DNA of 64,000 bases from Celeribacter sp. HF31. Its GTDB lineage: Bacteria; Pseudomonadota; Alphaproteobacteria; Rhodobacterales; Rhodobacteraceae. Below, in pieces: positions 1 through 64,000 of this stretch. The position numbers and the translations under genes were made by a program. Location of the stretch: the NCBI RefSeq assembly GCF_011806455.1, contig NZ_JAATOT010000002.1:310001-374000 (forward strand), read 5' to 3'. The notes below the pieces were generated by a model. That model did no database searches, was not told the origin of the DNA, and saw only the letters and a list, made by a program, of their open reading frames with translations. Positions within the stretch are counted from its first letter, which is position 1, and every line of letters starts with the position of its first letter.

Positions 1-719
1 GTCAGGCCAAAGCCCTGCGCCACCAATCCGCAGAGCGTGGCCAGAGACGACGCGCCCAGGTCCACCGTCTGCCGCGTGCGCTTGAGGCCACAGACATCGA
101 GCGCCTGATCGGCCAGACAATGGCCCTCATCGAGCAACAGAAGCGTATCGGGCGACAGGTCGGTCGGGCGTGGCGCGCTTTGCGCCGTGAGCGCCTCGAT
201 CCGCGCTTGCGAGCCCGCCAGCAGAAAGCGGTCGGTGAACAGCGGCTCAGCCATCAGACCTTGCGTCTCATAGGGCAGCGCGATCACCGCCGCGTCGAGT
301 TGCCCCGCCGCCACCATGGCGATCAGCTCCGCCGTCTGCGCTTCGCGCACCCGCATGTCGAGATCCAAAGCCGCCGCCTTGATCCGTGTCAGCGCACGCG
401 GCAGGAGGTAGGGGGCAATCGTGGGGATTACGCCAAGGGTCAGCCGCCCGGTGAGCCCTTTGGACAGGCGAATCTCGGCCTCCAGGTTGCGGGTCAGGGC
501 CAGAATTTCGTGGCACCGCTCCAACACCACCTGCCCCGCGCGGGTCAGCCGTATGTCGCGCGGCAGGCGTTCGACCAGCTGCGTTCCGAGAGAGGCTTCC
601 ATCTCCTTGATTTGCTGAGACAAAGCGGGCTGCGTGACATGCACGGCCTCGGCCGCGGCCGAAAAGCTGCGCCGCTCGGCCAAGGCCACGAAATAGGTCA
701 TCTGTCGGAGTGTGAGCAT
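1..719 (-). CDS. oxyR: OxyR-type LysR family peroxide sensor (C-terminus beyond left edge)
   Basis: Reading leftwards from ATG at 719, 239 codons are present before the window ends. Residues 1-60 form a LysR winged HTH (MTYFVALAERRSFSAAAEAV, then QPALSQQI), followed by the effector domain. C201 in LDEGHCLADQ and C210 in ALDVCGL are nine residues apart, the spacing of the redox cysteines C199/C208 of E. coli OxyR. This separates it from ordinary LysR regulators. Known role: disulfide formation by hydrogen peroxide activates catalase and peroxidase genes. No target gene is visible here. A palindrome just upstream of the start suggests autoregulation (inferred). Confidence 0.88.
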   Translation of the reverse strand, partial: MLTLRQMTYFVALAERRSFSAAAEAVHVTQPALSQQIKEMEASLGTQLVERLPRDIRLTRAGQVVLERCHEILALTRNLEAEIRLSKGLTGRLTLGVIPTIAPYLLPRALTRIKAAALDLDMRVREAQTAELIAMVAAGQLDAAVIALPYETQGLMAEPLFTDRFLLAGSQARIEALTAQSAPRPTDLSPDTLLLLDEGHCLADQALDVCGLKRTRQTVDLGASSLATLCGLVAQGFGL

Positions 720-1020
720 TGGGTCGGCCTCAGTTTGGATTAGTTTATCTAATCACATGAGACTGCACTGACAACTTATTGCAATAATGTGAAGGATTGG
801 GATGGCCAGCCCTCGCAAGTGTGCGAGGGCGTTCGCGCCTTTGAAAGGTCCACTGGGTTTTGACCGGTCTCGCAAACGATCCGGGGGATCGTTTGAGGTC
901 GAAACGGGCGGAGCCCTCAATCTGGCCCCTGGCCAGACCGGCGCTCCTCCGGGGCTTCGCCCGTGAAATCCTCAAACGCTCCACTGGAGCGTTTGCCGGG
1001 GCACAGCCCCGGACCGGATT
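720..1020. repeat. Hairpin-rich spacer with two inverted copies of a 46-base unit
   Basis: No gene is apparent. Five perfect hairpins follow one another: 809-830 (9-bp stem), 873-895 (10-bp stem, CAAACGATCC with GGATCGTTTG), 921-937 (7-bp), 973-995 (10-bp, CAAACGCTCC with GGAGCGTTTG) and 996-1012 (7-bp). Segments 871-916 and 952-997 are inverted copies of one unit, about 35 of 46 positions identical. The stem pair 879:889 is A:T in one copy and 979:989 is C:G in the other, so the change is compensatory. The layout resembles a REP/BIME element. It could also terminate transcription of the gene to its right. Confidence 0.7.
738..754. promoter_or_regulatory. LysR-type palindromic operator upstream of oxyR
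   Basis: GATTAG-TTTAT-CTAATC is a perfect 6-bp inverted repeat containing the T-N11-A pattern of LysR family boxes. It lies 19-35 bases upstream of the oxyR start codon. Autoregulation by OxyR is inferred from position and symmetry. Confidence 0.55.
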
Positions 1021-2172
1021 TCACCCAATCAGATTAGAATACCCCGCCTCATCGTAATGCTTCTTCAACCGCTGCAAGGCGATGCGCAACACGATCTTGC
1101 CGGAGCGCGCCGACCAGCCCATGCGTTTTTCGGCCTGCTCCATGCCTTCGAGATAGCAACAGCACCGCAGCGCCACATCGCCCAGCCCCGGCCCGAGGTC
1201 CAGAAGTGCCGCACCAACGCGCGCGCGGGCCGCATCGGGGCCGAACCCATTGACGTTCCCCGCGACATCCTTTTGCGCGCCCGCCGTCAGGTAGAGGTCC
1301 CAATTCTGCTCTTTGCCAGCGCCCATCTGGGCCAGTTCGAAATCTTCGCGCAGACGTTCCGCAGCGCCGACGAGTTCCGGCGAGAGAAACGCCTCGCCTT
1401 CTTTGTCGCGACGACGCGCCAGCACCATGACCGGGCTTTCCGCCGTGTTGTAACGAATGCGTTTGTTGCGGCTCTCGCCCTGATCGAACTCCGCCCGGAA
1501 ATCATAGTCCGGGTCCATCTCGCCGAACCGCGCCGGGGCCTCGGCAAACCCTGCAAGGGCGGATTCGTCCTCTGCCAGAAACCGACGCAGCGCGGCGCGG
1601 CCCGCGGAGGTGATCGTATAGCGCGTGATCTTGCCCTTGGCGTTGGCCGTGATCCAATCCTTGAGCGCCATCGCCTGTGCGATCGGGCGATCCAGAACGG
1701 CGGTGCGCGTGGTGCGCCCGTCCGGCAAATCGCGCACCACGACGGCCTTTTCCATATCTTTCGCCACCGCCAAACAGGCCCCCGGCTCGGACAGGCGGCG
1801 CAGGATGCGGCGCGCTTCGCGATGGATCGTCGCGTCATCCGGAGGGGTGGACCCCATGGGGTCGTCGAACGGGGTATTGTCGGTCATCGTGTCCATGTCC
1901 TTGGCTTTGGGCAGCGGGCGGGTGGCGAGAGGCTGGAGATCGGTCTCTTTCGGAGACAAACGACTGAGCGAGGCCAAGGCTTCGTCGATCAACGGATCGT
2001 CGCGCTTTTGCTCAAGTTTGCGGACCTGTCGCATCACCGTGGAGGGCGCACAGCCCCCCTGTCGCGCCAGCTCCCGGATCGTGTCTCCGCTTTCCGTATG
2101 TGCAAGATAGCGTTTGGCTTCCTGAGGCACCCATTTCGGCAGACGCCCCCCCCTGCCCCCCCCTTGGTTCAT
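1021..2172 (-). CDS. DUF6456 domain protein with N-terminal helix-turn-helix
   Basis: A protein of about 383 residues if the start is ATG 2172, which has AGGGAAG six bases upstream. In-frame starts further upstream reach 2238. The N-terminus (QEAKRYLAHTESGDTIRELA, then APSTVMRQVRKLE) is an HTH likely to bind DNA. The C-terminal block (LGDVALRCCCYLEGMEQAE through LRIALQRLKKHY) is the conserved DUF6456 region, widespread in Rhodobacterales and without an established function that I know. It is divergent from a DUF6477 gene across an AT-rich spacer. A regulatory role is inferred from the HTH only. Confidence 0.75.
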   Translation of the reverse strand: MNQGGGRGGRLPKWVPQEAKRYLAHTESGDTIRELARQGGCAPSTVMRQVRKLEQKRDDPLIDEALASLSRLSPKETDLQPLATRPLPKAKDMDTMTDNTPFDDPMGSTPPDDATIHREARRILRRLSEPGACLAVAKDMEKAVVVRDLPDGRTTRTAVLDRPIAQAMALKDWITANAKGKITRYTITSAGRAALRRFLAEDESALAGFAEAPARFGEMDPDYDFRAEFDQGESRNKRIRYNTAESPVMVLARRRDKEGEAFLSPELVGAAERLREDFELAQMGAGKEQNWDLYLTAGAQKDVAGNVNGFGPDAARARVGAALLDLGPGLGDVALRCCCYLEGMEQAEKRMGWSARSGKIVLRIALQRLKKHYDEAGYSNLIG

Positions 2173-2575
2173 CGTCGGCTTCCCTGATTCCAGCATCTTT
2201 CCCCCGGCAGTTCTGTAAATTGTTTCCATTAGTGACACGGTTAAGACTTGGGGCAGACGTTTCGGCGGTTCAGCAAATTATCCACCGTTTATCCACGAAA
2301 TATCCCCAAATTTATCCCGAATCTTGCCTCAACCATGGGTTGCATTGGTTACCCAAAGGTTAATTTTGGCCTCGTTTGTCCAGTATTGTTTCCTATTCCT
2401 AAACACTTGAGGAAAGAAGCGTTCGCAATTCGGAAACAATACGCAACACACGCTTAGGTTGTGCAAATGTGTCATCAATGCGTCGTCAATGTGACGGCAC
2501 ACCATGTCACGCCAAAGCTTTCGTCCACTCCCAACAGGACCGAAGCGCGGCAGACCACAACAGGAGATAAAACTC
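2173..2575. promoter_or_regulatory. AT-rich divergent spacer with phased DnaA-box-like sequences
   Basis: This spacer between the divergent DUF6456 and DUF6477 genes is clearly richer in A+T than its surroundings. TTATCCACC (2278), TTATCCACG (2289), ATATCCCCA (2300) and TTATCCCGA (2312) lie in the same orientation, 11, 11 and 12 bases apart. The first two match the DnaA box TTATNCACA at eight of nine positions. A near-CtrA site, TTAC-N7-TTAA, lies at 2349-2363. It may be a DnaA/CtrA-controlled promoter region. Nothing else points to the chromosome origin. Confidence 0.45.
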
Positions 2576-2868
2576 ATGAATGATGTCACGACCCTGCTCA
2601 ACGCCCTGCGCCGCCCCCGTCTCTTGATCCGGGCCGCGCGTTTTGGCCTGAACGACTACAACCGCAATCGTGACCTCAAGCGCGTGATGCGCACCAGCAC
2701 CGCCCCCTCGCCCAGCCGTCCCTGTCCGCGCTGATCGAGGAAGAGGCGAAAGTCGAAGAAACCCGCCGTTCGGGTGACGCAACCTATAACGTGAAACGCC
2801 ACGTTGAGCTTTTGATCGCCCTGATGGGCGAGGCCCGCCTGATGCCCAGCGAACAACACGCCGCCTGA
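2576..2868 (+). pseudogene. DUF6477 family protein, apparent one-base frameshift
   Basis: ATG 2576 follows AGGAG at 2562-2566. The first frame gives MNDVTTLLNALRRPRLLIRA and on to DLKRVMRTSTAPSP, then stops at 2732-2734. The remainder of the family (LIEEEAKVEETRRSGDATYN, then VKRHVELLIALMGEARL) continues in another frame to TGA 2866-2868. Adding one C to the C5 run at 2703-2707 would restore a 97-residue protein (TAPLAQPSLSALIEEE). Causes could be a real loss-of-function deletion, a sequencing or assembly error in the homopolymer, or, least likely, programmed frameshifting. A good terminator follows directly. Confidence 0.75.
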
Positions 2869-2885
2869 AATCCGGCCACCCTTTC

Positions 2886-2937
2886 AAAGCCCCCGGCGCC
2901 TCTGCACAGGCACAGGTCCAAAGTCCGGGGGCTTTTT
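2886..2937 (+). terminator. Rho-independent terminator after the DUF6477 gene
   Basis: AAAGCCCCCGG (2886-2896) pairs with CCGGGGGCTTT (2925-2935), followed by a T run at 2933-2937. Confidence 0.8.
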
Positions 2938-3027
2938 CATGCCATTTTGCCAGACATCCAGCCGGACAGGCACAGGAAGGCGGGAATCCATCTTGCCTCA
3001 AAGCCCGCGCGCGCATAAAGGCAAGTC

Positions 3028-4599
3028 ATGACCCAGACATCCCATGACCGCCTCCTCATCATCGACTTCGGCTCTCAGGTGACGCAGCTCATCGCGCGGC
3101 GTCTGCGCGAGTTGAATGTCTATTGCGAAATCCACCCCTATCAGAAGGTCACCGATGCCTCGCTGAAAGAGTTCGCCCCGAAAGCGATCATCTTTTCCGG
3201 CGGCCCGGATTCGGTGATGCGCGAGGGCTCGCCCCGTCCGCCGAAAGCGGCCTATGAGATGGGCGTGCCTATTCTGGGCATCTGCTATGGCCAACAGGTG
3301 ATGATGCACGATCTGGGCGGTCGTGTTGAGGCGGGCGAACATGCCACCGCCGAATTCGGACGCGCCTATGTGACGCCGACCGACAAACACACCGATTTCT
3401 TCAACGGCTGGTTCCTGGACGCCTCTGGCCGCGAACAGGTCTGGATGTCCCACGGCGATCACGTCGCCGAGATTGCACCGGGCTTTGACGTTTACGGCAC
3501 CTCTCCGGGCGCGCCCTTCGCCATGACCGCCGACATCGAGCGCCGATTCTATGCCGTGCAATTCCACCCCGAAGTGCACCACACGCCGAACGGCGCGACG
3601 CTTTATGAGAACTTCGTGAAAATCGCAGGCTTCAAAGGCGACTGGACCATGGGCGCCTACCGCGAGGAAATGATCGCGAAGATTCGCGAACAGGTCGGCG
3701 ACAAGAAAGTCATCTGCGGTCTTTCGGGCGGCGTCGACTCTTCGGTCACCGCGATCCTGCTGCACGAAGCCATAGGCGATCAGTTGACCTGCGTCTTCGT
3801 GGATCACGGGTTGCTGCGTCTCAACGAGGCCGAGCAAGTCGTCACCATGTTCCGCGACAACTATAACCTGAACCTCATCGCCGCCGATGAATCGGATCTG
3901 TTCCTCGATGCGCTCGAAGGCGTCTCCGACCCGGAGGTCAAACGCAAAACCATTGGCAAGCTCTTCATCGACGTGTTCCAGAAATACGCCAATGAGATCG
4001 AAGGCGCGGAATTTCTGGCCCAAGGCACGCTCTATCCCGATGTGATCGAGAGCGTCTCCTTCTCCGGCGGCCCGTCGGTGACGATCAAATCGCACCACAA
4101 CGTCGGTGGCCTGCCCGAGAAAATGGGTCTCAAACTGGTAGAACCGCTCCGCGAGCTGTTCAAGGACGAGGTGCGCGCGCTGGGTCATGAGCTGGGCCTG
4201 CCTGCCTCCTTCATCGGGCGTCACCCCTTCCCCGGACCGGGTCTTGCGATCCGTTGCCCCGGCGAGATCACCCGCGATAAGCTCGAAATCCTGCGCAAAG
4301 CAGACGCCGTCTACATCGACCAGATTCGCAAGCACGGCCTTTACGACGACATCTGGCAAGCCTTCGCCGCCATCCTGCCGATGCGCACCGTGGGCGTGAT
4401 GGGCGATGGGCGCACCTATGACTACGCGCTGGCGCTGCGGGCTGTGACCTCGGTCGATGGCATGACCGCGGACTATTACCCGTTCAGCCACGAATTCCTC
4501 GGTGAAACCTCCACCCGGATCATCAACGAGGTCAAAGGCGTGAACCGCGTGTTCTACGATTGCACGTCGAAACCGCCGGGCACGATCGAGCTGGAATAA
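3028..4599 (+). CDS. guaA: GMP synthase (glutamine-hydrolysing)
   Basis: A 523-residue protein of normal length that converts XMP to GMP using ATP and glutamine in the cytoplasm. The N-terminal class I amidotransferase has nucleophile C86 in GICYGQQ and H180/E182 in QFHPEVHH. The ATP pyrophosphatase domain starts near residue 210 with the P-loop SGGVDSS (233-239). The C-terminal dimerisation domain ends [12 protein letters not shown], typical of GuaA. The start has AAGG seven bases upstream. It is a single-gene unit bounded by terminators. guaB, the preceding pathway step, lies about 36 kb away on the other strand. Confidence 0.98.
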
Positions 4600-4615
4600 G
4601 CTCCCACAAAAATGC

Positions 4616-4647
4616 AAAGGCGTTCTCCCCCGCGAGAGCGCCTTTTT
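4616..4647 (+). terminator. Terminator after guaA
   Basis: AAAGGCGTTCTC (4616-4627) pairs with GAGAGCGCCTTT (4634-4645, one G:T), followed by five T. Confidence 0.8.
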
Positions 4648-4702
4648 CTTTGCCAAGCCAAGCCACCCCTCGCTATGAGAAAGAACCGAGGAGGAGGATC
4701 CG

Positions 4703-4981
4703 GTGGCCAAAATTCTTTTGACCGGCACGATGACCTGCGCGCCCGATGAGGTGGATCACGTTTTGGCGCTTTTGCCCGAGCACATCCGCCTGTCGCGCGC
4801 CGAACCAGGCTGTCTGCAATTCGACCTCTGGCAGGATGAGGTGCGCCCCACCGAATTTCACGTCACCGAAGTGTTTCGCGACGCCCGCGCCTTTGACGCG
4901 CATCAGGACCGCACGCAGAGCTCCGACTGGTGGCGCGTGACTCATCACATGGCGCGCAATTTCAAAAAAAGCGCCGCATGA
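4703..4981 (+). CDS. Antibiotic biosynthesis monooxygenase (ABM) fold protein
   Basis: A 92-residue protein starting at GTG 4703, behind a strong GAGGAGGAG ribosome site. The sequence (ALLPEHIRLSRAEPGCLQFD, then FHVTEVFRDARAFDAHQ, ending VTHHMARNF) has the dimeric alpha+beta barrel pattern of the ABM/YgiN family. These small oxygenases or quinol-binding proteins vary widely in substrate, and none can be inferred here. The stop is 10 bases before the next gene, so the two are probably co-transcribed. Confidence 0.7.
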   Translation: MAKILLTGTMTCAPDEVDHVLALLPEHIRLSRAEPGCLQFDLWQDEVRPTEFHVTEVFRDARAFDAHQDRTQSSDWWRVTHHMARNFKKSAA

Positions 4982-4991
4982 GTTTCTCCGA

Positions 4992-5891
4992 ATGAGTATG
5001 CAAAGCCAGCCGATCAAAGCCGCGCTCTGGATGAGCGGCGCGCTTTTGGGGTTTTCCTCCATGGCGGTGGCGGGCCGCAAGCTCTCCGCGCATCTCGACA
5101 CCTTTGAAATCCTCGGCTACCGCTCTTTGATCGGCCTCGTGATCGTCTTGACCATCGCCGTCACCCAAGGCCGCCTGCGCGAGTGCCGCCCCTCCGCCAT
5201 GCCTCTGCACATCGGCCGCAACCTCGGCCATTTCGCAGGCCAAAACCTCTGGCTCTACGCCCTGACACTGATCCCCATGGCGCAGCTTTTTGCGCTCGAA
5301 TTCTCCTACCCGATCCTTGTGGGACTGGGCGCCACGATTTTTCTGGGCGAAAAGATGACGCCCACGCGCGCACTCACCTCCATGATGGGCTTCACGGGCA
5401 TCCTGATCGTCGCGCGTCCCTTTGGCGCTGACGGGCTGTCCATCGGTATCTTCGCCGCCATGGCCTGTGCTCTGGGGTTTGCCGCCTCGGCTCTTTTCAC
5501 CAAGCGGCTGACGCTGACGGCCAATGTCACGATCCTGGGCATCATGTTCTGGATGGTCACGCTTCAGCTCGGCTTTGGCCTCGTCTGCGCGCTGGCCGAC
5601 GGCGACATGGCCCTGCCCCGCTTGATCGATCTGCCCTGGGTCACCGTGGTGGCGGTCGCGGGGCTTGGTGCGCATTTCTGTCTGACCACCGCGCTGTCTC
5701 TCGCGCCCGCCTCCATCGTCACGCCGATCGACTTTCTGCGCCTGCCGATCATCGCCGTCATCGGCATGATGTTCTATGGCGAAAGCCTCGATGCGCTTGT
5801 GTTCCTGGGCGCTGCGATCATCTTTTCCGCCAATTACATCAACATCTTGGCCGAGAACCGTCGGATTTCCGCCCGTTCCACCCAAAGTTGA
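4992..5891 (+). CDS. EamA-family (DMT superfamily) membrane transporter
   Basis: 299 residues with about ten hydrophobic segments arranged as two EamA repeats. Conserved features are LWMSGALLGFSSMAVAGRKL, LEFSYPILVGLGATIFLGEK near the end of repeat 1, and FLRLPIIAVIGMMFYGE in repeat 2. Members export amino acids, purines or other metabolites, and the substrate cannot be read from sequence. It follows the ABM gene at short distance with a weak ribosome site, suggesting read-through. Confidence 0.85.
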   Translation: MSMQSQPIKAALWMSGALLGFSSMAVAGRKLSAHLDTFEILGYRSLIGLVIVLTIAVTQGRLRECRPSAMPLHIGRNLGHFAGQNLWLYALTLIPMAQLFALEFSYPILVGLGATIFLGEKMTPTRALTSMMGFTGILIVARPFGADGLSIGIFAAMACALGFAASALFTKRLTLTANVTILGIMFWMVTLQLGFGLVCALADGDMALPRLIDLPWVTVVAVAGLGAHFCLTTALSLAPASIVTPIDFLRLPIIAVIGMMFYGESLDALVFLGAAIIFSANYINILAENRRISARSTQS

Positions 5892-5924
5892 TGCACAAAA
5901 GCCATGATCGCCTCGTTTTCATCA

Positions 5925-5937
5925 TGACGTGGCGTCA
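5925..5937. promoter_or_regulatory. Short palindrome upstream of the FadL-type gene
   Basis: TGACG-TGG-CGTCA, a perfect 5-bp inverted repeat about 115 bases before the porin start. It is a possible operator; the regulator is unknown. Confidence 0.25.
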
Positions 5938-6052
5938 GAATTGCTTGAAATTTTGTCGCAGCTTAGGCTGATTGGACAATAAGAGCGGAAAGTCGCTCAA
6001 TACGAACAATTTAGATCGAAGCGAGCCTCGGTGCTCGTCAGGGATGGAGATC

Positions 6053-7105
6053 ATGAAAACAACAACACTTCTGGCCGCCTCACTCGCGGTCGGCTCTACG
6101 GGCGCATTCGCGGGCGGCATGGATCGCTCCGGCCAATCCATTGCGCCGATTTTCGAGACAGGCACCTATGTCGAGCTGAGCTTTGGCTCGGTAAACCCGG
6201 ATGTCAGCGGCCTGTTCATGGGCTCCGCCAGCTCCGGAGATATGACACCGTCCTTCACGCAGATGGCCGGCGCCTATAAGCGCGACCTGTCCGACAAACT
6301 GTCCATGGCGATCATCATCGACCAACCCTTTGGCGCAGACGTCGATTACGGTGGTGCAGACGCAGGCTACCCGTTCATCGGTTCGACCGCCGTCGTTGAC
6401 AGCGTCGCCCTCACAGGTGTGCTGCGCTACAAAATCGACGATCGCTTCGCGGTCCACGGCGGTTTGCGTGTGCTCAAATCGAGCGGCGAAGTGGCGATCC
6501 CCTATTACAGCTACACCATGGACACCACGACCGAAACGGACATGGGGTATCTTCTCGGGGTCAGCTATGAAATTCCTGACATCGCACTGCGCGCGAGCCT
6601 GACCTACAACTCGGAAATCGATATTGACTTCACCACCACCGAAGTGGGCGTTTTGGTGAATCCGATGGAAGTGATCATGCCGCAGTCTGTGAATTTCGAT
6701 TTCCAGACCGGGATCGCAGCCGACACGCTTCTGATGTTCTCTGCGCGTTGGGCTGAGTGGACGAAAACCAACATTTCGCCCGCGAACTTCCCGGACCTCG
6801 TCACCCATGACAATGATACGATCTCGTACAGCCTCGGTCTCGGGCGCCGTTTCAATGAGAAATGGTCTGGCTCTCTCTCCGTTGGTTATGAGAAGTCGAA
6901 CGGCGGGCTTGCCGGCAACCTGTCGCCCACCGATGGCTATAAATCCGTCACCGCGGGCCTGAAGTACCAGATCACCGAACAGACAGCGATTGCTGGCGGT
7001 GTCAGCTATGCCTGGATCGGTGACGCCACCACGGGCACGATCTTTTCGGACTTCGAGGACAACACCGCCTTTGGCTTTGGCCTGAAACTGTCGCATCACT
7101 TCTGA
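6053..7105 (+). CDS. FadL/OmpP1-family outer-membrane transport protein
   Basis: ATG 6053 gives 350 residues beginning with a signal peptide (MKTTTLLAASLAVGSTGAFA, cleavage before GGMD). Starting there, rather than at in-frame codons further upstream, puts the signal at the N-terminus. The mature protein has alternating beta-strand patterns and ends in an outer-membrane-type strand, FGFGLKLSHHF. Motifs such as DQPFGADVDYGGA and LRASLTYNSEIDIDF fit the OmpP1/FadL/TodX family, which passes long-chain fatty acids and other hydrophobic molecules across the outer membrane. It is shorter than E. coli FadL. It is a single gene closed by a terminator. Confidence 0.85.
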   Translation: MKTTTLLAASLAVGSTGAFAGGMDRSGQSIAPIFETGTYVELSFGSVNPDVSGLFMGSASSGDMTPSFTQMAGAYKRDLSDKLSMAIIIDQPFGADVDYGGADAGYPFIGSTAVVDSVALTGVLRYKIDDRFAVHGGLRVLKSSGEVAIPYYSYTMDTTTETDMGYLLGVSYEIPDIALRASLTYNSEIDIDFTTTEVGVLVNPMEVIMPQSVNFDFQTGIAADTLLMFSARWAEWTKTNISPANFPDLVTHDNDTISYSLGLGRRFNEKWSGSLSVGYEKSNGGLAGNLSPTDGYKSVTAGLKYQITEQTAIAGGVSYAWIGDATTGTIFSDFEDNTAFGFGLKLSHHF

Positions 7106-7126
7106 TCCGACCGCATACACTTTCAG

Positions 7127-7156
7127 AAAGGCCTCGCATCTTGCGGGGCCTTTTTT
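7127..7156 (+). terminator. Terminator after the FadL-type gene
   Basis: AAAGGCCTCGCA (7127-7138) and TGCGGGGCCTTT form a stem with a 3-base loop, followed by six T. Confidence 0.85.
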
Positions 7157-7267
7157 CATTTTCTCGCCCTTCCATCAGAAACCGTGATGGGGTTTTGCAC
7201 AATTTCCGGTTTGCCAGCCGGACGCCCTCACGCGATTTTGGCGTGAGTGACAGAAGGACCCACCATC

Positions 7268-8185
7268 ATGGCGCCACAAAAAACCATACCGCCCGCAGCC
7301 TGGGCCGGGCTTTTCGCCATGGGCGGCCTTTGGGGCTGTTCCTTTCTTTCGGTCGCCATCCTGATCCGCGAGCTTCCGGTGTTCTGGATCGTCGCGGGCC
7401 GGGTCTCCATCGCGGCGCTGGTGCTCTGGAGCTATGTGCTGATCAAAGGCTTCCCCCTCCCCGCCTTCTCCCGCTATCTCTGGCGTTTCATCCTTGTCGG
7501 CTGCCTGACCTCCGCCGTGCCCTTCCTGTTGATCTCCTGGGCGCAGCATCACATCCCTTCAGGCCTCGCAGGCATTCTAAACGCCTCCACCGCCATTTTC
7601 GGCGTCTTGTTCGCCGCGCTCATCTTTGCCGATGAAAAACTGGGGGTACGCAAGGGCACCGGCGTTCTCCTGGGCGTCATGGGCATCGTGATCATCATCG
7701 GCCTTGAGGCACTTCGGTCCTTTGATCTCACCTCTTTGGGGCAGTTGGCGATGATCGGGGCGACCATGTGTTACGGGCTGTCGAACTGTGTCGGGCGCAT
7801 CCTCTTGTCCGATCTGCGCCCCGAGGTTGCCGCTGCGGGCATGCTCACGGGCGCGTCGCTTTTTGCCCTGCCCGCCGCCTTTTTGGTCGATGGTCCGCCG
7901 CCTCTGGCCCTCCTGCCCGAAACCTGGGGCGCGCTCTTGTATCTCGCCGTGATGTCCACCAGCCTCACCTACATCATCTATTACAAGGTGATCCAACTCG
8001 CAGGCGCCGGGAACACCTCGCTCACCACGCTCATCGTCGCCCCCGTCTCCATCGCCTTGGGCGCGCTCGTATTGGGCGAAAGCCTTTCGCTTCAGGCCTA
8101 TCTGGGCTTCGGACTCATCGCGCTTGGGCTTTTGGTGATCGATGGGCGGGTTTTGAGCCGCCTGAGAGGCCAAAACCCCGCATAA
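7268..8185 (+). CDS. EamA-family (DMT superfamily) membrane transporter
   Basis: 305 residues from ATG 7268, preceded by AGGA at nine bases; an upstream in-frame start at 7247 lacks a ribosome site. Two EamA repeats with ten predicted membrane segments are visible (WAGLFAMGGLWGCSFLSVAI; LNASTAIFGVLFAALIFADE; LTTLIVAPVSIALGALVLGE). It is the second, divergent EamA protein within 3 kb and probably exports a small metabolite of unknown identity. The downstream P-loop gene begins about 70 bases later on the same strand. Confidence 0.85.
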   Translation: MAPQKTIPPAAWAGLFAMGGLWGCSFLSVAILIRELPVFWIVAGRVSIAALVLWSYVLIKGFPLPAFSRYLWRFILVGCLTSAVPFLLISWAQHHIPSGLAGILNASTAIFGVLFAALIFADEKLGVRKGTGVLLGVMGIVIIIGLEALRSFDLTSLGQLAMIGATMCYGLSNCVGRILLSDLRPEVAAAGMLTGASLFALPAAFLVDGPPPLALLPETWGALLYLAVMSTSLTYIIYYKVIQLAGAGNTSLTTLIVAPVSIALGALVLGESLSLQAYLGFGLIALGLLVIDGRVLSRLRGQNPA

Positions 8186-8257
8186 CACTTGCGAGGCCGC
8201 GCGCGGCATGGCACCACCACCTGCAACCGACAGGGCGTGACCAACAGGAACAGACAG

Positions 8258-9145
8258 ATGCAGTACGACACAGCGGCAGAGTGGCAGGATGCGGCCCACA
8301 AACGCCTCATCCTTTTCGGCATGTCGGGTCTCGGGAAAACCGTGATCTCCAACATGCTGCGCGACACGGGCGCGTGGTATCACTACTCGATCGACTACCG
8401 CATCGGCACGCGGTATCTGGGCGAAGCCATTGACGACAATCTGAAAAAAGTCGCCATGCGCGAGCCGTTCCTGCGCGAACAATTCCTGTCGGACAGCATC
8501 TATATCAAGTCGAACATCACCTTCGACAATCTCGCGCCTGTCTCCTATTTCCTCGGCAAACCGGGGGCTGAGGCTCAAGGCGGCATTCCTTTCGCGGAAT
8601 TCCAGCGCCGTCAGGACCTGTTCGAAACCGCCGAAAAAGCCGCTCTGATGGACACGAGCCATTTCATCAATCGTGCGCAAACACTCTATGACTACCCGCA
8701 TTTCGTCTGTGACACCGGGGGCTCGATCTGTGAATGGGTTGATCCCGAAGACGCCAATGACCCGATCCTGAGCGCGCTCTCTGAAAATGCGCTTCTCGTG
8801 TGGCTCAAAGGCTCCGAGGCCCACACCGAAGAGCTGATCCGTCGCTTTGACAAAGCCCCGAAACCGATGGCGTACCAGCCCGCCTTCTTGAGTGCGATCT
8901 GGGACGAATATCTCACGGAAAAAGACCTCACAGAGGATCAGGTCAACCCCGACGATTTCATCCGCTACACCTACGCCCGTGCCCTCAATCACCGCCAGCC
9001 GCGTTACGAGGCGATGGCGAAGAATTGGGGCATCACGCTGGACTACGAGGACGTCAAGCGCATCACCGGCCCCGACGACTTCTCCGCCCTCATCGCCACC
9101 GCACTTGAGAAACCTGCGCTTGATAATCGCACCCAACAGGCCTAA
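8258..9145 (+). CDS. P-loop NTPase of unknown function upstream of metA
   Basis: 295 residues from ATG 8258, with AGGA eight bases upstream. A Walker A motif lies at the N-terminus (LILFGMSGLGKTVISNML, GMSGLGKT near residue 21). Further acidic and histidine-rich motifs follow (HYSIDYRIGTRYLGE, CDTGGSICEWVDP). The size and single P-loop suggest a kinase-like or ATPase fold, but I do not recognise the family beyond that. It ends 33 bases before metA on the same strand, so co-transcription with methionine biosynthesis is possible. Function unknown. Confidence 0.7.
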   Translation: MQYDTAAEWQDAAHKRLILFGMSGLGKTVISNMLRDTGAWYHYSIDYRIGTRYLGEAIDDNLKKVAMREPFLREQFLSDSIYIKSNITFDNLAPVSYFLGKPGAEAQGGIPFAEFQRRQDLFETAEKAALMDTSHFINRAQTLYDYPHFVCDTGGSICEWVDPEDANDPILSALSENALLVWLKGSEAHTEELIRRFDKAPKPMAYQPAFLSAIWDEYLTEKDLTEDQVNPDDFIRYTYARALNHRQPRYEAMAKNWGITLDYEDVKRITGPDDFSALIATALEKPALDNRTQQA

Positions 9146-9178
9146 ATCAATCTCCCTGCCTTAAAAGGATCGTTCAAA

Positions 9179-10102
9179 ATGCCCATCACCTTGCCCGAAA
9201 ACCTACCCGCCTATGACGTGCTCTCCGCCGAGGGCGTCATGGTCATGGGCGAAGGCCGGGCAAAGTCGCAGGAAATCCGCCCGCTCCGCATCGCTCTGCT
9301 CAATCTGATGCCAAAGAAAATCCAGACGGAGAACCAATTCGCCCGTCTGATCGGCGCGACGCCGCTGCAGATCGACTTTCAGCTGATCCGCATGAGCGAA
9401 CATCAGACCAAAAACACCGCAGCCGAGCATATGGAGCAATTCTACCGGCCGTTTTCCGAGGTCAAAGCCTCCGGCGAGAAATTCGACGGGCTGATCATCA
9501 CCGGCGCGCCGATCGAACACCTGCCCTTCGAGGAGGTCACCTATTGGGACGAGCTCAAAGAGGTGTTCGACTGGACCCAGAGCCATGTGTTCTCCACCTT
9601 CGGCGTCTGCTGGGGCGGGATGGCGATGATCAACTATTTCCACGGCGTGCAAAAATACGATCTGGACCATAAGGCCTTTGGTCTGTTCCTTCAGGAAAAC
9701 CTGGCCCCCAGCTCGCCCTATCTGCGCGGCTTCTCCGACCTGTGCTATATCCCCGTGAGCCGCTGGACCGAAATGCGCCAGTCCGAGATTGATGCCGTCC
9801 CTAACCTTGTGCCGCTCCTGGGATCGGACGAGACCGGCCCCTGTCTGGTGCAGGACCCGGAGCATCGTGCGCTCTATATCTTCAACCATTTCGAATATGA
9901 CACGGGCACTTTGTTCGAGGAATATCAAAGGGATGTGGATGCGGGCAAAGAGATCATCCTGCCGAAACACTACTTCCCGGACGACAACCCGTCGCTGCGT
10001 CCGATGAACCGCTGGCGTAGCCACGCGCATCTGCTCTACGGCAACTGGATCAACGCGATCTATCAGGACACGCCCTATCGTTTGGAAGACATCGGGAGCT
10101 GA
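9179..10102 (+). CDS. metA: Homoserine O-acyltransferase MetA, probably acetyl-CoA specific
   Basis: 307 residues; activates homoserine for methionine synthesis. Catalytic C144 (FGVCWGG), H237 and E239 (IFNHFEYD) match C142, H235 and E237 of E. coli MetA. The residue equivalent to E. coli position 111 is E113 ([14 protein letters not shown]), not glycine. In this family a glutamate there is linked to acetyl-CoA rather than succinyl-CoA use, so the enzyme is likely a homoserine O-acetyltransferase despite its MetA fold. AGGA lies nine bases before the ATG. The next gene starts three bases after the stop. Confidence 0.95.
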
Positions 10103-10105
10103 TCG

Positions 10106-11062
10106 GTGGCACCGCGACCGGACGAAGACCCCTTTGGGATGCCTGCGCGGCGCGGTCCTCTGCGCGCCATCAAGACACGACGCCGGGGCGATTTGGTGAC
10201 AACCCGCTCCGGCGCTGTGATTCATGTCGAGACCCATGGTCAGCGTGACGCTCCCCCCGTGATCCTGATCCACGGCGCGTCCGGCTCGACCTATGACATG
10301 ACCTTCCGCCTCGCGCCCGCACTTGCGCAAGAGTTTTGCGTCTATGTCGTCGACCGGCCCGGTTTTGGCCATAGCCCCCGCATCAAAGACGAAAGCCTCG
10401 CCGCCCAGGCCCGCGTCCTGCGCGAGGCGATCGAGACCCTCGACAGCCGCCCCGCAATCGTCCTCGGTCAGTCCTATGGCGGCGCCGTGGCGCTTGAATG
10501 GGCGCTGCAATCCGACGATCTGGCGGCTTTGGTTCTGGTCTCTTCGCCCTCGCATGATTGGGAGACCGGCCATCCGCTGTTGCACCGAACGCTTGCCGAA
10601 CCTGTCATCGGCTGGTGGGCCTCCGAACTGATCAACGCGTTGGTCACGCCCGGCATCATCGCCAAACAATTGGCCGAGGTTTTCGCCCCTCAGGACGTCC
10701 CCGAGGGCTACGCCGATCACTTCCAGCCCCGCAACTCGATCTATCCGCCGCGTCACCGTCAAAACGCCCGCCAACGCATTGCTTTGAAGGCCGAAATGGC
10801 CGCCATGGTGCCGCGCTACGCGGGTCTGACCCTGCCGATTGAGAGCCTGCATGGCACGGCGGACGTGATTGTTCCCGACCACATCCACGCCCTGCCCTTT
10901 GACGCCAAAGTGGCTTCCAATGTGCTCACGCGTCTGGACGGCATCGGCCATATGCCGCATCACGTGGCGACAGAGGCCGTCGTCGAGGCCGTCAGACGCG
11001 CCAGATCGCGCGCCAAGTCACGCGCAACGTCATGCAGTGGCGCACATTGCAACCCGGGCTGA
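10106..11062 (+). CDS. Alpha/beta hydrolase coupled to metA
   Basis: 318 residues from GTG 10106, with GGGAG seven bases upstream inside the metA end. The oxyanion segment HGASGST, nucleophile elbow GQSYGG, late aspartate HGTADVIV and histidine GIGHMPHH form a complete catalytic triad pattern. The fold covers esterases, epoxide hydrolases and haloperoxidases, and no substrate can be inferred. Spacing of three bases from metA implies translational coupling. The last residues are arginine-rich and may be a disordered tail. Confidence 0.8.
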   Translation: MAPRPDEDPFGMPARRGPLRAIKTRRRGDLVTTRSGAVIHVETHGQRDAPPVILIHGASGSTYDMTFRLAPALAQEFCVYVVDRPGFGHSPRIKDESLAAQARVLREAIETLDSRPAIVLGQSYGGAVALEWALQSDDLAALVLVSSPSHDWETGHPLLHRTLAEPVIGWWASELINALVTPGIIAKQLAEVFAPQDVPEGYADHFQPRNSIYPPRHRQNARQRIALKAEMAAMVPRYAGLTLPIESLHGTADVIVPDHIHALPFDAKVASNVLTRLDGIGHMPHHVATEAVVEAVRRARSRAKSRATSCSGAHCNPG

Positions 11063-11073
11063 AAAACCCCATA

Positions 11074-11092
11074 GTGTTAAGGTGATTAACAC
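11074..11092. promoter_or_regulatory. Perfect inverted repeat before the PPK2 gene
   Basis: GTGTTAA-GGTGA-TTAACAC, 7-bp arms, ending 17 bases before the PPK2 start codon. It could be an operator or a hairpin in the mRNA leader. Confidence 0.4.
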
Positions 11093-11109
11093 GGAAAAAG
11101 CGATGCGCC

Positions 11110-12009
11110 ATGACCGATAAATCCTCCGAGCTGCCTTTTGACGGCGCCATCTCCCGTTATTTCGAGAAAGACGCCCCCAAATCCATCCGCAAAGCGGTCG
11201 AGGACGGCAGCAAGAAAGAAATCCTCTCGCCCTCCTTTCCCTATGACGAGTGGATGAAAAAGGATGACTACAAGGACGCGTTGGAGCTTTTGCAGCGAGA
11301 GCTGGTCAAGATGCTCTCTGACGTGCGCGAGACCGGCAAGCGCATCGTCGTGGTCTTCGAGGGCCGCGATGCGGCGGGCAAAGGCGGCACGATCAAGCGC
11401 TTTCGCGAGAACCTGAACCCGCGCTCGGCCCGCGTTGTGGCGCTGTCGAAACCGACCGAGCGTGAGGCCGGGCAATGGTATTTCCAGCGCTACATCGACC
11501 ACCTGCCGACCAAGGGCGAAATCGTGCTCTTCGACCGCTCGTGGTACAACCGGGGCGTGGTGGAAAAGGTCTTTGGCTTTTGCTCCGACAAAGAGCGCGA
11601 AAAGTTCTTTCACCAGCTGCCGGAGTTCGAGGACATGCTGGTCTCAGAGGGCATTCAACTTTTCAAGATCTGGCTCAACGTCGGCCGCGCCGAACAGCTC
11701 AAACGCTTTCTGGCCCGCGAGCAGGACGTGCTGAAACAGTGGAAACTCTCGTCCATCGACGTCGAGGGGCTCAAGCGCTGGGACGACTACACGGCGGCGA
11801 TTTCCGAGACCATGGAGCGCAGCCATTCCAAAGATGCACCTTGGACCGTGATCCGCTCGGACGACAAATACCGCGCGCGGCTCAATGCCATTCGCTCGGT
11901 CCTGTGTCAGATCGACTACAAGGGCAAAAACGCGGACAACATCGGCGAGATCGACGACAAGATCGTCGATGGGCCGAGCCTGTTGATCACCGGCGACGAG
12001 GATGAGTAA
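11110..12009 (+). CDS. ppk2: Polyphosphate kinase 2 (PPK2) family
   Basis: 299 residues, the normal length for a one-domain PPK2, which transfers phosphate between polyphosphate and nucleotides. The Walker A-like motif GRDAAGKGG is at 85-93, Walker B is [19 protein letters not shown], and the lid region [20 protein letters not shown] follows. Class I members act mainly on nucleoside diphosphates, but the class cannot be settled by eye. The ribosome site is weak. A palindrome precedes the gene. A TetR regulator begins about 35 bases after the stop. Confidence 0.93.
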
Positions 12010-12017
12010 GCCCGCGA

Positions 12018-12045
12018 GAGTGAACAGGCATGAGTGAACAGGCAT
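12018..12045. repeat. 14-base tandem duplication at the tetR start
   Basis: GAGTGAACAGGCAT occurs twice in a row, followed by GAG again. The first copy creates ATG 12030, reading MSEQA and stopping at TGA 12045-12047, which overlaps the tetR ATG at 12044. It is either a recent slippage duplication or a tiny coupled leader ORF. Confidence 0.7.
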
Positions 12046-12661
12046 GAGCAAGCGCGGCTATCATCACGGCAATCTGCGGCAGGCGCTGATCGAGGCGGCG
12101 CTTGTGCTGATCGAGGAAAAGGGCCCGACAGGGTTCACCCTTTCCGAGGCCGCCAAGACCGCGGGCGTCACCCCCGCCGCCGTCTACCGCCATTTCGAAG
12201 GCCGCGAGGACCTGATCGCCGAGATCGCCCGGCAAGGGTTCGAGGTCTTCGCCGACCTTCTGGACTATGCCTATGACACCGGCCAACCCTCGGCCTTGGC
12301 GTCCTTTGAGGCGGTGGGGCGCGCCTATCTGGCCTTTGCTCGCCGCTACCCCGGCCATTACATCGCCATGTTCGAAAGCGGCATTTCGATGCAGCGCTCG
12401 CCCGAACTTCATGCCGTCGCCGAGCGCGCCTTGGGCGTGTTGGAACGCGCCGCCACGCAACTGTCGGAACAAATCCCAGAAGGCAAACGCCCCCCGCCCC
12501 AAATGTTCGCGGCGCATATCTGGGCCATGGCGCATGGCGTGGTCGAGCTCTTTGCCCGTGGCACGCCCGGCGCGCGGGTGCCTTTCCCGCCCGAAGACCT
12601 TTTGGAAACCGGAATCGGCATATACTTGCGCGGATTGGGGTTGATTCCTCAAGACACGTGA
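12044..12661 (+). CDS. TetR/AcrR-family transcriptional regulator
   Basis: 205 residues. The N-terminal HTH spans about residues 8-55 (LRQALIEAALVLIEEKGPTG, then LSEAAKTAGVTPAAVYRHFE). The C-terminal ligand domain is of the WHG type common in alphaproteobacterial TetR proteins. Start ATG 12044 lies within a tandem duplication that supplies an overlapping upstream mini-ORF. The stop TGA at 12659-12661 overlaps the ribosome site of the following hydrolase, so the pair is probably co-transcribed and the hydrolase is a plausible target. Confidence 0.85.
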   Translation: MSKRGYHHGNLRQALIEAALVLIEEKGPTGFTLSEAAKTAGVTPAAVYRHFEGREDLIAEIARQGFEVFADLLDYAYDTGQPSALASFEAVGRAYLAFARRYPGHYIAMFESGISMQRSPELHAVAERALGVLERAATQLSEQIPEGKRPPPQMFAAHIWAMAHGVVELFARGTPGARVPFPPEDLLETGIGIYLRGLGLIPQDT

Positions 12662-12670
12662 GGAGGCCTT

Positions 12671-13468
12671 ATGCCGCAGACGTTTCACCTAACCCGTCGC
12701 CACTTTCTCTTGAGCGCTCTGGCCGCCGCCTGCCCTATGCCCGCTTTGGCCGCAGACAAACCCGAGACCCAAAGCTACGGCGCGGACAAGCTCGATATCT
12801 ACCGTGCCGCCACACCGCGCGGAGCGGTGATCTATGTCCATGGCGGATCGTGGCGCAGAGGCTCGCGCAAGGCGGTGGACGCGAAACCCGATTGGGTCAC
12901 CAGCATGAGTCTCGATTTCGTCTCCATCGACTACCCGACGCTGCCGAAAACCCCCGTCACTGGCCAGATCAAAGCCGTGCGGCAAGCGATGGATTGGTGT
13001 TTTGCCAATGTCGCCAAGCCTGAACGCACGGTCGTCATGGGCCACTCGGCAGGTGCGCATTTGGTCGCGATGGCGGCGCTCACGGGGTGGCGACCACTGC
13101 CCGCAGGCGTCATCGTCAATGACAGCGGCGCGGTCGATCTGATCACCCTGGCGCGCGCTCATCAGGGCCACCTGCCCTTTGGCACCGCGAGCGTGTTCAA
13201 AGACCGCGACCAATGGGGCGCGTTGTCTCCCACCTACAATCTGGCCAAAAGCCTGCCGCCCCTTCTGGCGATCACCTCAGGGGCCCACGGGCACGCGACG
13301 GCGATGTCGAATTTCGTCACCAACGCGCGAGCGAATGGCGCGGATGCGACCCTGTTCGATGGCTCAGACTATCGTCACGCCGAGGTGAACCGCACGCTCG
13401 GCACCGGCAAAATCCCCGATCTGGAACGCGCCGTGACAGGGTTTATAACCAAGGTCTTGCAGCGCTGA
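12671..13468 (+). CDS. Exported alpha/beta hydrolase (esterase-like)
   Basis: 265 residues behind a strong GAGGAGG site. The N-terminus has a twin-arginine-like signal (TRRHFLLSALAAACPMPALA), implying export to the periplasm, possibly by Tat. The oxyanion-hole motif HGGS, nucleophile GHSAGA and late histidine DYRHAEV fit the BD-FAE/esterase-lipase branch that hydrolyses short esters or formyl groups. It follows the TetR gene closely and ends only six bases from the convergent ABC ATPase gene. Confidence 0.82.
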   Translation: MPQTFHLTRRHFLLSALAAACPMPALAADKPETQSYGADKLDIYRAATPRGAVIYVHGGSWRRGSRKAVDAKPDWVTSMSLDFVSIDYPTLPKTPVTGQIKAVRQAMDWCFANVAKPERTVVMGHSAGAHLVAMAALTGWRPLPAGVIVNDSGAVDLITLARAHQGHLPFGTASVFKDRDQWGALSPTYNLAKSLPPLLAITSGAHGHATAMSNFVTNARANGADATLFDGSDYRHAEVNRTLGTGKIPDLERAVTGFITKVLQR

Positions 13469-13483
13469 GCCAACTCAGGCGCT
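13461..13483. terminator. Imperfect hairpin spanning two convergent stop codons
   Basis: AGCGC-TGAG-CCAA-CTCA-G-GCGCT contains both the hydrolase stop (13466-13468) and the ABC ATPase stop (13475-13477). It may act as a compact bidirectional terminator, but lacks T runs. Confidence 0.35.
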
Positions 13484-14599
13484 CTGGTCGAACACCACCA
13501 GCGCGCCCGGCGACCAGCTCACACGAACCTGCGTGCCGACGCCCAGAACATCGCGGCCAAAGATGTTGCGCATCGAGATGCGCACCGGCTTTTCAACGCC
13601 CTCGAACCGCACGTCGTAATAGGTCATGTCACCGTAATAGACGACCTCATCCACCACGGCGGGAGCTTCGCGGTGGGTGGCAGTCTGACCTTCGTAGAGC
13701 AGCGTCAAGGTCTCGGGGCGGAAGCCCACGGTGGCCTCGCCCCCGTTGTCATTCTGGAGAGGGACGCCGCCCGGGCATTGCGCCTCGGTGATCTCGGTTT
13801 CGCCCAGCCCGGCAATCGTGGCGAGATAAGTCTCACCCTCTTTGCGCACCGTCGCAGGCAGGAAGTTCATCACCCCGATGAAATCCGCCACGCGTTTCGA
13901 GTTGGGCTTGCGATACAGGATTTCGGGGTCGTCGCATTGCGCGATCTCGCCCTCGAACATCACCGCGATCCGGTCGGACATCACAAGCGCCTCTTCCTGA
14001 TCGTGGGTCACGAGGATGAAGGTGATGCCCACCTCGCGTTGCAGCTTGATCAGCTCCACCTGCATCTGTTCGCGCATCTTGCGGTCCAGCGCGGAGAGCG
14101 GCTCGTCCAAGAGCAAAACCTTCGGTTTCAACACCAGCGCGCGGGCCAAAGCGACACGCTGTCGTTGCCCGCCGGACAGGGCATGGGCGGCGCGGTGGCC
14201 GTAGCCTTTGAGGCCGACCATCTCCAACGCGGCCTCGGCGGCCAGCATCTTGTCGGTCTTCGACATCTTCGATTTGCGCAACCCGAAGGCGACGTTTTCG
14301 ATCACCGAAAGATGCGGGAAAATCGCGTAAGACTGGAACACCATATTGGTCGGGCGTTTGTTCGCGGGCACACCGCGCATGTCCCGGTCAGAGATCATCA
14401 CAGCGCCGGTGTCATAGTCCTCAAACCCCGCAATCGTGCGCAACAAGGTGGTCTTGCCACAGCCCGACGGTCCCAAAAGCGAAAAGAATTCGCCCTGTTT
14501 GATGTCGAGATTGATGCTCCGCAAGGCGTGATAGTCGCCATAGTGTTTATTGACGTTTTGCAGAGAGATCAGAGGTTTATCAGCAGTCATGTCAGCCAT
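13475..14599 (-). CDS. potA: ABC transporter ATP-binding subunit, spermidine/putrescine type
   Basis: 374 residues from ATG 14599; a TTG six bases upstream overlaps the permease stop and is an alternative. Walker A is GPSGCGKTT, the signature LSGGQRQRVALARAL, Walker B VLLLDEPLSALDRKMR, and the H-loop VTHDQEEAL. A C-terminal TOBE_2 domain starts near residue 280. This layout is typical of PotA/PotG importers of polyamines and related compounds. It is the last gene of a three-gene leftward operon with two permeases and no visible substrate-binding protein. Confidence 0.88.
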   Translation of the reverse strand: MADMTADKPLISLQNVNKHYGDYHALRSINLDIKQGEFFSLLGPSGCGKTTLLRTIAGFEDYDTGAVMISDRDMRGVPANKRPTNMVFQSYAIFPHLSVIENVAFGLRKSKMSKTDKMLAAEAALEMVGLKGYGHRAAHALSGGQRQRVALARALVLKPKVLLLDEPLSALDRKMREQMQVELIKLQREVGITFILVTHDQEEALVMSDRIAVMFEGEIAQCDDPEILYRKPNSKRVADFIGVMNFLPATVRKEGETYLATIAGLGETEITEAQCPGGVPLQNDNGGEATVGFRPETLTLLYEGQTATHREAPAVVDEVVYYGDMTYYDVRFEGVEKPVRISMRNIFGRDVLGVGTQVRVSWSPGALVVFDQSA

Positions 14600-14601
14600 A
14601 G

Positions 14602-15399
14602 TCAAAGAAAGCCCCCGGTGTCATTGCCCGTGCGCTTGGCGCCCCGGCGGCGGAAAAATTCGGCGATTGTGATCAGGAGGATGGAGAGGACGACGAGGAT
14701 CGTGCCCAAAGCCATCACCGCAGGCAGCAGTTTCGGGAACCGCAGCATGGAGAAGAGATAGACCGGCAACGTCGGCTCGGCGCCGGTCAGGAAGAAGGCA
14801 ATGATGAATTCGTCCATCGAGATGGTGAAGGAAATCAACAGCGCCGAAATGATCCCCGGCATCACCAAAGGCAGGGTCACGAGGCGGAAGGTCGAGGCGG
14901 GCGTCTCGCCCAAATCGTAAGCCGCCTCTTCAAGCGACGGGTCCAATGCGGCGAAGGCCGATTGCAGGATCGCGATGGCAAAGGGCGTGCAAATCAGCGT
15001 GTGCCCCGCGATCACCGACCATGCGCCGGTGTCGAACCCCATGCGCAAGATGACGATGAGCAAGGACACCGCCACGATGATCTCCGGCAGCACCAGAGGC
15101 AACATGATGAAGCCCATGATGCCCTTTTGGCCGGGAAAGCTATAGCGCGACACGGCCATGGCGGCGAAGATGCCGAGAGTGGTCGCCAAAACGGCGGAGG
15201 TCACGGCGATTTTGAGCGAGTTCAAAAGCGCACCATGCATCTCGGAAAGGGTCAAAAGCTGGGTGAACCACTCGGTCGTGAAACTCTCCAGCGGAAAGGC
15301 GATGATCGTCGAGCTGTTGAAGGCGAAGAGCGGCAACAGAAAGATCGGCGCGTAGAGAAAGATGAGATAGAGCACCGCATAGGTCTTGAGCGATTTCAT
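14602..15399 (-). CDS. potC: ABC transporter permease, PotC/PotI type
   Basis: 265 residues with six predicted membrane segments. The EAA loop is EEAAYDLGETPASTFRLVTL, followed by PLVMPGI, which docks on the ATPase. The N-terminus (LKTYAVLYLIFLYAPIFLLP) is typical of PotC. The start has AGGAG seven bases upstream and overlaps the stop of the preceding permease by four bases (ATGA), so translation is coupled. Polyamine specificity is inferred from family resemblance; related cassettes carry other cationic or organic solutes. Confidence 0.87.
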   Translation of the reverse strand: MKSLKTYAVLYLIFLYAPIFLLPLFAFNSSTIIAFPLESFTTEWFTQLLTLSEMHGALLNSLKIAVTSAVLATTLGIFAAMAVSRYSFPGQKGIMGFIMLPLVLPEIIVAVSLLIVILRMGFDTGAWSVIAGHTLICTPFAIAILQSAFAALDPSLEEAAYDLGETPASTFRLVTLPLVMPGIISALLISFTISMDEFIIAFFLTGAEPTLPVYLFSMLRFPKLLPAVMALGTILVVLSILLITIAEFFRRRGAKRTGNDTGGFL

Positions 15400-16298
15400 T
15401 TGCGCGCTCCTTTTTTCCCACCTGCGGCGCGGTTGCCGAGGAGCAGGAAGGCCACGGCAATCACCGCGACAATCAGCATGGCGAGCACCGCCAAAGTGGC
15501 CCCCAAAGGCGCGTTGTTGAGGCGCAGGAATTGGGTCTGGATCATATTGGCGATCATGAGGCCCCCCGGCCCGCCAACGAGGCGCGGCGTCACGTAATCA
15601 CCGATGGTCGGGATGAAGACGATCAACACGGCCGCCACCACGCCCGGCGCGGCCAGAGGCAGGGTCACACGCAGAAAGGTCATCGTCCGGCTCTCGCCCA
15701 AATCGCGGGAGGCCTCCAAAAGCGAGCGGTCGATTTTCTCCAGCGCGACAAAGATCGGCAGGATCGCGAAAGGCGCATAGGCATGGGCCAGCGTGATGAT
15801 CACGGCGTTGACGTTGTAAAGGATGAAGGACAGAGGTTCATCAATCAAACCAACGAGTTTCAGACCGGAGTTAAGAACCCCGTTATAGCCGAGAATGACT
15901 TTCCAGAGGAACACGCGGATCAGATATGAGGTCCAGAACGGGATGGTGATCAGGAAAATCCAGAGCGACTTATGCTCCGGCTTCACCCCGAAGGACACGA
16001 AATAGGCAATCGGAAAGGCCAGCACCACGGTGATCAGCGTCACCAGACCCGAGACCATCAGCGAGCGCAGCATAAGCTGGCGATAGAGCGGATCGGTCAG
16101 CGCCTCTTTGTAATTCGCCAGCGTAAATGCGGTGTCGAAATCGCGCACGCCGGTCTGGGTCCAAAACGAAATCACGAAAATCGCGATCAAGGGCACGGCC
16201 AAAAGCAAGAGCGCATATAGCGCCGTCGGGGACACCAAAAGCATCCCGATCCCCTGCTCTGTCCGGAAAAAACGACGTATCCTGTCGCTCGCGGCCAT
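15396..16298 (-). CDS. potB: ABC transporter permease, PotB/PotH type
   Basis: 300 residues from ATG 16298, which has AAGGGAG six bases upstream; a longer reading to 16379 is less likely. Six membrane segments are predicted. The EAA loop is EASRDLGESRTMTFLRVTLP, followed by LAAPGV. A long loop after the first membrane segment contains the family motif TLANYKEALTDPLYRQLMLR. It is the first gene of the operon. PotD-like binding proteins normally lie next to these genes, but none is seen on either side here. Confidence 0.87.
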   Translation of the reverse strand: MAASDRIRRFFRTEQGIGMLLVSPTALYALLLLAVPLIAIFVISFWTQTGVRDFDTAFTLANYKEALTDPLYRQLMLRSLMVSGLVTLITVVLAFPIAYFVSFGVKPEHKSLWIFLITIPFWTSYLIRVFLWKVILGYNGVLNSGLKLVGLIDEPLSFILYNVNAVIITLAHAYAPFAILPIFVALEKIDRSLLEASRDLGESRTMTFLRVTLPLAAPGVVAAVLIVFIPTIGDYVTPRLVGGPGGLMIANMIQTQFLRLNNAPLGATLAVLAMLIVAVIAVAFLLLGNRAAGGKKGARK

Positions 16299-16467
16299 GC
16301 TCGCTCCCTTCCCAATATCCGAGCCGATCCCGGCCCTATCCCCTGTCACTTGCGTCGATCCTGAAAAGATTTTGATCAAATTTGCAAGGGGTTTCCCAAG
16401 GACATCCGAACACGACGATCAATTTCATGGCAAGTGCCACTTCTTCGATCACCAAACAGGCAGCGCC

Positions 16468-17433
16468 TCAAATTCTTATCGCCGACAACCCATGCGCGGT
16501 CAAAAACACCTCCATCACACCCTCTACCATTTCGGGACGGACCGATCGCAGGTTCGCCGCGAAAGCTGCCTCAGGGACGGCCCAAGTTGTGACGATCTCA
16601 TAGGAGGGAAAGTAGTCCACCGTCGGGTATTTGTCTGCCAAGGCCCCCGCCACCGCGCGCAGGACCGACTTTGAATACTGCGTTGCTGCCAAGACATGCT
16701 GGTTTGAGGCCGTCCCGGTCAAAGGCACCGGCGAGACCGTCAAAAGCAGCTGCACATTGGGGTTAATGCCGCGCAAAAGTTTTCGGATTTCAAGGAGATC
16801 GGCATAAATCTCGTCATAGGTGAAGTTGTGAAACTCATAGCGCGCGGGGTCATAGTCGCCCGCAATCACGCCGGGTGCCATGGCCAGCACACGCCCCGTT
16901 TCGCGGTCGATCCAGCCTTCGGTCAGACCCAGCGTAAAGATGAACACCTCCATCTCCTGCGCCAGCTCCACCACCTGCAAAAGATGCGCCCGCCGCGCCT
17001 CGATGGCCGCCTCAAGCGTCGCATGGCCGTCCGGCTCCACACCGGGGCGCAGCGCATCGAACCAGGCACCATCACGGGTCAGAAAATGGCGCTCATCCAC
17101 ATAGATTTCAAAGGCATCCTCCAACACTTCCCGCAGCTGTCGCGCCGTGTAGATATTGCCGTAACGCGCCGAATAGAGGCCATAGCCCCGCTGGGCGGCC
17201 TCCTCGTCGCTCATGCTCTCCGGGCGAGGTTCCACATCCAGAACATTGACACCGGCGCCGCGCAAAAACCGGCCGATGTGCTGTGCAAAACAGCTTCCGG
17301 CCGTGGCGACAGCCGTCTGAGGGCCGATGTCAAAGGCCGGGGCGTAAATCTCTGGCCAGTGACGTTTGTCCGTCTCGACCACGCCGCTTTTCCAAAACGC
17401 CTGCGGCGGCAGATCTGAATAGGGATTTTGCAA
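16468..17433 (-). CDS. GSCFA domain protein
   Basis: 321 residues, starting at TTG 17433 (QNPYSDLPPQAFWKS) with GAGAGG upstream. ATAGSCFAQHIGRFL contains the GSCFA signature that names the family. Other conserved blocks are ARYGNIYTARQLRE, FTLGLTEGW and LLLTVSPVPL. The family belongs to the SGNH/GDSL-like hydrolases, so carbohydrate or acyl ester chemistry is possible, but no substrate is established. It lies between the ABC operon and the ribosomal protein genes, on the same strand as both but with its own spacer. Confidence 0.85.
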   Translation of the reverse strand: MQNPYSDLPPQAFWKSGVVETDKRHWPEIYAPAFDIGPQTAVATAGSCFAQHIGRFLRGAGVNVLDVEPRPESMSDEEAAQRGYGLYSARYGNIYTARQLREVLEDAFEIYVDERHFLTRDGAWFDALRPGVEPDGHATLEAAIEARRAHLLQVVELAQEMEVFIFTLGLTEGWIDRETGRVLAMAPGVIAGDYDPARYEFHNFTYDEIYADLLEIRKLLRGINPNVQLLLTVSPVPLTGTASNQHVLAATQYSKSVLRAVAGALADKYPTVDYFPSYEIVTTWAVPEAAFAANLRSVRPEMVEGVMEVFLTAHGLSAIRI

Positions 17434-17502
17434 AAGACAGGCCTCTCGGGTTTCATAAAACTATGAAACAGCGCAGCAAGGCTGCCAAGGGCGAAAACAG
17501 GC

Positions 17503-17547
17503 CCAAAAAAGAGAAAACCGCCAGCGGAGTGCTCCGTGGCGGTTTCC
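17503..17547 (-). terminator. Terminator of rplM-rpsI
   Basis: On the minus strand GAAACCGCCACGGAG pairs with CTCCGCTGGCGGTTTTC (one bulge), followed by a T-rich tract running towards 17503. Confidence 0.75.
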
Positions 17548-17569
17548 AAATCTTGGATCCAGTAAGCGA

Positions 17570-18055
17570 TTAACGCTTGGAGAACTGGAAGGACCGGCGC
17601 GCTTTGCGCTTACCGAATTTCTTACGCTCGACGACGCGGCTATCGCGGGTCAGGAAGCCAGCGGCTTTCAGAGCGGCGCGCAGTTCCGGGTTGTAGAGCT
17701 GCAGAGCTTTGGAGATGCCGTGTTTCACAGCACCGGCCTGACCGGAGAGGCCGCCGCCTTTGACGGTGGCAACCACGTCGAATTCGCCTTCGACGCCAGC
17801 GATTTGAGCCGGTTGTTTCACGATCAGCTGAAGCACCGGACGGGCAAAATAGACAGACATGTCTTTGCCGTTGACGGTGACTTTGCCGGAGCCCGGCTTG
17901 ATCCAAACGCGGGCAACAGCGTCTTTACGCTTGCCAGTGGCGTAGGACCGGCCCAGTTCGTCACGAACGGGCTCACGCGGAGCTGCAACTTCGACGACGG
18001 TTTCGCCACCGGCGACGGCGTTCAGCTCGTCGAGGGATTTGATTTCATCAGCCAT
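17570..18055 (-). CDS. rpsI: 30S ribosomal protein S9
   Basis: 161 residues. The core matches S9 ([20 protein letters not shown], then [20 protein letters not shown]), and it ends in the conserved basic tail [16 protein letters not shown], whose terminal arginine contacts P-site tRNA. An acidic N-terminal extension of about 30 residues precedes the core, as in other Alphaproteobacteria. It starts two bases after the rplM stop, in the usual L13-S9 order, and is closed by a strong terminator. Confidence 0.98.
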
Positions 18056-18057
18056 GA

Positions 18058-18522
18058 TTATGCGCTCCGGGTGTTTTTCTTGTTCATGGACTTCACGTCC
18101 AGAACTTCGGGGTTCTGAGCTTCATGCGGGTGCTCGGCACCGGCGTAGACGCGCAGGTTGGTCATTTGCTGACGGGACAGTTTGCCGCCCGGCAGCATGC
18201 GCTGCACGGCTTTGGTCACGACGCGCTCGGGGTATTTGCCCTCAAGCAGCTCACCCATGGAGCGGGATTTGATGCCGCCCGGGTGGCCGGTGTGCCAGTA
18301 GAAACGCTCGTCGGTGCGCTTTTTGCCGGTCAGTTGCACTTTGTCGGCGTTGATCACGATGACATTGTCACCCATGTCCATGGACGGGGTGAAGGTGGCT
18401 TTGTGCTTGCCACGCAGACGCATGGCGACGATCGAGGCGAGACGGCCCAGCACCACGCCTTCGGCGTCGATGATGATCCATTTCTTGTCGATGTCCGCCG
18501 GTGTTGCGGAAAAGGTTTTCAT
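18058..18522 (-). CDS. rplM: 50S ribosomal protein L13
   Basis: 154 residues from ATG 18522 ([20 protein letters not shown]), the usual start for the family; longer in-frame readings overlap the promoter. Conserved blocks are [51 protein letters not shown] and [20 protein letters not shown]. It binds 23S rRNA early in large-subunit assembly. First gene of the L13-S9 operon. Confidence 0.98.
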
Positions 18523-18560
18523 AGGTTCAGCCCTTATGGGATAGGAATTCGATTGAGCGT

Positions 18561-18588
18561 GTTCTAAGCATTTCGCGCGCCACGTCAA
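18561..18588 (-). promoter_or_regulatory. Sigma70-type promoter of rplM-rpsI
   Basis: On the minus strand TTGACG (18588-18583), a 16-base spacer, then TAGAAC (18566-18561), about 40 bases before the rplM start codon. Confidence 0.6.
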
Positions 18589-18758
18589 GCGGCCACACTT
18601 TAGATTTATCGTTCAATTACAATGGTTTAAAAAATAGGTATTATTTTACCCCAATAAATTCACCCTCCCCGAGCGCAAAACCTCCGTTTCAGTCGAAAAT
18701 CTGGCATCAATCGGGGCTTTCGCCTAAGCTCTCGCATAAACCAACACGAGAGCCCAGC

Positions 18759-19445
18759 ATGTTCGCAAGGTCCCCCCTCACCGATCACCTGAAACAAATC
18801 GTCTATGGCGGCAATGACGGTATCGTCACCACATTCGCCATCGTCGCGGGCTTTGCGGGGGCCAATGCGGACGGCACCGGCGAAATCGCGGCTCTGGCGG
18901 TCTTGGTCTTCGGACTGGCCAATCTCTTCGCAGATGCGACCTCGATGGGCCTGGGCGAATTTCTCTCGGCCCGCGCCGCCCGCGACATGAAGACATTGAG
19001 ACACAGGCAATTGCAACACAACCCATCGGCACAGGTCGACGCCCTCACAAGGCATCTGCAAGGCCACGGGTTGTCGACGCTCGACGCCACCACCATGGCG
19101 GCACTGGCGGCAAAATCGCCGGGATTGATGGCAGAGATGACGCTCTCGCAGGTCGAAGGGCTGGAAGACCCCGGGCAAGGCCTGTTGTGGCCCCGTGCGC
19201 TGATCACATTCCTTTCCTTCGTGGTCTTCGGCGTAATCCCGATCCTGCCCTATCTTTTGGGTCTGCCCGCTGACATCCGCTTCGGCTCCGCCGTGGCCGC
19301 CACCGCCGTCGCTCTCACATTGCTGGGCATCTTGCGCCATGTCGCCACCCGTGCCGGGCTGGTGCGTGCGGTGAGCGAGACGGTTTTGGTCGGCGGGGTC
19401 TGTGCGCTTGTGGCCTACGGCGTCGGGCTGGTCGTCGCGGGATAG
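18759..19445 (+). CDS. VIT1/CCC1-family (nodulin-21-like) iron/manganese transporter
   Basis: 228 residues with the VIT layout: two N-terminal membrane segments (DHLKQIVYGGNDGIVTTFAI, then FGLANLFADATSMGLGEFLS), a cytoplasmic segment of about 75 residues, and three C-terminal membrane segments. The motif GGNDGIVTTFAIVAG is diagnostic. Eukaryotic relatives move Fe2+ or Mn2+ out of the cytoplasm, and bacterial members probably detoxify these metals. It is convergent with a TonB-dependent receptor of the haem/transferrin class, which hints at iron handling (inferred). Confidence 0.88.
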   Translation: MFARSPLTDHLKQIVYGGNDGIVTTFAIVAGFAGANADGTGEIAALAVLVFGLANLFADATSMGLGEFLSARAARDMKTLRHRQLQHNPSAQVDALTRHLQGHGLSTLDATTMAALAAKSPGLMAEMTLSQVEGLEDPGQGLLWPRALITFLSFVVFGVIPILPYLLGLPADIRFGSAVAATAVALTLLGILRHVATRAGLVRAVSETVLVGGVCALVAYGVGLVVAG

Positions 19446-19457
19446 CGCCACGGAGTA

Positions 19458-19492
19458 CAAAACAAAACGGCCCGCCCCGAAAGGGACAGGCC
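19458..19492 (-). terminator. Terminator of the TonB-dependent receptor gene
   Basis: On the minus strand GGCCTGTCCC-TTTC-GGGGCGGGCC is followed by GTTTTGTTTTG. Confidence 0.75.
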
Positions 19493-19516
19493 AAGACGCA
19501 TCCCCCGAGGCGCAAC

Positions 19517-21601
19517 TCAGAACCGGAAGGTCGCCCCGAGGGTAAAGGTGCGCCCACGCCCGCCGATACCGCCATCGAGGCTGGTGTCGCCGGAGTTCGC
19601 TTCGACGTAGTATTTGTCAAAGACGTTCTCAACGCTGGCGAACAGTTCGGCATTCTCGCTGACCTCATATGAGCCGTAGAGGTCAAAGAGCGTGTAAGAC
19701 GGTTTGTCGATCATCGTCGCCGTCATGTCCGAAAAGCTCGTGTAGCGCGCCACGACACTGTCGCCGACATAGCGCATCCGCGCGCCGATACGACCGTCCT
19801 CGTCGTGGAATTTCATCCCGAGATCAAGCGTCAGATATTCCCCCGGAAGCTCGCCATATTGGTCATGACCACCGCCTGCCTGCTGGCTGGCCGGTTGATC
19901 CGTGTCCGACAGCGTGACAGAGAGCGTGCCAAAGAAGCGCTCCGTCTCGAAACCACCGGCCAGTTCGATGCCGCGCAGCTTGGTTTCACCCGGGATGTTG
20001 ATGAACCGCACTTCATTGTCGCTGTCGGTCTCGAAGACGATGAAATCCTCGACATTGGACTGAAACGCCGAGGCCGAGACATGGTAGAGCTCGGACGCGT
20101 AGTTCACCCCGATCTCAAAGGTCTCCGCCTTTTCCGAGTCGAGTTCCGGGTTCACGTGAATGGTCGACCCGCCACCCGTGTGGGCATTGCCATTGACGCC
20201 GTAGAACATCTCGGTCGCGGTCGGCGCGCGCATGGTTTGCGCGTAGGACGCATAGGTCGAAAGCGCATCACTGAGGTGATAGCGCGCGCTCAGGTTCGGC
20301 AAAAGCTCCTCGCCCGAATTGTCCAGCGGCACGACAGAGGTCACGCCGCCCACCGTCTCGGGGATTTCCCCCGACAACTCCCATGTGTCATAGCGCAGCC
20401 CTGCCCCGAAATCCCAGGCGCCCATCTGGTAGCTGGCCTGCAAGAAGGCACCCAGCTTGTCCAATTCGCCCGAGCCGTTATTGCCACCCAATTCGTTCAC
20501 ATCGTAATCGTTGTTCGCCCAAGCCAGACCGTAATCCAGACGCAGGTCGGGCGTGACGCGGCTGCTGTTCGACACGGAGAAGCCCTTGGAAATATCCGTG
20601 CCCTCGCGCCCGATATAGGAGCCCGTGCTGCTGCGCCCCTCGCCTTCCGGGAAGTCAAAGGAGAAGTCCTGCCAATAGGCACTCGCCGTGATGTCGATCA
20701 GCTCACTCGCGGGGTTATAGCGCAGATCGGCGGAGACGCTCTGGCGCTCCATGTCCCAGATGTAGCCAGAGCTGTTCGCCGGGAACATCTTGTTCTTGTA
20801 GTCCTGTGCGGTCAGGTTGATCTCAAGCGCATCCGTTGGGCGGAACCGTGCCTTGGCGAGGATCGTGCGCGGCTCGTCTTCGGTGTATTCGCTCGATTTG
20901 GTGCCATCGCCATCGGAATATTGCCCGTTTTCATAGCCCGAGATCGCCAGCATCGCGCCCCAGTCTCCGCCTGTGGCCGTATCGCCCTGCATCGCGCCCG
21001 CCGCCGTCACATGCGGGCCGTAGCCGTTGGTGCCAGCGCTGAATTTCAGCATCCCGCCGGAGCGTTGGCCGACACCCAGCACGTCATCTATGCCGATGGT
21101 ACGGAAATTCGCGGCGCCCGCCAGCGCGCCCAGCCCCGCGGCCCCAGCGACGGCGCCTTTGGCCACATCCGCCCCCGCGACGAGACCCGGGTCGACAAAG
21201 ACCTGATCGTCATAGGACCCGGCATGGCCAGACATATTGCGGAAGGTCTGCGGGATGCCGTCAATCATCGTGTTGACGCGGCCAAGGCCCTGCATGCCCC
21301 TGATATTGACAGCGACAGAGGGGGTATCCCCCGGCGAGCGCGTGAACACGCCGGGCACGGAGCGCAGCGCACTTGCGACATCGCCGGTGTAGCTGTCGAC
21401 GATTGCCTCGCCCTCCACGACAGCGATCTCGCCGCCTGACAGGGTCTCGACGCTGGTCTCGTCAGTGTTGCCCTCGACCACGATGGTATCGAGAACGGTG
21501 ATGTCTTGCGCAACTGCGGTGATCGGAAAACAGGAAACGAGAATGGCGACACTGCACTGCAGGCGCATACGGACCCCGACGGGCCGGTTCAAAGTGGTCA
21601 T
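19517..21601 (-). CDS. TonB-dependent outer-membrane receptor, haemoglobin/transferrin class
   Basis: 694 residues. The signal peptide (MRLQCSVAILVSCFPITAVA) starts at residue 12. A TonB-box-like stretch (DITVLDTIVVEG) follows, then the plug domain (DVASALRSVPGVFTRSPGDT; VNIRGMQGLGRVNTMIDGIP), then a beta barrel ending in aromatic F (GRTFTLGATFRF). SYAQTMRAPTATEMF and the C-terminal ENVFDKYYVE are typical of haem/haemoglobin receptors. The ligand is inferred at class level only. GAGGGGG precedes the start. The upstream AT-rich stretch near 21705-21740 could hold an iron-responsive operator. No TonB or ABC partners lie nearby. Confidence 0.88.
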   Translation of the reverse strand: MTTLNRPVGVRMRLQCSVAILVSCFPITAVAQDITVLDTIVVEGNTDETSVETLSGGEIAVVEGEAIVDSYTGDVASALRSVPGVFTRSPGDTPSVAVNIRGMQGLGRVNTMIDGIPQTFRNMSGHAGSYDDQVFVDPGLVAGADVAKGAVAGAAGLGALAGAANFRTIGIDDVLGVGQRSGGMLKFSAGTNGYGPHVTAAGAMQGDTATGGDWGAMLAISGYENGQYSDGDGTKSSEYTEDEPRTILAKARFRPTDALEINLTAQDYKNKMFPANSSGYIWDMERQSVSADLRYNPASELIDITASAYWQDFSFDFPEGEGRSSTGSYIGREGTDISKGFSVSNSSRVTPDLRLDYGLAWANNDYDVNELGGNNGSGELDKLGAFLQASYQMGAWDFGAGLRYDTWELSGEIPETVGGVTSVVPLDNSGEELLPNLSARYHLSDALSTYASYAQTMRAPTATEMFYGVNGNAHTGGGSTIHVNPELDSEKAETFEIGVNYASELYHVSASAFQSNVEDFIVFETDSDNEVRFINIPGETKLRGIELAGGFETERFFGTLSVTLSDTDQPASQQAGGGHDQYGELPGEYLTLDLGMKFHDEDGRIGARMRYVGDSVVARYTSFSDMTATMIDKPSYTLFDLYGSYEVSENAELFASVENVFDKYYVEANSGDTSLDGGIGGRGRTFTLGATFRF

Positions 21602-21959
21602 GGAAACCCCCTCATGGTTTGCATTTTCGTGGTGCTGCGTCTTGGGGGCTGTCGCTACCTGGTCACTCCGTTTTGTGGATCGGAGCCAGCATTCAGGGTG
21701 CTCCTAACTATTCCTACTATTTTTATCAAGAATAAATTTTCAGCCCGCAAACAGGTCGTTGCAGATTTGAAACATCCATCCGTGATACCAAGCCTCAACG
21801 GCCTGAGAGTCGTGGCCTTTATTTGCGTCCGATCCCAAAAGGCGAAAAATGTATGCAATGGCATACAACAGGCATTTCACTCTCCCCGGAACTGCGCTAA
21901 AACAAACCCGACTCTTCCAGACCCCTCACTTTTCCAGACCTTTCATGGAGCTCCCCCAG
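21602..21959. promoter_or_regulatory. Divergent promoter spacer between receptor gene and icd
   Basis: No gene is seen. Two features stand out: an AT-rich patch at 21705-21740 on the receptor side, and a perfect inverted repeat at 21850-21867 on the icd side (listed separately). Confidence 0.5.
21850..21867. promoter_or_regulatory. 18-base palindrome upstream of icd
   Basis: TGTATGC-AATG-GCATACA, perfect 7-bp arms, about 93 bases before the icd start. The symmetry resembles GntR-family operators. A regulator of icd is inferred, not identified. Confidence 0.45.
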
Positions 21960-23174
21960 ATGACCAAGATCAAGGTAGACAACCCCATCGTCGAAATGGA
22001 CGGCGATGAAATGACCCGCATCATGTGGGATTTCATCAAAAAGAAACTCATCCTGCCCTATCTCGACATCGATCTGCTCTATTACGATCTGGGCATCGAG
22101 AGCCGCGACGAGACCGAAGATCAGATCACCATCGATGCGGCTGAAAAGACCAAAGAGGTCGGCGTCGCCGTCAAATGCGCCACCATCACGCCGGATGAGC
22201 AGCGCGTCGAGGAATTCGGCCTCAAGAAAATGTGGCGCTCCCCCAACGGCACGATCCGCAACATTCTGGGCGGCGTGGTGTTCCGCCAGCCGATCATTTG
22301 TAAAAACGTGCCGCGCCTCGTGCCCGGCTGGACCGATCCCATCGTGGTGGGCCGCCACGCATTCGGCGACCAATATAAAGCCACCGATTTCACCTTCCCC
22401 GGCAAGGGCCAGCTCACGATGAAATTCGAGGGCGAAGACGGTACGGTGATCGAGAAAGTCGTCTATGACGCCCCCTCCGCCGGTGTGTATCAGGCGATGT
22501 ACAACCTCGACGACTCGATCCGCGATTTCGCCCGCGCCTCGTTGAACTACGGCCTCAACCTCGGCTGGCCGGTGTATCTCTCGACCAAAAACACCATTCT
22601 CAAGGCCTATGACGGCCGTTTCAAAGACATCTTCCAGGAAGTGTTCGATGAGGAATTCGCCGAGGCCTTCAAAAAGGCTGGCATCTGGTACGAACACCGC
22701 CTGATCGACGACATGGTCGCCTGTGCGATGAAATGGTCCGGCAAATTCGTCTGGGCCTGTAAGAACTACGACGGCGACGTGCAGTCCGACACGGTCGCGC
22801 AGGGCTTTGGCTCGCTGGGCCTGATGACCTCGCAGCTCATGACCCCCGATGGCAAGATCGTCGAAGCCGAAGCCGCCCACGGCACCGTGACCCGTCACTA
22901 TCGCCAGCACCAGGCGGGTGAGGCAACTTCGACCAACTCGATCGCCTCGATCTACGCCTGGACCGGCGGCCTCAAGCACCGCGCGAAACTCGACGGCAAC
23001 GAACAGCTCATGCGCTTTGCCACGACGCTGGAAAAAACCATCGTCGACACGGTCGAAAGCGGCTTCATGACGAAAGACCTCGCACTTCTCGTCGGCCCGG
23101 ATCAGGCCTGGCTCACCACCATGGGCTTCCTGGAGAAAATCGACGAGAACCTGAACAAGGCTCTGGCAGGCTAA
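21960..23174 (+). CDS. icd: NADP-dependent isocitrate dehydrogenase (eukaryote-like type)
   Basis: 404 residues from ATG 21960, with GGAG nine bases upstream; longer in-frame readings begin within the promoter spacer. Converts isocitrate to 2-oxoglutarate in the TCA cycle, yielding NADPH. Characteristic blocks are [20 protein letters not shown] at the N-terminus, [51 protein letters not shown] and [12 protein letters not shown]. These match the eukaryotic-like homodimeric family found in Rhodobacteraceae and Rhizobiales. A terminator follows. Confidence 0.97.
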
Positions 23175-23200
23175 GATTTCCAGAGCATTGCACGATAGAT

Positions 23201-23230
23201 GGCCGGGGCCCGCACGCCCCGGCCTTTTTT
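23201..23230 (+). terminator. Terminator after icd
   Basis: GGCCGGGG-CCCGCACG-CCCCGGCC followed by six T. It lies just before the end of the convergent small gene. Confidence 0.85.
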
Positions 23231-23243
23231 ATCGGCCTTTTTA

Positions 23244-23477
23244 TTAGCGCAGCCAGTGCGAATGCTTCCGCTCGGGAGGCGCCTCGGGCGGCAGACCCAC
23301 GTCGCGCCGCAGATGCGGGCTCAGATGCGCGAGGCTGCGGGCCAGTTTTGCCTCCCGCCGCAGGGTGCGCCGCGCGGCAAAGGCCGCCTTTACGACGGGC
23401 CAAAAGCCGTGGTTTTCGATCAAAGGTTGCACGTGTTGCCGCAACGAGAGCGGCGCAGGAGGAAGAACATCCAACAT
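23244..23477 (-). CDS. Small DUF1127-like protein
   Basis: 77 residues from ATG 23477. The basic middle (AAFAARRTLRREAKLARSLA) is followed by HLSPHLRRDVGLPPE, which resembles the C-terminal L..L.RDIGL motif of DUF1127/YjiS-like proteins. Such small arginine-rich proteins are common in Rhizobiales and Rhodobacterales, and some bind RNA or affect phosphate and carbon metabolism. Function is not known here. It converges on icd and its end lies next to the icd terminator. Confidence 0.6.
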   Translation of the reverse strand: MLDVLPPAPLSLRQHVQPLIENHGFWPVVKAAFAARRTLRREAKLARSLAHLSPHLRRDVGLPPEAPPERKHSHWLR

Positions 23478-23965
23478 GAGAAATGCCCGGCAAATGCCGG
23501 CCTTGTATAAGATTTTTTAGGATTATGGGCCGCGCCGCCTGTGATCTGGTGTGACACTCAAACACAGGTAAAAAAACCGGCCCATCACGAAGACAGACAC
23601 CGGCAGAGGCGCGTTTTCAGGAAAAAGATCTGTTAAGATCGTTGAGCGTCAAAAGCTCCCTGACCACGTTGAACCCCAACCGCGCGCATATGTCCGCGTC
23701 CGGCGTGTCCTCGAAGGGTGCGTTGCGTATAAACAGTCATGTCGCCCTCCATTGTGGCCAGTTTCAGTGGGCACATCCTGCCCGACGCCCGAATTTCAGG
23801 CAAAGGTTTTTTTCTGACCTCGGGGAAGCGTGTTCTTTTTGCCGCAATGCGCCCCCGGCCCTTGCGTGTCTGAAAGCGCTTCGCCACTCTGGATCAGTAG
23901 CGTCCCGCATGGGGTGCCCTCGACAGATCACAGACAACACTCACGAATAACTCTCAGGGACAGTT
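23478..23965. other. Spacer upstream of hupE, no confident gene
   Basis: Open frames exist in both directions but none has a ribosome site or recognisable product. A T-rich stretch (around 23805-23813) and a C-rich stretch (around 23851-23857) lie in the 150 bases before hupE. The long leader could carry a metal- or cobalamin-responsive element, but I could not match one. Confidence 0.4.
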
Positions 23966-24532
23966 ATGAAAAAACATCTTCTGACCGGCCTCTTCGCCCT
24001 CGCCGCCAGCCCCGCTCTTGCCCATCTGCCGCCCGAACAGCACGGCTCTTTCATGGCAGGCGTGTCCCACCCGCTTTTCGGCCTCGATCACATCATCGCC
24101 ATGGTTGCCGTCGGCATCTGGGCGCTTCAGATCGGCGGAAAAGCCGTCTGGGCCGTGCCCGCGGGCTTTGTCGGCGCCATGGCTCTGGGCTATTTCGGCG
24201 GCATCTTCGGCATGGGCCTGCCCTTCGTCGAACCGATGATCCTCGCCTCCGCGATCCTGATCGGGCTCTTGGCCACCTTCGCCGTCAAACCAGCGCTCGC
24301 CGGTGGCGTGGCCATCGCGGCCCTGTTCGGCCTGTTCCACGGCCATGCCCATGGCGCCGAACTGGGCGCCGCCAATGCGCTCGGCTTCGGCATCGGCTTC
24401 GTGATTGCAACCGCAGCCCTGCACGCTGCGGGCATTCTGGCCGCTCAACTCATGGCCCGCGCGCTGCCCTATGGCCCGCGTATCCTGGGCGCCTTGGCGA
24501 CGCTCATGGGCCTGTCGCTTTTGATCGGCTAA
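23966..24532 (+). CDS. hupE: HupE/UreJ-family metal transporter
   Basis: 188 residues. A cleavable signal (MKKHLLTGLFALAASPALA) exposes an N-terminal histidine (HLPPEQ). Five or six membrane segments follow, with the family motifs HPLFGLDHIIAMVAVGIWA and GLFHGHAHGAEL supplying histidine and aspartate metal ligands. The family imports nickel or cobalt for urease, hydrogenase or cobalamin. None of those genes is in this window, so the metal remains open. A long leader precedes the gene and a terminator follows. Confidence 0.9.
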   Translation: MKKHLLTGLFALAASPALAHLPPEQHGSFMAGVSHPLFGLDHIIAMVAVGIWALQIGGKAVWAVPAGFVGAMALGYFGGIFGMGLPFVEPMILASAILIGLLATFAVKPALAGGVAIAALFGLFHGHAHGAELGAANALGFGIGFVIATAALHAAGILAAQLMARALPYGPRILGALATLMGLSLLIG

Positions 24533-24558
24533 CACACCTCATTAACCATAAGTCTCAG

Positions 24559-24590
24559 ATTGCGCGGGCGAAAATCCGCGCAATTTTATT
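24559..24590 (+). terminator. Terminator after hupE
   Basis: ATTGCGCGG (24559-24567) pairs with CCGCGCAAT (24576-24584), followed by TTTTATTTG. Confidence 0.8.
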
Positions 24591-24658
24591 TGTTATATTG
24601 GCCTTAAGCCTCGCGCCCCTATGTTCTTTGCAAACGGAGAACAGAAGGTTTCCCGATC

Positions 24659-25264
24659 ATGCAGATTTCCTCTGCCGCACAGCTTTGGGCGCAATCAACC
24701 CTGCGTCAGGATCCACAAGACTCGAAAACCGCCGCACAGGATGCAGGCGGTTCTTCTGTCGCAACGGATGCGCAGGGCCAGAAAAGTGCCGCTCAAAACG
24801 ACGCGCAGAACGCCACCGCGACGCAAAACACCGCCGCGCGCAAAACCATCCGGGGAGCCGCGGATGTCTTTGCCAAATACGACCTGACCAAGATCACGCC
24901 CACCCAAATCGACGCGCTCACCGCCGATCTCAAAGCCGCACGCTTTGACGATCTGGGCTTCGTCATGTCGCTCGAACGCCAAGGCGCGGCCTATCATGCG
25001 GAAATGGAGGCCTCCGGCAGTGTCTACGGCATCGGCGATCAGGATTTCGACGCCGATGCGCCGGTCGACCTGATCGCCAAGACCCGCTCCGAGCTTGCTC
25101 TGGCACAGCGCTATGGGCAGGACACCGAACGCCTCTCGACCCAGCTTTTCAAACTCGAAGAGGCGCAGATGAGCCGGACCAGTGCGTCGCCTGCGCCCTC
25201 CTCGGCGCCGCAACTCGCCGAAACCTTGGTGCTGTTTCAGGCGCAAAGACTCTGGGTCGAATAG
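24659..25264 (+). CDS. Conserved-looking protein of unknown function
   Basis: 201 residues from ATG 24659. The first 65 residues are rich in Q, A, T and S and look disordered (DSKTAAQDAGGSSVATDAQG). The remainder is predicted mostly helical (RGAADVFAKYDLTKITPTQI; LTADLKAARFDDLGFVMSLE; RSELALAQRYGQDTERLSTQ). There is no signal peptide, membrane segment or motif I recognise. It stands alone between hupE and the YitT pair with an AGAAGG ribosome site about ten bases upstream. Codon use looks like its neighbours. Confidence 0.6.
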   Translation: MQISSAAQLWAQSTLRQDPQDSKTAAQDAGGSSVATDAQGQKSAAQNDAQNATATQNTAARKTIRGAADVFAKYDLTKITPTQIDALTADLKAARFDDLGFVMSLERQGAAYHAEMEASGSVYGIGDQDFDADAPVDLIAKTRSELALAQRYGQDTERLSTQLFKLEEAQMSRTSASPAPSSAPQLAETLVLFQAQRLWVE

Positions 25265-25379
25265 CGCTTCACGGAGCATTTGCCGTTCTTTTTGGCACGT
25301 GCGGGGAACGTCACATCCAGACACCGATGGCGCTCACATTTCGCTGGACAGGTCAGTAAAGCTGTCCTAAATCTACCCT

Positions 25380-26003
25380 ATGCCAGCCCCCATGCCGATC
25401 CCCCAAGACGCCCAGAAACACAGCCTCCTCGAGGATGTGCAGGGCTTTTCCATCGCCCTGATCACCACCGCGATCGGGCTCACGATCATTGCGCAGCTTG
25501 GGTTCATCACCGGCCAGACCGCCGGCCTCGCCCTGGTGATTTCCTACCTGACGGGCTATTCGTTTTCCTGGGTCTTCTGGCTGATCAACATCCCCTTCTA
25601 TGCCCTCGCATGGTTTCGGATGGGCAAGGAATTCACCATAAAATCAGCAATTTGCGTGACGATCCTCTCGATCCTCGTGGCGGTGATCCCGGATTGGATG
25701 ACGTTTTCGCACCTCGATCCGCTCTTCGGCACCATCGCCTTTGGCATCCTCACGGGCTACGGACTTTTGGGCACGTTTCGGCACAAGGGTTCGCTGGGCG
25801 GTCTCGGGGTCGTCGCGCTTTATGCCCAAGACCGTTTCGGCATCCGCGCGGGCGTTGTGCAGCTCTGCTTTGACGCTGTGCTCTTTACCGTCGCCTTCTT
25901 CCTTTTCGAACCGAGCCGTGTCCTGTATTCGCTCTTGGGCGCGGTGATTTTGAACGGTGTGATCGCCTTCAATCACCGCCGCGATCGCTATATCGCCGAC
26001 TGA
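25380..26003 (+). CDS. YitT-family (DUF161) membrane protein, first of a tandem pair
   Basis: 207 residues; an internal ATG at 25392 is an alternative start. Five or so membrane segments with the family motifs FITGQTAGLALVISYLTGYS, HLDPLFGTIAFGILTGYGLL and RHKGSLGGLGVVALYAQDRF, ending FNHRRDRYIAD. It has only the membrane part of YitT and lacks the C-terminal cytosolic DUF2179 domain. Function is unknown. The next gene is a clear paralogue, so the pair arose by tandem duplication and may form a heteromer (inferred). Confidence 0.85.
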   Translation: MPAPMPIPQDAQKHSLLEDVQGFSIALITTAIGLTIIAQLGFITGQTAGLALVISYLTGYSFSWVFWLINIPFYALAWFRMGKEFTIKSAICVTILSILVAVIPDWMTFSHLDPLFGTIAFGILTGYGLLGTFRHKGSLGGLGVVALYAQDRFGIRAGVVQLCFDAVLFTVAFFLFEPSRVLYSLLGAVILNGVIAFNHRRDRYIAD

Positions 26004-26030
26004 CACCACCGCCTGACCGAAGAGGACATC

Positions 26031-26645
26031 ATGCCGACGGACGCACAAAAGCCCGAGAAACACACATGGTTCGAGGACCTTCAGGGCTATATCTTCGGCA
26101 CCTCCATGTGTGCTTTTGCCCTTGTGATGCTGCGCTCCTTGGGGCTGATCACCGGTCAGATGGCGGGCTTGGCCGTGTTGATTTCCTATGTCTCCGGCCT
26201 GCCCTTTGGCTGGGTGTTTTTTGCGGTGAACCTGCCGTTCTACTGGTTCGGCTACAAACGCATGGGCAAGGTGTTCGTGGTCAAGACCTTTATCAATGTC
26301 GCGCTGATCTCCGTGCTGTCCGAATGGTTCCCGACCATGATCTCTTTCGAGGCGATCACACCCTTGTTCGGCGCGATCATGGTTGGGTTCATGACCGGCG
26401 CAGGCCTCATGGCGATCTTTCGCCACGGTGGTTCTCTGGGCGGCCTTGGCATCCTTGCGCTCTATCTTCAGGACGCAACCGGGGTCAAAGCGGGCTATGT
26501 CCAGCTGGCCTTTGACGCCTGCCTCTTTGCCATCGCCTTCTTTATCATGCCGCTGCCGCTGGTGGTCTACTCTTTGGTGGGGGCCGTGGTCGTCAACCTC
26601 GTGATCGCCATCAACCACCGCCGCGACCGCTACATCGCCATGTAA
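26031..26645 (+). CDS. YitT-family (DUF161) membrane protein, second of a tandem pair
   Basis: 204 residues, colinear with the preceding gene throughout: LITGQMAGLAVLISYVSGLP, AITPLFGAIMVGFMTGAGLM, RHGGSLGGLGILALYLQDAT and the near-identical end INHRRDRYIAM. The conserved GS-LGGLG and terminal NHRRDRYIA are the most invariant parts between copies. It starts 27 bases after its paralogue stops, and an SMR transporter starts 30 bases after it, so the three genes are probably one operon. Confidence 0.85.
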   Translation: MPTDAQKPEKHTWFEDLQGYIFGTSMCAFALVMLRSLGLITGQMAGLAVLISYVSGLPFGWVFFAVNLPFYWFGYKRMGKVFVVKTFINVALISVLSEWFPTMISFEAITPLFGAIMVGFMTGAGLMAIFRHGGSLGGLGILALYLQDATGVKAGYVQLAFDACLFAIAFFIMPLPLVVYSLVGAVVVNLVIAINHRRDRYIAM

Positions 26646-26675
26646 CTCAACGTCTGATCCGAAAAGAGCCCACCG

Positions 26676-27011
26676 ATGCCGACCCAATACATCTTTCTCA
26701 TCCTTGCGATCTGTTTCGAGGTGATCGGCACCACGGCCATGGCCGCGTCCCAGCAATTCACCAAGCTGATCCCCGTTTTGATCCTCGTCGTGTCCTACGG
26801 GCTGTCGTTCTACTTCCTGTCGCAAACGCTCAGGACCGTCCCGGTCGGCATCGCCTATGCGGTCTGGTCGGGGCTTGGGATTGTGCTGATTTCGCTGATC
26901 GGGCTGGTGTTTTTGGGGCAAAAGCTCGATTTCCCAGCGATCCTCGGCATGTCGATGATCATCGCGGGTGTCCTGGTGATCCATCTGTTTTCTCAAACGG
27001 CCACACATTAA
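26676..27011 (+). CDS. Small multidrug resistance (SMR) family transporter
   Basis: 111 residues with four membrane segments. ICFEVIGTTAMAASQQFTKL contains the membrane-embedded glutamate of EmrE-type proteins (E14 in EmrE). FYFLSQTLRTVPVGIAYAVW matches the SMR signature and SGLGIVLISLIGLVFLGQKL the third helix. Family members exchange protons for cationic drugs, guanidinium or polyamines, and the substrate is unknown. It is the third gene of the YitT-YitT-SMR group. Confidence 0.9.
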   Translation: MPTQYIFLILAICFEVIGTTAMAASQQFTKLIPVLILVVSYGLSFYFLSQTLRTVPVGIAYAVWSGLGIVLISLIGLVFLGQKLDFPAILGMSMIIAGVLVIHLFSQTATH

Positions 27012-27049
27012 GGTCTCGGAAATATCTCAGGCGAGCCAAAGCCCGCCCG

Positions 27050-28063
27050 TTATGGCCTCTCGCGAATGCGGGCCGCACGTTCCGCCGAGTCCGGGTGCGT
27101 GGACATCCACTCCGGCGCAAGCCCGCCATAGCGGCGATCCAACTCGTCGAAGAACCCGGCCAGCGCCGCACCGTCATAGCCCGCCGCCTCCGCCGTGCGC
27201 ACGCCGACGTCATCCGCCACGCGCTCATGCGCCCGCGAATAGGCCAGCGACAGGACCACGCCGCCGTCGAGGATCAAATCCTCCAACACCGGCCCCACGT
27301 CGCCCGCCATCATGCCGATCAGCACATAGACCGACAGCGAGCGATAGAGCTGGCGCAGCGAATGGCGTTCGCTGATATGGGCCATCTCATGCCCCAGGAC
27401 GCCCGCGAGGATGTCCTCGTCACCGAATTGCTCGACCAAAGCGTCGGTCACCACGATGGTGCCGCCGGGCAGTGCGAAGGCATTGGGCCCCATCTCGTCA
27501 ATGTCGCGAAATTCAAGCGTATACGCCCCGTAGGGGGCCTCCGGCGCAACGGCGCTCAGCGTGGCGAAAATCTCGCGAATTTCGGCTTGGCGCGCCTCAG
27601 AAAGAGCGCTCTCCTCGGCCATGGTGCGGTCGATCATCAACATATTGCCGCGATCCATGCTTGTGACCATAGGCGCGGGCGTGGCCAGGATCGCCAGCGA
27701 GACCAAGAGGTCCAGCCCCCAGCGCCAGATCGCCACCGCGCCCAAAAGACAGGCCACAATCACAAGCGCCAGACGCGGATGCCAGCCCTCAAGATGGGCA
27801 AGCCAGCCGTCTGAGGCAATCACGCCAAGCGCGCGCAGGCCGTCGCGGTCCGTCGTCTCAAACCGCATCCCTTCGGCAAATGTCAAAACATCGCGTCCGG
27901 CGGGGCCGGTTTCATGCGCGGTGGGCGCGCCTCGGGTTAAAATCTCGCCCGCAGCATCGCACAGCACAATCTCCACGCCATTGCGTTTCAACTCCGCCGC
28001 GATGAGGCGGGAGGTGCCGGGGGCATAGGCCTGCCCCCGAACCGATCTGTGGCTCTCCGCCAT
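27050..28063 (-). CDS. M48-family zinc metallopeptidase, membrane anchored
   Basis: 337 residues. A membrane segment at about 96-128 (LALVIVACLLGAVAIWRWGL) anchors the protease domain. Zinc motif HEMAH lies at 225-229 with catalytic E226, preceded by the conserved NAFALPGGTIVVTDALVE. The third ligand is probably the glutamate in AHERVADD. The architecture fits HtpX/Oma1-like quality-control proteases. The first 90 residues are soluble and unassigned. It starts three bases after the DUF898 gene stops, suggesting joint function at the membrane. Confidence 0.88.
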   Translation of the reverse strand: MAESHRSVRGQAYAPGTSRLIAAELKRNGVEIVLCDAAGEILTRGAPTAHETGPAGRDVLTFAEGMRFETTDRDGLRALGVIASDGWLAHLEGWHPRLALVIVACLLGAVAIWRWGLDLLVSLAILATPAPMVTSMDRGNMLMIDRTMAEESALSEARQAEIREIFATLSAVAPEAPYGAYTLEFRDIDEMGPNAFALPGGTIVVTDALVEQFGDEDILAGVLGHEMAHISERHSLRQLYRSLSVYVLIGMMAGDVGPVLEDLILDGGVVLSLAYSRAHERVADDVGVRTAEAAGYDGAALAGFFDELDRRYGGLAPEWMSTHPDSAERAARIRERP

Positions 28064-28066
28064 GGC

Positions 28067-29125
28067 TTAGATGGCCATGCCGAGGTCGATGCCCTCGATA
28101 TCGACATAGGCGTCCCCAATGGCCGAGGTCTTCTGAACCTCGCCACCAATGAAGTCATCGAGCGAGCCGTTGGGCGCAACAAATGTGTTCGCGGCCAGAT
28201 AGCGCGTCATGCGGATATGGGCGAGCGGGGTCAGAAGACCCAAGGAGATCACCACGAGGAACGCGTTAGAAAAGGCCACCCAGAGAAGACCCGCCGGGGA
28301 AATGGTCGAACGGAACTTGTGCCCGCCTTCCAACTCGGTGCCCGCAAAGACGGCATTGCGCAGGAAGGCCTGATATATGAAGGCCATCGGCACAATCGCC
28401 ACCAGAGCCACCACGTAGATCAGGCCAAAACGGATCATCATCTCCGGCGTCGGCTCAGCGGTTTCCATCGCCAGAGAGGTGAACACATCGCCCGCGCCGA
28501 TGGCCCAAAGGCCAACCCCGCCGATCACCGCCATCCACAGGACGGCAAAGACGAAGGCCTTGTAGAACGGGCTGATGGGGCTTTCGAAATGGAATTTCGC
28601 CGTCCCGAAGCGGTGGTTGTTGGTGGTGTAGCTGTGCTGCGCGCGGATCACGAAGGGCAGCGTCAGATAGAGGGTGAACAGGGACAGAACCGGATAGAGG
28701 ATCAGCGTGCGCAACGCGCCCCAATAGCTGCCCTCGAAATCAAAGCGCAGCCCCGACCAGGAGGTCATGCGGGCGCGGAAGCGGAAGGCTTTGTTGATCA
28801 GCGTCGGCACGTAGATCAAGACGCCAAGCCAGAGCAAAATCCCCAGCGGCGGCAGAACGGTCGTGACGATCTGCAACACCACAATGGCGGCGATGACGAT
28901 CAGGCGGCCGATGAAAATCTGTTTGCCACTGGCATGGTAGTCGAAGCGACGGCCCTCGATCTCGGTATGTTGGTGAAAATATTTCAACCGGCGCACCTTG
29001 GCCCAGGCCGAATAAATGCCCAATGTGACGATGCTCAAAAGAAGATTGACGATCCACACGCCGAAATATTCGCGCGCGGTCCCGGAAAACACCACCGGGC
29101 GATACTCTTGGTCTTGCACTCTCAT
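28067..29125 (-). CDS. DUF898 (YjgN-like) multi-pass membrane protein
   Basis: 352 residues from ATG 29125. The conserved start REYFGVWIVNLLLSIVTLGI, followed by YSAWAKVRRLKYFHQHTEIE, is diagnostic of DUF898. About six to eight membrane segments follow, with further family blocks SYWGALRTLILYPVLSLFTL and HRFGTAKFHF. Function is unknown. Coupling to a downstream M48 protease suggests a role in membrane protein or envelope quality control (inferred). The ribosome site is unusually close to the start codon, so the exact start is uncertain. Confidence 0.85.
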   Translation of the reverse strand: MRVQDQEYRPVVFSGTAREYFGVWIVNLLLSIVTLGIYSAWAKVRRLKYFHQHTEIEGRRFDYHASGKQIFIGRLIVIAAIVVLQIVTTVLPPLGILLWLGVLIYVPTLINKAFRFRARMTSWSGLRFDFEGSYWGALRTLILYPVLSLFTLYLTLPFVIRAQHSYTTNNHRFGTAKFHFESPISPFYKAFVFAVLWMAVIGGVGLWAIGAGDVFTSLAMETAEPTPEMMIRFGLIYVVALVAIVPMAFIYQAFLRNAVFAGTELEGGHKFRSTISPAGLLWVAFSNAFLVVISLGLLTPLAHIRMTRYLAANTFVAPNGSLDDFIGGEVQKTSAIGDAYVDIEGIDLGMAI

Positions 29126-29348
29126 GTCCCTTATCGTTGAGATGATTTGTCGCGCCCCAAAATCGGATATCGCATGATTTTGCAAAGGGAAAATTATGAC
29201 GGATCGCTCCCCGTCAAAAGATCGCACACCACACAGAAACAGCCCCGAACCGCCTAAAACGGCCCAAATGCGGTTTTACGTCTGGCTTTTTGTCCCGGAC
29301 CGGGGTAGGCGCAAGCCAACTCATCTTCACCACGGAAACCCCTACCCT

Positions 29349-31169
29349 ATGGATCTTCGCAATATCGCCATCATCGCCCACGTTGACCACGGCAAAACCA
29401 CGCTCGTGGACGAGCTTCTGAAACAGTCGGGCACTTACCGCGAAAACCAGGCCACCACCGAACGCGCCATGGACTCCAACGATCTGGAGCGTGAGCGCGG
29501 CATCACCATTCTGGCGAAAGCCACCTCGGTCGAGTGGAAAGGTCATCGCATCAACATCGTCGACACGCCCGGCCACGCCGACTTTGGCGCCGAAGTCGAA
29601 CGCATCCTCTCCATGGTGGACGGCGTTGTCCTTTTGGTGGACGCCGCCGAAGGTCCGATGCCGCAAACCAAATTCGTGACCTCGAAAGCGCTGGCTCTCG
29701 GCCTGCGCCCCATCGTGGTTCTGAACAAGGTCGACAAACCGGACGCCGAGCCCGACCGTGCGCTGGACGAATGTTTCGATTTGTTCGCCTCGCTGGATGC
29801 CAGCGACGATCAGCTCGACTTCCCGCACCTCTATGCCTCCGGCCGTTCCGGCTGGTGCGATGCGGAACTCGACGGGCCGCGCAAGAACCTCGATGCACTC
29901 TTTAACCTGATCCTGAACCACGTCCCTGCTCCGCGTCAGCTCAAGCATCAGGACGAGCCGTTCAAAATGCTCGCCACCACGCTGGGCGCGGATCCGTTCC
30001 TTGGTCGCCTTCTCACGGGCCGCGTCGAAACCGGCAAGATCAAAGCCGGCGCCACCGTGCAGGCTCTGACCCGCAACGGCCAAAAAATCGAGCAATTCCA
30101 GGTCAAGAAAATCCAGGCCTTCCGTGGTCTCGCCATGGCTGAGATCGACGAAGCCATTGCAGGCGACATCGTCTCGCTTTCCGGCATGGCGAAAGCCACC
30201 GTGTCCGACACGATCTGTGCGCTCGAAGTCGATGAGCCGTTGGAGGCCCAGCCGATCGATCCGCCGACCATCACCGTGACCTTCGGCATCAACGACAGCC
30301 CGCTGGCCGGTCGCGAAGGCAAGAAAGTCCAGTCTCGCGTGATCCGGGATCGTCTCATGAAAGAGGCCGAAACCAACGTCGCGATCAAGGTCAAGGACAC
30401 CCCCGGCGGCGAGGCCTTTGAGGTCTCCGGCCGTGGCGAATTGCAGATGGGCGTTCTGATTGAAAACATGCGCCGCGAAGGGTTCGAACTGTCGATCTCC
30501 CGCCCGCAGGTGATCATGAAGGAAGAAGACGGCAAACGCATGGAGCCGGTCGAGGAAGTCACGGTCGACGTGGATGACGAATACTCCGGCGCCGTGATCG
30601 AGAAACTGACGGGTGCCCGCAAAGGCGATCTGACCGAGATGAAACAGCAGAACGGCAAAACGCGGATCATCGCGCATGTGCCCTCGCGCGGTCTCATCGG
30701 CTATCACGGCGAATTCCTCACCGACACCCGCGGCACCGGCGTTTTGAACCGCGTGTTCCACGGCTGGGTGGCCTACAAAGGCCCAATCCCGGGGCGCCGT
30801 CAGGGCGTTCTGATCTCCATGGAAGACGGTGAATCCGTGGCCTATGCGCTGTGGAACCTGGAAGAGCGCGGCAAGCTGTTCATCGGCGCGCAAGCCAAGG
30901 TCTACCAAGGCATGATCATCGGCGAGCATTCGCGCGACAACGATCTCGAAGTGAACCCGCTCAAAGGCAAGAAGCTCACCAACGTGCGTGCGTCGGGCAC
31001 GGATGACGCAGTGCGCCTGACGACGCCGGTGACGCTGTCTCTGGAAGAGGCGATTGCCTACATCAATGACGACGAGCTGGTCGAAGTGACGCCGGAGAGC
31101 ATCCGCCTGCGCAAACGCTACCTCGACCCGCACGAGCGCAAGCGCAACGCCAAGGCGGCTCAGATCTAA
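29349..31169 (+). CDS. typA: Ribosome-associated GTPase TypA/BipA
   Basis: 606 residues from ATG 29349 ([20 protein letters not shown]), the universal start of the family. The G domain has AHVDHGKTT, the switch II motif DTPGHADFG and [10 protein letters not shown]. Domains resembling EF-G II, III and V follow ([20 protein letters not shown]), and the C-terminal domain is specific to BipA ([34 protein letters not shown]). It assists 50S assembly and translation under stress or cold. Single gene, followed by a long nested inverted repeat. Confidence 0.97.
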
Positions 31170-31280
31170 AGCGTTTCTCAAAAGCTTGAGGCACTCAATT
31201 TTTGAGAAACGCAACAATATCAATTCAGTGTGGCAACGTTTTCCGCTCAATCTGAGTCAGATTAAACGAAAAACGCTTTA
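31167..31280. repeat. Nested inverted repeats downstream of typA
   Basis: GCGTTTCTCAAAA (31171-31183) pairs with TTTTGAGAAACGC (31200-31212). An outer pair joins TAAAGCGTTT (31167-31176) to AAACGCTTTA (31271-31280). Between them is the 7-bp palindrome AATCTGA-G-TCAGATT (31249-31263). The two outer pairings share the strand 31171-31176, so the structures are mutually exclusive. The inner hairpin may end typA transcription. Confidence 0.65.
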
Positions 31281-31424
31281 AGTCTTCTGAGTATTTCTGC
31301 TGCAATGAAAACAAAGGCTCGCCCTCACCGGCGGGCCTTTCGCTTTGGCGCGCAGTGTCTGTGCGGGCGTCGGTCTTCGAGATTGACGGTGATTGCGCTA
31401 TCCTGGTCTCAAAGGAGACAAGCC

Positions 31425-32012
31425 ATGCGTAAAATCCAAACTCAGGGCGTGCATCACATCACCATCACCGGCGCCGACCGCCAGTCGACCATCGACTTTT
31501 GGGAGGGTGTCTTGGGCATGCCATTTGTGTTCGAGCAACCCAACCTCGACAAGCCCGAGGACGGCCATCTCTATTTCGATCCGGGCGACGGGCGGTTGAT
31601 CACGGTGTTCACCTCCGAGGAGCGCAAACCGGGACGGCACCGGATCGACCAGGGACCGGGGTCTTTGCACCATCTGGCGTTCAATGTCTCGAAAGTCACC
31701 TTCGATCAGGTCGTAGACCGGCTCGACGCGCGGGGGGTGAAACATTCGGGCGTCAAGGATCGCGGGTTCATGGACAGCATCTATTTCCGCGAGCCGAACG
31801 GGATGTTGATCGAGCTTGCGAGCTATCGGTTTGAGCCACCTTTGGGCTACACGCACACCGATGTGCTGCACCGCGCGCATCTGATCCGTGTGGCGGCGGG
31901 CGATGACCATATCGATACAGTGCATCTGACCGATGCCATCGAGGAGCTGGTGCATCAGAACACGAACACGCTGTCCTTTGATCGCAGCCCGAAAAACCCG
32001 TTTTCCAAATAA
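31425..32012 (+). CDS. VOC-superfamily (glyoxalase/dioxygenase fold) protein
   Basis: 195 residues from ATG 31425, with AAAGGAG seven bases upstream. Paired beta-alpha-beta-beta-beta modules are visible: VHHITITGADRQSTIDFWEG and LHHLAFNVSKVTFDQVVDRL. The metal ligands look complete (first H in VHHITI, second in LHHLAF, E in MLIELASY). The resemblance to ring-cleaving dioxygenases is moderate, and the substrate is unknown. It stands alone between typA and a bidirectional terminator. Confidence 0.8.
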   Translation: MRKIQTQGVHHITITGADRQSTIDFWEGVLGMPFVFEQPNLDKPEDGHLYFDPGDGRLITVFTSEERKPGRHRIDQGPGSLHHLAFNVSKVTFDQVVDRLDARGVKHSGVKDRGFMDSIYFREPNGMLIELASYRFEPPLGYTHTDVLHRAHLIRVAAGDDHIDTVHLTDAIEELVHQNTNTLSFDRSPKNPFSK

Positions 32013-32041
32013 AAACGGCGCGGAGGTTTCCCCGCGCCGCT
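32011..32041. terminator. Bidirectional terminator between VOC and DUF1330 genes
   Basis: CGGCGCGG (32016-32023) pairs with CCGCGCCG (32032-32039). An A5 run on the left serves leftward transcripts and a CTTTC stretch on the right is weaker. Confidence 0.7.
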
Positions 32042-32061
32042 TTCAAATACTGTGAGAGATC

Positions 32062-32349
32062 TCACTCGGTGGTTTCGATCACCACGATGTCCCGCTCGGA
32101 AGCGCCATTGGCGTGGCTCAGCGCCTCCTGATATTCGGGGCTGTTATAGCAGGCGACAGCCGCTTCGACGCTGTCGAAACGTGTCACCACGTTGCGCGGG
32201 CGGTCATTGCCCTCAAGCTGGACATAGCGCCCGCCCCGCGCAAGGAAGGTGCCACCGTGCTTGGCAATCGCGGGGCCTGCGAGTTTGGCGTAGCGGCCAT
32301 AGGCTTCTTCGTCGGTGACCTTGATGTTGGCAATCCAGAGTGCGGGCAT
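32062..32349 (-). CDS. DUF1330 family protein
   Basis: 95 residues. ALWIANIKVTDEEAYGRYAK, then LARGGRYVQLEGNDRPRNVV and the pattern F.S...A..CYNSPEYQ match DUF1330, a small dimeric alpha/beta barrel (ferredoxin-like) family of unknown function. The ribosome site AAGGATAA overlaps the last codons of alaS, so it is translated from the alaS transcript. Confidence 0.88.
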   Translation of the reverse strand: MPALWIANIKVTDEEAYGRYAKLAGPAIAKHGGTFLARGGRYVQLEGNDRPRNVVTRFDSVEAAVACYNSPEYQEALSHANGASERDIVVIETTE

Positions 32350-32352
32350 GAT

Positions 32353-35016
32353 TTATCCTTTCAACAGGGTTTCTGCGGCTTCAATTGCGGCGTCAGCACC
32401 AGCGAAGTCCTTGCCCCCGCCCTGCGCCATGTCGGGACGGCCACCGCCGCCTTTGCCACCGACCGCAGGCACGGCGGCCTTGAGCACGTCCACGGCGGAG
32501 ACTTTCGACGTCAGGTCGTCGGTCACGCCGCAAGCGACCGCCACTTTGCCGTCCTCTTCGGCGATCAACAGGATCACGCCGGAGCCGAGGTTGTTTTTAT
32601 GCGCATCGATCAAGCCGCGCAGGTCCTTGCCGGACACGCCGGAGAGAGCCTGAGCGAGGAAGGGGATGCCGTTCACATCCTTGGCCTCGGCACCGCCTTT
32701 GGCGCCGCCCCCCATGCCACCACCAAGTGCGATCTGTTGCTTGAGGTTTGCGACTTCCTGTTCGAGGCGCTTGCGCTCGTCCGACAGGGATTTCACACGC
32801 TCCACAACCTCGGAGACCGGGGTTTTCAACAGCGCGGCGATTTCGCCCGCACGGTTGGCTTCGGCCTCCAGATGCGCCAAAGCCGCCTCTCCGGTGAGGG
32901 CCTCGATCCGACGCACACCGGCCGACGATGCGCTGTCGCCCAGGATCACACAAAGGCCGATGTCGCCCGTGCGTTTGACGTGGGTGCCGCCGCAAAGCTC
33001 TATGGAATAGGTCTGGCCATCGGTGCCCTTGCCGGTGTCAGCATGGCCCATGGAGACCACGCGGACCTCTTCGCCATATTTCTCGCCAAAGAGCGCCTGC
33101 GCGCCCAAAGCACGCGCGTCATCGGGCGTCATGATCCGGGTTTCGACGCCCGTGTTCTGGCGGATGTAGAGGTTGATGTCGGATTCGACCTTAGCGATTT
33201 CCTCGGCGCTCAGGGCCTTCGCGTGCGAGAAGTCGAACCGCAGACGATCCGGCGCGTTCAGCGACCCGCGCTGAGCAACGTGATCGCCCAGAGCCTCGCG
33301 CAGCGCCTCGTGCAACAGGTGCGTCGCGGAGTGGTTGGCGCGGATGGCGCTACGGCGGGCGTGATCGACTTCCAGAGCGGCCGATGCGCCGACTTTGATC
33401 TCGCCAGACTCGATGGTGGCGAAATGGATAAAGACGCCCGCGACCTTTTTCGTGTCGGTCACTTTGGCGATGGACTTTTCCACGCGGATCACGCCGGTGT
33501 CGCCGACCTGACCGCCAGATTCGCCATAAAACGGCGTCTGGTTGACCACGATCTGCACCGTGTCGCCCTCTTTGACGCTGTCCACGCGCGCGCCGTCTTT
33601 GACGAGCGCCACGATCTCGCCCTCGGCCTTCTCAGTGTCGTAGCCCAAGAATTCCGTGGTGCCTTTGTCTTCCGCGATGTCGTACCAGACGGTCGCATCC
33701 GCGGCCTCGCCAGAGCCAGCCCAAGCGGCACGTGCCTTGGCTTTTTGTTCGGCCATGGCGCTATCGAAGCCGGAGGTGTCAACCTCGACGCCTTTTTCGC
33801 GCAGCGCATCCTGGGTCAGGTCGAGCGGGAAACCGTAGGTGTCGTAGAGTTTGAACGCCGCCTCGCCCGGAAGCTTTTCACCCTCCGGCAGATCGACCAA
33901 CTCATCTTCCAACAGTTTCAACCCGCGATCCAGCGTCTGGATGAACCGGGTTTCTTCGAGCTTCAGCGTCTCTTCGATCATCGCCTGACCAATCCGCAAC
34001 TCCGGATAGGCATCCCCCATCTGGCGCACCAGTTCCGGCACCAGCTTGTACATGATCGGGTCCTTCGCACCCAGAAGATGCGCATGACGCATGGCGCGAC
34101 GCATGATGCGGCGGAGCACATAACCGCGGCCCTCGTTCGACGGCATCACGCCATCGGCAATGAGGAAAGAGGTCGAACGCAGGTGATCCGCGATCACCCG
34201 GTGGTGAACGTTCTTGTCGCCATAGGGATCGACAGAGGTCGCATGTGCCGAGGCTTCGATCAGCGCCTTCATCATGTCGGTGTCGTAGTTGTCGTGCGAG
34301 CCCTGCAACAGCGCCGAAATCCGCTCAAGCCCCATGCCGGTGTCGATCGACTGCATGTCGAGATCGGTCATCGTGCCGTCAGCGAAGCGTTCGTTTTGCA
34401 TGAACACGAGGTTCCAGATCTCGATGAAACGGTCCCCGTCCTCTTCCGGGCTGCCCGGAGGGCCGCCCCAGATGTGATCGCCGTGATCATAGAAAATCTC
34501 GGTGCAGGGACCACAAGGCCCGGTGTCGCCCATCTGCCAGAAGTTGTCCGAGGTGGCGATGCGAATGATCCGATCTTCCGGCACGCCGACCTTTTTCCAG
34601 ATCTCGAACGCCTCGTCATCGGTGTGATAGACGGTGGTGTAGAGCTTGTCCTTCGGGATGTCGAAATCCTTGGTGATCAGCTCCCAGGCAAAGGGGATCG
34701 CCTCATGTTTGAAGTAATCGCCAAAGGAAAAGTTGCCGAGCATCTCAAAGAACGTGTGGTGCCGCGCCGTGTAGCCGACGTTGTCCAGATCGTTGTGTTT
34801 GCCGCCCGCGCGCACACATTTTTGCGCCGTGGTGGCCCGCACGTAATCGCGTTTTTCCAACCCGGTGAAGCAGTTCTTGAACTGCACCATCCCGGAGTTG
34901 GTGAACATCAGGGTCGGGTCATTGCGCGGCACCAGCGGCGAGCTGTCCACGACGGTGTGACCGTTGCGTTCAAAATAGTTGAGAAAGGTTGAGCGGATGT
35001 CGTTCACGCTGGGCAT
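32353..35016 (-). CDS. alaS: Alanyl-tRNA synthetase
   Basis: 887 residues from ATG 35016 ([20 protein letters not shown]), the usual AlaRS start, with AAGGA ten bases upstream. Class II catalytic blocks are [34 protein letters not shown] and [15 protein letters not shown]. The editing domain has zinc ligands in [13 protein letters not shown] and [13 protein letters not shown]. The C-terminal glycine-rich oligomerisation domain ends with [13 protein letters not shown]. Length and domain order are normal. It follows recA on the same strand after a terminator. Confidence 0.98.
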
Positions 35017-35095
35017 GTGGGGCGCGTCCTTGCGGGTTTTCTTGGCATTCAAGCCGGTTTACCGTTCTCATGCGAGGCTGTCCATAACGCGCGAC

Positions 35096-35127
35096 AGCAA
35101 AAAGGGCCGAAACGCGTCGGCCCTTTG
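35096..35127 (-). terminator. Terminator of recA
   Basis: AAAGGGCCGA-AACGCG-TCGGCCCTTT. On the minus strand it is followed by TTTTTGCTG. Confidence 0.8.
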
Positions 35128-35154
35128 CTTTAATATCTGACTGTCGAGGTGATC

Positions 35155-36237
35155 TCACTCGTCGTCGAGCAAATCGTCCTTTTCGAAATCATCGCCAAGA
35201 TCGAAATCGAGACCATGCGCCGCACGGATTTTATCCTCGATCTCAAGCGCGACCTGCGGGTTGTCCTTGAGGTAGCGTTTCGCATTCTCACGGCCCTGCC
35301 CCACACGCTCGTCGCCGTAGGAGAACCAGGCCCCGGATTTGTCCACGACACCGGCCTTGACGCCGAGGTCCAAAAGCTCGCCGGTTTTCGAGATGCCTTC
35401 GCCATACATGATGTCGAATTCCACCTGTTTGAACGGCGGCGCCACCTTGTTTTTCACCACTTTCACGCGGGTCTCGGAGCCGACCACCTCGTCGCGATCC
35501 TTGATCGCACCGATGCGGCGAATATCGAGACGCACGGAGGAGTAGAATTTCAGCGCATTGCCGCCGGTGGTGGTTTCGGGAGACCCGAACATCACGCCGA
35601 TTTTCATGCGGATTTGGTTGATGAAGATCACGGTACATTTCGAGCGGCTGATCGAGCCGGTCAGCTTGCGCATCGCCTGAGACATCAGACGGGCTTGCAC
35701 ACCGACAGAGCTGTCGCCCATGTCGCCTTCAAGCTCGGATTTCGGCGTCAGCGCCGCGACCGAGTCGACGACGACGAGGCTCACAGCCCCGGAACGCACC
35801 AAAGTGTCCACGATTTCAAGCGCTTGCTCGCCGGTGTCCGGCTGGGAAATCAGCAACTCATCGAGATCGACGCCGAGTTTTTTCGCATAGATCGGGTCGA
35901 GCGCGTGCTCAGCGTCCACAAAGGCACAAACGCCGCCTTTTTTCTGTTCTTCGGCCACACAATGGAGCGTCAGCGTGGTTTTGCCCGACGATTCCGGGCC
36001 GTAAATCTCGACGATACGACCCTTCGGGATGCCACCGATGCCAAGCGCGATGTCGAGCCCAAGAGAGCCCGTCGAAGTTGCTTCGATTTCCTGCACCGGG
36101 TTGTCGGCGCCCAGTTTCATGATCGAGCCTTTGCCAAATTGCCGCTCGATCTGGGCCAGCGCGCTGTCGAGCGCCTTCTGCTTGTCCCCGTTCTGTTTAC
36201 CGTCGTTCTTTGCCATATCTTTGGTCGCCGTTGCCAT
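35155..36237 (-). CDS. recA: Recombinase RecA
   Basis: 360 residues. Walker A GPESSGKT is at 80-87, the catalytic glutamate is in [10 protein letters not shown], Walker B is [14 protein letters not shown], and the L2 region [20 protein letters not shown] is intact. The acidic C-terminal tail ([16 protein letters not shown]) is normal. It catalyses strand exchange and promotes LexA self-cleavage. A perfect alphaproteobacterial LexA box lies about 90-105 bases upstream of the start codon, so SOS control is well supported. cckA ends 240 bases to the right on the same strand. Confidence 0.99.
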
Positions 36238-36325
36238 CTGTTTAATTCCTTATTTCACACCCATTCCAAAGCGTCCATCACGCAATCTCTGGCGCGTTCG
36301 GGGCGGGGTCCTATGCGGAGCTCGT

Positions 36326-36340
36326 GTTCGCCTCTTGTTC
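36326..36340. promoter_or_regulatory. LexA (SOS) box of recA
   Basis: GTTC-GCCTCTT-GTTC matches exactly the alphaproteobacterial LexA consensus GTTC-N7-GTTC, in the recA promoter region. Confidence 0.88.
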
Positions 36341-36476
36341 TCATTCATCTTTATGAGCACAAAAAGAGAACATTTCAACTTAAATTTACGAAAATCACTG
36401 TGAGGCAAGATTGGTTAACGAGAGGTTGCTAAAAATCGGCAAGGCAAAATAATTTTTGCGACTGACGCAGTTCCCC

Positions 36477-38771
36477 TCAATGAAACTGCGCCTGCACCGT
36501 CGCGGTCAGTTCGGACAAAGAGAAGGGTTTTGGCAGGAAGGTCGAATTCGGAATGCGTGATTGCTGCTCAGAAAAATGATCCTCCGCATAGCCCGAGACG
36601 AAGACCACCTTAACCCCCGGACGCTCCTTGAGCGCCTCAGACACCCAACTTGGCCCATCCATCCCCGGCATAATCACATCGGAGACGAAAACGTCGATAT
36701 GCAGGCTGTCGTCTTCCAAGGTTTCCAATGCCTCCTCGGCATTCTCCGCCTCGATCACCGTGTAGCCGCGCAGACGCAGCGCGCGGGAGGCAAAGGCCCG
36801 CACAGGCGCCTCGTCCTCGACCAGAAGGATCACGCCAGAGCCGCGCTCGGCCTGGGTCGTGACATCGGGCAAGGGCTTGTTCGCCGCCTCGACCACCGCC
36901 TCAGCGCGTGCCGTATGGGCCGGGAGATAGATGGTAAAGGCCGTGCCTGACCCCACCACACTGTCGACAAAAATGAACCCGCCCGTCTGTTTGATAATCC
37001 CGTAGGCGGTCGACAGCCCAAGCCCCGTGCCCTCGCCCGTGCGCTTTGTCGTGTAGAACGGCTCGAACACTTTCTGAAGCCGCTCGGGCGGAATGCCGAC
37101 GCCCTGATCCGACACGGTCACCATGACATATTCCCCCGCCGGAAGCGTCGCCCGGTCGCGGGTAAACCCCTCGCGCAGCACCTCGTTGCGGGTTTCCACC
37201 TTGATCTCTCCTCCCGCCGGCATCGCGTCACGCGCGTTCACCACGAGGTTCATGATCACCTGCTCAAGCTGGCGTTTATCGACCCGGATCGGCAAAAGAC
37301 CGGCATCGTGATTGAGCGTCAGAGTGACCTTTTCGCCCACCAGACGGTTCAGCAAATGGGTCAGATCGGACAGCGTATCGCGCAGGTCGATGACCTCGGG
37401 TTTCAGCGTCTGTTTGCGCGAAAATGCCAAGAGCTGACCCACGAGAGAGGCCGCACGGTTGGCGTTTTGGTGAATCTGCACCAGATCGCTGTAATCCGGG
37501 TCCGCCTTGTCGTGACGCAGCAACAAAAGATCGCAATGTCCTGAAATCGCGGTCAAAAGATTGTTGAAATCATGCGCCACGCCGCCCGCGAGCTGACCGA
37601 TGGCCTGCATCTTCTGGCTCTGCACGAACTGCGCCTCAAGCGACTTGAGTTCGGTCGCATCCGACAGCACGGCAATCAATTCGATCTGTTTGTTCTGGCC
37701 TTCCACACGATTGAGGGTAATCTGCAAAAAGGTATCATTTTGCGGCCGCGATGCGCGCACGAACTCGGGTTTGCGCGCCCGCCCCATGGCCACATCGGTG
37801 ACCCAATCCTGCACCGGACGCCCCAGCCCCTCAACCAGATCGCCAAGGCTCAGCTGATCATGCGAGGGGATCGACAACAACTCGCGCGAATGCCGGTTCG
37901 ACTGCAAAATCCGGCCATCGACCGCCACCTTCAAAAGCGCCACGGGGAGCGCGTCAAAGGCATCCCATTCCCCGACATTGGGCGTGGTTTCCGGCAGGAA
38001 ATACAATTCTTTACGCCCCGACTCTCCACTTTCGAACTGAGCCACACGGGCATAAATCCGCCCTTCTACCCCGGCCAGCACATGCACATCCCCGGGGCGG
38101 ATCGGCAGATCGGTGATCATCCGGTCCAGCGCCTTTTCGCGATGGCCAATCAAGCGGCGCAATGGCTCGTTCATATAGAGGATCGTGTTGTTCTTGCTCA
38201 TCGTCAGCATGGGCAGGGAAATGACATCGCCATCGAGCGCACCGCCCCGCTCCGCCATATCTTCGAGCCGCCACAGAAAGCCGTCTTCGCCGATCAGATG
38301 CACCGCGAGGCGCATATGCCCGTGGCGCATCACCACGTCTTCGCGCGCCGCCCCTTTGGCCAGCGCCCGCGATTGCAGGCGGCTGAGCGTGGCGGCAGGC
38401 GCCGCGAAGAGGTCCTCGAGCGCGCCCAAAAGTGTCTCGCCGCCGCGACCGCCAAAACGGGCCACCGCCGCGCGGTTCTCATAACCGATCACGCCATTCA
38501 AATCCGTGGTGAAAGAGGGCGCGGCATCATTGGCCACAAAGGCGGAAAGCGCGGCATAAAGCCTGCGCCGCATCTGTTTCTGGCGATAGCTCAGAAGCGT
38601 TACAAGCAGCGCCGCCCAAAGCAGCACAGCCCCCGCCGCAAAGGCCAGGACGCCAAGACGCGGCAATGGAATTACCAAGGCACTGGCACATAAAGCCGCG
38701 CCCCCCAAGGCAATCGCCAAACTATAGGGTGCCAGCCGTCCGGCCTGTTTCGACAATGGGCCTGCGGTCAT
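36477..38771 (-). CDS. cckA: CckA-type hybrid histidine kinase/phosphatase
   Basis: 764 residues from ATG 38771; in-frame readings extend to 38870. Two N-terminal membrane segments (about 15-60) are followed by PAS-like sensor regions (80-370). The HisKA motif AGGVAHDFNNLL has H400. The ATPase region has NLVVNARDAM and GEGTGLGLSTAYGIIKQTGG, and a C-terminal receiver has D698 in VSDVIMPGMDG. This order and the HDFNNLL sequence are those of CckA, which phosphorylates ChpT and thence CtrA. A full CtrA-type box lies upstream, implying feedback. In Rhodobacterales the pathway controls motility and gene transfer agents. Confidence 0.9.
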   Translation of the reverse strand: MTAGPLSKQAGRLAPYSLAIALGGAALCASALVIPLPRLGVLAFAAGAVLLWAALLVTLLSYRQKQMRRRLYAALSAFVANDAAPSFTTDLNGVIGYENRAAVARFGGRGGETLLGALEDLFAAPAATLSRLQSRALAKGAAREDVVMRHGHMRLAVHLIGEDGFLWRLEDMAERGGALDGDVISLPMLTMSKNNTILYMNEPLRRLIGHREKALDRMITDLPIRPGDVHVLAGVEGRIYARVAQFESGESGRKELYFLPETTPNVGEWDAFDALPVALLKVAVDGRILQSNRHSRELLSIPSHDQLSLGDLVEGLGRPVQDWVTDVAMGRARKPEFVRASRPQNDTFLQITLNRVEGQNKQIELIAVLSDATELKSLEAQFVQSQKMQAIGQLAGGVAHDFNNLLTAISGHCDLLLLRHDKADPDYSDLVQIHQNANRAASLVGQLLAFSRKQTLKPEVIDLRDTLSDLTHLLNRLVGEKVTLTLNHDAGLLPIRVDKRQLEQVIMNLVVNARDAMPAGGEIKVETRNEVLREGFTRDRATLPAGEYVMVTVSDQGVGIPPERLQKVFEPFYTTKRTGEGTGLGLSTAYGIIKQTGGFIFVDSVVGSGTAFTIYLPAHTARAEAVVEAANKPLPDVTTQAERGSGVILLVEDEAPVRAFASRALRLRGYTVIEAENAEEALETLEDDSLHIDVFVSDVIMPGMDGPSWVSEALKERPGVKVVFVSGYAEDHFSEQQSRIPNSTFLPKPFSLSELTATVQAQFH

Positions 38772-38919
38772 CGTGGTGTACACACGTCCCCCCTGACTAT
38801 GCGTCTGTCCTGCCGTTGCAATCCGGCATGTCTCATCATGGCCCGACCCAGCCGTCGGGAAATATGTCAACGGAATCTGAAAACTCCGTGCGTTCAGACC
38901 GAGTGTGGAAGCGGTTTGG

Positions 38920-38934
38920 TTAATGTGCTTTTAA
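38920..38934. promoter_or_regulatory. CtrA-type box upstream of cckA
   Basis: TTAA-TGTGCTT-TTAA is an exact match to the CtrA consensus TTAA-N7-TTAA, about 150 bases before the cckA start. Confidence 0.7.
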
Positions 38935-39024
38935 TGCCCGGTCCGTTTCACGATAAAACGTGAAGAACTATCGGTAAAGTTGTATTGTTAACTTATTTTT
39001 CCCGTTTCCATAGTGGAAACAGTC

Positions 39025-40206
39025 TCAGGCATTGCGGCGCAGAACCGCATAAAAGAACCCGTCACCGCCCTCAAGCGGACTCAGCAGGCGCTGTTTTTCC
39101 AAGTGAAACTCGGAATTCCGCGCCATAAAGGCCGAAACCTGAGCGGCATTTTCCACCTCAAAGAGCGAACAGGTCGCATAGGCAAGGCAGCCGCCCGGGC
39201 GCACCATGGGCGCAACCTCATCAAGAATATCGGATTGGATCGCGGTGAGATGGGTGAGCCGCGAGGGCGTCAGGGCCCATTTCCCTTGCGGGCTACGCGA
39301 AAAGGCGCCAGAGCCGGAACAGGGCACATCGCAAAGCACCAGATCGTAACTTGCGGCCAGCTCGGATTTGCGCGCCGTGGTGATCTTGAGCCCTGCGCGC
39401 CCGGCCCGCGCCGCGATGTCCTGCATCCGCGCGGGATCGACATCATGGGCGGTAAGAGTGAGCTTGGCCCGCGCGCCCATGGCGAGAGACTTGCCACCGC
39501 CGCCCGCGCAATAATCCAGAACCGACATGCCGTCTTCGAGCGGCAGCGCGTCGATGATGGCCTGAGAGCCCGCATCCTGAAGCTCGACGAGACCGGTCAG
39601 ATAGGCCTGCGACCGCGCCACGGCGCGGGCCCCTTTGGTGACCTTTAAAGCGGTTTCCGAGAGCGGATGCGGCACCGCTTCGATGCCGTCATTGGCGAGA
39701 TGCTCCAACGCATGGCCCAGCGTCGATTTCGCGGCATTGACCCGCAGATACACATCCGCGCGCTGACGCATCCCCACGAGCACCTCTTCCGTGGTCTCGC
39801 CAAGTGTTTCTTTATAAAGCGGCACAAGCCAGTCCGGACAGTCGAGACGCACGCCCAAAGGTGCATCCTCCAGCGCAGGAGCCGCCCCGCGCTCCTCGTC
39901 CGTCAAAGGACGCGGCGCAAAGCGGTCGGTACAAAACAACGTGTCGGGATCGGTGCCAGCGGCGCGCAGAGCGCCGATCATCACCTGCCGAGCCGAGGGC
40001 CGTCCCTGCCCCGCACCGCCCAACCAGCCGTAGGAGCGCAGGCACCGGATCGCATCGAAGACCAGATCGCGGATCGCCGCGCGGTCTTTCGAGCCCGCGA
40101 AGCGATGCCCCCGCGCCCAGGTGGTCAACACACGTTCGGCATTCTCGCCGATCAGCACATCGTCGAGAATCTCTATGGCGGCGGAAAGGCGGGCAGCGGG
40201 TGTCAT
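39025..40206 (-). CDS. RsmB-family RNA (cytosine-5) methyltransferase
   Basis: 393 residues from ATG 40206 (MTPAARLSAAIEILDD). The N-terminal helical region resembles the NusB/RsmB RNA-binding part. The SAM motif is VLDYCAGGGGKSLAMGAR, the catalytic cysteines are in CDVPCSGSGAFSR and AYATCSLFEVEN, and QDAGSQAI is the family motif before the SAM site. It methylates cytosine in 16S rRNA or tRNA. It is shorter than E. coli RsmB, so the exact target base is uncertain. It starts about 80 bases after the guaB stop on the same strand. Confidence 0.9.
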   Translation of the reverse strand: MTPAARLSAAIEILDDVLIGENAERVLTTWARGHRFAGSKDRAAIRDLVFDAIRCLRSYGWLGGAGQGRPSARQVMIGALRAAGTDPDTLFCTDRFAPRPLTDEERGAAPALEDAPLGVRLDCPDWLVPLYKETLGETTEEVLVGMRQRADVYLRVNAAKSTLGHALEHLANDGIEAVPHPLSETALKVTKGARAVARSQAYLTGLVELQDAGSQAIIDALPLEDGMSVLDYCAGGGGKSLAMGARAKLTLTAHDVDPARMQDIAARAGRAGLKITTARKSELAASYDLVLCDVPCSGSGAFSRSPQGKWALTPSRLTHLTAIQSDILDEVAPMVRPGGCLAYATCSLFEVENAAQVSAFMARNSEFHLEKQRLLSPLEGGDGFFYAVLRRNA

Positions 40207-40287
40207 GGGTTCAGCAAAAACAGGGTCTGGTGCAAAAAGCAACGGCGACCGAAGGCCGCCGTCGTTGTTTCTTTGATACGGGTCGGC

Positions 40288-41775
<1,488 letters not shown>

Positions 41776-41844
41776 CTATTGCATGGATGTCCCACAATGG
41801 AAAGGGTGTTTTGTGGGTTTCACCGAGATGTCACGCAAGATTTA

Positions 41845-41876
41845 GGGCCGCCCTCTGGGGAGAGGCGGCCCTTTTT
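41845..41876. terminator. Hairpin between tehA-like gene and guaB
   Basis: GGGCCGCC (41845-41852) pairs with GGCGGCCC (41864-41871), then TTTTT on the plus strand. For the leftward tehA-like transcript it lacks a T run, so it works best against plus-strand transcription. Confidence 0.55.
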
Positions 41877-41913
41877 GAGTATTTTTCGCAGCAAAGGAAA
41901 CGCAATAGAGCCG

Positions 41914-42915
41914 TCAGACAACAGCGGCGTTGGTGGCTTTGGCCAGTTTGCCACGGGTCCAGAGCTGCATGATTTTCACGGCGATATAGGTGATCACCAG
42001 GGTGGCCGCGACCAGCTCCAGCCCGCCGATGAGGCGAAACGGCATCGGCTTGAGCGTGGCGGCGGCGAACATCAGGTTGGCGAAGGCCGCGAGCGGAAAG
42101 GTGAAGGCGCCCCAGAGCGCAGAGAAATCGCCTTTGGTGAGGTAGCGGATGGCCCCGAGATAGACGATCAGAGCGGTCACGCCGATCCAGGCGAAGGCCA
42201 GCGCAAGCGTCGTGTAGCCCAAAAGCGTGGCGACGATGCCGAAAAGCGAGACCGGCGCGATATGGATCGCCAAAAGCGGGCGCAGCGGCGGCGGCACATC
42301 GGCGCGGGCGAATTGCATCGCGGAAATGATCCAGACGGCGGCAGCAATCGGCAGGGTCGTGGCGAAGATGATCTGGGACAGGCCGATCCAGCCCAAAGGC
42401 ACGGCGGAAAGGGGCGCGATGATGTAGCCGACAAAGGCCAGATGCCAGGCGGGCGTCACACGGCGCTGCTCCGTGGGGCCAATGAGAAGCGAGCGGATGG
42501 TGAGGACCGCCACAATCGTCAGCGCCACAAGCGAGAGCACCAGCACGGTTTTCGCCGCATCCGTCGAATAGGGCACCAGCACAGCGGCAAAGAGAAAGCC
42601 CGCGTCCGCCCCTGCGGCAAGGCCTGCGCGCCCGGGCAGGATGCGCAGGTCATCGGCAACCACCGAGGGGCGACGAGCGACCTTGGCCAGATAGGCCACC
42701 ACCGCGAAGATGTAGAGCAAAGACACAGCGCCGAGGATCATTTCCCCGATCCAGTTCGGCGCAGAGGGCAGGATATTGCCCGCCTGACGCCAGGCAAGCC
42801 CCATCCCCAAAAGCCCCATGATCGGCGGAAAGATTGCCGGCGGCGTGGCGCGCCAGAGGCCTTGCGGCGGCGCGTTGAAGGGTTTGGGCATGATGCGGGG
42901 CGGGGTCTGGGACAT
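41914..42915 (-). CDS. TehA/SLAC1-like (TDT family) membrane transporter
   Basis: 333 residues with about ten membrane segments. PPAIFPPIMGLLGMGLAWRQ at the N-terminus, TPAWHLAFVGYIIAPLSAVP in the middle and ALWGAFTFPLAAFANLMFAA match the tellurite-resistance/dicarboxylate transporter family. The last of these carries the phenylalanine-rich gate region of TehA/SLAC1 anion channels. Members move anions, C4-dicarboxylates or sulfite. The tellurite phenotype of E. coli TehA is not diagnostic, and the substrate is unknown. Confidence 0.85.
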   Translation of the reverse strand: MSQTPPRIMPKPFNAPPQGLWRATPPAIFPPIMGLLGMGLAWRQAGNILPSAPNWIGEMILGAVSLLYIFAVVAYLAKVARRPSVVADDLRILPGRAGLAAGADAGFLFAAVLVPYSTDAAKTVLVLSLVALTIVAVLTIRSLLIGPTEQRRVTPAWHLAFVGYIIAPLSAVPLGWIGLSQIIFATTLPIAAAVWIISAMQFARADVPPPLRPLLAIHIAPVSLFGIVATLLGYTTLALAFAWIGVTALIVYLGAIRYLTKGDFSALWGAFTFPLAAFANLMFAAATLKPMPFRLIGGLELVAATLVITYIAVKIMQLWTRGKLAKATNAAVV

Positions 42916-43083
42916 GGGATCTGGCCTTCAAACATATATTTCGAAGGTTGAATACCACCCTGCCCGGCCCGTTGAAAGGATTTCATCGGGGCGCATCATG
43001 GGGCGCGACGTCGCGGCTGCACTGGCCCTCGAAACCGCAATGTTCTATGGCTTGAGCAACCGCGCCCGCGAAAGGCCTTCCCC

Positions 43084-43830
43084 ATGCCCAATATGACCAA
43101 ACCGCCCCTCCTTGCCGTTCTGATCGACGCCGACAACATCTCCGCCAAATATGCCGAGGCGATGTTCGAGGAAATCGCCACCCTCGGCGAGGCCAGCATC
43201 CGACGGATTTACGGCGATTTCGCAGGCGGCGCGCCGCAGGGCTGGAACAAGGAAAAACTGGCGGCTCTGGCAATCGTCCCACATCAGCAATTCGCCAACA
43301 CCACCGGCAAGAACGCCTCGGACATCGCTCTGGTGATTGATGCCATGGATATTCTGCATTCCGGACGGTTCGACGGGTTCGTTCTGATTTCCTCTGACAG
43401 CGATTTCACCCGGCTCGCCAGTCGCATCCGCGAACAGGGGCTCGATGTTTTTGGCATGGGCATGCGCAAGACACCGGGCGCATTCGTGAAGGCCTGCAAG
43501 CGTTTCATCTATGTCGAGAACCTCCTGCCGGAGGCCGTGAAACCCGTCGCCAAGCCGCGCAAGCCCGAAGAGGTCGCAGAGGTCAGCCCCGCCGCAGAAA
43601 CGCCGCTTGAGGATCCCACCAAACTGGTGATCCGGGCCATGGATGCGATCAATTCGGACGATGAATGGGTGACTCTGGGACAAATCGGTCAGTATATCAC
43701 CGCCGCCCAACCCGATTTCGATACCCGCAGCTATGGCAAGCGCAAGCTCAGCGAATTGATCGCCTCTCTGAAACTGTTCGAAACCAGACGCGGCGAGGGC
43801 AACCAGATCATGGTGCGGCGGCTCGACTGA
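43084..43830 (+). CDS. NYN-domain (LabA/DUF88-like) protein with C-terminal OST-HTH/LOTUS-like region
   Basis: 248 residues. The NYN (PIN-like) nuclease fold shows the acidic residues AVLIDADNIS, SDIALVIDAMDILH and GFVLISSDSDFTRLA. A proline- and glutamate-rich linker leads to about 70 residues (WVTLGQIGQYITAAQPDFDT, then KLSELIASLKLFETRR) that resemble an OST-HTH/LOTUS RNA-binding domain. The combination suggests RNA cleavage or RNA-guided regulation, but the target is unknown. It is convergent with aglK across 55 bases. Confidence 0.85.
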   Translation: MPNMTKPPLLAVLIDADNISAKYAEAMFEEIATLGEASIRRIYGDFAGGAPQGWNKEKLAALAIVPHQQFANTTGKNASDIALVIDAMDILHSGRFDGFVLISSDSDFTRLASRIREQGLDVFGMGMRKTPGAFVKACKRFIYVENLLPEAVKPVAKPRKPEEVAEVSPAAETPLEDPTKLVIRAMDAINSDDEWVTLGQIGQYITAAQPDFDTRSYGKRKLSELIASLKLFETRRGEGNQIMVRRLD

Positions 43831-43885
43831 TCTGCCTCCCCCGGTCGAGCGCAGGCCGCCTTGCGGCGACCTTTCGCGGTCGTTC

Positions 43886-44977
43886 TCACCCTTTCGGTCG
43901 CATCGACAGCCCATCGGCAAACAAATGCACCTTCTCCGGCGGCGCGGAGAGTTTCACCGTCTGGCCTTTGAGCCCTGCATGGATGCCCGGGAGCTTGGCG
44001 ATCAGAGGCTCTTGGCCGCGTTCGGCGACGAAATAGAGCAAGGTTACCTCGCCTAGCGCCTCGACCACATCGACCACACCGTCGAGGATCGCTTCGCCCT
44101 CGGCCAGATGCATGTCCTCTGGGCGCACGCCGATGTTGACCTTTCGGCCCATGTCGGCGGCTGTCGTCGGGATCGCGGAGGTGGCGATGCCTTCGCCGTC
44201 GAGCTTGACCTTGGTCATCGTGCCGGTCTCGATGATCTCGCCGGGGATCAGGTTCATCGAGGGCGAGCCGATGAATTGCGCGACGAATTCATTGTCGGGC
44301 TTCTCATAGAGTTCGAGCGGGCTTCCGACCTGCGCGATGCCTTTGTTTGCCAGCACCACGATGCGGTCTGCCAAGGTCATCGCCTCGACCTGATCGTGGG
44401 TCACATAGATCATCGTGCTGTCGGGCATGCTTTCCTTGAGCTGGGCGATCTCAAGGCGTGTCGCGACGCGCAGCGCTGCATCGAGGTTGGAGAGAGGCTC
44501 ATCGAAGAGATAGACCTTCGGGTCGCGCACGATGGCCCGACCGATGGCAACGCGTTGCCGCTGACCGCCCGAAAGCGCCTTCGGCAGACGGTCGAGATAG
44601 TCTTCGAGTTGGAGGATATGAGCGGCGCGCATCACCGCCTCCTTGATCTCGTCCTTGGATTTCTTGGCGAGTTTCAGGGAGAAGGCCATGTTGTCGTAGA
44701 CCGTCATATGCGGGTAGAGCGCGTAGGACTGGAACACCATGGCGATGCCGCGTTGCGCGGGGGGCACGTCGTTGACCCGCACCCCGTCGATCTCAAGCGT
44801 GCCGCCGGAGATTTTCTCCAGCCCTGCGATCATGCGCAAAAGCGTGGATTTGCCACAGCCGGACGGGCCGACGAAGACGATCAGCTCGCCGGTCTCGATG
44901 TCGAGATTGATGTCCTTCAGGACCTCAACCTTGCCACCATAAACCTTGGCGACATTTTCCAGTTTCAGATCAGCCAT
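43886..44977 (-). CDS. aglK: Alpha-glucoside ABC transporter ATP-binding protein
   Basis: 363 residues of the MalK/UgpC type. Walker A is GPSGCGKST, the signature LSGGQRQRVAIGRAI, Walker B VYLFDEPLSNLDAALR, and the H-loop VTHDQVEAM. C-terminal TOBE/MOP domains follow from about residue 240 (NIGVRPEDMHLAEGE). It powers import through AglF/AglG. It is the last gene of the leftward aglEFGAK operon, 23 bases after aglA, the same order as in Sinorhizobium. Confidence 0.93.
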   Translation of the reverse strand: MADLKLENVAKVYGGKVEVLKDINLDIETGELIVFVGPSGCGKSTLLRMIAGLEKISGGTLEIDGVRVNDVPPAQRGIAMVFQSYALYPHMTVYDNMAFSLKLAKKSKDEIKEAVMRAAHILQLEDYLDRLPKALSGGQRQRVAIGRAIVRDPKVYLFDEPLSNLDAALRVATRLEIAQLKESMPDSTMIYVTHDQVEAMTLADRIVVLANKGIAQVGSPLELYEKPDNEFVAQFIGSPSMNLIPGEIIETGTMTKVKLDGEGIATSAIPTTAADMGRKVNIGVRPEDMHLAEGEAILDGVVDVVEALGEVTLLYFVAERGQEPLIAKLPGIHAGLKGQTVKLSAPPEKVHLFADGLSMRPKG

Positions 44978-45000
44978 GACCTCTCTCCCCTCCCTAATTC

Positions 45001-46668
45001 TCAGACTTTATACCGCAGCATGATCGCGGGCTGCCACGGCCCCAGATGCAGCTTGCCGTCTTCCATCGGCGAGGCGGAATTCAATTCGCTGCCGACCTGA
45101 TGCCAATTGCCCTTCGGCGCCTCAAGGCTCGTCGGTTGATCGGACAGGTTGAAGGCACAGAACAGCTCTTCTTCGTCACTCTTGCGGGTGAAAATCAGGC
45201 ACGGCCCGTTGACGTGCATGTCCTCCATCGTCCCCGTCATCAGCGCCTTATGCGCATGGCGGAAGGCAATCGCGCGGCGGTAATGGTGCAGGATCGCGCC
45301 CGGATCGTATTCAGACTGCGCGACCGCCAGCGGATAGTGATCCGCGCTCACCGGCAACCAGGTCTGGCCCGCGCTGGAGAAGCCGCCGTGATGCTGGGAG
45401 CGTTCCCAGACCATCGGCGTGCGACAGCCGTCGCGGCCTTTGAAATCCGGCCAGAACAGAATGCCGTAGGGGTCTTGCAGATCTTCGAACTTCAGCTCCG
45501 CCTCCGGCAGGCCCAACTCCTCGCCCTGATAGATACAGGTCGAGCCACGCAGACACATCATCAGCGTCGTGAAGGCCCGCGCGCCCATCGGATCGAGGTG
45601 CCAGCGCGACATATGCCGCACCACGTCGTGGTTTGAGTACGCCCAACAGGCCCACCCATCTGCGGCCACCTCATCCACCTTGTCCATCACGCTCTTGATA
45701 TACTCGGGCGTCGGCGTGTCGCCGGACAGAAGGTCGAAGGCGTAGCACATATGCATGAGATCATCGCCCGCGGTGTATTCGCCGAGGATTTCCAGATCGC
45801 GTTGGTCGTCGCCCACCTCGCCGACGGCGGCGGCGTTGAAGGGCTCCATCACGGCGCGCAGTTTGCGCAGGAACTCAAGGTTCTCGGGCCGGGATTTGTC
45901 ATAGATGTGGTTTTGCCACGTATATGGGTTCACGGCAGGCGCGGTCTTGGCCTGACGCTCTTCGGGCGCCAAGGGCGGGTTGTCGCGCAGCTCGGCGTCA
46001 TGGGTGTAGAAGTTGATCGTGTCGAGACGGAAGCCATCCACGCCACGGTGTAGCCAGAACTCGGCGACATCCAACAGCGCCTTTTGCACCTCGGGTTCGT
46101 GGAAGTTCAGATCGGGCTGCGACGTCAGGAAGTTGTGCAGGTAGTACTGCAACCGCCCCGCATCCCATTGCCAGGCCGAGCCGCCAAAGATCGACAGCCA
46201 GTTGTTCGGCGGCGTGCCATCGGGTTTGGCATCCGCCCAGACATACCAGTTGGCCTTCGGATTGGTCTTGTCCTCACGGCTCTCGATGAACCACGGGTGC
46301 TGGTCGGAGGTGTGGCTGAGAACGAGGTCAATCAGCACCTTGACGCCATATTGATGCGCCGTGTCGATCACCGCATCGAAATCCGCGAGAGAGCCGAACA
46401 TCGGGTCGACATCGCAATAATCCGAAACATCATAGCCGAAGTCCTTCATCGGCGAGGTGAAGAACGGCGAAATCCAGATCGCGTCGACGCCGAGCGAGGC
46501 GATATAGGGCAAACGCTGCACGATGCCCAAAAGATCGCCGATGCCATCGCCGTTGCTGTCCTGATAGGAGCGCGGGTAGATCTGATAAATGACGGCGCCA
46601 CGCCACCAATCTTTTTCACGGGTGAAATGCGCAGGGGAGGAAGAAGTTGCGGTCATAGGTTCACTCAT
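45001..46668 (-). CDS. aglA: Alpha-glucosidase, GH13 family
   Basis: 555 residues. The barrel starts WWRGAVIYQIYPRSYQDSNG. Catalytic residues are nucleophile D216 (GVDGFRLDTINF), acid/base E284 (AAVGEVGDD) and D348 (YSNHDVVR). No signal peptide is present, so the enzyme cleaves imported sucrose, maltose, trehalose-like or related alpha-glucosides in the cytoplasm. It lies between the permease and ATPase genes, five bases after aglG. The ribosome site before ATG 46668 is poor; a second ATG four codons later is an alternative. Confidence 0.93.
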   Translation of the reverse strand: MSEPMTATSSSPAHFTREKDWWRGAVIYQIYPRSYQDSNGDGIGDLLGIVQRLPYIASLGVDAIWISPFFTSPMKDFGYDVSDYCDVDPMFGSLADFDAVIDTAHQYGVKVLIDLVLSHTSDQHPWFIESREDKTNPKANWYVWADAKPDGTPPNNWLSIFGGSAWQWDAGRLQYYLHNFLTSQPDLNFHEPEVQKALLDVAEFWLHRGVDGFRLDTINFYTHDAELRDNPPLAPEERQAKTAPAVNPYTWQNHIYDKSRPENLEFLRKLRAVMEPFNAAAVGEVGDDQRDLEILGEYTAGDDLMHMCYAFDLLSGDTPTPEYIKSVMDKVDEVAADGWACWAYSNHDVVRHMSRWHLDPMGARAFTTLMMCLRGSTCIYQGEELGLPEAELKFEDLQDPYGILFWPDFKGRDGCRTPMVWERSQHHGGFSSAGQTWLPVSADHYPLAVAQSEYDPGAILHHYRRAIAFRHAHKALMTGTMEDMHVNGPCLIFTRKSDEEELFCAFNLSDQPTSLEAPKGNWHQVGSELNSASPMEDGKLHLGPWQPAIMLRYKV

Positions 46669-46673
46669 TTTGT

Positions 46674-47936
46674 TTATTTAACGGAACCGGCCAGAAGGCC
46701 GCGCACCAGATATTTCTGCATGAAGAAGAACACCGTCAGCGGCACGGCGATGGACACGAAAGCGGCGGTGGCGAGGATTTCCCAATTGCCGCCACGGGTG
46801 CCCAGAAGTTCGACGATCTGCCGCGTCATCACGGTGGTTTCTCCGGAGCTGTCGATCAGGAAAACCAACGCCACGAGCAAATCGTTCCAGGTCCAGAGGA
46901 ATTGGAAGATCGCGAAGGACGCAAGTGCGGGGAAAGACAGTGGCAGGATGATTTTTGTGAAAATCTGGAAATCCGTCGCGCCGTCCACGCGGGCGTTCTC
47001 GATGATGTCTTTCGGCAGGCCGACCATGTAGTTGCGCAAGAGATAGATCGCGAGCGGCAGGCCGAACCCGGTATGCGCCGCCCAGACGCCCAGATAGCCC
47101 TTGGAATTGATCGTGTCGCCGGGTTCAAAACCGAGCATTCGGCCCAAAGCACCCACTTCGGCAAAACGGCGCGCGTTGTCCTCCATCGGCGTACCGACAA
47201 GCGCAATGAACCATTCGACGACGGCGCCATGGAAGCTCAACAGCGGGATGAGCGCCAGTTGCAGCGGCACGACCAAAAGCCCGACGATCACGGCAATCAG
47301 AAATGCCCGCCCCCGGAAATCCATCCAGGCCAAAGCATAGGCCGCGAAAGCCGCGATCAGGATCGGGATGACGGTCGCCGGGATGGTGACGGTTAAGGTG
47401 TTGATAAAGGCCTTGCCCATCTTGTCGGTGGCCTGGCCGTTGAACAGAACCGTGCGGTAGTTGTCGAACGTGAAGGACGGCGGCGTCACCGCGGTCAGGA
47501 ACACGCGCTCACCGCGACGGCCCGAGAATTCCGTCTCATTCACAAGGCGATAGTCGCCATTGGCCGCAACGGTCAACTGGCCGTCGTCGCCCAGATCTGC
47601 GGTTTCGCCGGGGCCGTAGGCGGCAATGTCGCGCGACGAGGTGCCCCAAGCGGAAATTTCACCCGCCGCGTCGCCCTCTTCTTCGAAAAGATTGCCTTCG
47701 ATCACGTAATTGCCGTCAATCTGCTGCTGCGTCTCAGGGCTTGCGGTGCGGATCATCGTGTTCTGTTCCTGCGGAAACAGCGCCTTCCACCAGCCGGAGC
47801 TGGCGATCTGATCGGCGGTGCGGAACGACGAGACGAACAGCCCGACAGTCGGGAAAAGCCACAGGAACACGAGCACAAGGACCGAAATATGCGTGGCCCA
47901 GATCAGGGCGGGTTTCTTACCGGCGATATTATCCAT
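46674..47936 (-). CDS. aglG: Alpha-glucoside ABC transporter permease AglG
   Basis: 420 residues with GGAGGGG upstream. After the first membrane segment (HISVLVLVFLWLFPTVGLFV) a periplasmic insert of over 100 residues (about 40-150) precedes the five remaining segments. Such an insert is characteristic of AglG and longer than in MalG. The EAA loop is ENARVDGATDFQIFTKIILP. It forms the channel with AglF. Spacing to aglF is 12 bases. Confidence 0.93.
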   Translation of the reverse strand: MDNIAGKKPALIWATHISVLVLVFLWLFPTVGLFVSSFRTADQIASSGWWKALFPQEQNTMIRTASPETQQQIDGNYVIEGNLFEEEGDAAGEISAWGTSSRDIAAYGPGETADLGDDGQLTVAANGDYRLVNETEFSGRRGERVFLTAVTPPSFTFDNYRTVLFNGQATDKMGKAFINTLTVTIPATVIPILIAAFAAYALAWMDFRGRAFLIAVIVGLLVVPLQLALIPLLSFHGAVVEWFIALVGTPMEDNARRFAEVGALGRMLGFEPGDTINSKGYLGVWAAHTGFGLPLAIYLLRNYMVGLPKDIIENARVDGATDFQIFTKIILPLSFPALASFAIFQFLWTWNDLLVALVFLIDSSGETTVMTRQIVELLGTRGGNWEILATAAFVSIAVPLTVFFFMQKYLVRGLLAGSVK

Positions 47937-47948
47937 GATCCCCTCCCC

Positions 47949-48950
47949 TCACTTCATCTCTTTGCGGGCGTTGTAGACGTTCCACACCAAAATAGGCGTC
48001 ACCAACAGCATGATCACCATGGCCGCCGCAGAGCCGACCCCCCAATCACGGGCGCGGAACAATTGGTCGTACATATAGTTGGCGAGCACCTGCGTCTCCC
48101 ATTGCCCGTTGGTCATGGCAAAAACGATGTCGAAGACCTTGAGCACCACGATGGTGATCGTGGTCCAGACCACGACGATGGTGCCCATGATCTGCGGCAC
48201 TTTGATGCGAAAGAAAATCTGGAACGGGTTGGCGCCATCGACGATCGCGGCCTCGATGGTCTCTTCCGGCACGCCCCTGAGAGCCGCTGAGAGGATCACC
48301 ATGGCGAACCCGGTCTGAATCCAGATCAAGACCACCATAAGGAAAAAGTTGTTCCAGAACGGAATGGTCAGCCAGTTCATCGGCTGATCGCCCCCCAAAG
48401 CCAGATAGATCGCATTCAAGATGCCGATCTGCTCCGTGCCCAGAGGCCGGGCGTCATAAACCAGTTTCCAGATCACCGCCGCGCCGACGAAAGAGATCGC
48501 CATCGGCATGAAAATCAAGGACTTGGCGATAGAGCCCCAGCGGATGCGGTCGGTGAGTTGCGCCACCAAAAGCCCGAAGGCGGTGGACATCGCAGGCACA
48601 ACCAAAAGCCAGAAGGCGTTGTTGCGCATCGCTTCCCAGAATTTCGGATCGCCGGACATTTTGCGGTAATTCTCAAGCCCCACATAGGCCCCGCCGAGAT
48701 CGCGATCGGTGAGAGACAGCCGGAGCGTCTCGACCACCGGATAGGCCAGATAAAGCCCGAGCGCGGCAAGCCCCGGCAAAAGAAACAGCCAGGGCCGCAC
48801 CAGATTGGCGCGGTTGATATTGCGACCGGCATTGGCCCCGCGCGCGGGGAAAATCACCTTGTCGAGGATGATGTTGGAAAAATAGAAATAACCGATACAG
48901 GCCCCCACGCCGATGGCGATGGTCAAAAGCCCCTGAAGTGCCGGATGCAT
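47949..48950 (-). CDS. aglF: Alpha-glucoside ABC transporter permease AglF
   Basis: 333 residues from ATG 48950, with AAGGGG upstream; a longer in-frame reading to 48989 is less likely. Eight hydrophobic segments are seen, the first at 5-28 (LLTIAIGVGACIGYFYFSNI). The EAA loop is EETIEAAIVDGANPFQIFFR. NLVRPWLFLLPGLAALGLYL is the typical start of the MalF-like core. It pairs with AglG in the membrane. About 180 bases separate it from aglE. Confidence 0.93.
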   Translation of the reverse strand: MHPALQGLLTIAIGVGACIGYFYFSNIILDKVIFPARGANAGRNINRANLVRPWLFLLPGLAALGLYLAYPVVETLRLSLTDRDLGGAYVGLENYRKMSGDPKFWEAMRNNAFWLLVVPAMSTAFGLLVAQLTDRIRWGSIAKSLIFMPMAISFVGAAVIWKLVYDARPLGTEQIGILNAIYLALGGDQPMNWLTIPFWNNFFLMVVLIWIQTGFAMVILSAALRGVPEETIEAAIVDGANPFQIFFRIKVPQIMGTIVVVWTTITIVVLKVFDIVFAMTNGQWETQVLANYMYDQLFRARDWGVGSAAAMVIMLLVTPILVWNVYNARKEMK

Positions 48951-49128
48951 ATTGTTTCCCCTTCTCTCAACCAAGGCCCGTGCAACCAAAACCCCAGTCC
49001 GTTTGCGCGCCGCCCTGCCCCTTTTCGAGGTCTGACTGTTTCACCTGATCGGTAAAATGCAAAGACGCGAAAGCCTCCGGGCCCAGACTGAAACAGGGGC
49101 CCGGAGGGATGTCTTAGAGATCACGCGC

Positions 49129-50397
49129 TTATTTCAGAGCGTCCCAAGAGTCTTGGATGGTTTTGGCCACATCCTCGGCGGGTTCGCCACCGGTGTAATC
49201 GACCATGCCCGTCCAGAAGGACCCGGCGCCCACGCCACCCGGCATCAGGTCTGAGGCGTCAAAGCGGAAGGTCGTCGCACCCAGAAGGATGTCGTTCATT
49301 TTCTTCAACGTCGGGTCGGAGAAGACAGAGGTGTCCACCGCCTTGTAGGGCGTCAGGAAGCCTTTCTGTTTCATCCAAGCCTCATGCGCATCGGTGGTTT
49401 TCAGGAATTCCATGAACTGTTGCGCTTCGGGGCTGTCGTTGGTGATCGCCCAAAGCGTGCCCGCACCCAGCACCGGCTGGCCGAGGTCTTTGCTCTCATA
49501 GGCCGGGAAGTAGAAAAAATCCGCATCCTCGCCCAGCATCGTACCCTCGGGGAAGAAGGCCGGAATAAAGGACGCCATGTGATGCATGTAGCATTGCGGC
49601 GGCGAGGCAAAGAGACCTTTCGGGCTGTCCCGGAAATCGGTCGACGCTACGGAGCCTGACCCGCCGGAGACGAAAGCGTCATTGCGGGCAAACCAACCGA
49701 ATTCCTCGATGGCCTCAACCACGCGCGGGTCGTCGAATTTCACCTCATTGGTGACCCAGCCGTCATAAACCTCGGGCGGCTGCGTGCGCAGCATCAGGTC
49801 TTCGACCCAGTCGGTTGCCGGCCAGCCGGTCGCAGCGCCCGACCCCAGCCCGATGCACCACGGCGTTTCGCCATCGGCGACGATCTGTTCGGTCAGCGCT
49901 TTGAGCTCTTCCATGGTTTCGGGGATCTCATAACCCGCGTCCTCGAAATTCTCCGGCACGTACCAAACCAGCGATTTCACGTCGATCTTATAGGGGAAGG
50001 CGTAGAGGTGATCCGTACCGTCCTCGCCCGTGTATGTCCCCAAGGCGGTCCAGCTTTCGCCCGCCGCGTAATTCTCTTTCAGCCATTCATCAGTCCCCTC
50101 GCTCAGCGGCGTCAGGAACCCACGGCGCGCCATATCGGCGGCCAGACCCGGCTGCGGGAAAACGGCGACATTGGGCGCGGAGCCCGCTTCGGCATCAATC
50201 ACGATCTGCTGTTCAAAACTGTCGGAGCCGACATAGGCGACGTCAAGGCCGCTCTGCTCTTCGAAGACGTCCAAAACCTTTTCGACCATTTCCTGGTCGG
50301 CGCCGATCCACGGACCGGCAATCGTCAAATCCTGCGCCTGCGCACCACCCGCAACCAAAGCGAGCGTGGCGGCACCGGAGTAAAGTGTCTTTTTCAT
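49129..50397 (-). CDS. aglE: Alpha-glucoside ABC transporter substrate-binding protein
   Basis: 422 residues from ATG 50397, which has GGGAGG just upstream. A signal peptide (MKKTLYSGAATLALVAGGAQ, cleaved before QDLTIAG) sends it to the periplasm. The family 1 solute-binding fold is seen in GPWIGADQEMVEKVLDVFEE, TPWCIGLGSGAATGWPATDW and PECYMH-like ligand-site blocks (PQCYMHHMASFIPAFFPEGT). It delivers alpha-glucosides to AglFG. First gene of the operon, preceded by two AGCGCT palindromes, one overlapping the proposed -10. Confidence 0.93.
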   Translation of the reverse strand: MKKTLYSGAATLALVAGGAQAQDLTIAGPWIGADQEMVEKVLDVFEEQSGLDVAYVGSDSFEQQIVIDAEAGSAPNVAVFPQPGLAADMARRGFLTPLSEGTDEWLKENYAAGESWTALGTYTGEDGTDHLYAFPYKIDVKSLVWYVPENFEDAGYEIPETMEELKALTEQIVADGETPWCIGLGSGAATGWPATDWVEDLMLRTQPPEVYDGWVTNEVKFDDPRVVEAIEEFGWFARNDAFVSGGSGSVASTDFRDSPKGLFASPPQCYMHHMASFIPAFFPEGTMLGEDADFFYFPAYESKDLGQPVLGAGTLWAITNDSPEAQQFMEFLKTTDAHEAWMKQKGFLTPYKAVDTSVFSDPTLKKMNDILLGATTFRFDASDLMPGGVGAGSFWTGMVDYTGGEPAEDVAKTIQDSWDALK

Positions 50398-50441
50398 GTA
50401 AACCTCCCAGTTTTCATACCCTGACATGGGCATCTCCACCC

Positions 50442-50449
50442 TAGCGCTA
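50442..50449. promoter_or_regulatory. Proximal AglR-type operator at aglE
   Basis: TAGCGCTA, an 8-bp palindrome 45 bases before the aglE start codon, overlapping the likely -10 element. The same octamer occurs 48 bases before bglA. Confidence 0.55.
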
Positions 50450-50481
50450 TCAGCCCGAAAATCAAATGGTTCTCCAGACCT

Positions 50482-50493
50482 CAAAGCGCTTTG
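50482..50493. promoter_or_regulatory. Distal AglR-type operator at aglE
   Basis: CAAAGCGCTTTG, a perfect 12-bp palindrome with the central CG typical of LacI-family sites. It is repeated as ACCAAAGCGCTTTGGT upstream of bglA. Confidence 0.75.
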
Positions 50494-50747
50494 GCTTTTC
50501 CCCAGCCTTGCCGATGTGCACGCCAGAGTCAATGACCCGGATCAAGGATTAAGAGGCTTGCGCATGGGAACTCGTTGCGATCACACTGATACGCCCGGTC
50601 TGGAGGGGCAGCTTGAGGGGCGAAAGCAGCAAGACAATCCGGGTCATCTCCCCCACAAGGCAAGGCCGAAGGGGCTTTACCGCCCCCCTAAGCCGCGGCT
50701 AGCATGAAGAAAAACGTGCACACAATGCATGCAAGAAAAGGCGCAAG

Positions 50748-51779
50748 ATGAACCTCAAAGAGCTTTCCACCCTGCTGGGCCTGTCCCAGACCACCGTGTC
50801 GCGGGCCCTGAACGGCTATCCCGAAGTGTCCGAAGTGACCCGCGACAAGGTGATGAAAGCCGCAAAACAGCACAATTACACGCCCAACATCCGCGCCCGT
50901 GGCTTGGCCACAGGGCGCAATCATACGGTGGGCCATGTGATCCCGCTGTCGACCGAACATGAGGTGGTGAACCCGGTGTTCACCGATTTCATCGCGGGCG
51001 CGTCTGAGATTTATGCGCGCGAAAATTACGACATGATGCTCACCATCGTGCCCGACAAAACCGAGGCCGAGGCCTATCGAAAAATCGCCGCGAAAGGCTC
51101 GGTCGATGGCGTCATCGTGCATGGCCCCAAGGCCAACGATCCCCGCATCGCGCTGTTGCGCGAGATCGGCATGCCCTTTGTGGTGCATGGCCGGTCGGGC
51201 ATTGCCGAGGAAAGCGAATATTCCTGGGTCGATATGAACAACACCCGCGCTTTCGAGCGCGCCACCCAGTTCCTGATCGACCTGGGGCATCGTCGTATCG
51301 GGCTTTTGAACGGCTTGGAGAATATGGATTTCGCCATAAAACGTCGCGAGGGCTATCGCGATGCCTTGATTTCCGCCGGACTGAAAGAGCACAAGGAACT
51401 CTGCTATTCCTCTGAAATGACAGAGGAATACGGATTTTCCGCCACGCTGGAGATGCTCGCACTGCACAAACCTCCGACCGCGATCCTGGCCTCTTCGATC
51501 ATTGTCGGTTTCGGTGTGCGCCGGGCGCTCGACACTGCGGGCCTCAAGATTGGCAAAGATGTGTCGCTGATCGTGCATGACGACGATCTGTCCTATCTGC
51601 GCAACGGTGCGGCCGAGCCGATCTACACCGCCACGCGGTCCTCTGTGCGCATGGCCGGACGGATTTGCGCCGAGATTTTGATGGAACAAATTTCTGATCC
51701 GAAACGCCCGATGCGCCACGTGCTTTTGGATGCGGAATTGATCATCGGCCACACCACCGGCCCGGCCCCCAAAAGCTAA
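50748..51779 (+). CDS. aglR: LacI-family repressor of the agl genes
   Basis: 343 residues. The N-terminal LacI HTH (MNLKELSTLLGLSQTTVSRA, then LNGYPEVSEVTRDKVMKAAK) is followed by the hinge (YTPNIRARGLATGRNHTVG) and a periplasmic-binding-like sugar domain. It is transcribed away from aglEFGAK and towards bglA-glk, and the matching palindromes at both targets make it the probable local repressor, relieved by an alpha-glucoside or glucose (inferred). The A/R insertion residues in the hinge look intact. Confidence 0.9.
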   Translation: MNLKELSTLLGLSQTTVSRALNGYPEVSEVTRDKVMKAAKQHNYTPNIRARGLATGRNHTVGHVIPLSTEHEVVNPVFTDFIAGASEIYARENYDMMLTIVPDKTEAEAYRKIAAKGSVDGVIVHGPKANDPRIALLREIGMPFVVHGRSGIAEESEYSWVDMNNTRAFERATQFLIDLGHRRIGLLNGLENMDFAIKRREGYRDALISAGLKEHKELCYSSEMTEEYGFSATLEMLALHKPPTAILASSIIVGFGVRRALDTAGLKIGKDVSLIVHDDDLSYLRNGAAEPIYTATRSSVRMAGRICAEILMEQISDPKRPMRHVLLDAELIIGHTTGPAPKS

Positions 51780-51834
51780 ACGTCTCTCTTCCACCTCGCG
51801 GATTTTTCCCAAGAAATTTTTATGACGCCGCAAA

Positions 51835-51850
51835 ACCAAAGCGCTTTGGT
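51835..51850. promoter_or_regulatory. Distal AglR-type operator at bglA
   Basis: ACCAAAGCGCTTTGGT is a perfect 16-bp palindrome one base upstream of the proposed -35 TTGCTT (51852-51857), with -10 TATGTA at 51876-51881. Confidence 0.8.
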
Positions 51851-51926
51851 CTTGCTTCGACCAAGACTTCAAGACTATGTAAGAGACAATCGCGGGCGTC
51901 CCCCGGGGCGCTCCGCGCACAAAAGT

Positions 51927-51934
51927 TAGCGCTA
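51927..51934. promoter_or_regulatory. Proximal AglR-type operator at bglA
   Basis: TAGCGCTA, identical to the octamer at aglE, 48 bases before the bglA start codon and downstream of the proposed promoter. Confidence 0.5.
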
Positions 51935-51982
51935 CCTACGCCCGTAGAATCCGTCGCAGAAAACCCAGGCCAAGGAGGTCCC

Positions 51983-53323
51983 ATGACATCTCGCCCCAAC
52001 CTGACCCGCAAAGACTTTCCGAACGGCTTTCTCTTTGGCGCCGCCACCGCCGCCTATCAGGTCGAGGGCCATAAATTCGGCGGCGCAGGCCCGACGCATT
52101 GGGACACTTTCGCCGCCACGCCCGGCAATGTGCTGCGCGCGGAAGACGGCGCTTTGGCCTGCGATCAGTACCACCGCTACGGCAAAGACATGGACCTGTT
52201 GAAAGACGGCGGTTTCGACGCCTATCGCTTTTCCACCAGCTGGGCGCGGGTGATCCCCGAAGGCCGCGGCGCCGTGAACCGCGAAGGCCTCGATTATTAC
52301 GACCGGCTCACCGACGCCATTCTGGAACGTGGCCTTGAGCCGCATCTGACGCTGTACCATTGGGAGATGCCCGCGGCTCTGGCCGATCTGGGCGGCTGGA
52401 CCAACCCCGACGTGCATCTCTGGTTCGGCGATTTTGTCGAGGTGATCGACGATAAGATCGGCGACCGCATGGCGACGGTGGCGACGGTCAACGAACCTTG
52501 GTGCGTTTCTTATCTCTCGCATTTCCTGGGCCATCACGCGCCGGGCCGCCGCGACATCCGCGCCGCCGCCCGTGCCATGCATCATGTCCTGAAGGCGCAT
52601 GGCGAGGCCATGACCCGGCTGCGCGACCGGGGCCGCAAGAACCTTGGCATCGTGATCAATTTCGAACACACCCAGCCCGCCAGCGACGATCCGAAAGACA
52701 TCCAAGCCGCCGCCACGCAGGACGCCACAAACAATCGCTGGTTCATCGAGGCCATCGCGAAGGGGCATTATCCGCAAGAGGCGCTCGCGGGCCTTGAGCC
52801 GCATCTGCCGAAAGGCTGGCAAGACGATATGACCGCGATTTCCCAGCCTATCGGCTGGCTCGGCGTGAACTATTATTTCCGCCAACTGGTCGCCCATGAC
52901 GCCGCCTCGCCCTGGCCCCATACCAAACCCGCGCAGGGTCACTTGGCCACCACGCAAATGGGCTGGGAGATTTGTCCCGAGGGCCTGCGCGCGCTTTTGG
53001 TCAACCTCAAGGACCGCTATGTCGGCGATCTGCCGATCGTGGTGACCGAAAACGGCATGGCCTGGGACGATCATATGAAAAACGGCGTGGTGCACGACCC
53101 GGAACGCTGCGCCTATATCACCGATCACATGGCCGCGATGCATCAGGCGATTGCCGAAGGCGTGAACCTCAAAGGCTTTTTCTACTGGTCGCTTTTGGAC
53201 AACTATGAGTGGGCTTTTGGCTATGAACGGCGCTTCGGCATCGTGCATGTCGATTTTGAAACGTTGCAGCGCACCCCCAAAGCCTCGTATCACATGTTGA
53301 AAGACATGATCGCACGGAGCTGA
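51983..53323 (+). CDS. bglA: Beta-glucosidase, GH1 family
   Basis: 446 residues behind AAGGAGG. The GH1 barrel has acid/base E171 (ATVNEPW) and nucleophile E356 (IVVTENGMA), the sugar-binding stretch FLFGAATAAYQVEGH at the N-terminus, and SLLDNYEWAFGYERRFGIVH near the end. No signal peptide is seen, so it is cytoplasmic. It hydrolyses beta-glucosides such as cellobiose, which broadens the operon beyond alpha-linked sugars. Glucokinase begins two bases after its stop. Confidence 0.95.
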   Translation: MTSRPNLTRKDFPNGFLFGAATAAYQVEGHKFGGAGPTHWDTFAATPGNVLRAEDGALACDQYHRYGKDMDLLKDGGFDAYRFSTSWARVIPEGRGAVNREGLDYYDRLTDAILERGLEPHLTLYHWEMPAALADLGGWTNPDVHLWFGDFVEVIDDKIGDRMATVATVNEPWCVSYLSHFLGHHAPGRRDIRAAARAMHHVLKAHGEAMTRLRDRGRKNLGIVINFEHTQPASDDPKDIQAAATQDATNNRWFIEAIAKGHYPQEALAGLEPHLPKGWQDDMTAISQPIGWLGVNYYFRQLVAHDAASPWPHTKPAQGHLATTQMGWEICPEGLRALLVNLKDRYVGDLPIVVTENGMAWDDHMKNGVVHDPERCAYITDHMAAMHQAIAEGVNLKGFFYWSLLDNYEWAFGYERRFGIVHVDFETLQRTPKASYHMLKDMIARS

Positions 53324-53325
53324 AA

Positions 53326-54300
53326 ATGCCCAAACACCCCGCAGACACCCTCACCCTTCTGGCCGACATCGGCGGGACCAACACCCGCGTGGCGCTGGCC
53401 GATGGGGTGACGCTCCTGCCCGACACGATCCGGCGCTATTCCAACCGCAAGTTTCCGGGTCTCGAAACCGTGCTCCGGCAATATATCGCGGAAGAAGGCG
53501 ATGTGGATTGCAAAGGCGCCTGTGTTGCCGTGGCGGGTCCGGTGCGCGACGGCGTCGGCACGATGACCAATCTCGACTGGACCATCGACAAGGACACGCT
53601 GCGCCGCGCCTGTCAGGCCGAACATGTGGCGATCCTCAACGATCTTCAGGCCCAGGGCCATGCTTTGGGCCTTGTCAGTTCCGACAACATCCGCCCGATC
53701 ATCACCGGGCCTGAGGCCTCGCCCCAGGCCGTGCGCCTCGTGGTCGGCATCGGCACCGGGTTCAATGCAGCGCCTGTCTTCGAGACCGGCGCGGGCCGTC
53801 TCGTGGCGCCCTCCGAATGCGGCCACGCCAACCTGCCGATCCGCAATGAACATGAGTTGGCGCTTTGTCAGTTCGTCGAGACCGCGCATGGCTTTCCGGC
53901 GGTCGAAGATGTGCTTTCCGGCCGTGGCCTTGAGCGCGTTTACCTGTTCTTGGGCACCGAAGCGGGCGACGCGTTTGAGAAATCCGCCGCCGAGATCATG
54001 GCCTCGGTCGAAGCGGAGGACGATCCGCGCGCGACGGCGGCAGCCCAGCTCTTCGTCAAGATCCTCGGCACTGTCGTGGGCAACCTGTCTCTGGTGCAAC
54101 TGCCCTTCGGCGGGGTCTATCTGGTGGGCGGCGTGGCGCGCCATATCGCGCCCTATCTCGACCGTTTCGGCTTTGACGAGGCCTTCCGCGACAAAGGCCG
54201 ATTTGCCGGTTTCATGAAGAATTTTTCGGTTTCCGTGATCGAAGACGACTATGCGGCGCTGACCGGTTGCGCCTCTCACATGCATCACACCTACCCGTAA
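53326..54300 (+). CDS. glk: Glucokinase
   Basis: 324 residues of the bacterial Glk (ROK-unrelated, hexokinase-fold) type. The phosphate-binding motif is LLADIGGTNTRVAL, the adenosine region LVVGIGTGFNAAPV and the sugar-site motif SECGHANLPIRNEHE. It phosphorylates glucose released by AglA and BglA, feeding the Entner-Doudoroff or related routes. GGAG lies six bases upstream and the gap to bglA is two bases, so translation is coupled. A terminator follows. Confidence 0.96.
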   Translation: MPKHPADTLTLLADIGGTNTRVALADGVTLLPDTIRRYSNRKFPGLETVLRQYIAEEGDVDCKGACVAVAGPVRDGVGTMTNLDWTIDKDTLRRACQAEHVAILNDLQAQGHALGLVSSDNIRPIITGPEASPQAVRLVVGIGTGFNAAPVFETGAGRLVAPSECGHANLPIRNEHELALCQFVETAHGFPAVEDVLSGRGLERVYLFLGTEAGDAFEKSAAEIMASVEAEDDPRATAAAQLFVKILGTVVGNLSLVQLPFGGVYLVGGVARHIAPYLDRFGFDEAFRDKGRFAGFMKNFSVSVIEDDYAALTGCASHMHHTYP

Positions 54301-54324
54301 GACATTCTAAAAGCGAAACAAATG

Positions 54325-54358
54325 CGCCTCCGCCACCTCGGCGGGGGCGTTTTCTTTT
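54325..54358 (+). terminator. Terminator after glk
   Basis: CGCCTCCGCC-ACCTC-GGCGGGGGCG followed by TTTTCTTTT. Confidence 0.75.
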
Positions 54359-54381
54359 GCCTCGAATAAAATTTGATCGAC

Positions 54382-54396
54382 GTAACCTCGTTTTAA
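54382..54396. promoter_or_regulatory. CtrA-like box upstream of the che operon
   Basis: GTAA-CCTCGTT-TTAA differs from TTAA-N7-TTAA at one position. It lies about 90-104 bases before the first che operon gene. Confidence 0.5.
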
Positions 54397-54485
54397 CTCC
54401 CTGCCCCTTACACAGAGTTCGAGAGACCGCAGATGTAAGGAAATATTGAGATGCCTCACCCCTGCCGAAATTTCGGAGTACGGAC

Positions 54486-54767
54486 ATGACAACGCATGTG
54501 CAACTCCACGACCGGCTCGATTATCAGTCCGTGATGCCCCTCATGGAAGAACTGAAGACCATCACCGATGACGAGCTGGTGATTGATGCAGGAAACGTGC
54601 GCCACCTCGGCACGCTCCCTCTGCAAGTGATCCTTGCGACCGTCAAACAACGGACCGCACAGGGCAAACAAACCCGCGTGACGAATGCCTCCGATGGCTG
54701 CGTCGATATTCTGAGCCTCTTTGGCTTTTCTCCTGAAACCCTGACCCAAACGGAGGCTTGGACATGA
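54486..54767 (+). CDS. STAS-domain protein heading the che operon
   Basis: 93 residues with GGAG seven bases upstream. The STAS fold is visible in VMPLMEELKTITDDELVIDA, GNVRHLGTLPLQVILATVKQ and DGCVDILSLFGFSPETL. The usual phosphorylatable serine or threonine after the central strand is replaced by the segment VRHLGTLPLQ, where T58 is the only candidate. STAS proteins regulate partners by binding, and its place at the front of a che operon suggests a signalling adaptor. The stop overlaps the cheY start (ATGA). Confidence 0.85.
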   Translation: MTTHVQLHDRLDYQSVMPLMEELKTITDDELVIDAGNVRHLGTLPLQVILATVKQRTAQGKQTRVTNASDGCVDILSLFGFSPETLTQTEAWT

Positions 54768-55129
54768 GCCTGGAAGTTCTCGCTGTCGATGACAGCCGCA
54801 CCATGCGCGATATGCTCAATCTTGCTCTTTCTTCTGCCGGCTTCACCGCCCATCTCGCCGAAGACGGCGTGCATGGCCTTGAAGTCCTCGAAGACATCGA
54901 ACCCGACGTCATCATCACCGACATCAACATGCCGCGCATGGATGGTTTCGGGTTCATCGATGCAGTGCGTGCCGAGTCGAAATGGAGCCGCATTCCCATT
55001 CTCGTGCTGACCACCGAAAGCGCCGATGAGCTCAAGACCAAAGCCCGCGCCGCCGGTGCCACCGGCTGGATCGTCAAGCCGTTCGACCCGGCAAAACTCG
55101 TAAAAGCCCTGCAAATGGTGGCTGGTTAA
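54764..55129 (+). CDS. cheY: Chemotaxis response regulator CheY (first copy)
   Basis: 121 residues from ATG 54764, overlapping the STAS stop by four bases. It is a stand-alone receiver: acidic pocket in LAVDDSRTMRDML, phosphoacceptor D53 in VIITDINMPRMDG, switch T in LVLTTESAD, and lysine in GWIVKPFDPAKL. Phospho-CheY binds the flagellar motor or acts as a phosphate sink; the two CheY copies here may divide these roles. Typical single-domain length. Confidence 0.95.
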   Translation: MSLEVLAVDDSRTMRDMLNLALSSAGFTAHLAEDGVHGLEVLEDIEPDVIITDINMPRMDGFGFIDAVRAESKWSRIPILVLTTESADELKTKARAAGATGWIVKPFDPAKLVKALQMVAG

Positions 55130-55139
55130 GAGGTTTACT

Positions 55140-57473
55140 ATGTCCGACCCGATGGCAGAAATCCGCGCCTCCTTCTTCATTGAATGCGAGGAACTCCTGG
55201 AAAGCCTCCAGGATGGCCTCCAACTCATGGATGATGGCGACACAGACCCGGAAACGATCAATATCGTGTTCCGCGCCGTGCACTCGATCAAAGGCGGCGC
55301 CGGCGCCTTTGGGCTGGATGATCTGGTCCGTTTTGCGCATCGGTTCGAAACCGCCATGGACGAGGTCCGCGCCGGTCGGTTCCATCCCGATGGAGAAGCC
55401 ATTCGCCTCTTCTTCGCCTGTGCCGACATCCTGGGTGACCTCGTGCGAGCAGCACGGGATGACGAACAGGTCGATGACGCGGTCACCGGCCCGGTTCTCG
55501 AAAAGCTCGACAAGCTCGTGGGCCTCGAAGAGGAAGAGGAGGAAGTCCTCGACTTCACACCTGCAACCCTGTCGTTGGATTTTGGCGACGGTGGTGGCTT
55601 ACCGGACTTGCCGGATCTCCCCGACCTGAGCGCTCTGCCCGCCGCAGATCCGTCGGAGGACACTCTGCCGTCTCTGGAACTGCCTGCAGACATGCCTGCC
55701 CCTGTCGCAGAAGCGGCTATGGAAAGCACCGCGAAAGGTTTCACAGTCCATTTCAAACCAGAGAACGCGCTCTATGCGTCTGGCAATGAACCCCTCTACC
55801 TGTTCCGCGCCCTGCGGGATCTTGGCGACATTTCGGTCACCTGCCACTGTGGCGACCTGCCGGACCTCGATCAGCTCGATCCGGACACAGGTCATCTGTC
55901 CTGGAATCTGACCGTTCACACCGAAGAAGCTGAACAAGCGGTGCGTGAAGTCTTTGAGTTCGTCGACGGACTTTGTGTGCTGGAAATCAAACCTCTCACC
56001 GGCGGCGGCGCCATGGTCGCTCCTGCTCCGGCACCGGCGCTCGTCGTTGAGCAAGCTGTCGAAATCGCAGCCCCCGAAGCGGCACCACTCGCAGCCCCTC
56101 AAAAGCCCCAAGTGTCGACCGAAGCAGCCCCCGCGCCCACTCCAAAACCAGCACCTGTTGCAAAGCTCCCTGTCGGCTCTGATGACGACACGATAGACGC
56201 AGCCCCGAAAGACGAGAAAACCGCGCCCTCCGTTCCAGCCAAAGCCACCGGCACACCGACGCAACCTCGTGCCACCGTCCGCGTCGATCTGGAACGGATC
56301 GACCGTCTCGTGAACCTCGTCGGCGAGCTGGTCATCAATCAGGCCATGTTGAGCCAATCCGTGACTGAAGCCGGCCTGCCCCCCAACTCTCCGGTCTCCA
56401 CAGGCCTCGAAGAGTTCCTTCAACTGACCCGTGACATCCAGGAATCCGTGATGATGATCCGCGCTCAGCCGATCAAATCCCTGTTCCAGCGCATGGGTCG
56501 CATTGTTCGGGAATCTTCTGCTTCCGTCGGCAAGGAAGTGCGTCTCTATACGGATGGTGAAAACACCGAAGTCGATAAGACCGTCATCGAACGGCTTGCT
56601 GATCCGCTCACCCACATGATCCGAAACGCCGTCGATCATGGGCTTGAAAGTACCGAGAAACGTCTTGAAAGTGGCAAGAGCCGCGAAGGCCATGTCACGC
56701 TGACCGCCCAACACCGCTCCGGTCGTATCGTCATCGAAGTCAGCGACGATGGCGCAGGTATCAACCGCGAACGCGTCAAGCAAAAGGCCATCGAAAAGGA
56801 ATTGATCCCTGCCGATGCGCAACTGAGCGACAGCGACATCGACAACTTGTTGTTCTTGCCCGGTTTTTCGACGGCTGCCGAAATTTCCAACCTGTCCGGT
56901 CGCGGCGTTGGGATGGATGTGGTCAAAAGCTCGATCCAGGCTCTTGGCGGTCGGATCAGCATCACCTCGCATGAGGGCAAAGGCACCACCTTCTCGATCT
57001 CCCTGCCTCTGACCCTTGCCGTTCTGGACGGGATGGTGGTTCGCGTGGCCGATGAAACCCTCGTTGTGCCGCTCAATGCCATCCTTGAGACCCTCACATT
57101 GACCGATGACGATCTGAAAGCCCTCGGACCGGAAACCCACGTCGTTCAGATTCGGGGCGGCTTCGTTCCCCTCCTCGATCTTGGCGCAGAGCTTGGCTAC
57201 CGCAAACCGCAAGACAGCTACGTCGGCGGCATCGTCCTCCTGATCGGTCAGGAAGACGGGAACCGGGCCGCTCTCGCCGTCGATGCGATCGAAGATCAAC
57301 GCCAGGTCGTCATCAAAGGCCTGGAAGGCAGCTATGGACGTGTCCCAGGCATTGCCGCGGCCACCATTCTGGGCGACGGGCAAATCGCCCTCATTCTCGA
57401 TCCGACCGATTTGGTGGGTCAGGCTTCGGGGCGGACACGGGTCCGCCAGCCACAACAAGCACTCGTAGGATAA
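55140..57473 (+). CDS. cheA: Chemotaxis histidine kinase CheA
   Basis: 777 residues. P1 (1-105) carries phosphorylated H48 in RAVHSIKGGAGAFG. An acidic linker with LPDLPDLPDL repeats leads to a separate domain at about 195-285 (FKPENALYASGNEPLYLFRA), which takes the place of P2. After an alanine/proline-rich linker come P3 dimerisation (380-440, ERIDRLVNLVGELVINQAML), the P4 ATPase (LTHMIRNAVDHGLES; SGRGVGMDVVKSSIQALGGR) and the P5 CheW-like domain to the C-terminus. It passes phosphate to CheY. It starts 10 bases after cheY. Confidence 0.97.
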   Translation: MSDPMAEIRASFFIECEELLESLQDGLQLMDDGDTDPETINIVFRAVHSIKGGAGAFGLDDLVRFAHRFETAMDEVRAGRFHPDGEAIRLFFACADILGDLVRAARDDEQVDDAVTGPVLEKLDKLVGLEEEEEEVLDFTPATLSLDFGDGGGLPDLPDLPDLSALPAADPSEDTLPSLELPADMPAPVAEAAMESTAKGFTVHFKPENALYASGNEPLYLFRALRDLGDISVTCHCGDLPDLDQLDPDTGHLSWNLTVHTEEAEQAVREVFEFVDGLCVLEIKPLTGGGAMVAPAPAPALVVEQAVEIAAPEAAPLAAPQKPQVSTEAAPAPTPKPAPVAKLPVGSDDDTIDAAPKDEKTAPSVPAKATGTPTQPRATVRVDLERIDRLVNLVGELVINQAMLSQSVTEAGLPPNSPVSTGLEEFLQLTRDIQESVMMIRAQPIKSLFQRMGRIVRESSASVGKEVRLYTDGENTEVDKTVIERLADPLTHMIRNAVDHGLESTEKRLESGKSREGHVTLTAQHRSGRIVIEVSDDGAGINRERVKQKAIEKELIPADAQLSDSDIDNLLFLPGFSTAAEISNLSGRGVGMDVVKSSIQALGGRISITSHEGKGTTFSISLPLTLAVLDGMVVRVADETLVVPLNAILETLTLTDDDLKALGPETHVVQIRGGFVPLLDLGAELGYRKPQDSYVGGIVLLIGQEDGNRAALAVDAIEDQRQVVIKGLEGSYGRVPGIAAATILGDGQIALILDPTDLVGQASGRTRVRQPQQALVG

Positions 57474-57477
57474 GATC

Positions 57478-57945
57478 ATGACTGACACCGAAAAACAGAC
57501 CGATTCCACTTCGATCGAACTCTTGTCCTTCCGCGTTGGCGGTCAGGATTACTCCGTGGACATCATGTCCGTTCGAGAAATCCGTGGCTCGGCGAAAGCC
57601 ACCTCCCTGCCGCATGCACCCTTTTTCGTCAAAGGCGTCATCAACCTTCGCGGCACGGTGCTTCCAATCATTGATCTCGCAGCCCGTCTCGGTCTGCAAA
57701 CAGGTGAAGATACGGAGCGCAATGTCATCATCGTGGTTGATCTGGGGGAACGCACAGCTGGCCTGATGGTGGATGCCGTATCCGACATTCTCGCCATTCC
57801 TTCTGAAGAGATGCAGCCCCCGCCAGATCTCGCGGCTGATGAAGCGAGAACCTTCGTCTCGGCCCTCACGATCGTGGATGGTCGCATGATCCGTATTCTG
57901 GACCTTGAAGCCGTTATGCCCCCGCAGGGCGAGGAGGTCGCTTGA
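57478..57945 (+). CDS. cheW: Chemotaxis coupling protein CheW
   Basis: 155 residues of normal CheW fold: ELLSFRVGGQDYSVDIMSVR, then PHAPFFVKGVINLRGTVLPI and IDLAARLGL, with the receptor/CheA-binding IVVDLGERTAGLMVDAVSDI. It links receptors to CheA. It begins four bases after the cheA stop and ends in a TTGA overlap with cheR. Confidence 0.96.
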   Translation: MTDTEKQTDSTSIELLSFRVGGQDYSVDIMSVREIRGSAKATSLPHAPFFVKGVINLRGTVLPIIDLAARLGLQTGEDTERNVIIVVDLGERTAGLMVDAVSDILAIPSEEMQPPPDLAADEARTFVSALTIVDGRMIRILDLEAVMPPQGEEVA

Positions 57946-58859
57946 GCGAACTGTCTCCCATAGATGGCCGCCCCAAAATGGCCAACGCAATCTCTGATCG
58001 AGCCTTTTCACGCATTGCAGCGATAGCGGCGCGTGAAGCCGGGATCGTTTTGGCTGCGTCAAAAGTTTCCATGGTCAAGTCTCGTCTGACGAGACGGCTC
58101 CGGGCACTCAAAATGTCCAGCTTCGAAGATTATCTTGATTTTCTGGAAGCTTCGGGAGACCGGACAGAGATGAACAACTTCATTTCTGCACTGACGACGA
58201 ACGTGTCGCATTTCTTTCGGGAAAACCACCACTTCGAGTACCTTGCGGGCACCATCCTTCCCCACCTCAAACAAAAACTGGCGAATGGTGGAAAAGTGCG
58301 GATTTGGTCGGCCGGTTGTTCCAATGGTCAGGAGCCTTATTCTATTGCCATGACTCTTCTGAAATCCGCGCCAGAGCTGGCGCAGAAGGACGTGAAGATT
58401 CTCGCAACGGACATTGACCCCGAAGTGCTTGCCCGCGCCAAAAGCGGCCAATATTTCGGCTCTTTGACAACAGGGCTGACAGATCAGACGATTGCGAGTT
58501 TTTTTACGAAAAGCCATCAGGATGGCGAGGAGACCCTGACGGTCAACCCCAACGTCCGAAACATGGTCTCTTTCCGCCAGCTCAATCTCCATGCAGACTG
58601 GCCGATGAAGGGGAAATTCGACGCGATCTTCTGCCGAAATGTCGTCATCTACTTCGATGAAGAGACGCAGATCCGATTGTACAAACGCTACGCCAACATC
58701 CTGGAACCAGGGGGCTGGCTGTTGCTCGGGCATTCGGAACGTCTCAACGAAAGCGTCACACCGCTTTTCGAAAGCGCGGGCGTCACAACCTACAAAACCA
58801 AACAAACCACCTCGCCACCCGCACCGATCGGTGCGCACGAAAATAAAGGACCCGTCTAA
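57942..58859 (+). CDS. cheR: Chemotaxis receptor methyltransferase CheR
   Basis: 305 residues starting at TTG 57942, which overlaps the cheW stop (TTGA) and has GAGGAGG six bases upstream; an ATG at 57978 is an alternative. An N-terminal helical domain precedes the SAM-binding block KVRIWSAGCSNGQEPYSIAM. ALTTNVSHFFRENHHFEYL contains the receptor-contacting residues, and FDAIFCRNVVIYFDEETQIR is the CheR signature. It methylates receptor glutamates. The partner methylesterase gene cheB is not in this operon. Confidence 0.96.
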   Translation: MSELSPIDGRPKMANAISDRAFSRIAAIAAREAGIVLAASKVSMVKSRLTRRLRALKMSSFEDYLDFLEASGDRTEMNNFISALTTNVSHFFRENHHFEYLAGTILPHLKQKLANGGKVRIWSAGCSNGQEPYSIAMTLLKSAPELAQKDVKILATDIDPEVLARAKSGQYFGSLTTGLTDQTIASFFTKSHQDGEETLTVNPNVRNMVSFRQLNLHADWPMKGKFDAIFCRNVVIYFDEETQIRLYKRYANILEPGGWLLLGHSERLNESVTPLFESAGVTTYKTKQTTSPPAPIGAHENKGPV

Positions 58860-59245
58860 TGGCACTTAGAGATCAACTCCGTGTCATGGTCGTTGATGAT
58901 ATGTCGACGAGCCGCGGACTTATCACCAACGCTTTGGATTCATATGGCATCCGAAATGTCGCCAGCGCGGCGGACGGGCCGTCCGCTCTTCAAAAATTGG
59001 CGGCCTATCCAGTGCATCTCGTGATTTCGGATTACAACATGCCGGGGATGGATGGTTTGCAGCTGTTGCACGCTCTGCGCTCCAACGGTCAGACGAGAGG
59101 TGTCGGCTTTCTCCTGATCACGGGGCGGGCAGATCGAGAAATTATCGATATGGGCAAACGCCTTGGGATGAACAACTTTCTGAAAAAGCCATTCGATCCA
59201 GCCGGGCTGCGCGGGGCGATCGAAGCAATCGTGGGCAAACTCTGA
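58859..59245 (+). CDS. cheY: Chemotaxis response regulator CheY (second copy)
   Basis: 128 residues, sharing one base with the cheR stop (TAATG). The acidic pocket is VMVVDDMSTSRGLI, phosphoacceptor D58 in LVISDYNMPGMDG, switch T in FLLITGRADREI, and lysine in NNFLKKPFDPAGL. It is only moderately similar to the first CheY, so the duplication is old. The pair may act as motor regulator and phosphate sink, as described for other Alphaproteobacteria (inferred). Confidence 0.94.
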   Translation: MALRDQLRVMVVDDMSTSRGLITNALDSYGIRNVASAADGPSALQKLAAYPVHLVISDYNMPGMDGLQLLHALRSNGQTRGVGFLLITGRADREIIDMGKRLGMNNFLKKPFDPAGLRGAIEAIVGKL

Positions 59246-59646
59246 TGAAGGCCTTTGCTGAACACGCCCCGCAAGAGAGCGGCACAAATGCGCCCGCGGT
59301 CATCCCGCTCGGGACTTTGAACAAACGCATCCAGGACGAAATGGTCGCGCTCGTAATCCTTGCGGCAGAGGTTCAGATCGCTTTGGGACCAACGCTTGCC
59401 GAAGCCAAATCGCTTTCCCCGGCGGTTCAACGCAGCTTGCAAGCGATTGACCGCCTGCACCAGACCATTGACGATCTGCAACGCGTCATGGGGCATCTCG
59501 CGGCTCAAGCGGAAACCGCCACCGTGCAAATCGATCCCCTCAGCGAAGTCATTCGCCTCAGGCATCTGGCACATAAACTGTTCGACAATATCGATGCGCC
59601 TTTTGCGCTCTCCGAGGACGACTCTGGTGAAATTGCTTGGTTTTAG
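59245..59646 (+). CDS. Small helical protein, candidate CheZ/CheT-like CheY-P phosphatase
   Basis: 133 residues, start overlapping the second cheY stop by one base (TGATG). Predicted mostly helical. L65-QAI-D69-RLH-Q73 fits LxxxDxxxQ; the DxxxQ pair is the catalytic motif of CheZ (D143/Q147 in E. coli). The last residues (LSEDDSGEIAWF) are acidic and end in phenylalanine, like the CheY-binding tail of CheZ (VDDLLDSLGF). Overall similarity to CheZ is not evident. S. meliloti CheT, encoded in its che operon, likewise has little similarity to CheZ beyond a DxxxQ helix (from memory). Function here is inferred. Confidence 0.6.
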   Translation: MKAFAEHAPQESGTNAPAVIPLGTLNKRIQDEMVALVILAAEVQIALGPTLAEAKSLSPAVQRSLQAIDRLHQTIDDLQRVMGHLAAQAETATVQIDPLSEVIRLRHLAHKLFDNIDAPFALSEDDSGEIAWF

Positions 59647-59647
59647 G

Positions 59648-59663
59648 CCTGCCATACGGCAGG
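59648..59663 (+). terminator. Hairpin at the end of the che operon
   Basis: CCTGCC-ATAC-GGCAGG directly follows the last stop codon. No clean T run follows, so termination may be weak. Confidence 0.45.
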
Positions 59664-60215
59664 GCTGTCTTTGAACAGAACCTGAGCGTTTTAAACTGGT
59701 GCTGTTTCGCGGTGGCGTTCTGTCAGAGCAGACCAAAGCAGCCACTTCCAGACGGGAACTGTCAGCGACCAACGATATCTTAACCTGACAGCCTCAGGCT
59801 CTTGTCGCAATGATGTGGTGGCGAAGATGCCTGAGAAATAGAGACGCTTTGCCGCCTTGCCCACAATTCATCTTCGCGGTTTGCAAGACGTCGATACACT
59901 ACCCAAACCTCACACATCAACAAAGGTGAATATTTTACCTTTACAGCCGCATGTTCACATTCCAAATCACGCATGTGATAAAATCCTGTGCGCCAAAGAA
60001 TTGCGGAAGGCATAACAGCCACACGTACGCGTGATTTTTCGTCAAATCCTTGTGAAAACTCTCAGAAAAACTTGGGCGATGCTGCAGTGCGTCAATCCGT
60101 CGCGCTTGTGACTCAGCGCTAACAGGCGTAGCCCCGGCGTCACAAACTCATGGTCGGCGTGTCGGCGACCAATAAGAGCCGCCGGGACTGCCGGACAACA
60201 ATAAAGGCACGCACA
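59664..60215. other. Spacer between che operon and cyoA, no confident gene
   Basis: A leftward open frame at 59780-60022 (80 codons) lacks a ribosome site and any recognisable family. The AT-rich part at about 59900-60070 is the likely cyo promoter region. No FNR box (TTGAT-N4-ATCAA) was found. Confidence 0.4.
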
Positions 60216-61292
60216 TTGCTTAGACTCAGGACCCTCCTGCTGGCCCTCGCCGGCGCTTTTGCGCTGTCCGGGTGTCAGTATCATGTACTCTCGCCACAGG
60301 GCTGGGTTGGGGACCAACAGCGCAATCTGTTGATCATCTCGACCCTTCTCATGCTCATCGTCATCATCCCCGTTCTGATCATGGCGGTGTATTTCCCCCT
60401 AAAATACCGCGCCGATCGCGAGGATACCTCCGATTACGATCCGACCTTCGAACATTCCAACAAGATCGAAGTGGCGATCTGGGGGGTGCCGATCCTGATC
60501 ATCATCGCCCTCGGTTGGTTCACCTACGACTACACCCACAAACTCGACCCCTACCGCCCGCTCGATCACCTCGAAGCCGGCGCGCCGATCGAGGTCGAAG
60601 CGGTGTCGCTCGATTGGAAATGGCTGTTCATCTACCCCGAGTACGGCGTGGCGTCGGTCAATGAGCTGGCGATCCCTGCGGGCCGTCCGGTGAATTTCTC
60701 GCTGACCTCCTCGACCGTGATGAACACCCTGTCGATCCCGGCTCTGGGCGGCATGGTCTATTCGATGACCGGCATGGAGACGAAACTGCACCTGATCGCG
60801 GATGAAACCGGCACCTTCCCGGGCCGTTCTGCGCATTACTCGGGGCCTGGTTTTTCGCACATGACCTTCGACACGCTGGCGATGTCCGACGAGGATTTCA
60901 ACGCCTGGATCGAAGAGCGCAAAACCGATGGTGCAGCGCTGGATCGCGCAAGCTATCTGGAGCTTGAGAAACCGACCATCGACGAGCCGGTGCGCTACTA
61001 TGCCTCCGTCGAAGACGGGTTGTTCGACCGCATCGTCGAGATGTGTGTCGAAGAGGGCAAAGTCTGCATGGGTCAGATGATGATGCAGGACGAAATGGGC
61101 GGCGGCGGCCTTGCGGGCATCCCGAATGCGGCGGCCTATAGCTATGACCGCGCCCGCACCATCGACGGTTTTGGCAATCTCATCGACCTGCCTGAAATTG
61201 AGGTGAAGGCCCTGCACGAGGCCTTCTGGAATGACCCGGCTGCGATCTGCGGACCTGACTTCGCAGTCACGGAGGACACAAAAAATGGCTAA
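60216..61292 (+). CDS. cyoA: Cytochrome o ubiquinol oxidase subunit II
   Basis: 358 residues from TTG 60216, with AAGG eight bases upstream; this places a lipoprotein signal at the N-terminus ([19 protein letters not shown], lipobox LSGC). An ATG at 60150 would add 22 residues. Two membrane segments and the motif [20 protein letters not shown] identify CyoA. The periplasmic domain lacks CuA ligands, as in quinol oxidases. It overlaps cyoB by eight bases. The cyo operon lets electrons pass from ubiquinol to oxygen with proton pumping. Confidence 0.93.
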
Positions 61293-63276
61293 CGCACAAC
61301 CGGCGGAAACCTTTTCGCCCATCTTCGGCCGGCTGACGCTGGACTGGATTCCCTATCACGAACCGATCCTGGTCGCGACCTTCGCAGGCGTGGCCTTGGG
61401 CGGGCTCGTGGTTCTGGCTCTGATGACCTATTTCAAGCTTTGGGGCCCCTTGTGGCGCGACTGGGTGACCTCGGTCGATCACAAGAAAATCGGCATCATG
61501 TATATGATCCTGGGCTTCATCATGATGATCCGCGGCTTTGCCGACGCCCTCATGATGCGCGCGCAACAAGCCATGGCCGCAGGCGAAGCCGCAGGCTATC
61601 TGCCGCCGCACCACTTTGATCAGGTCTTCACCGCCCACGGCGTGATCATGATCTTCTTTGTCGCCATGGCCTTTGTCACCGGCATCATGAACTACGTCAT
61701 GCCGATGCAGATCGGCGCGCGCGATGTGGCCTTTCCGTTTCTCAACAACTTCTCCTTCTGGATGACGGTTGCAGGCGCGCTTCTGGTCAACATCTCGCTC
61801 TTCGTGGGGGAATTCGCCCGCGTTGGCTGGCTGGCCTTCCCGCCTCTGTCGGGGGCGAATTATTCGACCGGACCGGGGATGGACTACTATCTCTGGGCGC
61901 TTCAGATCGCAGGTATCGGCACCACGCTGTCGGGCATCAACCTGATCGCCACGATCCTGAAAATGCGCGCGCCGGGTATGAAGCTGATGGACATGCCGAT
62001 CTTCACCTGGACCGCGCTGATCACCAACGTGCTGATCGTCGTGGCCTTCCCGGTGCTGACCGCCACTCTGGCGCTTCTGACGCTCGACCGTTACGCGGAT
62101 TTCCACTTCTTCACCAATGACTTCGGTGGGAATGCGATGATGTACATCAACCTGATCTGGATCTGGGGTCACCCGGAAGTCTACATCCTGATCATCCCCT
62201 GCTTCGGCGTCTTCTCCGAGATCGTCTCGACCTTTTCCGGCAAGCCGATCTTTGGCTACAAGACGATGGTTTGGGCCACGGCCTGCATCATGGTGCTGTC
62301 CTTCGTGGTGTGGTTGCACCACTTCTTCACCATGGGCTCCGGCGCGAGTGTGAACACCTTCTTCGGCATCACCACGATGATCATCGCCGTGCCGACCGGT
62401 GTGAAAATCTTCAACTGGCTCTTCACCATGTACAAAGGCCGCGTGCGCCTCGAAGTTCCGATGTACTGGACCATTGGCTTTCTCATCACCTTCACCATCG
62501 GTGGGATGACCGGTGTGCTTCTGGCCGTGCCACCCGTGGACTTCCAACTGCACAACACGCTGTTCCTGATCGCGCACTTCCACAATGTGATCATCGGCGG
62601 CGTCGTCTTTGCCGTCTATGCGGCGGTCTCCTACTGGTGGCCGAAAGCCTTCGGCTTCAAACTCAACGACAAATGGGGCAAACGCACCTTCTGGTTCTGG
62701 TTCGTGGGCTTCTACTTTGCGTTCATGCCGCTCTACGCGCTGGGTCTCATGGGCGTCACCCGCCGGATGAACGCCTACCCGGATGCCGCCTGGCAGCCCT
62801 ACTTCATCGTCGCCGCCTTCGGTGCCGTGCTGATCCTTCTGGGCATCATTTCGACCTTCGTGAACTTCTACGTCTCGATCCGCGATCGCAACGAGAACCG
62901 CGTCGGCAATGACCCCTGGGATGCGCGCACGCTGGAATGGGCCACGCAATCTCCGCCCGCGCCGTATAACTTCCCCTTCGATCTTCAGATCACCGGGCGG
63001 GAGGCGTTCTGGACCATGAAAAAGCAAGGTTTCACTTGGCCCAAGGAGAACTACAAACCGATCCACATGCCCAAAGGCACCGCCACAGGTGTGATGATTT
63101 CGGCGCTGGCTCTGGCCTTCGGCTTTGCCATGGTCTGGTACATCTGGTGGCTCGCCATCCTGGCTTTCGTCGGCATGCTCGGCCTCGGGATTGCCCATAC
63201 CTTCAACTACAAACGCGACTATTACATCCCCGTCGATGAAGTCGCCGCAACCGAAGCCAAAGGAGCCGCCGCATGA
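61285..63276 (+). CDS. cyoB: Cytochrome o ubiquinol oxidase subunit I
   Basis: 663 residues from ATG 61285, with GGAGG nine bases upstream. Haem and CuB ligands are in [27 protein letters not shown] (His-Tyr pair), [10 protein letters not shown] and [15 protein letters not shown]. The polypeptide has the 15-helix layout and 660-residue length of CyoB rather than the shorter cytochrome c oxidase subunit I. The quinol-site region [20 protein letters not shown] is present. It overlaps cyoA at its start and cyoC by four bases at its end. Confidence 0.97.
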
Positions 63277-63878
63277 GCCACTCCCAAACTGCAAGCGTGA
63301 GCATCGCAGACCACGAGGTGCATCACGACAGCCCCACGCCCATCGGGTTCTGGATTTACCTGATGAGCGACTGCATCATCTTCGGTGCGCTTTTCGCGAC
63401 CTATGCCGTCTTGGGCGGCGGGTTCGCGGGCGGGCCGGGGCCGAAGGATCTGTTCGAGCCTGGGTTCGTCGCCATCGAGACGGCTTTGCTGCTGTTCTCC
63501 TCGATCACCTTCGGCCTCGCCATGCTTCAGGCCGACAAGGGCAAACGCGACGGCACGATGATGTGGCTGGTGATCACCGGCCTTCTGGGCGCGGGCTTCA
63601 TCGCGATGGAGCTTTATGAGTTCCGTCACCTGATCCACATCGGTGCGGGTCCGGATCGCTCGGCCTTCCTGTCGTCCTTCTTCGCGCTCGTGGGCACCCA
63701 CGGGTTGCACGTGACGGGCGGCATCATCTGGCTCGTGACGCTTCTGACGCAGATCAAGGCCCACGGGTTGACCACCGCCAACATGCGTCGCCTCGGCACG
63801 CTGTCGATGTTCTGGCACTTCCTCGATCTGATCTGGATCGGCGTGTTTTCCTTTGTCTATCTCGTGAGGTTGATCTGA
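63273..63878 (+). CDS. cyoC: Cytochrome o ubiquinol oxidase subunit III
   Basis: 201 residues with AAAGGAG seven bases upstream. Five membrane segments, as in Cyo[21 protein letters not shown] and [20 protein letters not shown], then [20 protein letters not shown], which holds the family histidine pair. It stabilises the oxidase. It overlaps cyoB by four bases (ATGA) and shares one base with the cyoD start. Confidence 0.96.
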
Positions 63879-64000
63879 TGTCTGCCGATACGCATTCCCA
63901 CCACGACGACCATCACGGCGATCACGCCAGTCATGGCCACGGCACCATGGGCCAGCTGATGATCGGCTTCGCGCTTGCTGCGATCCTGACCATCATCCCC
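63878..64000 (+). CDS. cyoD: Cytochrome o ubiquinol oxidase subunit IV (partial, runs off right edge)
   Basis: The first 41 codons are present from ATG 63878, overlapping the cyoC stop (TGATG). The N-terminus is histidine-rich (HSHHDDHHGDHASHGHG) and leads into a first membrane segment (QLMIGFALAAILTIIP), matching CyoD. The rest lies beyond the window. Confidence 0.88.
   Translation, partial: MSADTHSHHDDHHGDHASHGHGTMGQLMIGFALAAILTIIP

Follow-up and report, generated by a model that had tools for sequence, protein, structure and literature searches.

The last gene of a che operon in Celeribacter sp. HF31 raises the question of how the phosphorylated CheY of such an operon is switched off. The window analysed here, a stretch of 64,000 nucleotides (contig NZ_JAATOT010000002.1, positions 310,001 to 374,000), carries this operon on its forward strand in the order STAS-domain gene, cheY1, cheA, cheW, cheR, cheY2 and a final gene that we name cheT. 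The STAS-domain gene occupies the place of cheS (54486-54767; PF13466, E 4.9e-8). It is followed by cheY1 (54764-55129), the counterpart of the S. meliloti sink CheY1 and the predicted CheT substrate; by cheA (55140-57473), the sole PF02895 (CheA) match found in its own genome; and by cheW (57478-57945), assigned by its Pfam match. The methyltransferase gene cheR (57942-58859), also recognised by Pfam and 44% identical in its product to S. meliloti CheR, encodes a possible partner of CheT, and cheY2 (58859-59245), which corresponds to the CheY2 gene of S. meliloti, has a stop codon that shares a base with cheT. For cheY1 the ORF list gives a TTG start at 54758; the ATG at 54764, which overlaps the stop of the STAS gene as ATGA, is the likelier start.

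On either side of the operon (50748-54300 and 60150-63878), the translations, judged by eye, look like those of a beta-glucosidase, a glucokinase, a regulator of the LacI type and cytochrome c oxidase proteins. The cheB (C12:119366-119896) and cheD (C12:120106-120393) genes adjoin each other on another contig, outside the che operon; in S. meliloti both lie inside the operon, whereas in the genome of the window cheT stayed with cheY2. A full TTAAN7TTAA, presumably the CtrA-type site pattern, was not found near the che operon in a scan of the window, and its sole occurrence, at 38920-38934, is away from the operon (chance expectation 0.05). For P. inhibens DSM 17395, the accessible text of PMC12363192 describes eight che genes on a 262-kb chromid that depend on the CtrA phosphorelay.

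The cheT gene (59245-59646, forward strand) encodes a protein of 133 residues according to the ORF list and its translation, and its ATG begins on the last base of the cheY2 stop codon, TGA. An earlier note, made from the sequence alone, had seen in L65, D69 and Q73 the geometry of the CheZ catalytic pair and proposed a CheY~P phosphatase; all three residues are indeed present. The signature is better written QxxDxxxQ, since Q66 proved as invariant as D69 and Q73, and it spans 59440-59463 (Q66, caa, 59440-59442; D69, gac, 59449-59451; Q73, cag, 59461-59463). Near the end of the gene, positions 59608-59643 encode the acidic C-terminal tail LSEDDSGEIAWF, which resembles the GDFEAF of S. meliloti CheT and is not universal. 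Searches of the window protein against Pfam and NCBIfam gave chance-level matches only and no convincing family, and the same was true of S. meliloti CheT and three other alphaproteobacterial CheTs. A profile search of PDB sequences with the window protein returned TAL-effector and coiled-coil matches, which we regard as chance.

The distribution of the gene was followed first among relatives and then through the order. With the window protein as query against 101 relatives, matches came from 23 genomes: its own, 17 among the 19 further genomes of its genus, and 5 belonging to the family. The two same-genus genomes that gave no cheT match also gave no CheA or CheB match (one of them, G006, is only 85% complete), so that cheT goes with the chemotaxis system. 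For the wider census, 196 genomes of the order, each at least 90% complete, were anchored on the position of cheY2 (orthologue cut-off E<=1e-18) to avoid picking genes by their motif. A cheY2 orthologue was present in 102 of them, and a cheT profile built from the first relatives matched 61 of the 196, 60 of these among the 102. Of the remaining 42 cheY2 genomes, two were found through a wider profile and 40 were taken purely by position, and in all 40 of the latter an ORF directly after cheY2 carries QxxDxxxQ. Altogether, a QxxDxxxQ gene directly follows cheY2 in 101 of 101 loci with a placeable cheY2, where 2.7% would be expected per shuffled protein. The motif-bearing ORF is the longest at the cheT place in 97 of these loci; in the other four the ORF taken was a shorter one, with its start closer to the cheY2 stop, so these four are partly motif-selected.

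The arrangement of these loci is equally regular. The first start codon of cheT lies between 60 bases before and 45 bases after the cheY2 stop in 100 of the 101, and overlap of start and stop is the commonest arrangement (41 of 101: GTGA in 19, ATGA in 15, TTGA in 7). The order cheY1-cheA-cheW-cheR-cheY2-cheT was found in all 20 of the fuller Rhodobacterales loci, with a STAS gene detected by tblastn in 11 of them. Two further loci are exceptions in layout and keep QxxDxxxQ: in G203 cheT follows cheA-cheW and no cheY2 was found beside it, and in G221 some 1.5 kb separate cheT from cheY2, the two genes are on opposite strands, and their 9-kb contig carries cheD as well. In three named strains the product is annotated as a hypothetical protein: WP_011536822.1 in Ruegeria sp. 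TM1040, WP_014881834.1 in P. inhibens 2.10 and WP_129373196.1 in Leisingera sp. NJS204. A tblastn search of plasmids with the window protein and one alphaproteobacterial CheT found nothing, and a two-row CheT profile run on two small orders returned the seed sequences only. Matches of the wider profile in L095, L096 and L098-L107 were not counted as CheT because no che genes were found beside them, and L097 and L105 gave no match at all in the follow-up search. The match L095:946-2724, from another alphaproteobacterium, is a long frame with LQAGDLTRQ that ends in GDVDFF, possibly a CheT-like domain in a larger protein; no che genes were found beside this frame.

Conservation concentrates on the motif. 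The alignment of the 101 proteins omits G203, where cheT has no neighbouring cheY2, and G221, whose cheY2 fell beyond the DNA retrieved. Just three of its columns are without variation, those of Q66, D69 and Q73; the next best conserved are L105 (92 of 101), L65 (81), L112 (80) and F133 (80). The smaller alignment of the first relatives, 21 of 23 sequences after two were dropped as near copies (L010 of L009, L016 of L014), reaches down to 23% identity and keeps Q66, D69, Q73, D77, A46, L105, L108 and L112 invariant. Codons at the three fixed positions are mixed (Q66, CAA 31 and CAG 70; D69, GAC 51 and GAT 50; Q73, CAG 72 and CAA 29): the codons vary while the residues are fixed, and purifying selection acts on the motif residues. 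The dN/dS was 0.019-0.033 in three of six same-genus pairs, those with unsaturated dS. The invariance of D69 and Q73, which the earlier note had named as its own test, held in all 101 proteins. The acidic tail ending in Phe, which it had likened to the CheY-binding peptide of CheZ, is real in the window protein and is not general: the last residue is exactly F in 69 of 101 proteins, and the tail is absent from the Ruegeria sp. TM1040 and P. inhibens 2.10 proteins.

To place the family, we compared it with the che locus of S. meliloti. The best PDB match of the window CheY2 is chain 1p6q, labelled CheY2, which we take to be S. meliloti CheY2; its sequence is found with 100% identity in S. meliloti 4H41, where the genes run STAS gene-cheY1-cheA-cheW-cheR-cheB-cheY2-cheD-cheT. 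By its place and its motif, the ORF after cheD (L108:6969-7340; Q54/D57/Q61) appears to be the published CheT. From this locus and 79 others, mostly of Rhizobiaceae and fetched through CheY2, a rhizobial set was assembled; every one of the 80 loci has, downstream of cheY2, a match to the S. meliloti post-cheD gene (worst E 3.1e-21), and all 80 proteins carry Q-x2-D-x3-Q. Profile-profile comparison by hhalign of the 101 Rhodobacterales proteins with the 80 rhizobial CheTs gave a probability of 98.7% (E 2.5e-16) over 117 columns, full length, and masking of the three invariant columns still left 97.9% (E 5.1e-13). The real comparison scored 86.9, against at most 23.1 for 40 column-shuffled controls and 12.7 for a reversed one, and a smaller comparison of 21 with 14 rows reached 80.9%.

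Searches with rhizobial profiles point the same way. Three rhizobial alignments were made from the 80 CheTs, one of 14 rows and two of 41 rows. In 89 of 101 loci a rhizobial HMM ranked cheT above all other ORFs there, in 53 loci cheT scored E<0.01, and of the 2916 ORFs no other fell below E 0.01; with the motif columns masked, cheT was still first in 79 loci and below E 0.01 in 28. The window protein alone was not found by the 14-row rhizobial HMM (E 6.9), and its membership in CheT runs through intermediates of the family. Judged by these profiles, the 133-residue protein is a divergent CheT, the Rhodobacterales counterpart. The new branch foreseen by the earlier note is thus borne out across the order, in 101 of 101 loci, as a branch of a known kind, since CheT was reportedly described in 2024 by Agbekudzi et al.

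CheZ is a different matter, and the relation that had been suspected to both proteins holds for CheT only; to CheZ none is detectable. The window protein has no match to PF04344 (CheZ) in Pfam at E<=1, and none was found in its own genome. Against ten alphaproteobacterial CheZs, hhalign gave a probability of 1.0% for the Rhodobacterales set and 2.3% for the rhizobial set. These ten come from ten loci of the 15 genomes with a PF04344 match among 101 examined; all 15 lie outside the family of the window. The statement that Alphaproteobacteria generally lack CheZ was too broad. None of the 15 was matched in the search of the relatives with the window protein. Among genomes at least 90% complete, the wider profile hit one of them, G087, and the hit is a frame of 518 residues that lacks the motif. 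As far as these searches reach, the two proteins appear to be alternatives.

Structure predictions give a similar plan for both CheTs. AlphaFold2 models the window protein with helices at 22-53, 59-88 and 97-114 (pLDDT 66 and pTM 0.49, a weak model) and S. meliloti CheT with helices at 14-40, 47-74 and 85-102 (pLDDT 80, pTM 0.63). Both models place the motif on the second helix, in the window protein the single helix 59-88, here at modest confidence; the earlier note had likewise put the motif on a predicted helix. The agreement of the models is not independent, because the alignment behind the window model includes rhizobial CheTs. Relative to the hydrophobic direction of a helical wheel computed with the motif left out, Q66, D69 and Q73 stand at -162, 137 and 177 degrees, and the corresponding residues of the rhizobial set at -153, 146 and -173 degrees; the face that bears the motif, opposite the hydrophobic moment, is polar and presumably exposed. 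In these predictions, then, the second outcome by which the earlier note would have been refuted, a motif away from any exposed helix, did not appear. The C-terminus of the window protein is modelled at pLDDT under 50. Helices 22-53 and 59-88 form a predicted hairpin, for which fold searches listed only common helical arrangements: Foldseek and VIA-align returned de novo helical bundles, TBK1, CHMP4B, seryl-tRNA-synthetase and ESX-type hairpins for the two models, which is uninformative. CheZ was not listed in this output for either model, and this excludes nothing.

Taken together, we propose, with a probability of about three in four, that the protein is the Rhodobacterales CheT, a putative CheY~P phosphatase for which the sink CheY1~P would be a likelier substrate than CheY2~P, and which perhaps also binds CheR. 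CheT would speed the hydrolysis of CheY~P much as CheZ does: D69 would contact the conserved lysine in the active site of CheY, Q73 would position the water, and Q66, one turn upstream on the same helix face, may provide a third contact in the site. By binding and draining CheY1~P (54764-55129), CheT would draw phosphoryl groups from CheY2, the motor regulator, back to CheA, and the signal would end. Binding to CheR, as with S. meliloti CheT, would link this termination to adaptation. The preference for CheY1 is an analogy based on orthology to one species: CheY1 is reportedly, in the abstract of Agbekudzi et al. 2024, the CheY whose dephosphorylation S. meliloti CheT speeds. Against S. meliloti CheY1 and CheY2, respectively, the window CheY1 shows 60.8% and 36% identity and the window CheY2 32% and 43%. 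Both STAS genes belong to PF13466, and tblastn gave no direct match between them. Sink and CheS biology in S. meliloti is summarised in the accessible part of PMC8429497.

Two other readings keep the descent from CheT. First, the substrate may be the motor regulator CheY2~P, or both CheYs, which would make CheT a functional CheZ; we consider this unlikely, if worth keeping in mind. The position of cheT, with its start near or overlapping the cheY2 stop in 100 of 101 loci and cheY1 several genes upstream, speaks for it, as do the missing PF04344 match in its own genome and the fact that none of the 15 CheZ genomes belongs to its family. However, eight aligned CheYs (window, S. meliloti, TM1040, P. 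inhibens) separate on this point: every CheY1 has TTE after strand 4, in the place where E. coli CheY has T87-A-E89, and each CheY2 has R, K or Q at the third place. CheY1 also forms the closer pair with its S. meliloti counterpart. Moreover, in S. meliloti too cheT stands nearer to cheY2 than to cheY1, and even so the available text of PMC12654446 reports just one CheY as the target. The coupling to the second cheY noted earlier is a true one-base overlap that does not make CheY2 the substrate. Second, the main role of CheT may be that of a binding partner without catalysis, for CheR or for the array, in which case the motif would be retained to bind a CheY. S. meliloti CheT has been reported in complex with CheR (PMC12654446, as far as its text is available), and in the window cheR lies two genes upstream of cheT; still, three side chains fixed in 101 of 101 otherwise divergent proteins fit catalysis better than binding, and we hold this reading to be improbable. 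That the gene encodes a coiled coil with some unrelated function and bears the motif by accident can practically be dismissed, for although DxxxQ is short and the protein has no convincing Pfam or NCBIfam family, the invariance of the motif, the positional census, the purifying selection and the profile homology to CheT all stand against it.

The reading of the protein as a CheT acting on CheY1~P can be extended, with somewhat less than even odds, to the proposal that CheT is the standard signal-terminating enzyme of the ancestral type of chemotaxis system in Rhodobacterales, with a three-residue active site in which Q66 would be catalytic or substrate-positioning and would have no counterpart in CheZ. 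If so, the whole order would have a dedicated phosphatase and not CheY sinks alone. In the accessible portions of the literature on CheT we found no mention of the invariant Q66. For A. fabrum, the available text of PMC12654446 places CheT (atu0522) in the chemotaxis cluster with CheY2 (atu0520) and gives it 70% identity to S. meliloti CheT, a DXXXQ motif and a CheZ-like AlphaFold model. The same text reports dephosphorylation of only one of two CheYs by CheT and a complex with CheR, and mentions homologues from S. medicae, R. leguminosarum, C. crescentus and Hoeflea. One loosely worded sentence there counts Rhodobacter sphaeroides with the bacteria that have "CheD, CheS, and CheT", so the idea of a Rhodobacterales CheT is not wholly unprinted; our literature search found no study of CheT in Rhodobacterales. 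R. sphaeroides is described as without CheZ (PMC2829493, available part), CheA3 is said to do the job of CheZ for CheY6 (PMC10924463, available part), and neither of these partial texts was found to name a phosphatase for CheOp1. The presence of CheT in 101 of 101 che loci examined in the order offers a direct and testable answer for signal termination in systems of the window type, and it supplies a name for a gene that roseobacter annotations, those of Ruegeria sp. TM1040 and Phaeobacter inhibens 2.10 among them, still list as hypothetical.

Among known systems, the HisKA_3 sensor kinases (HDxxxQ) and CheC/CheX/FliY share with the window protein a helix-borne acid and amide directed at response-regulator phosphate. 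HDxxxQ carries the phospho-accepting His, whereas the window protein has no His before D69 (residue 68 is I; the commonest residue there is L, in 44 of 101), and none of these families was among its Pfam matches. CheZ folds as a long helical hairpin that forms a four-helix dimer, has a C-terminal CheY-binding peptide, and uses D143 and Q147 to engage the active-site lysine of CheY and to place the water. The window protein shares with it the DxxxQ pair on a long helix and, as proposed, the action on CheY~P; it differs in having no detectable sequence homology, no FQDxTGQR core such as the alphaproteobacterial CheZs examined have, a preceding Gln at D-3 and not D-1, and 133 residues against the 203 positions of the CheZ model. 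CheT would thus be a second protein, of undetectable sequence relation to CheZ, with a DxxxQ helix apparently used for the same chemistry. S. meliloti CheT differs from the window protein in its sequence (19% identity) and in its operon, which includes the cheB and cheD that are paired elsewhere in the genome of the window; the two share full-length profile homology, QxxDxxxQ, a predicted three-helix plan, a tail G-[DE]-x-x-x-F of the GDFEAF/GEIAWF type, and the final place in a matching che operon.
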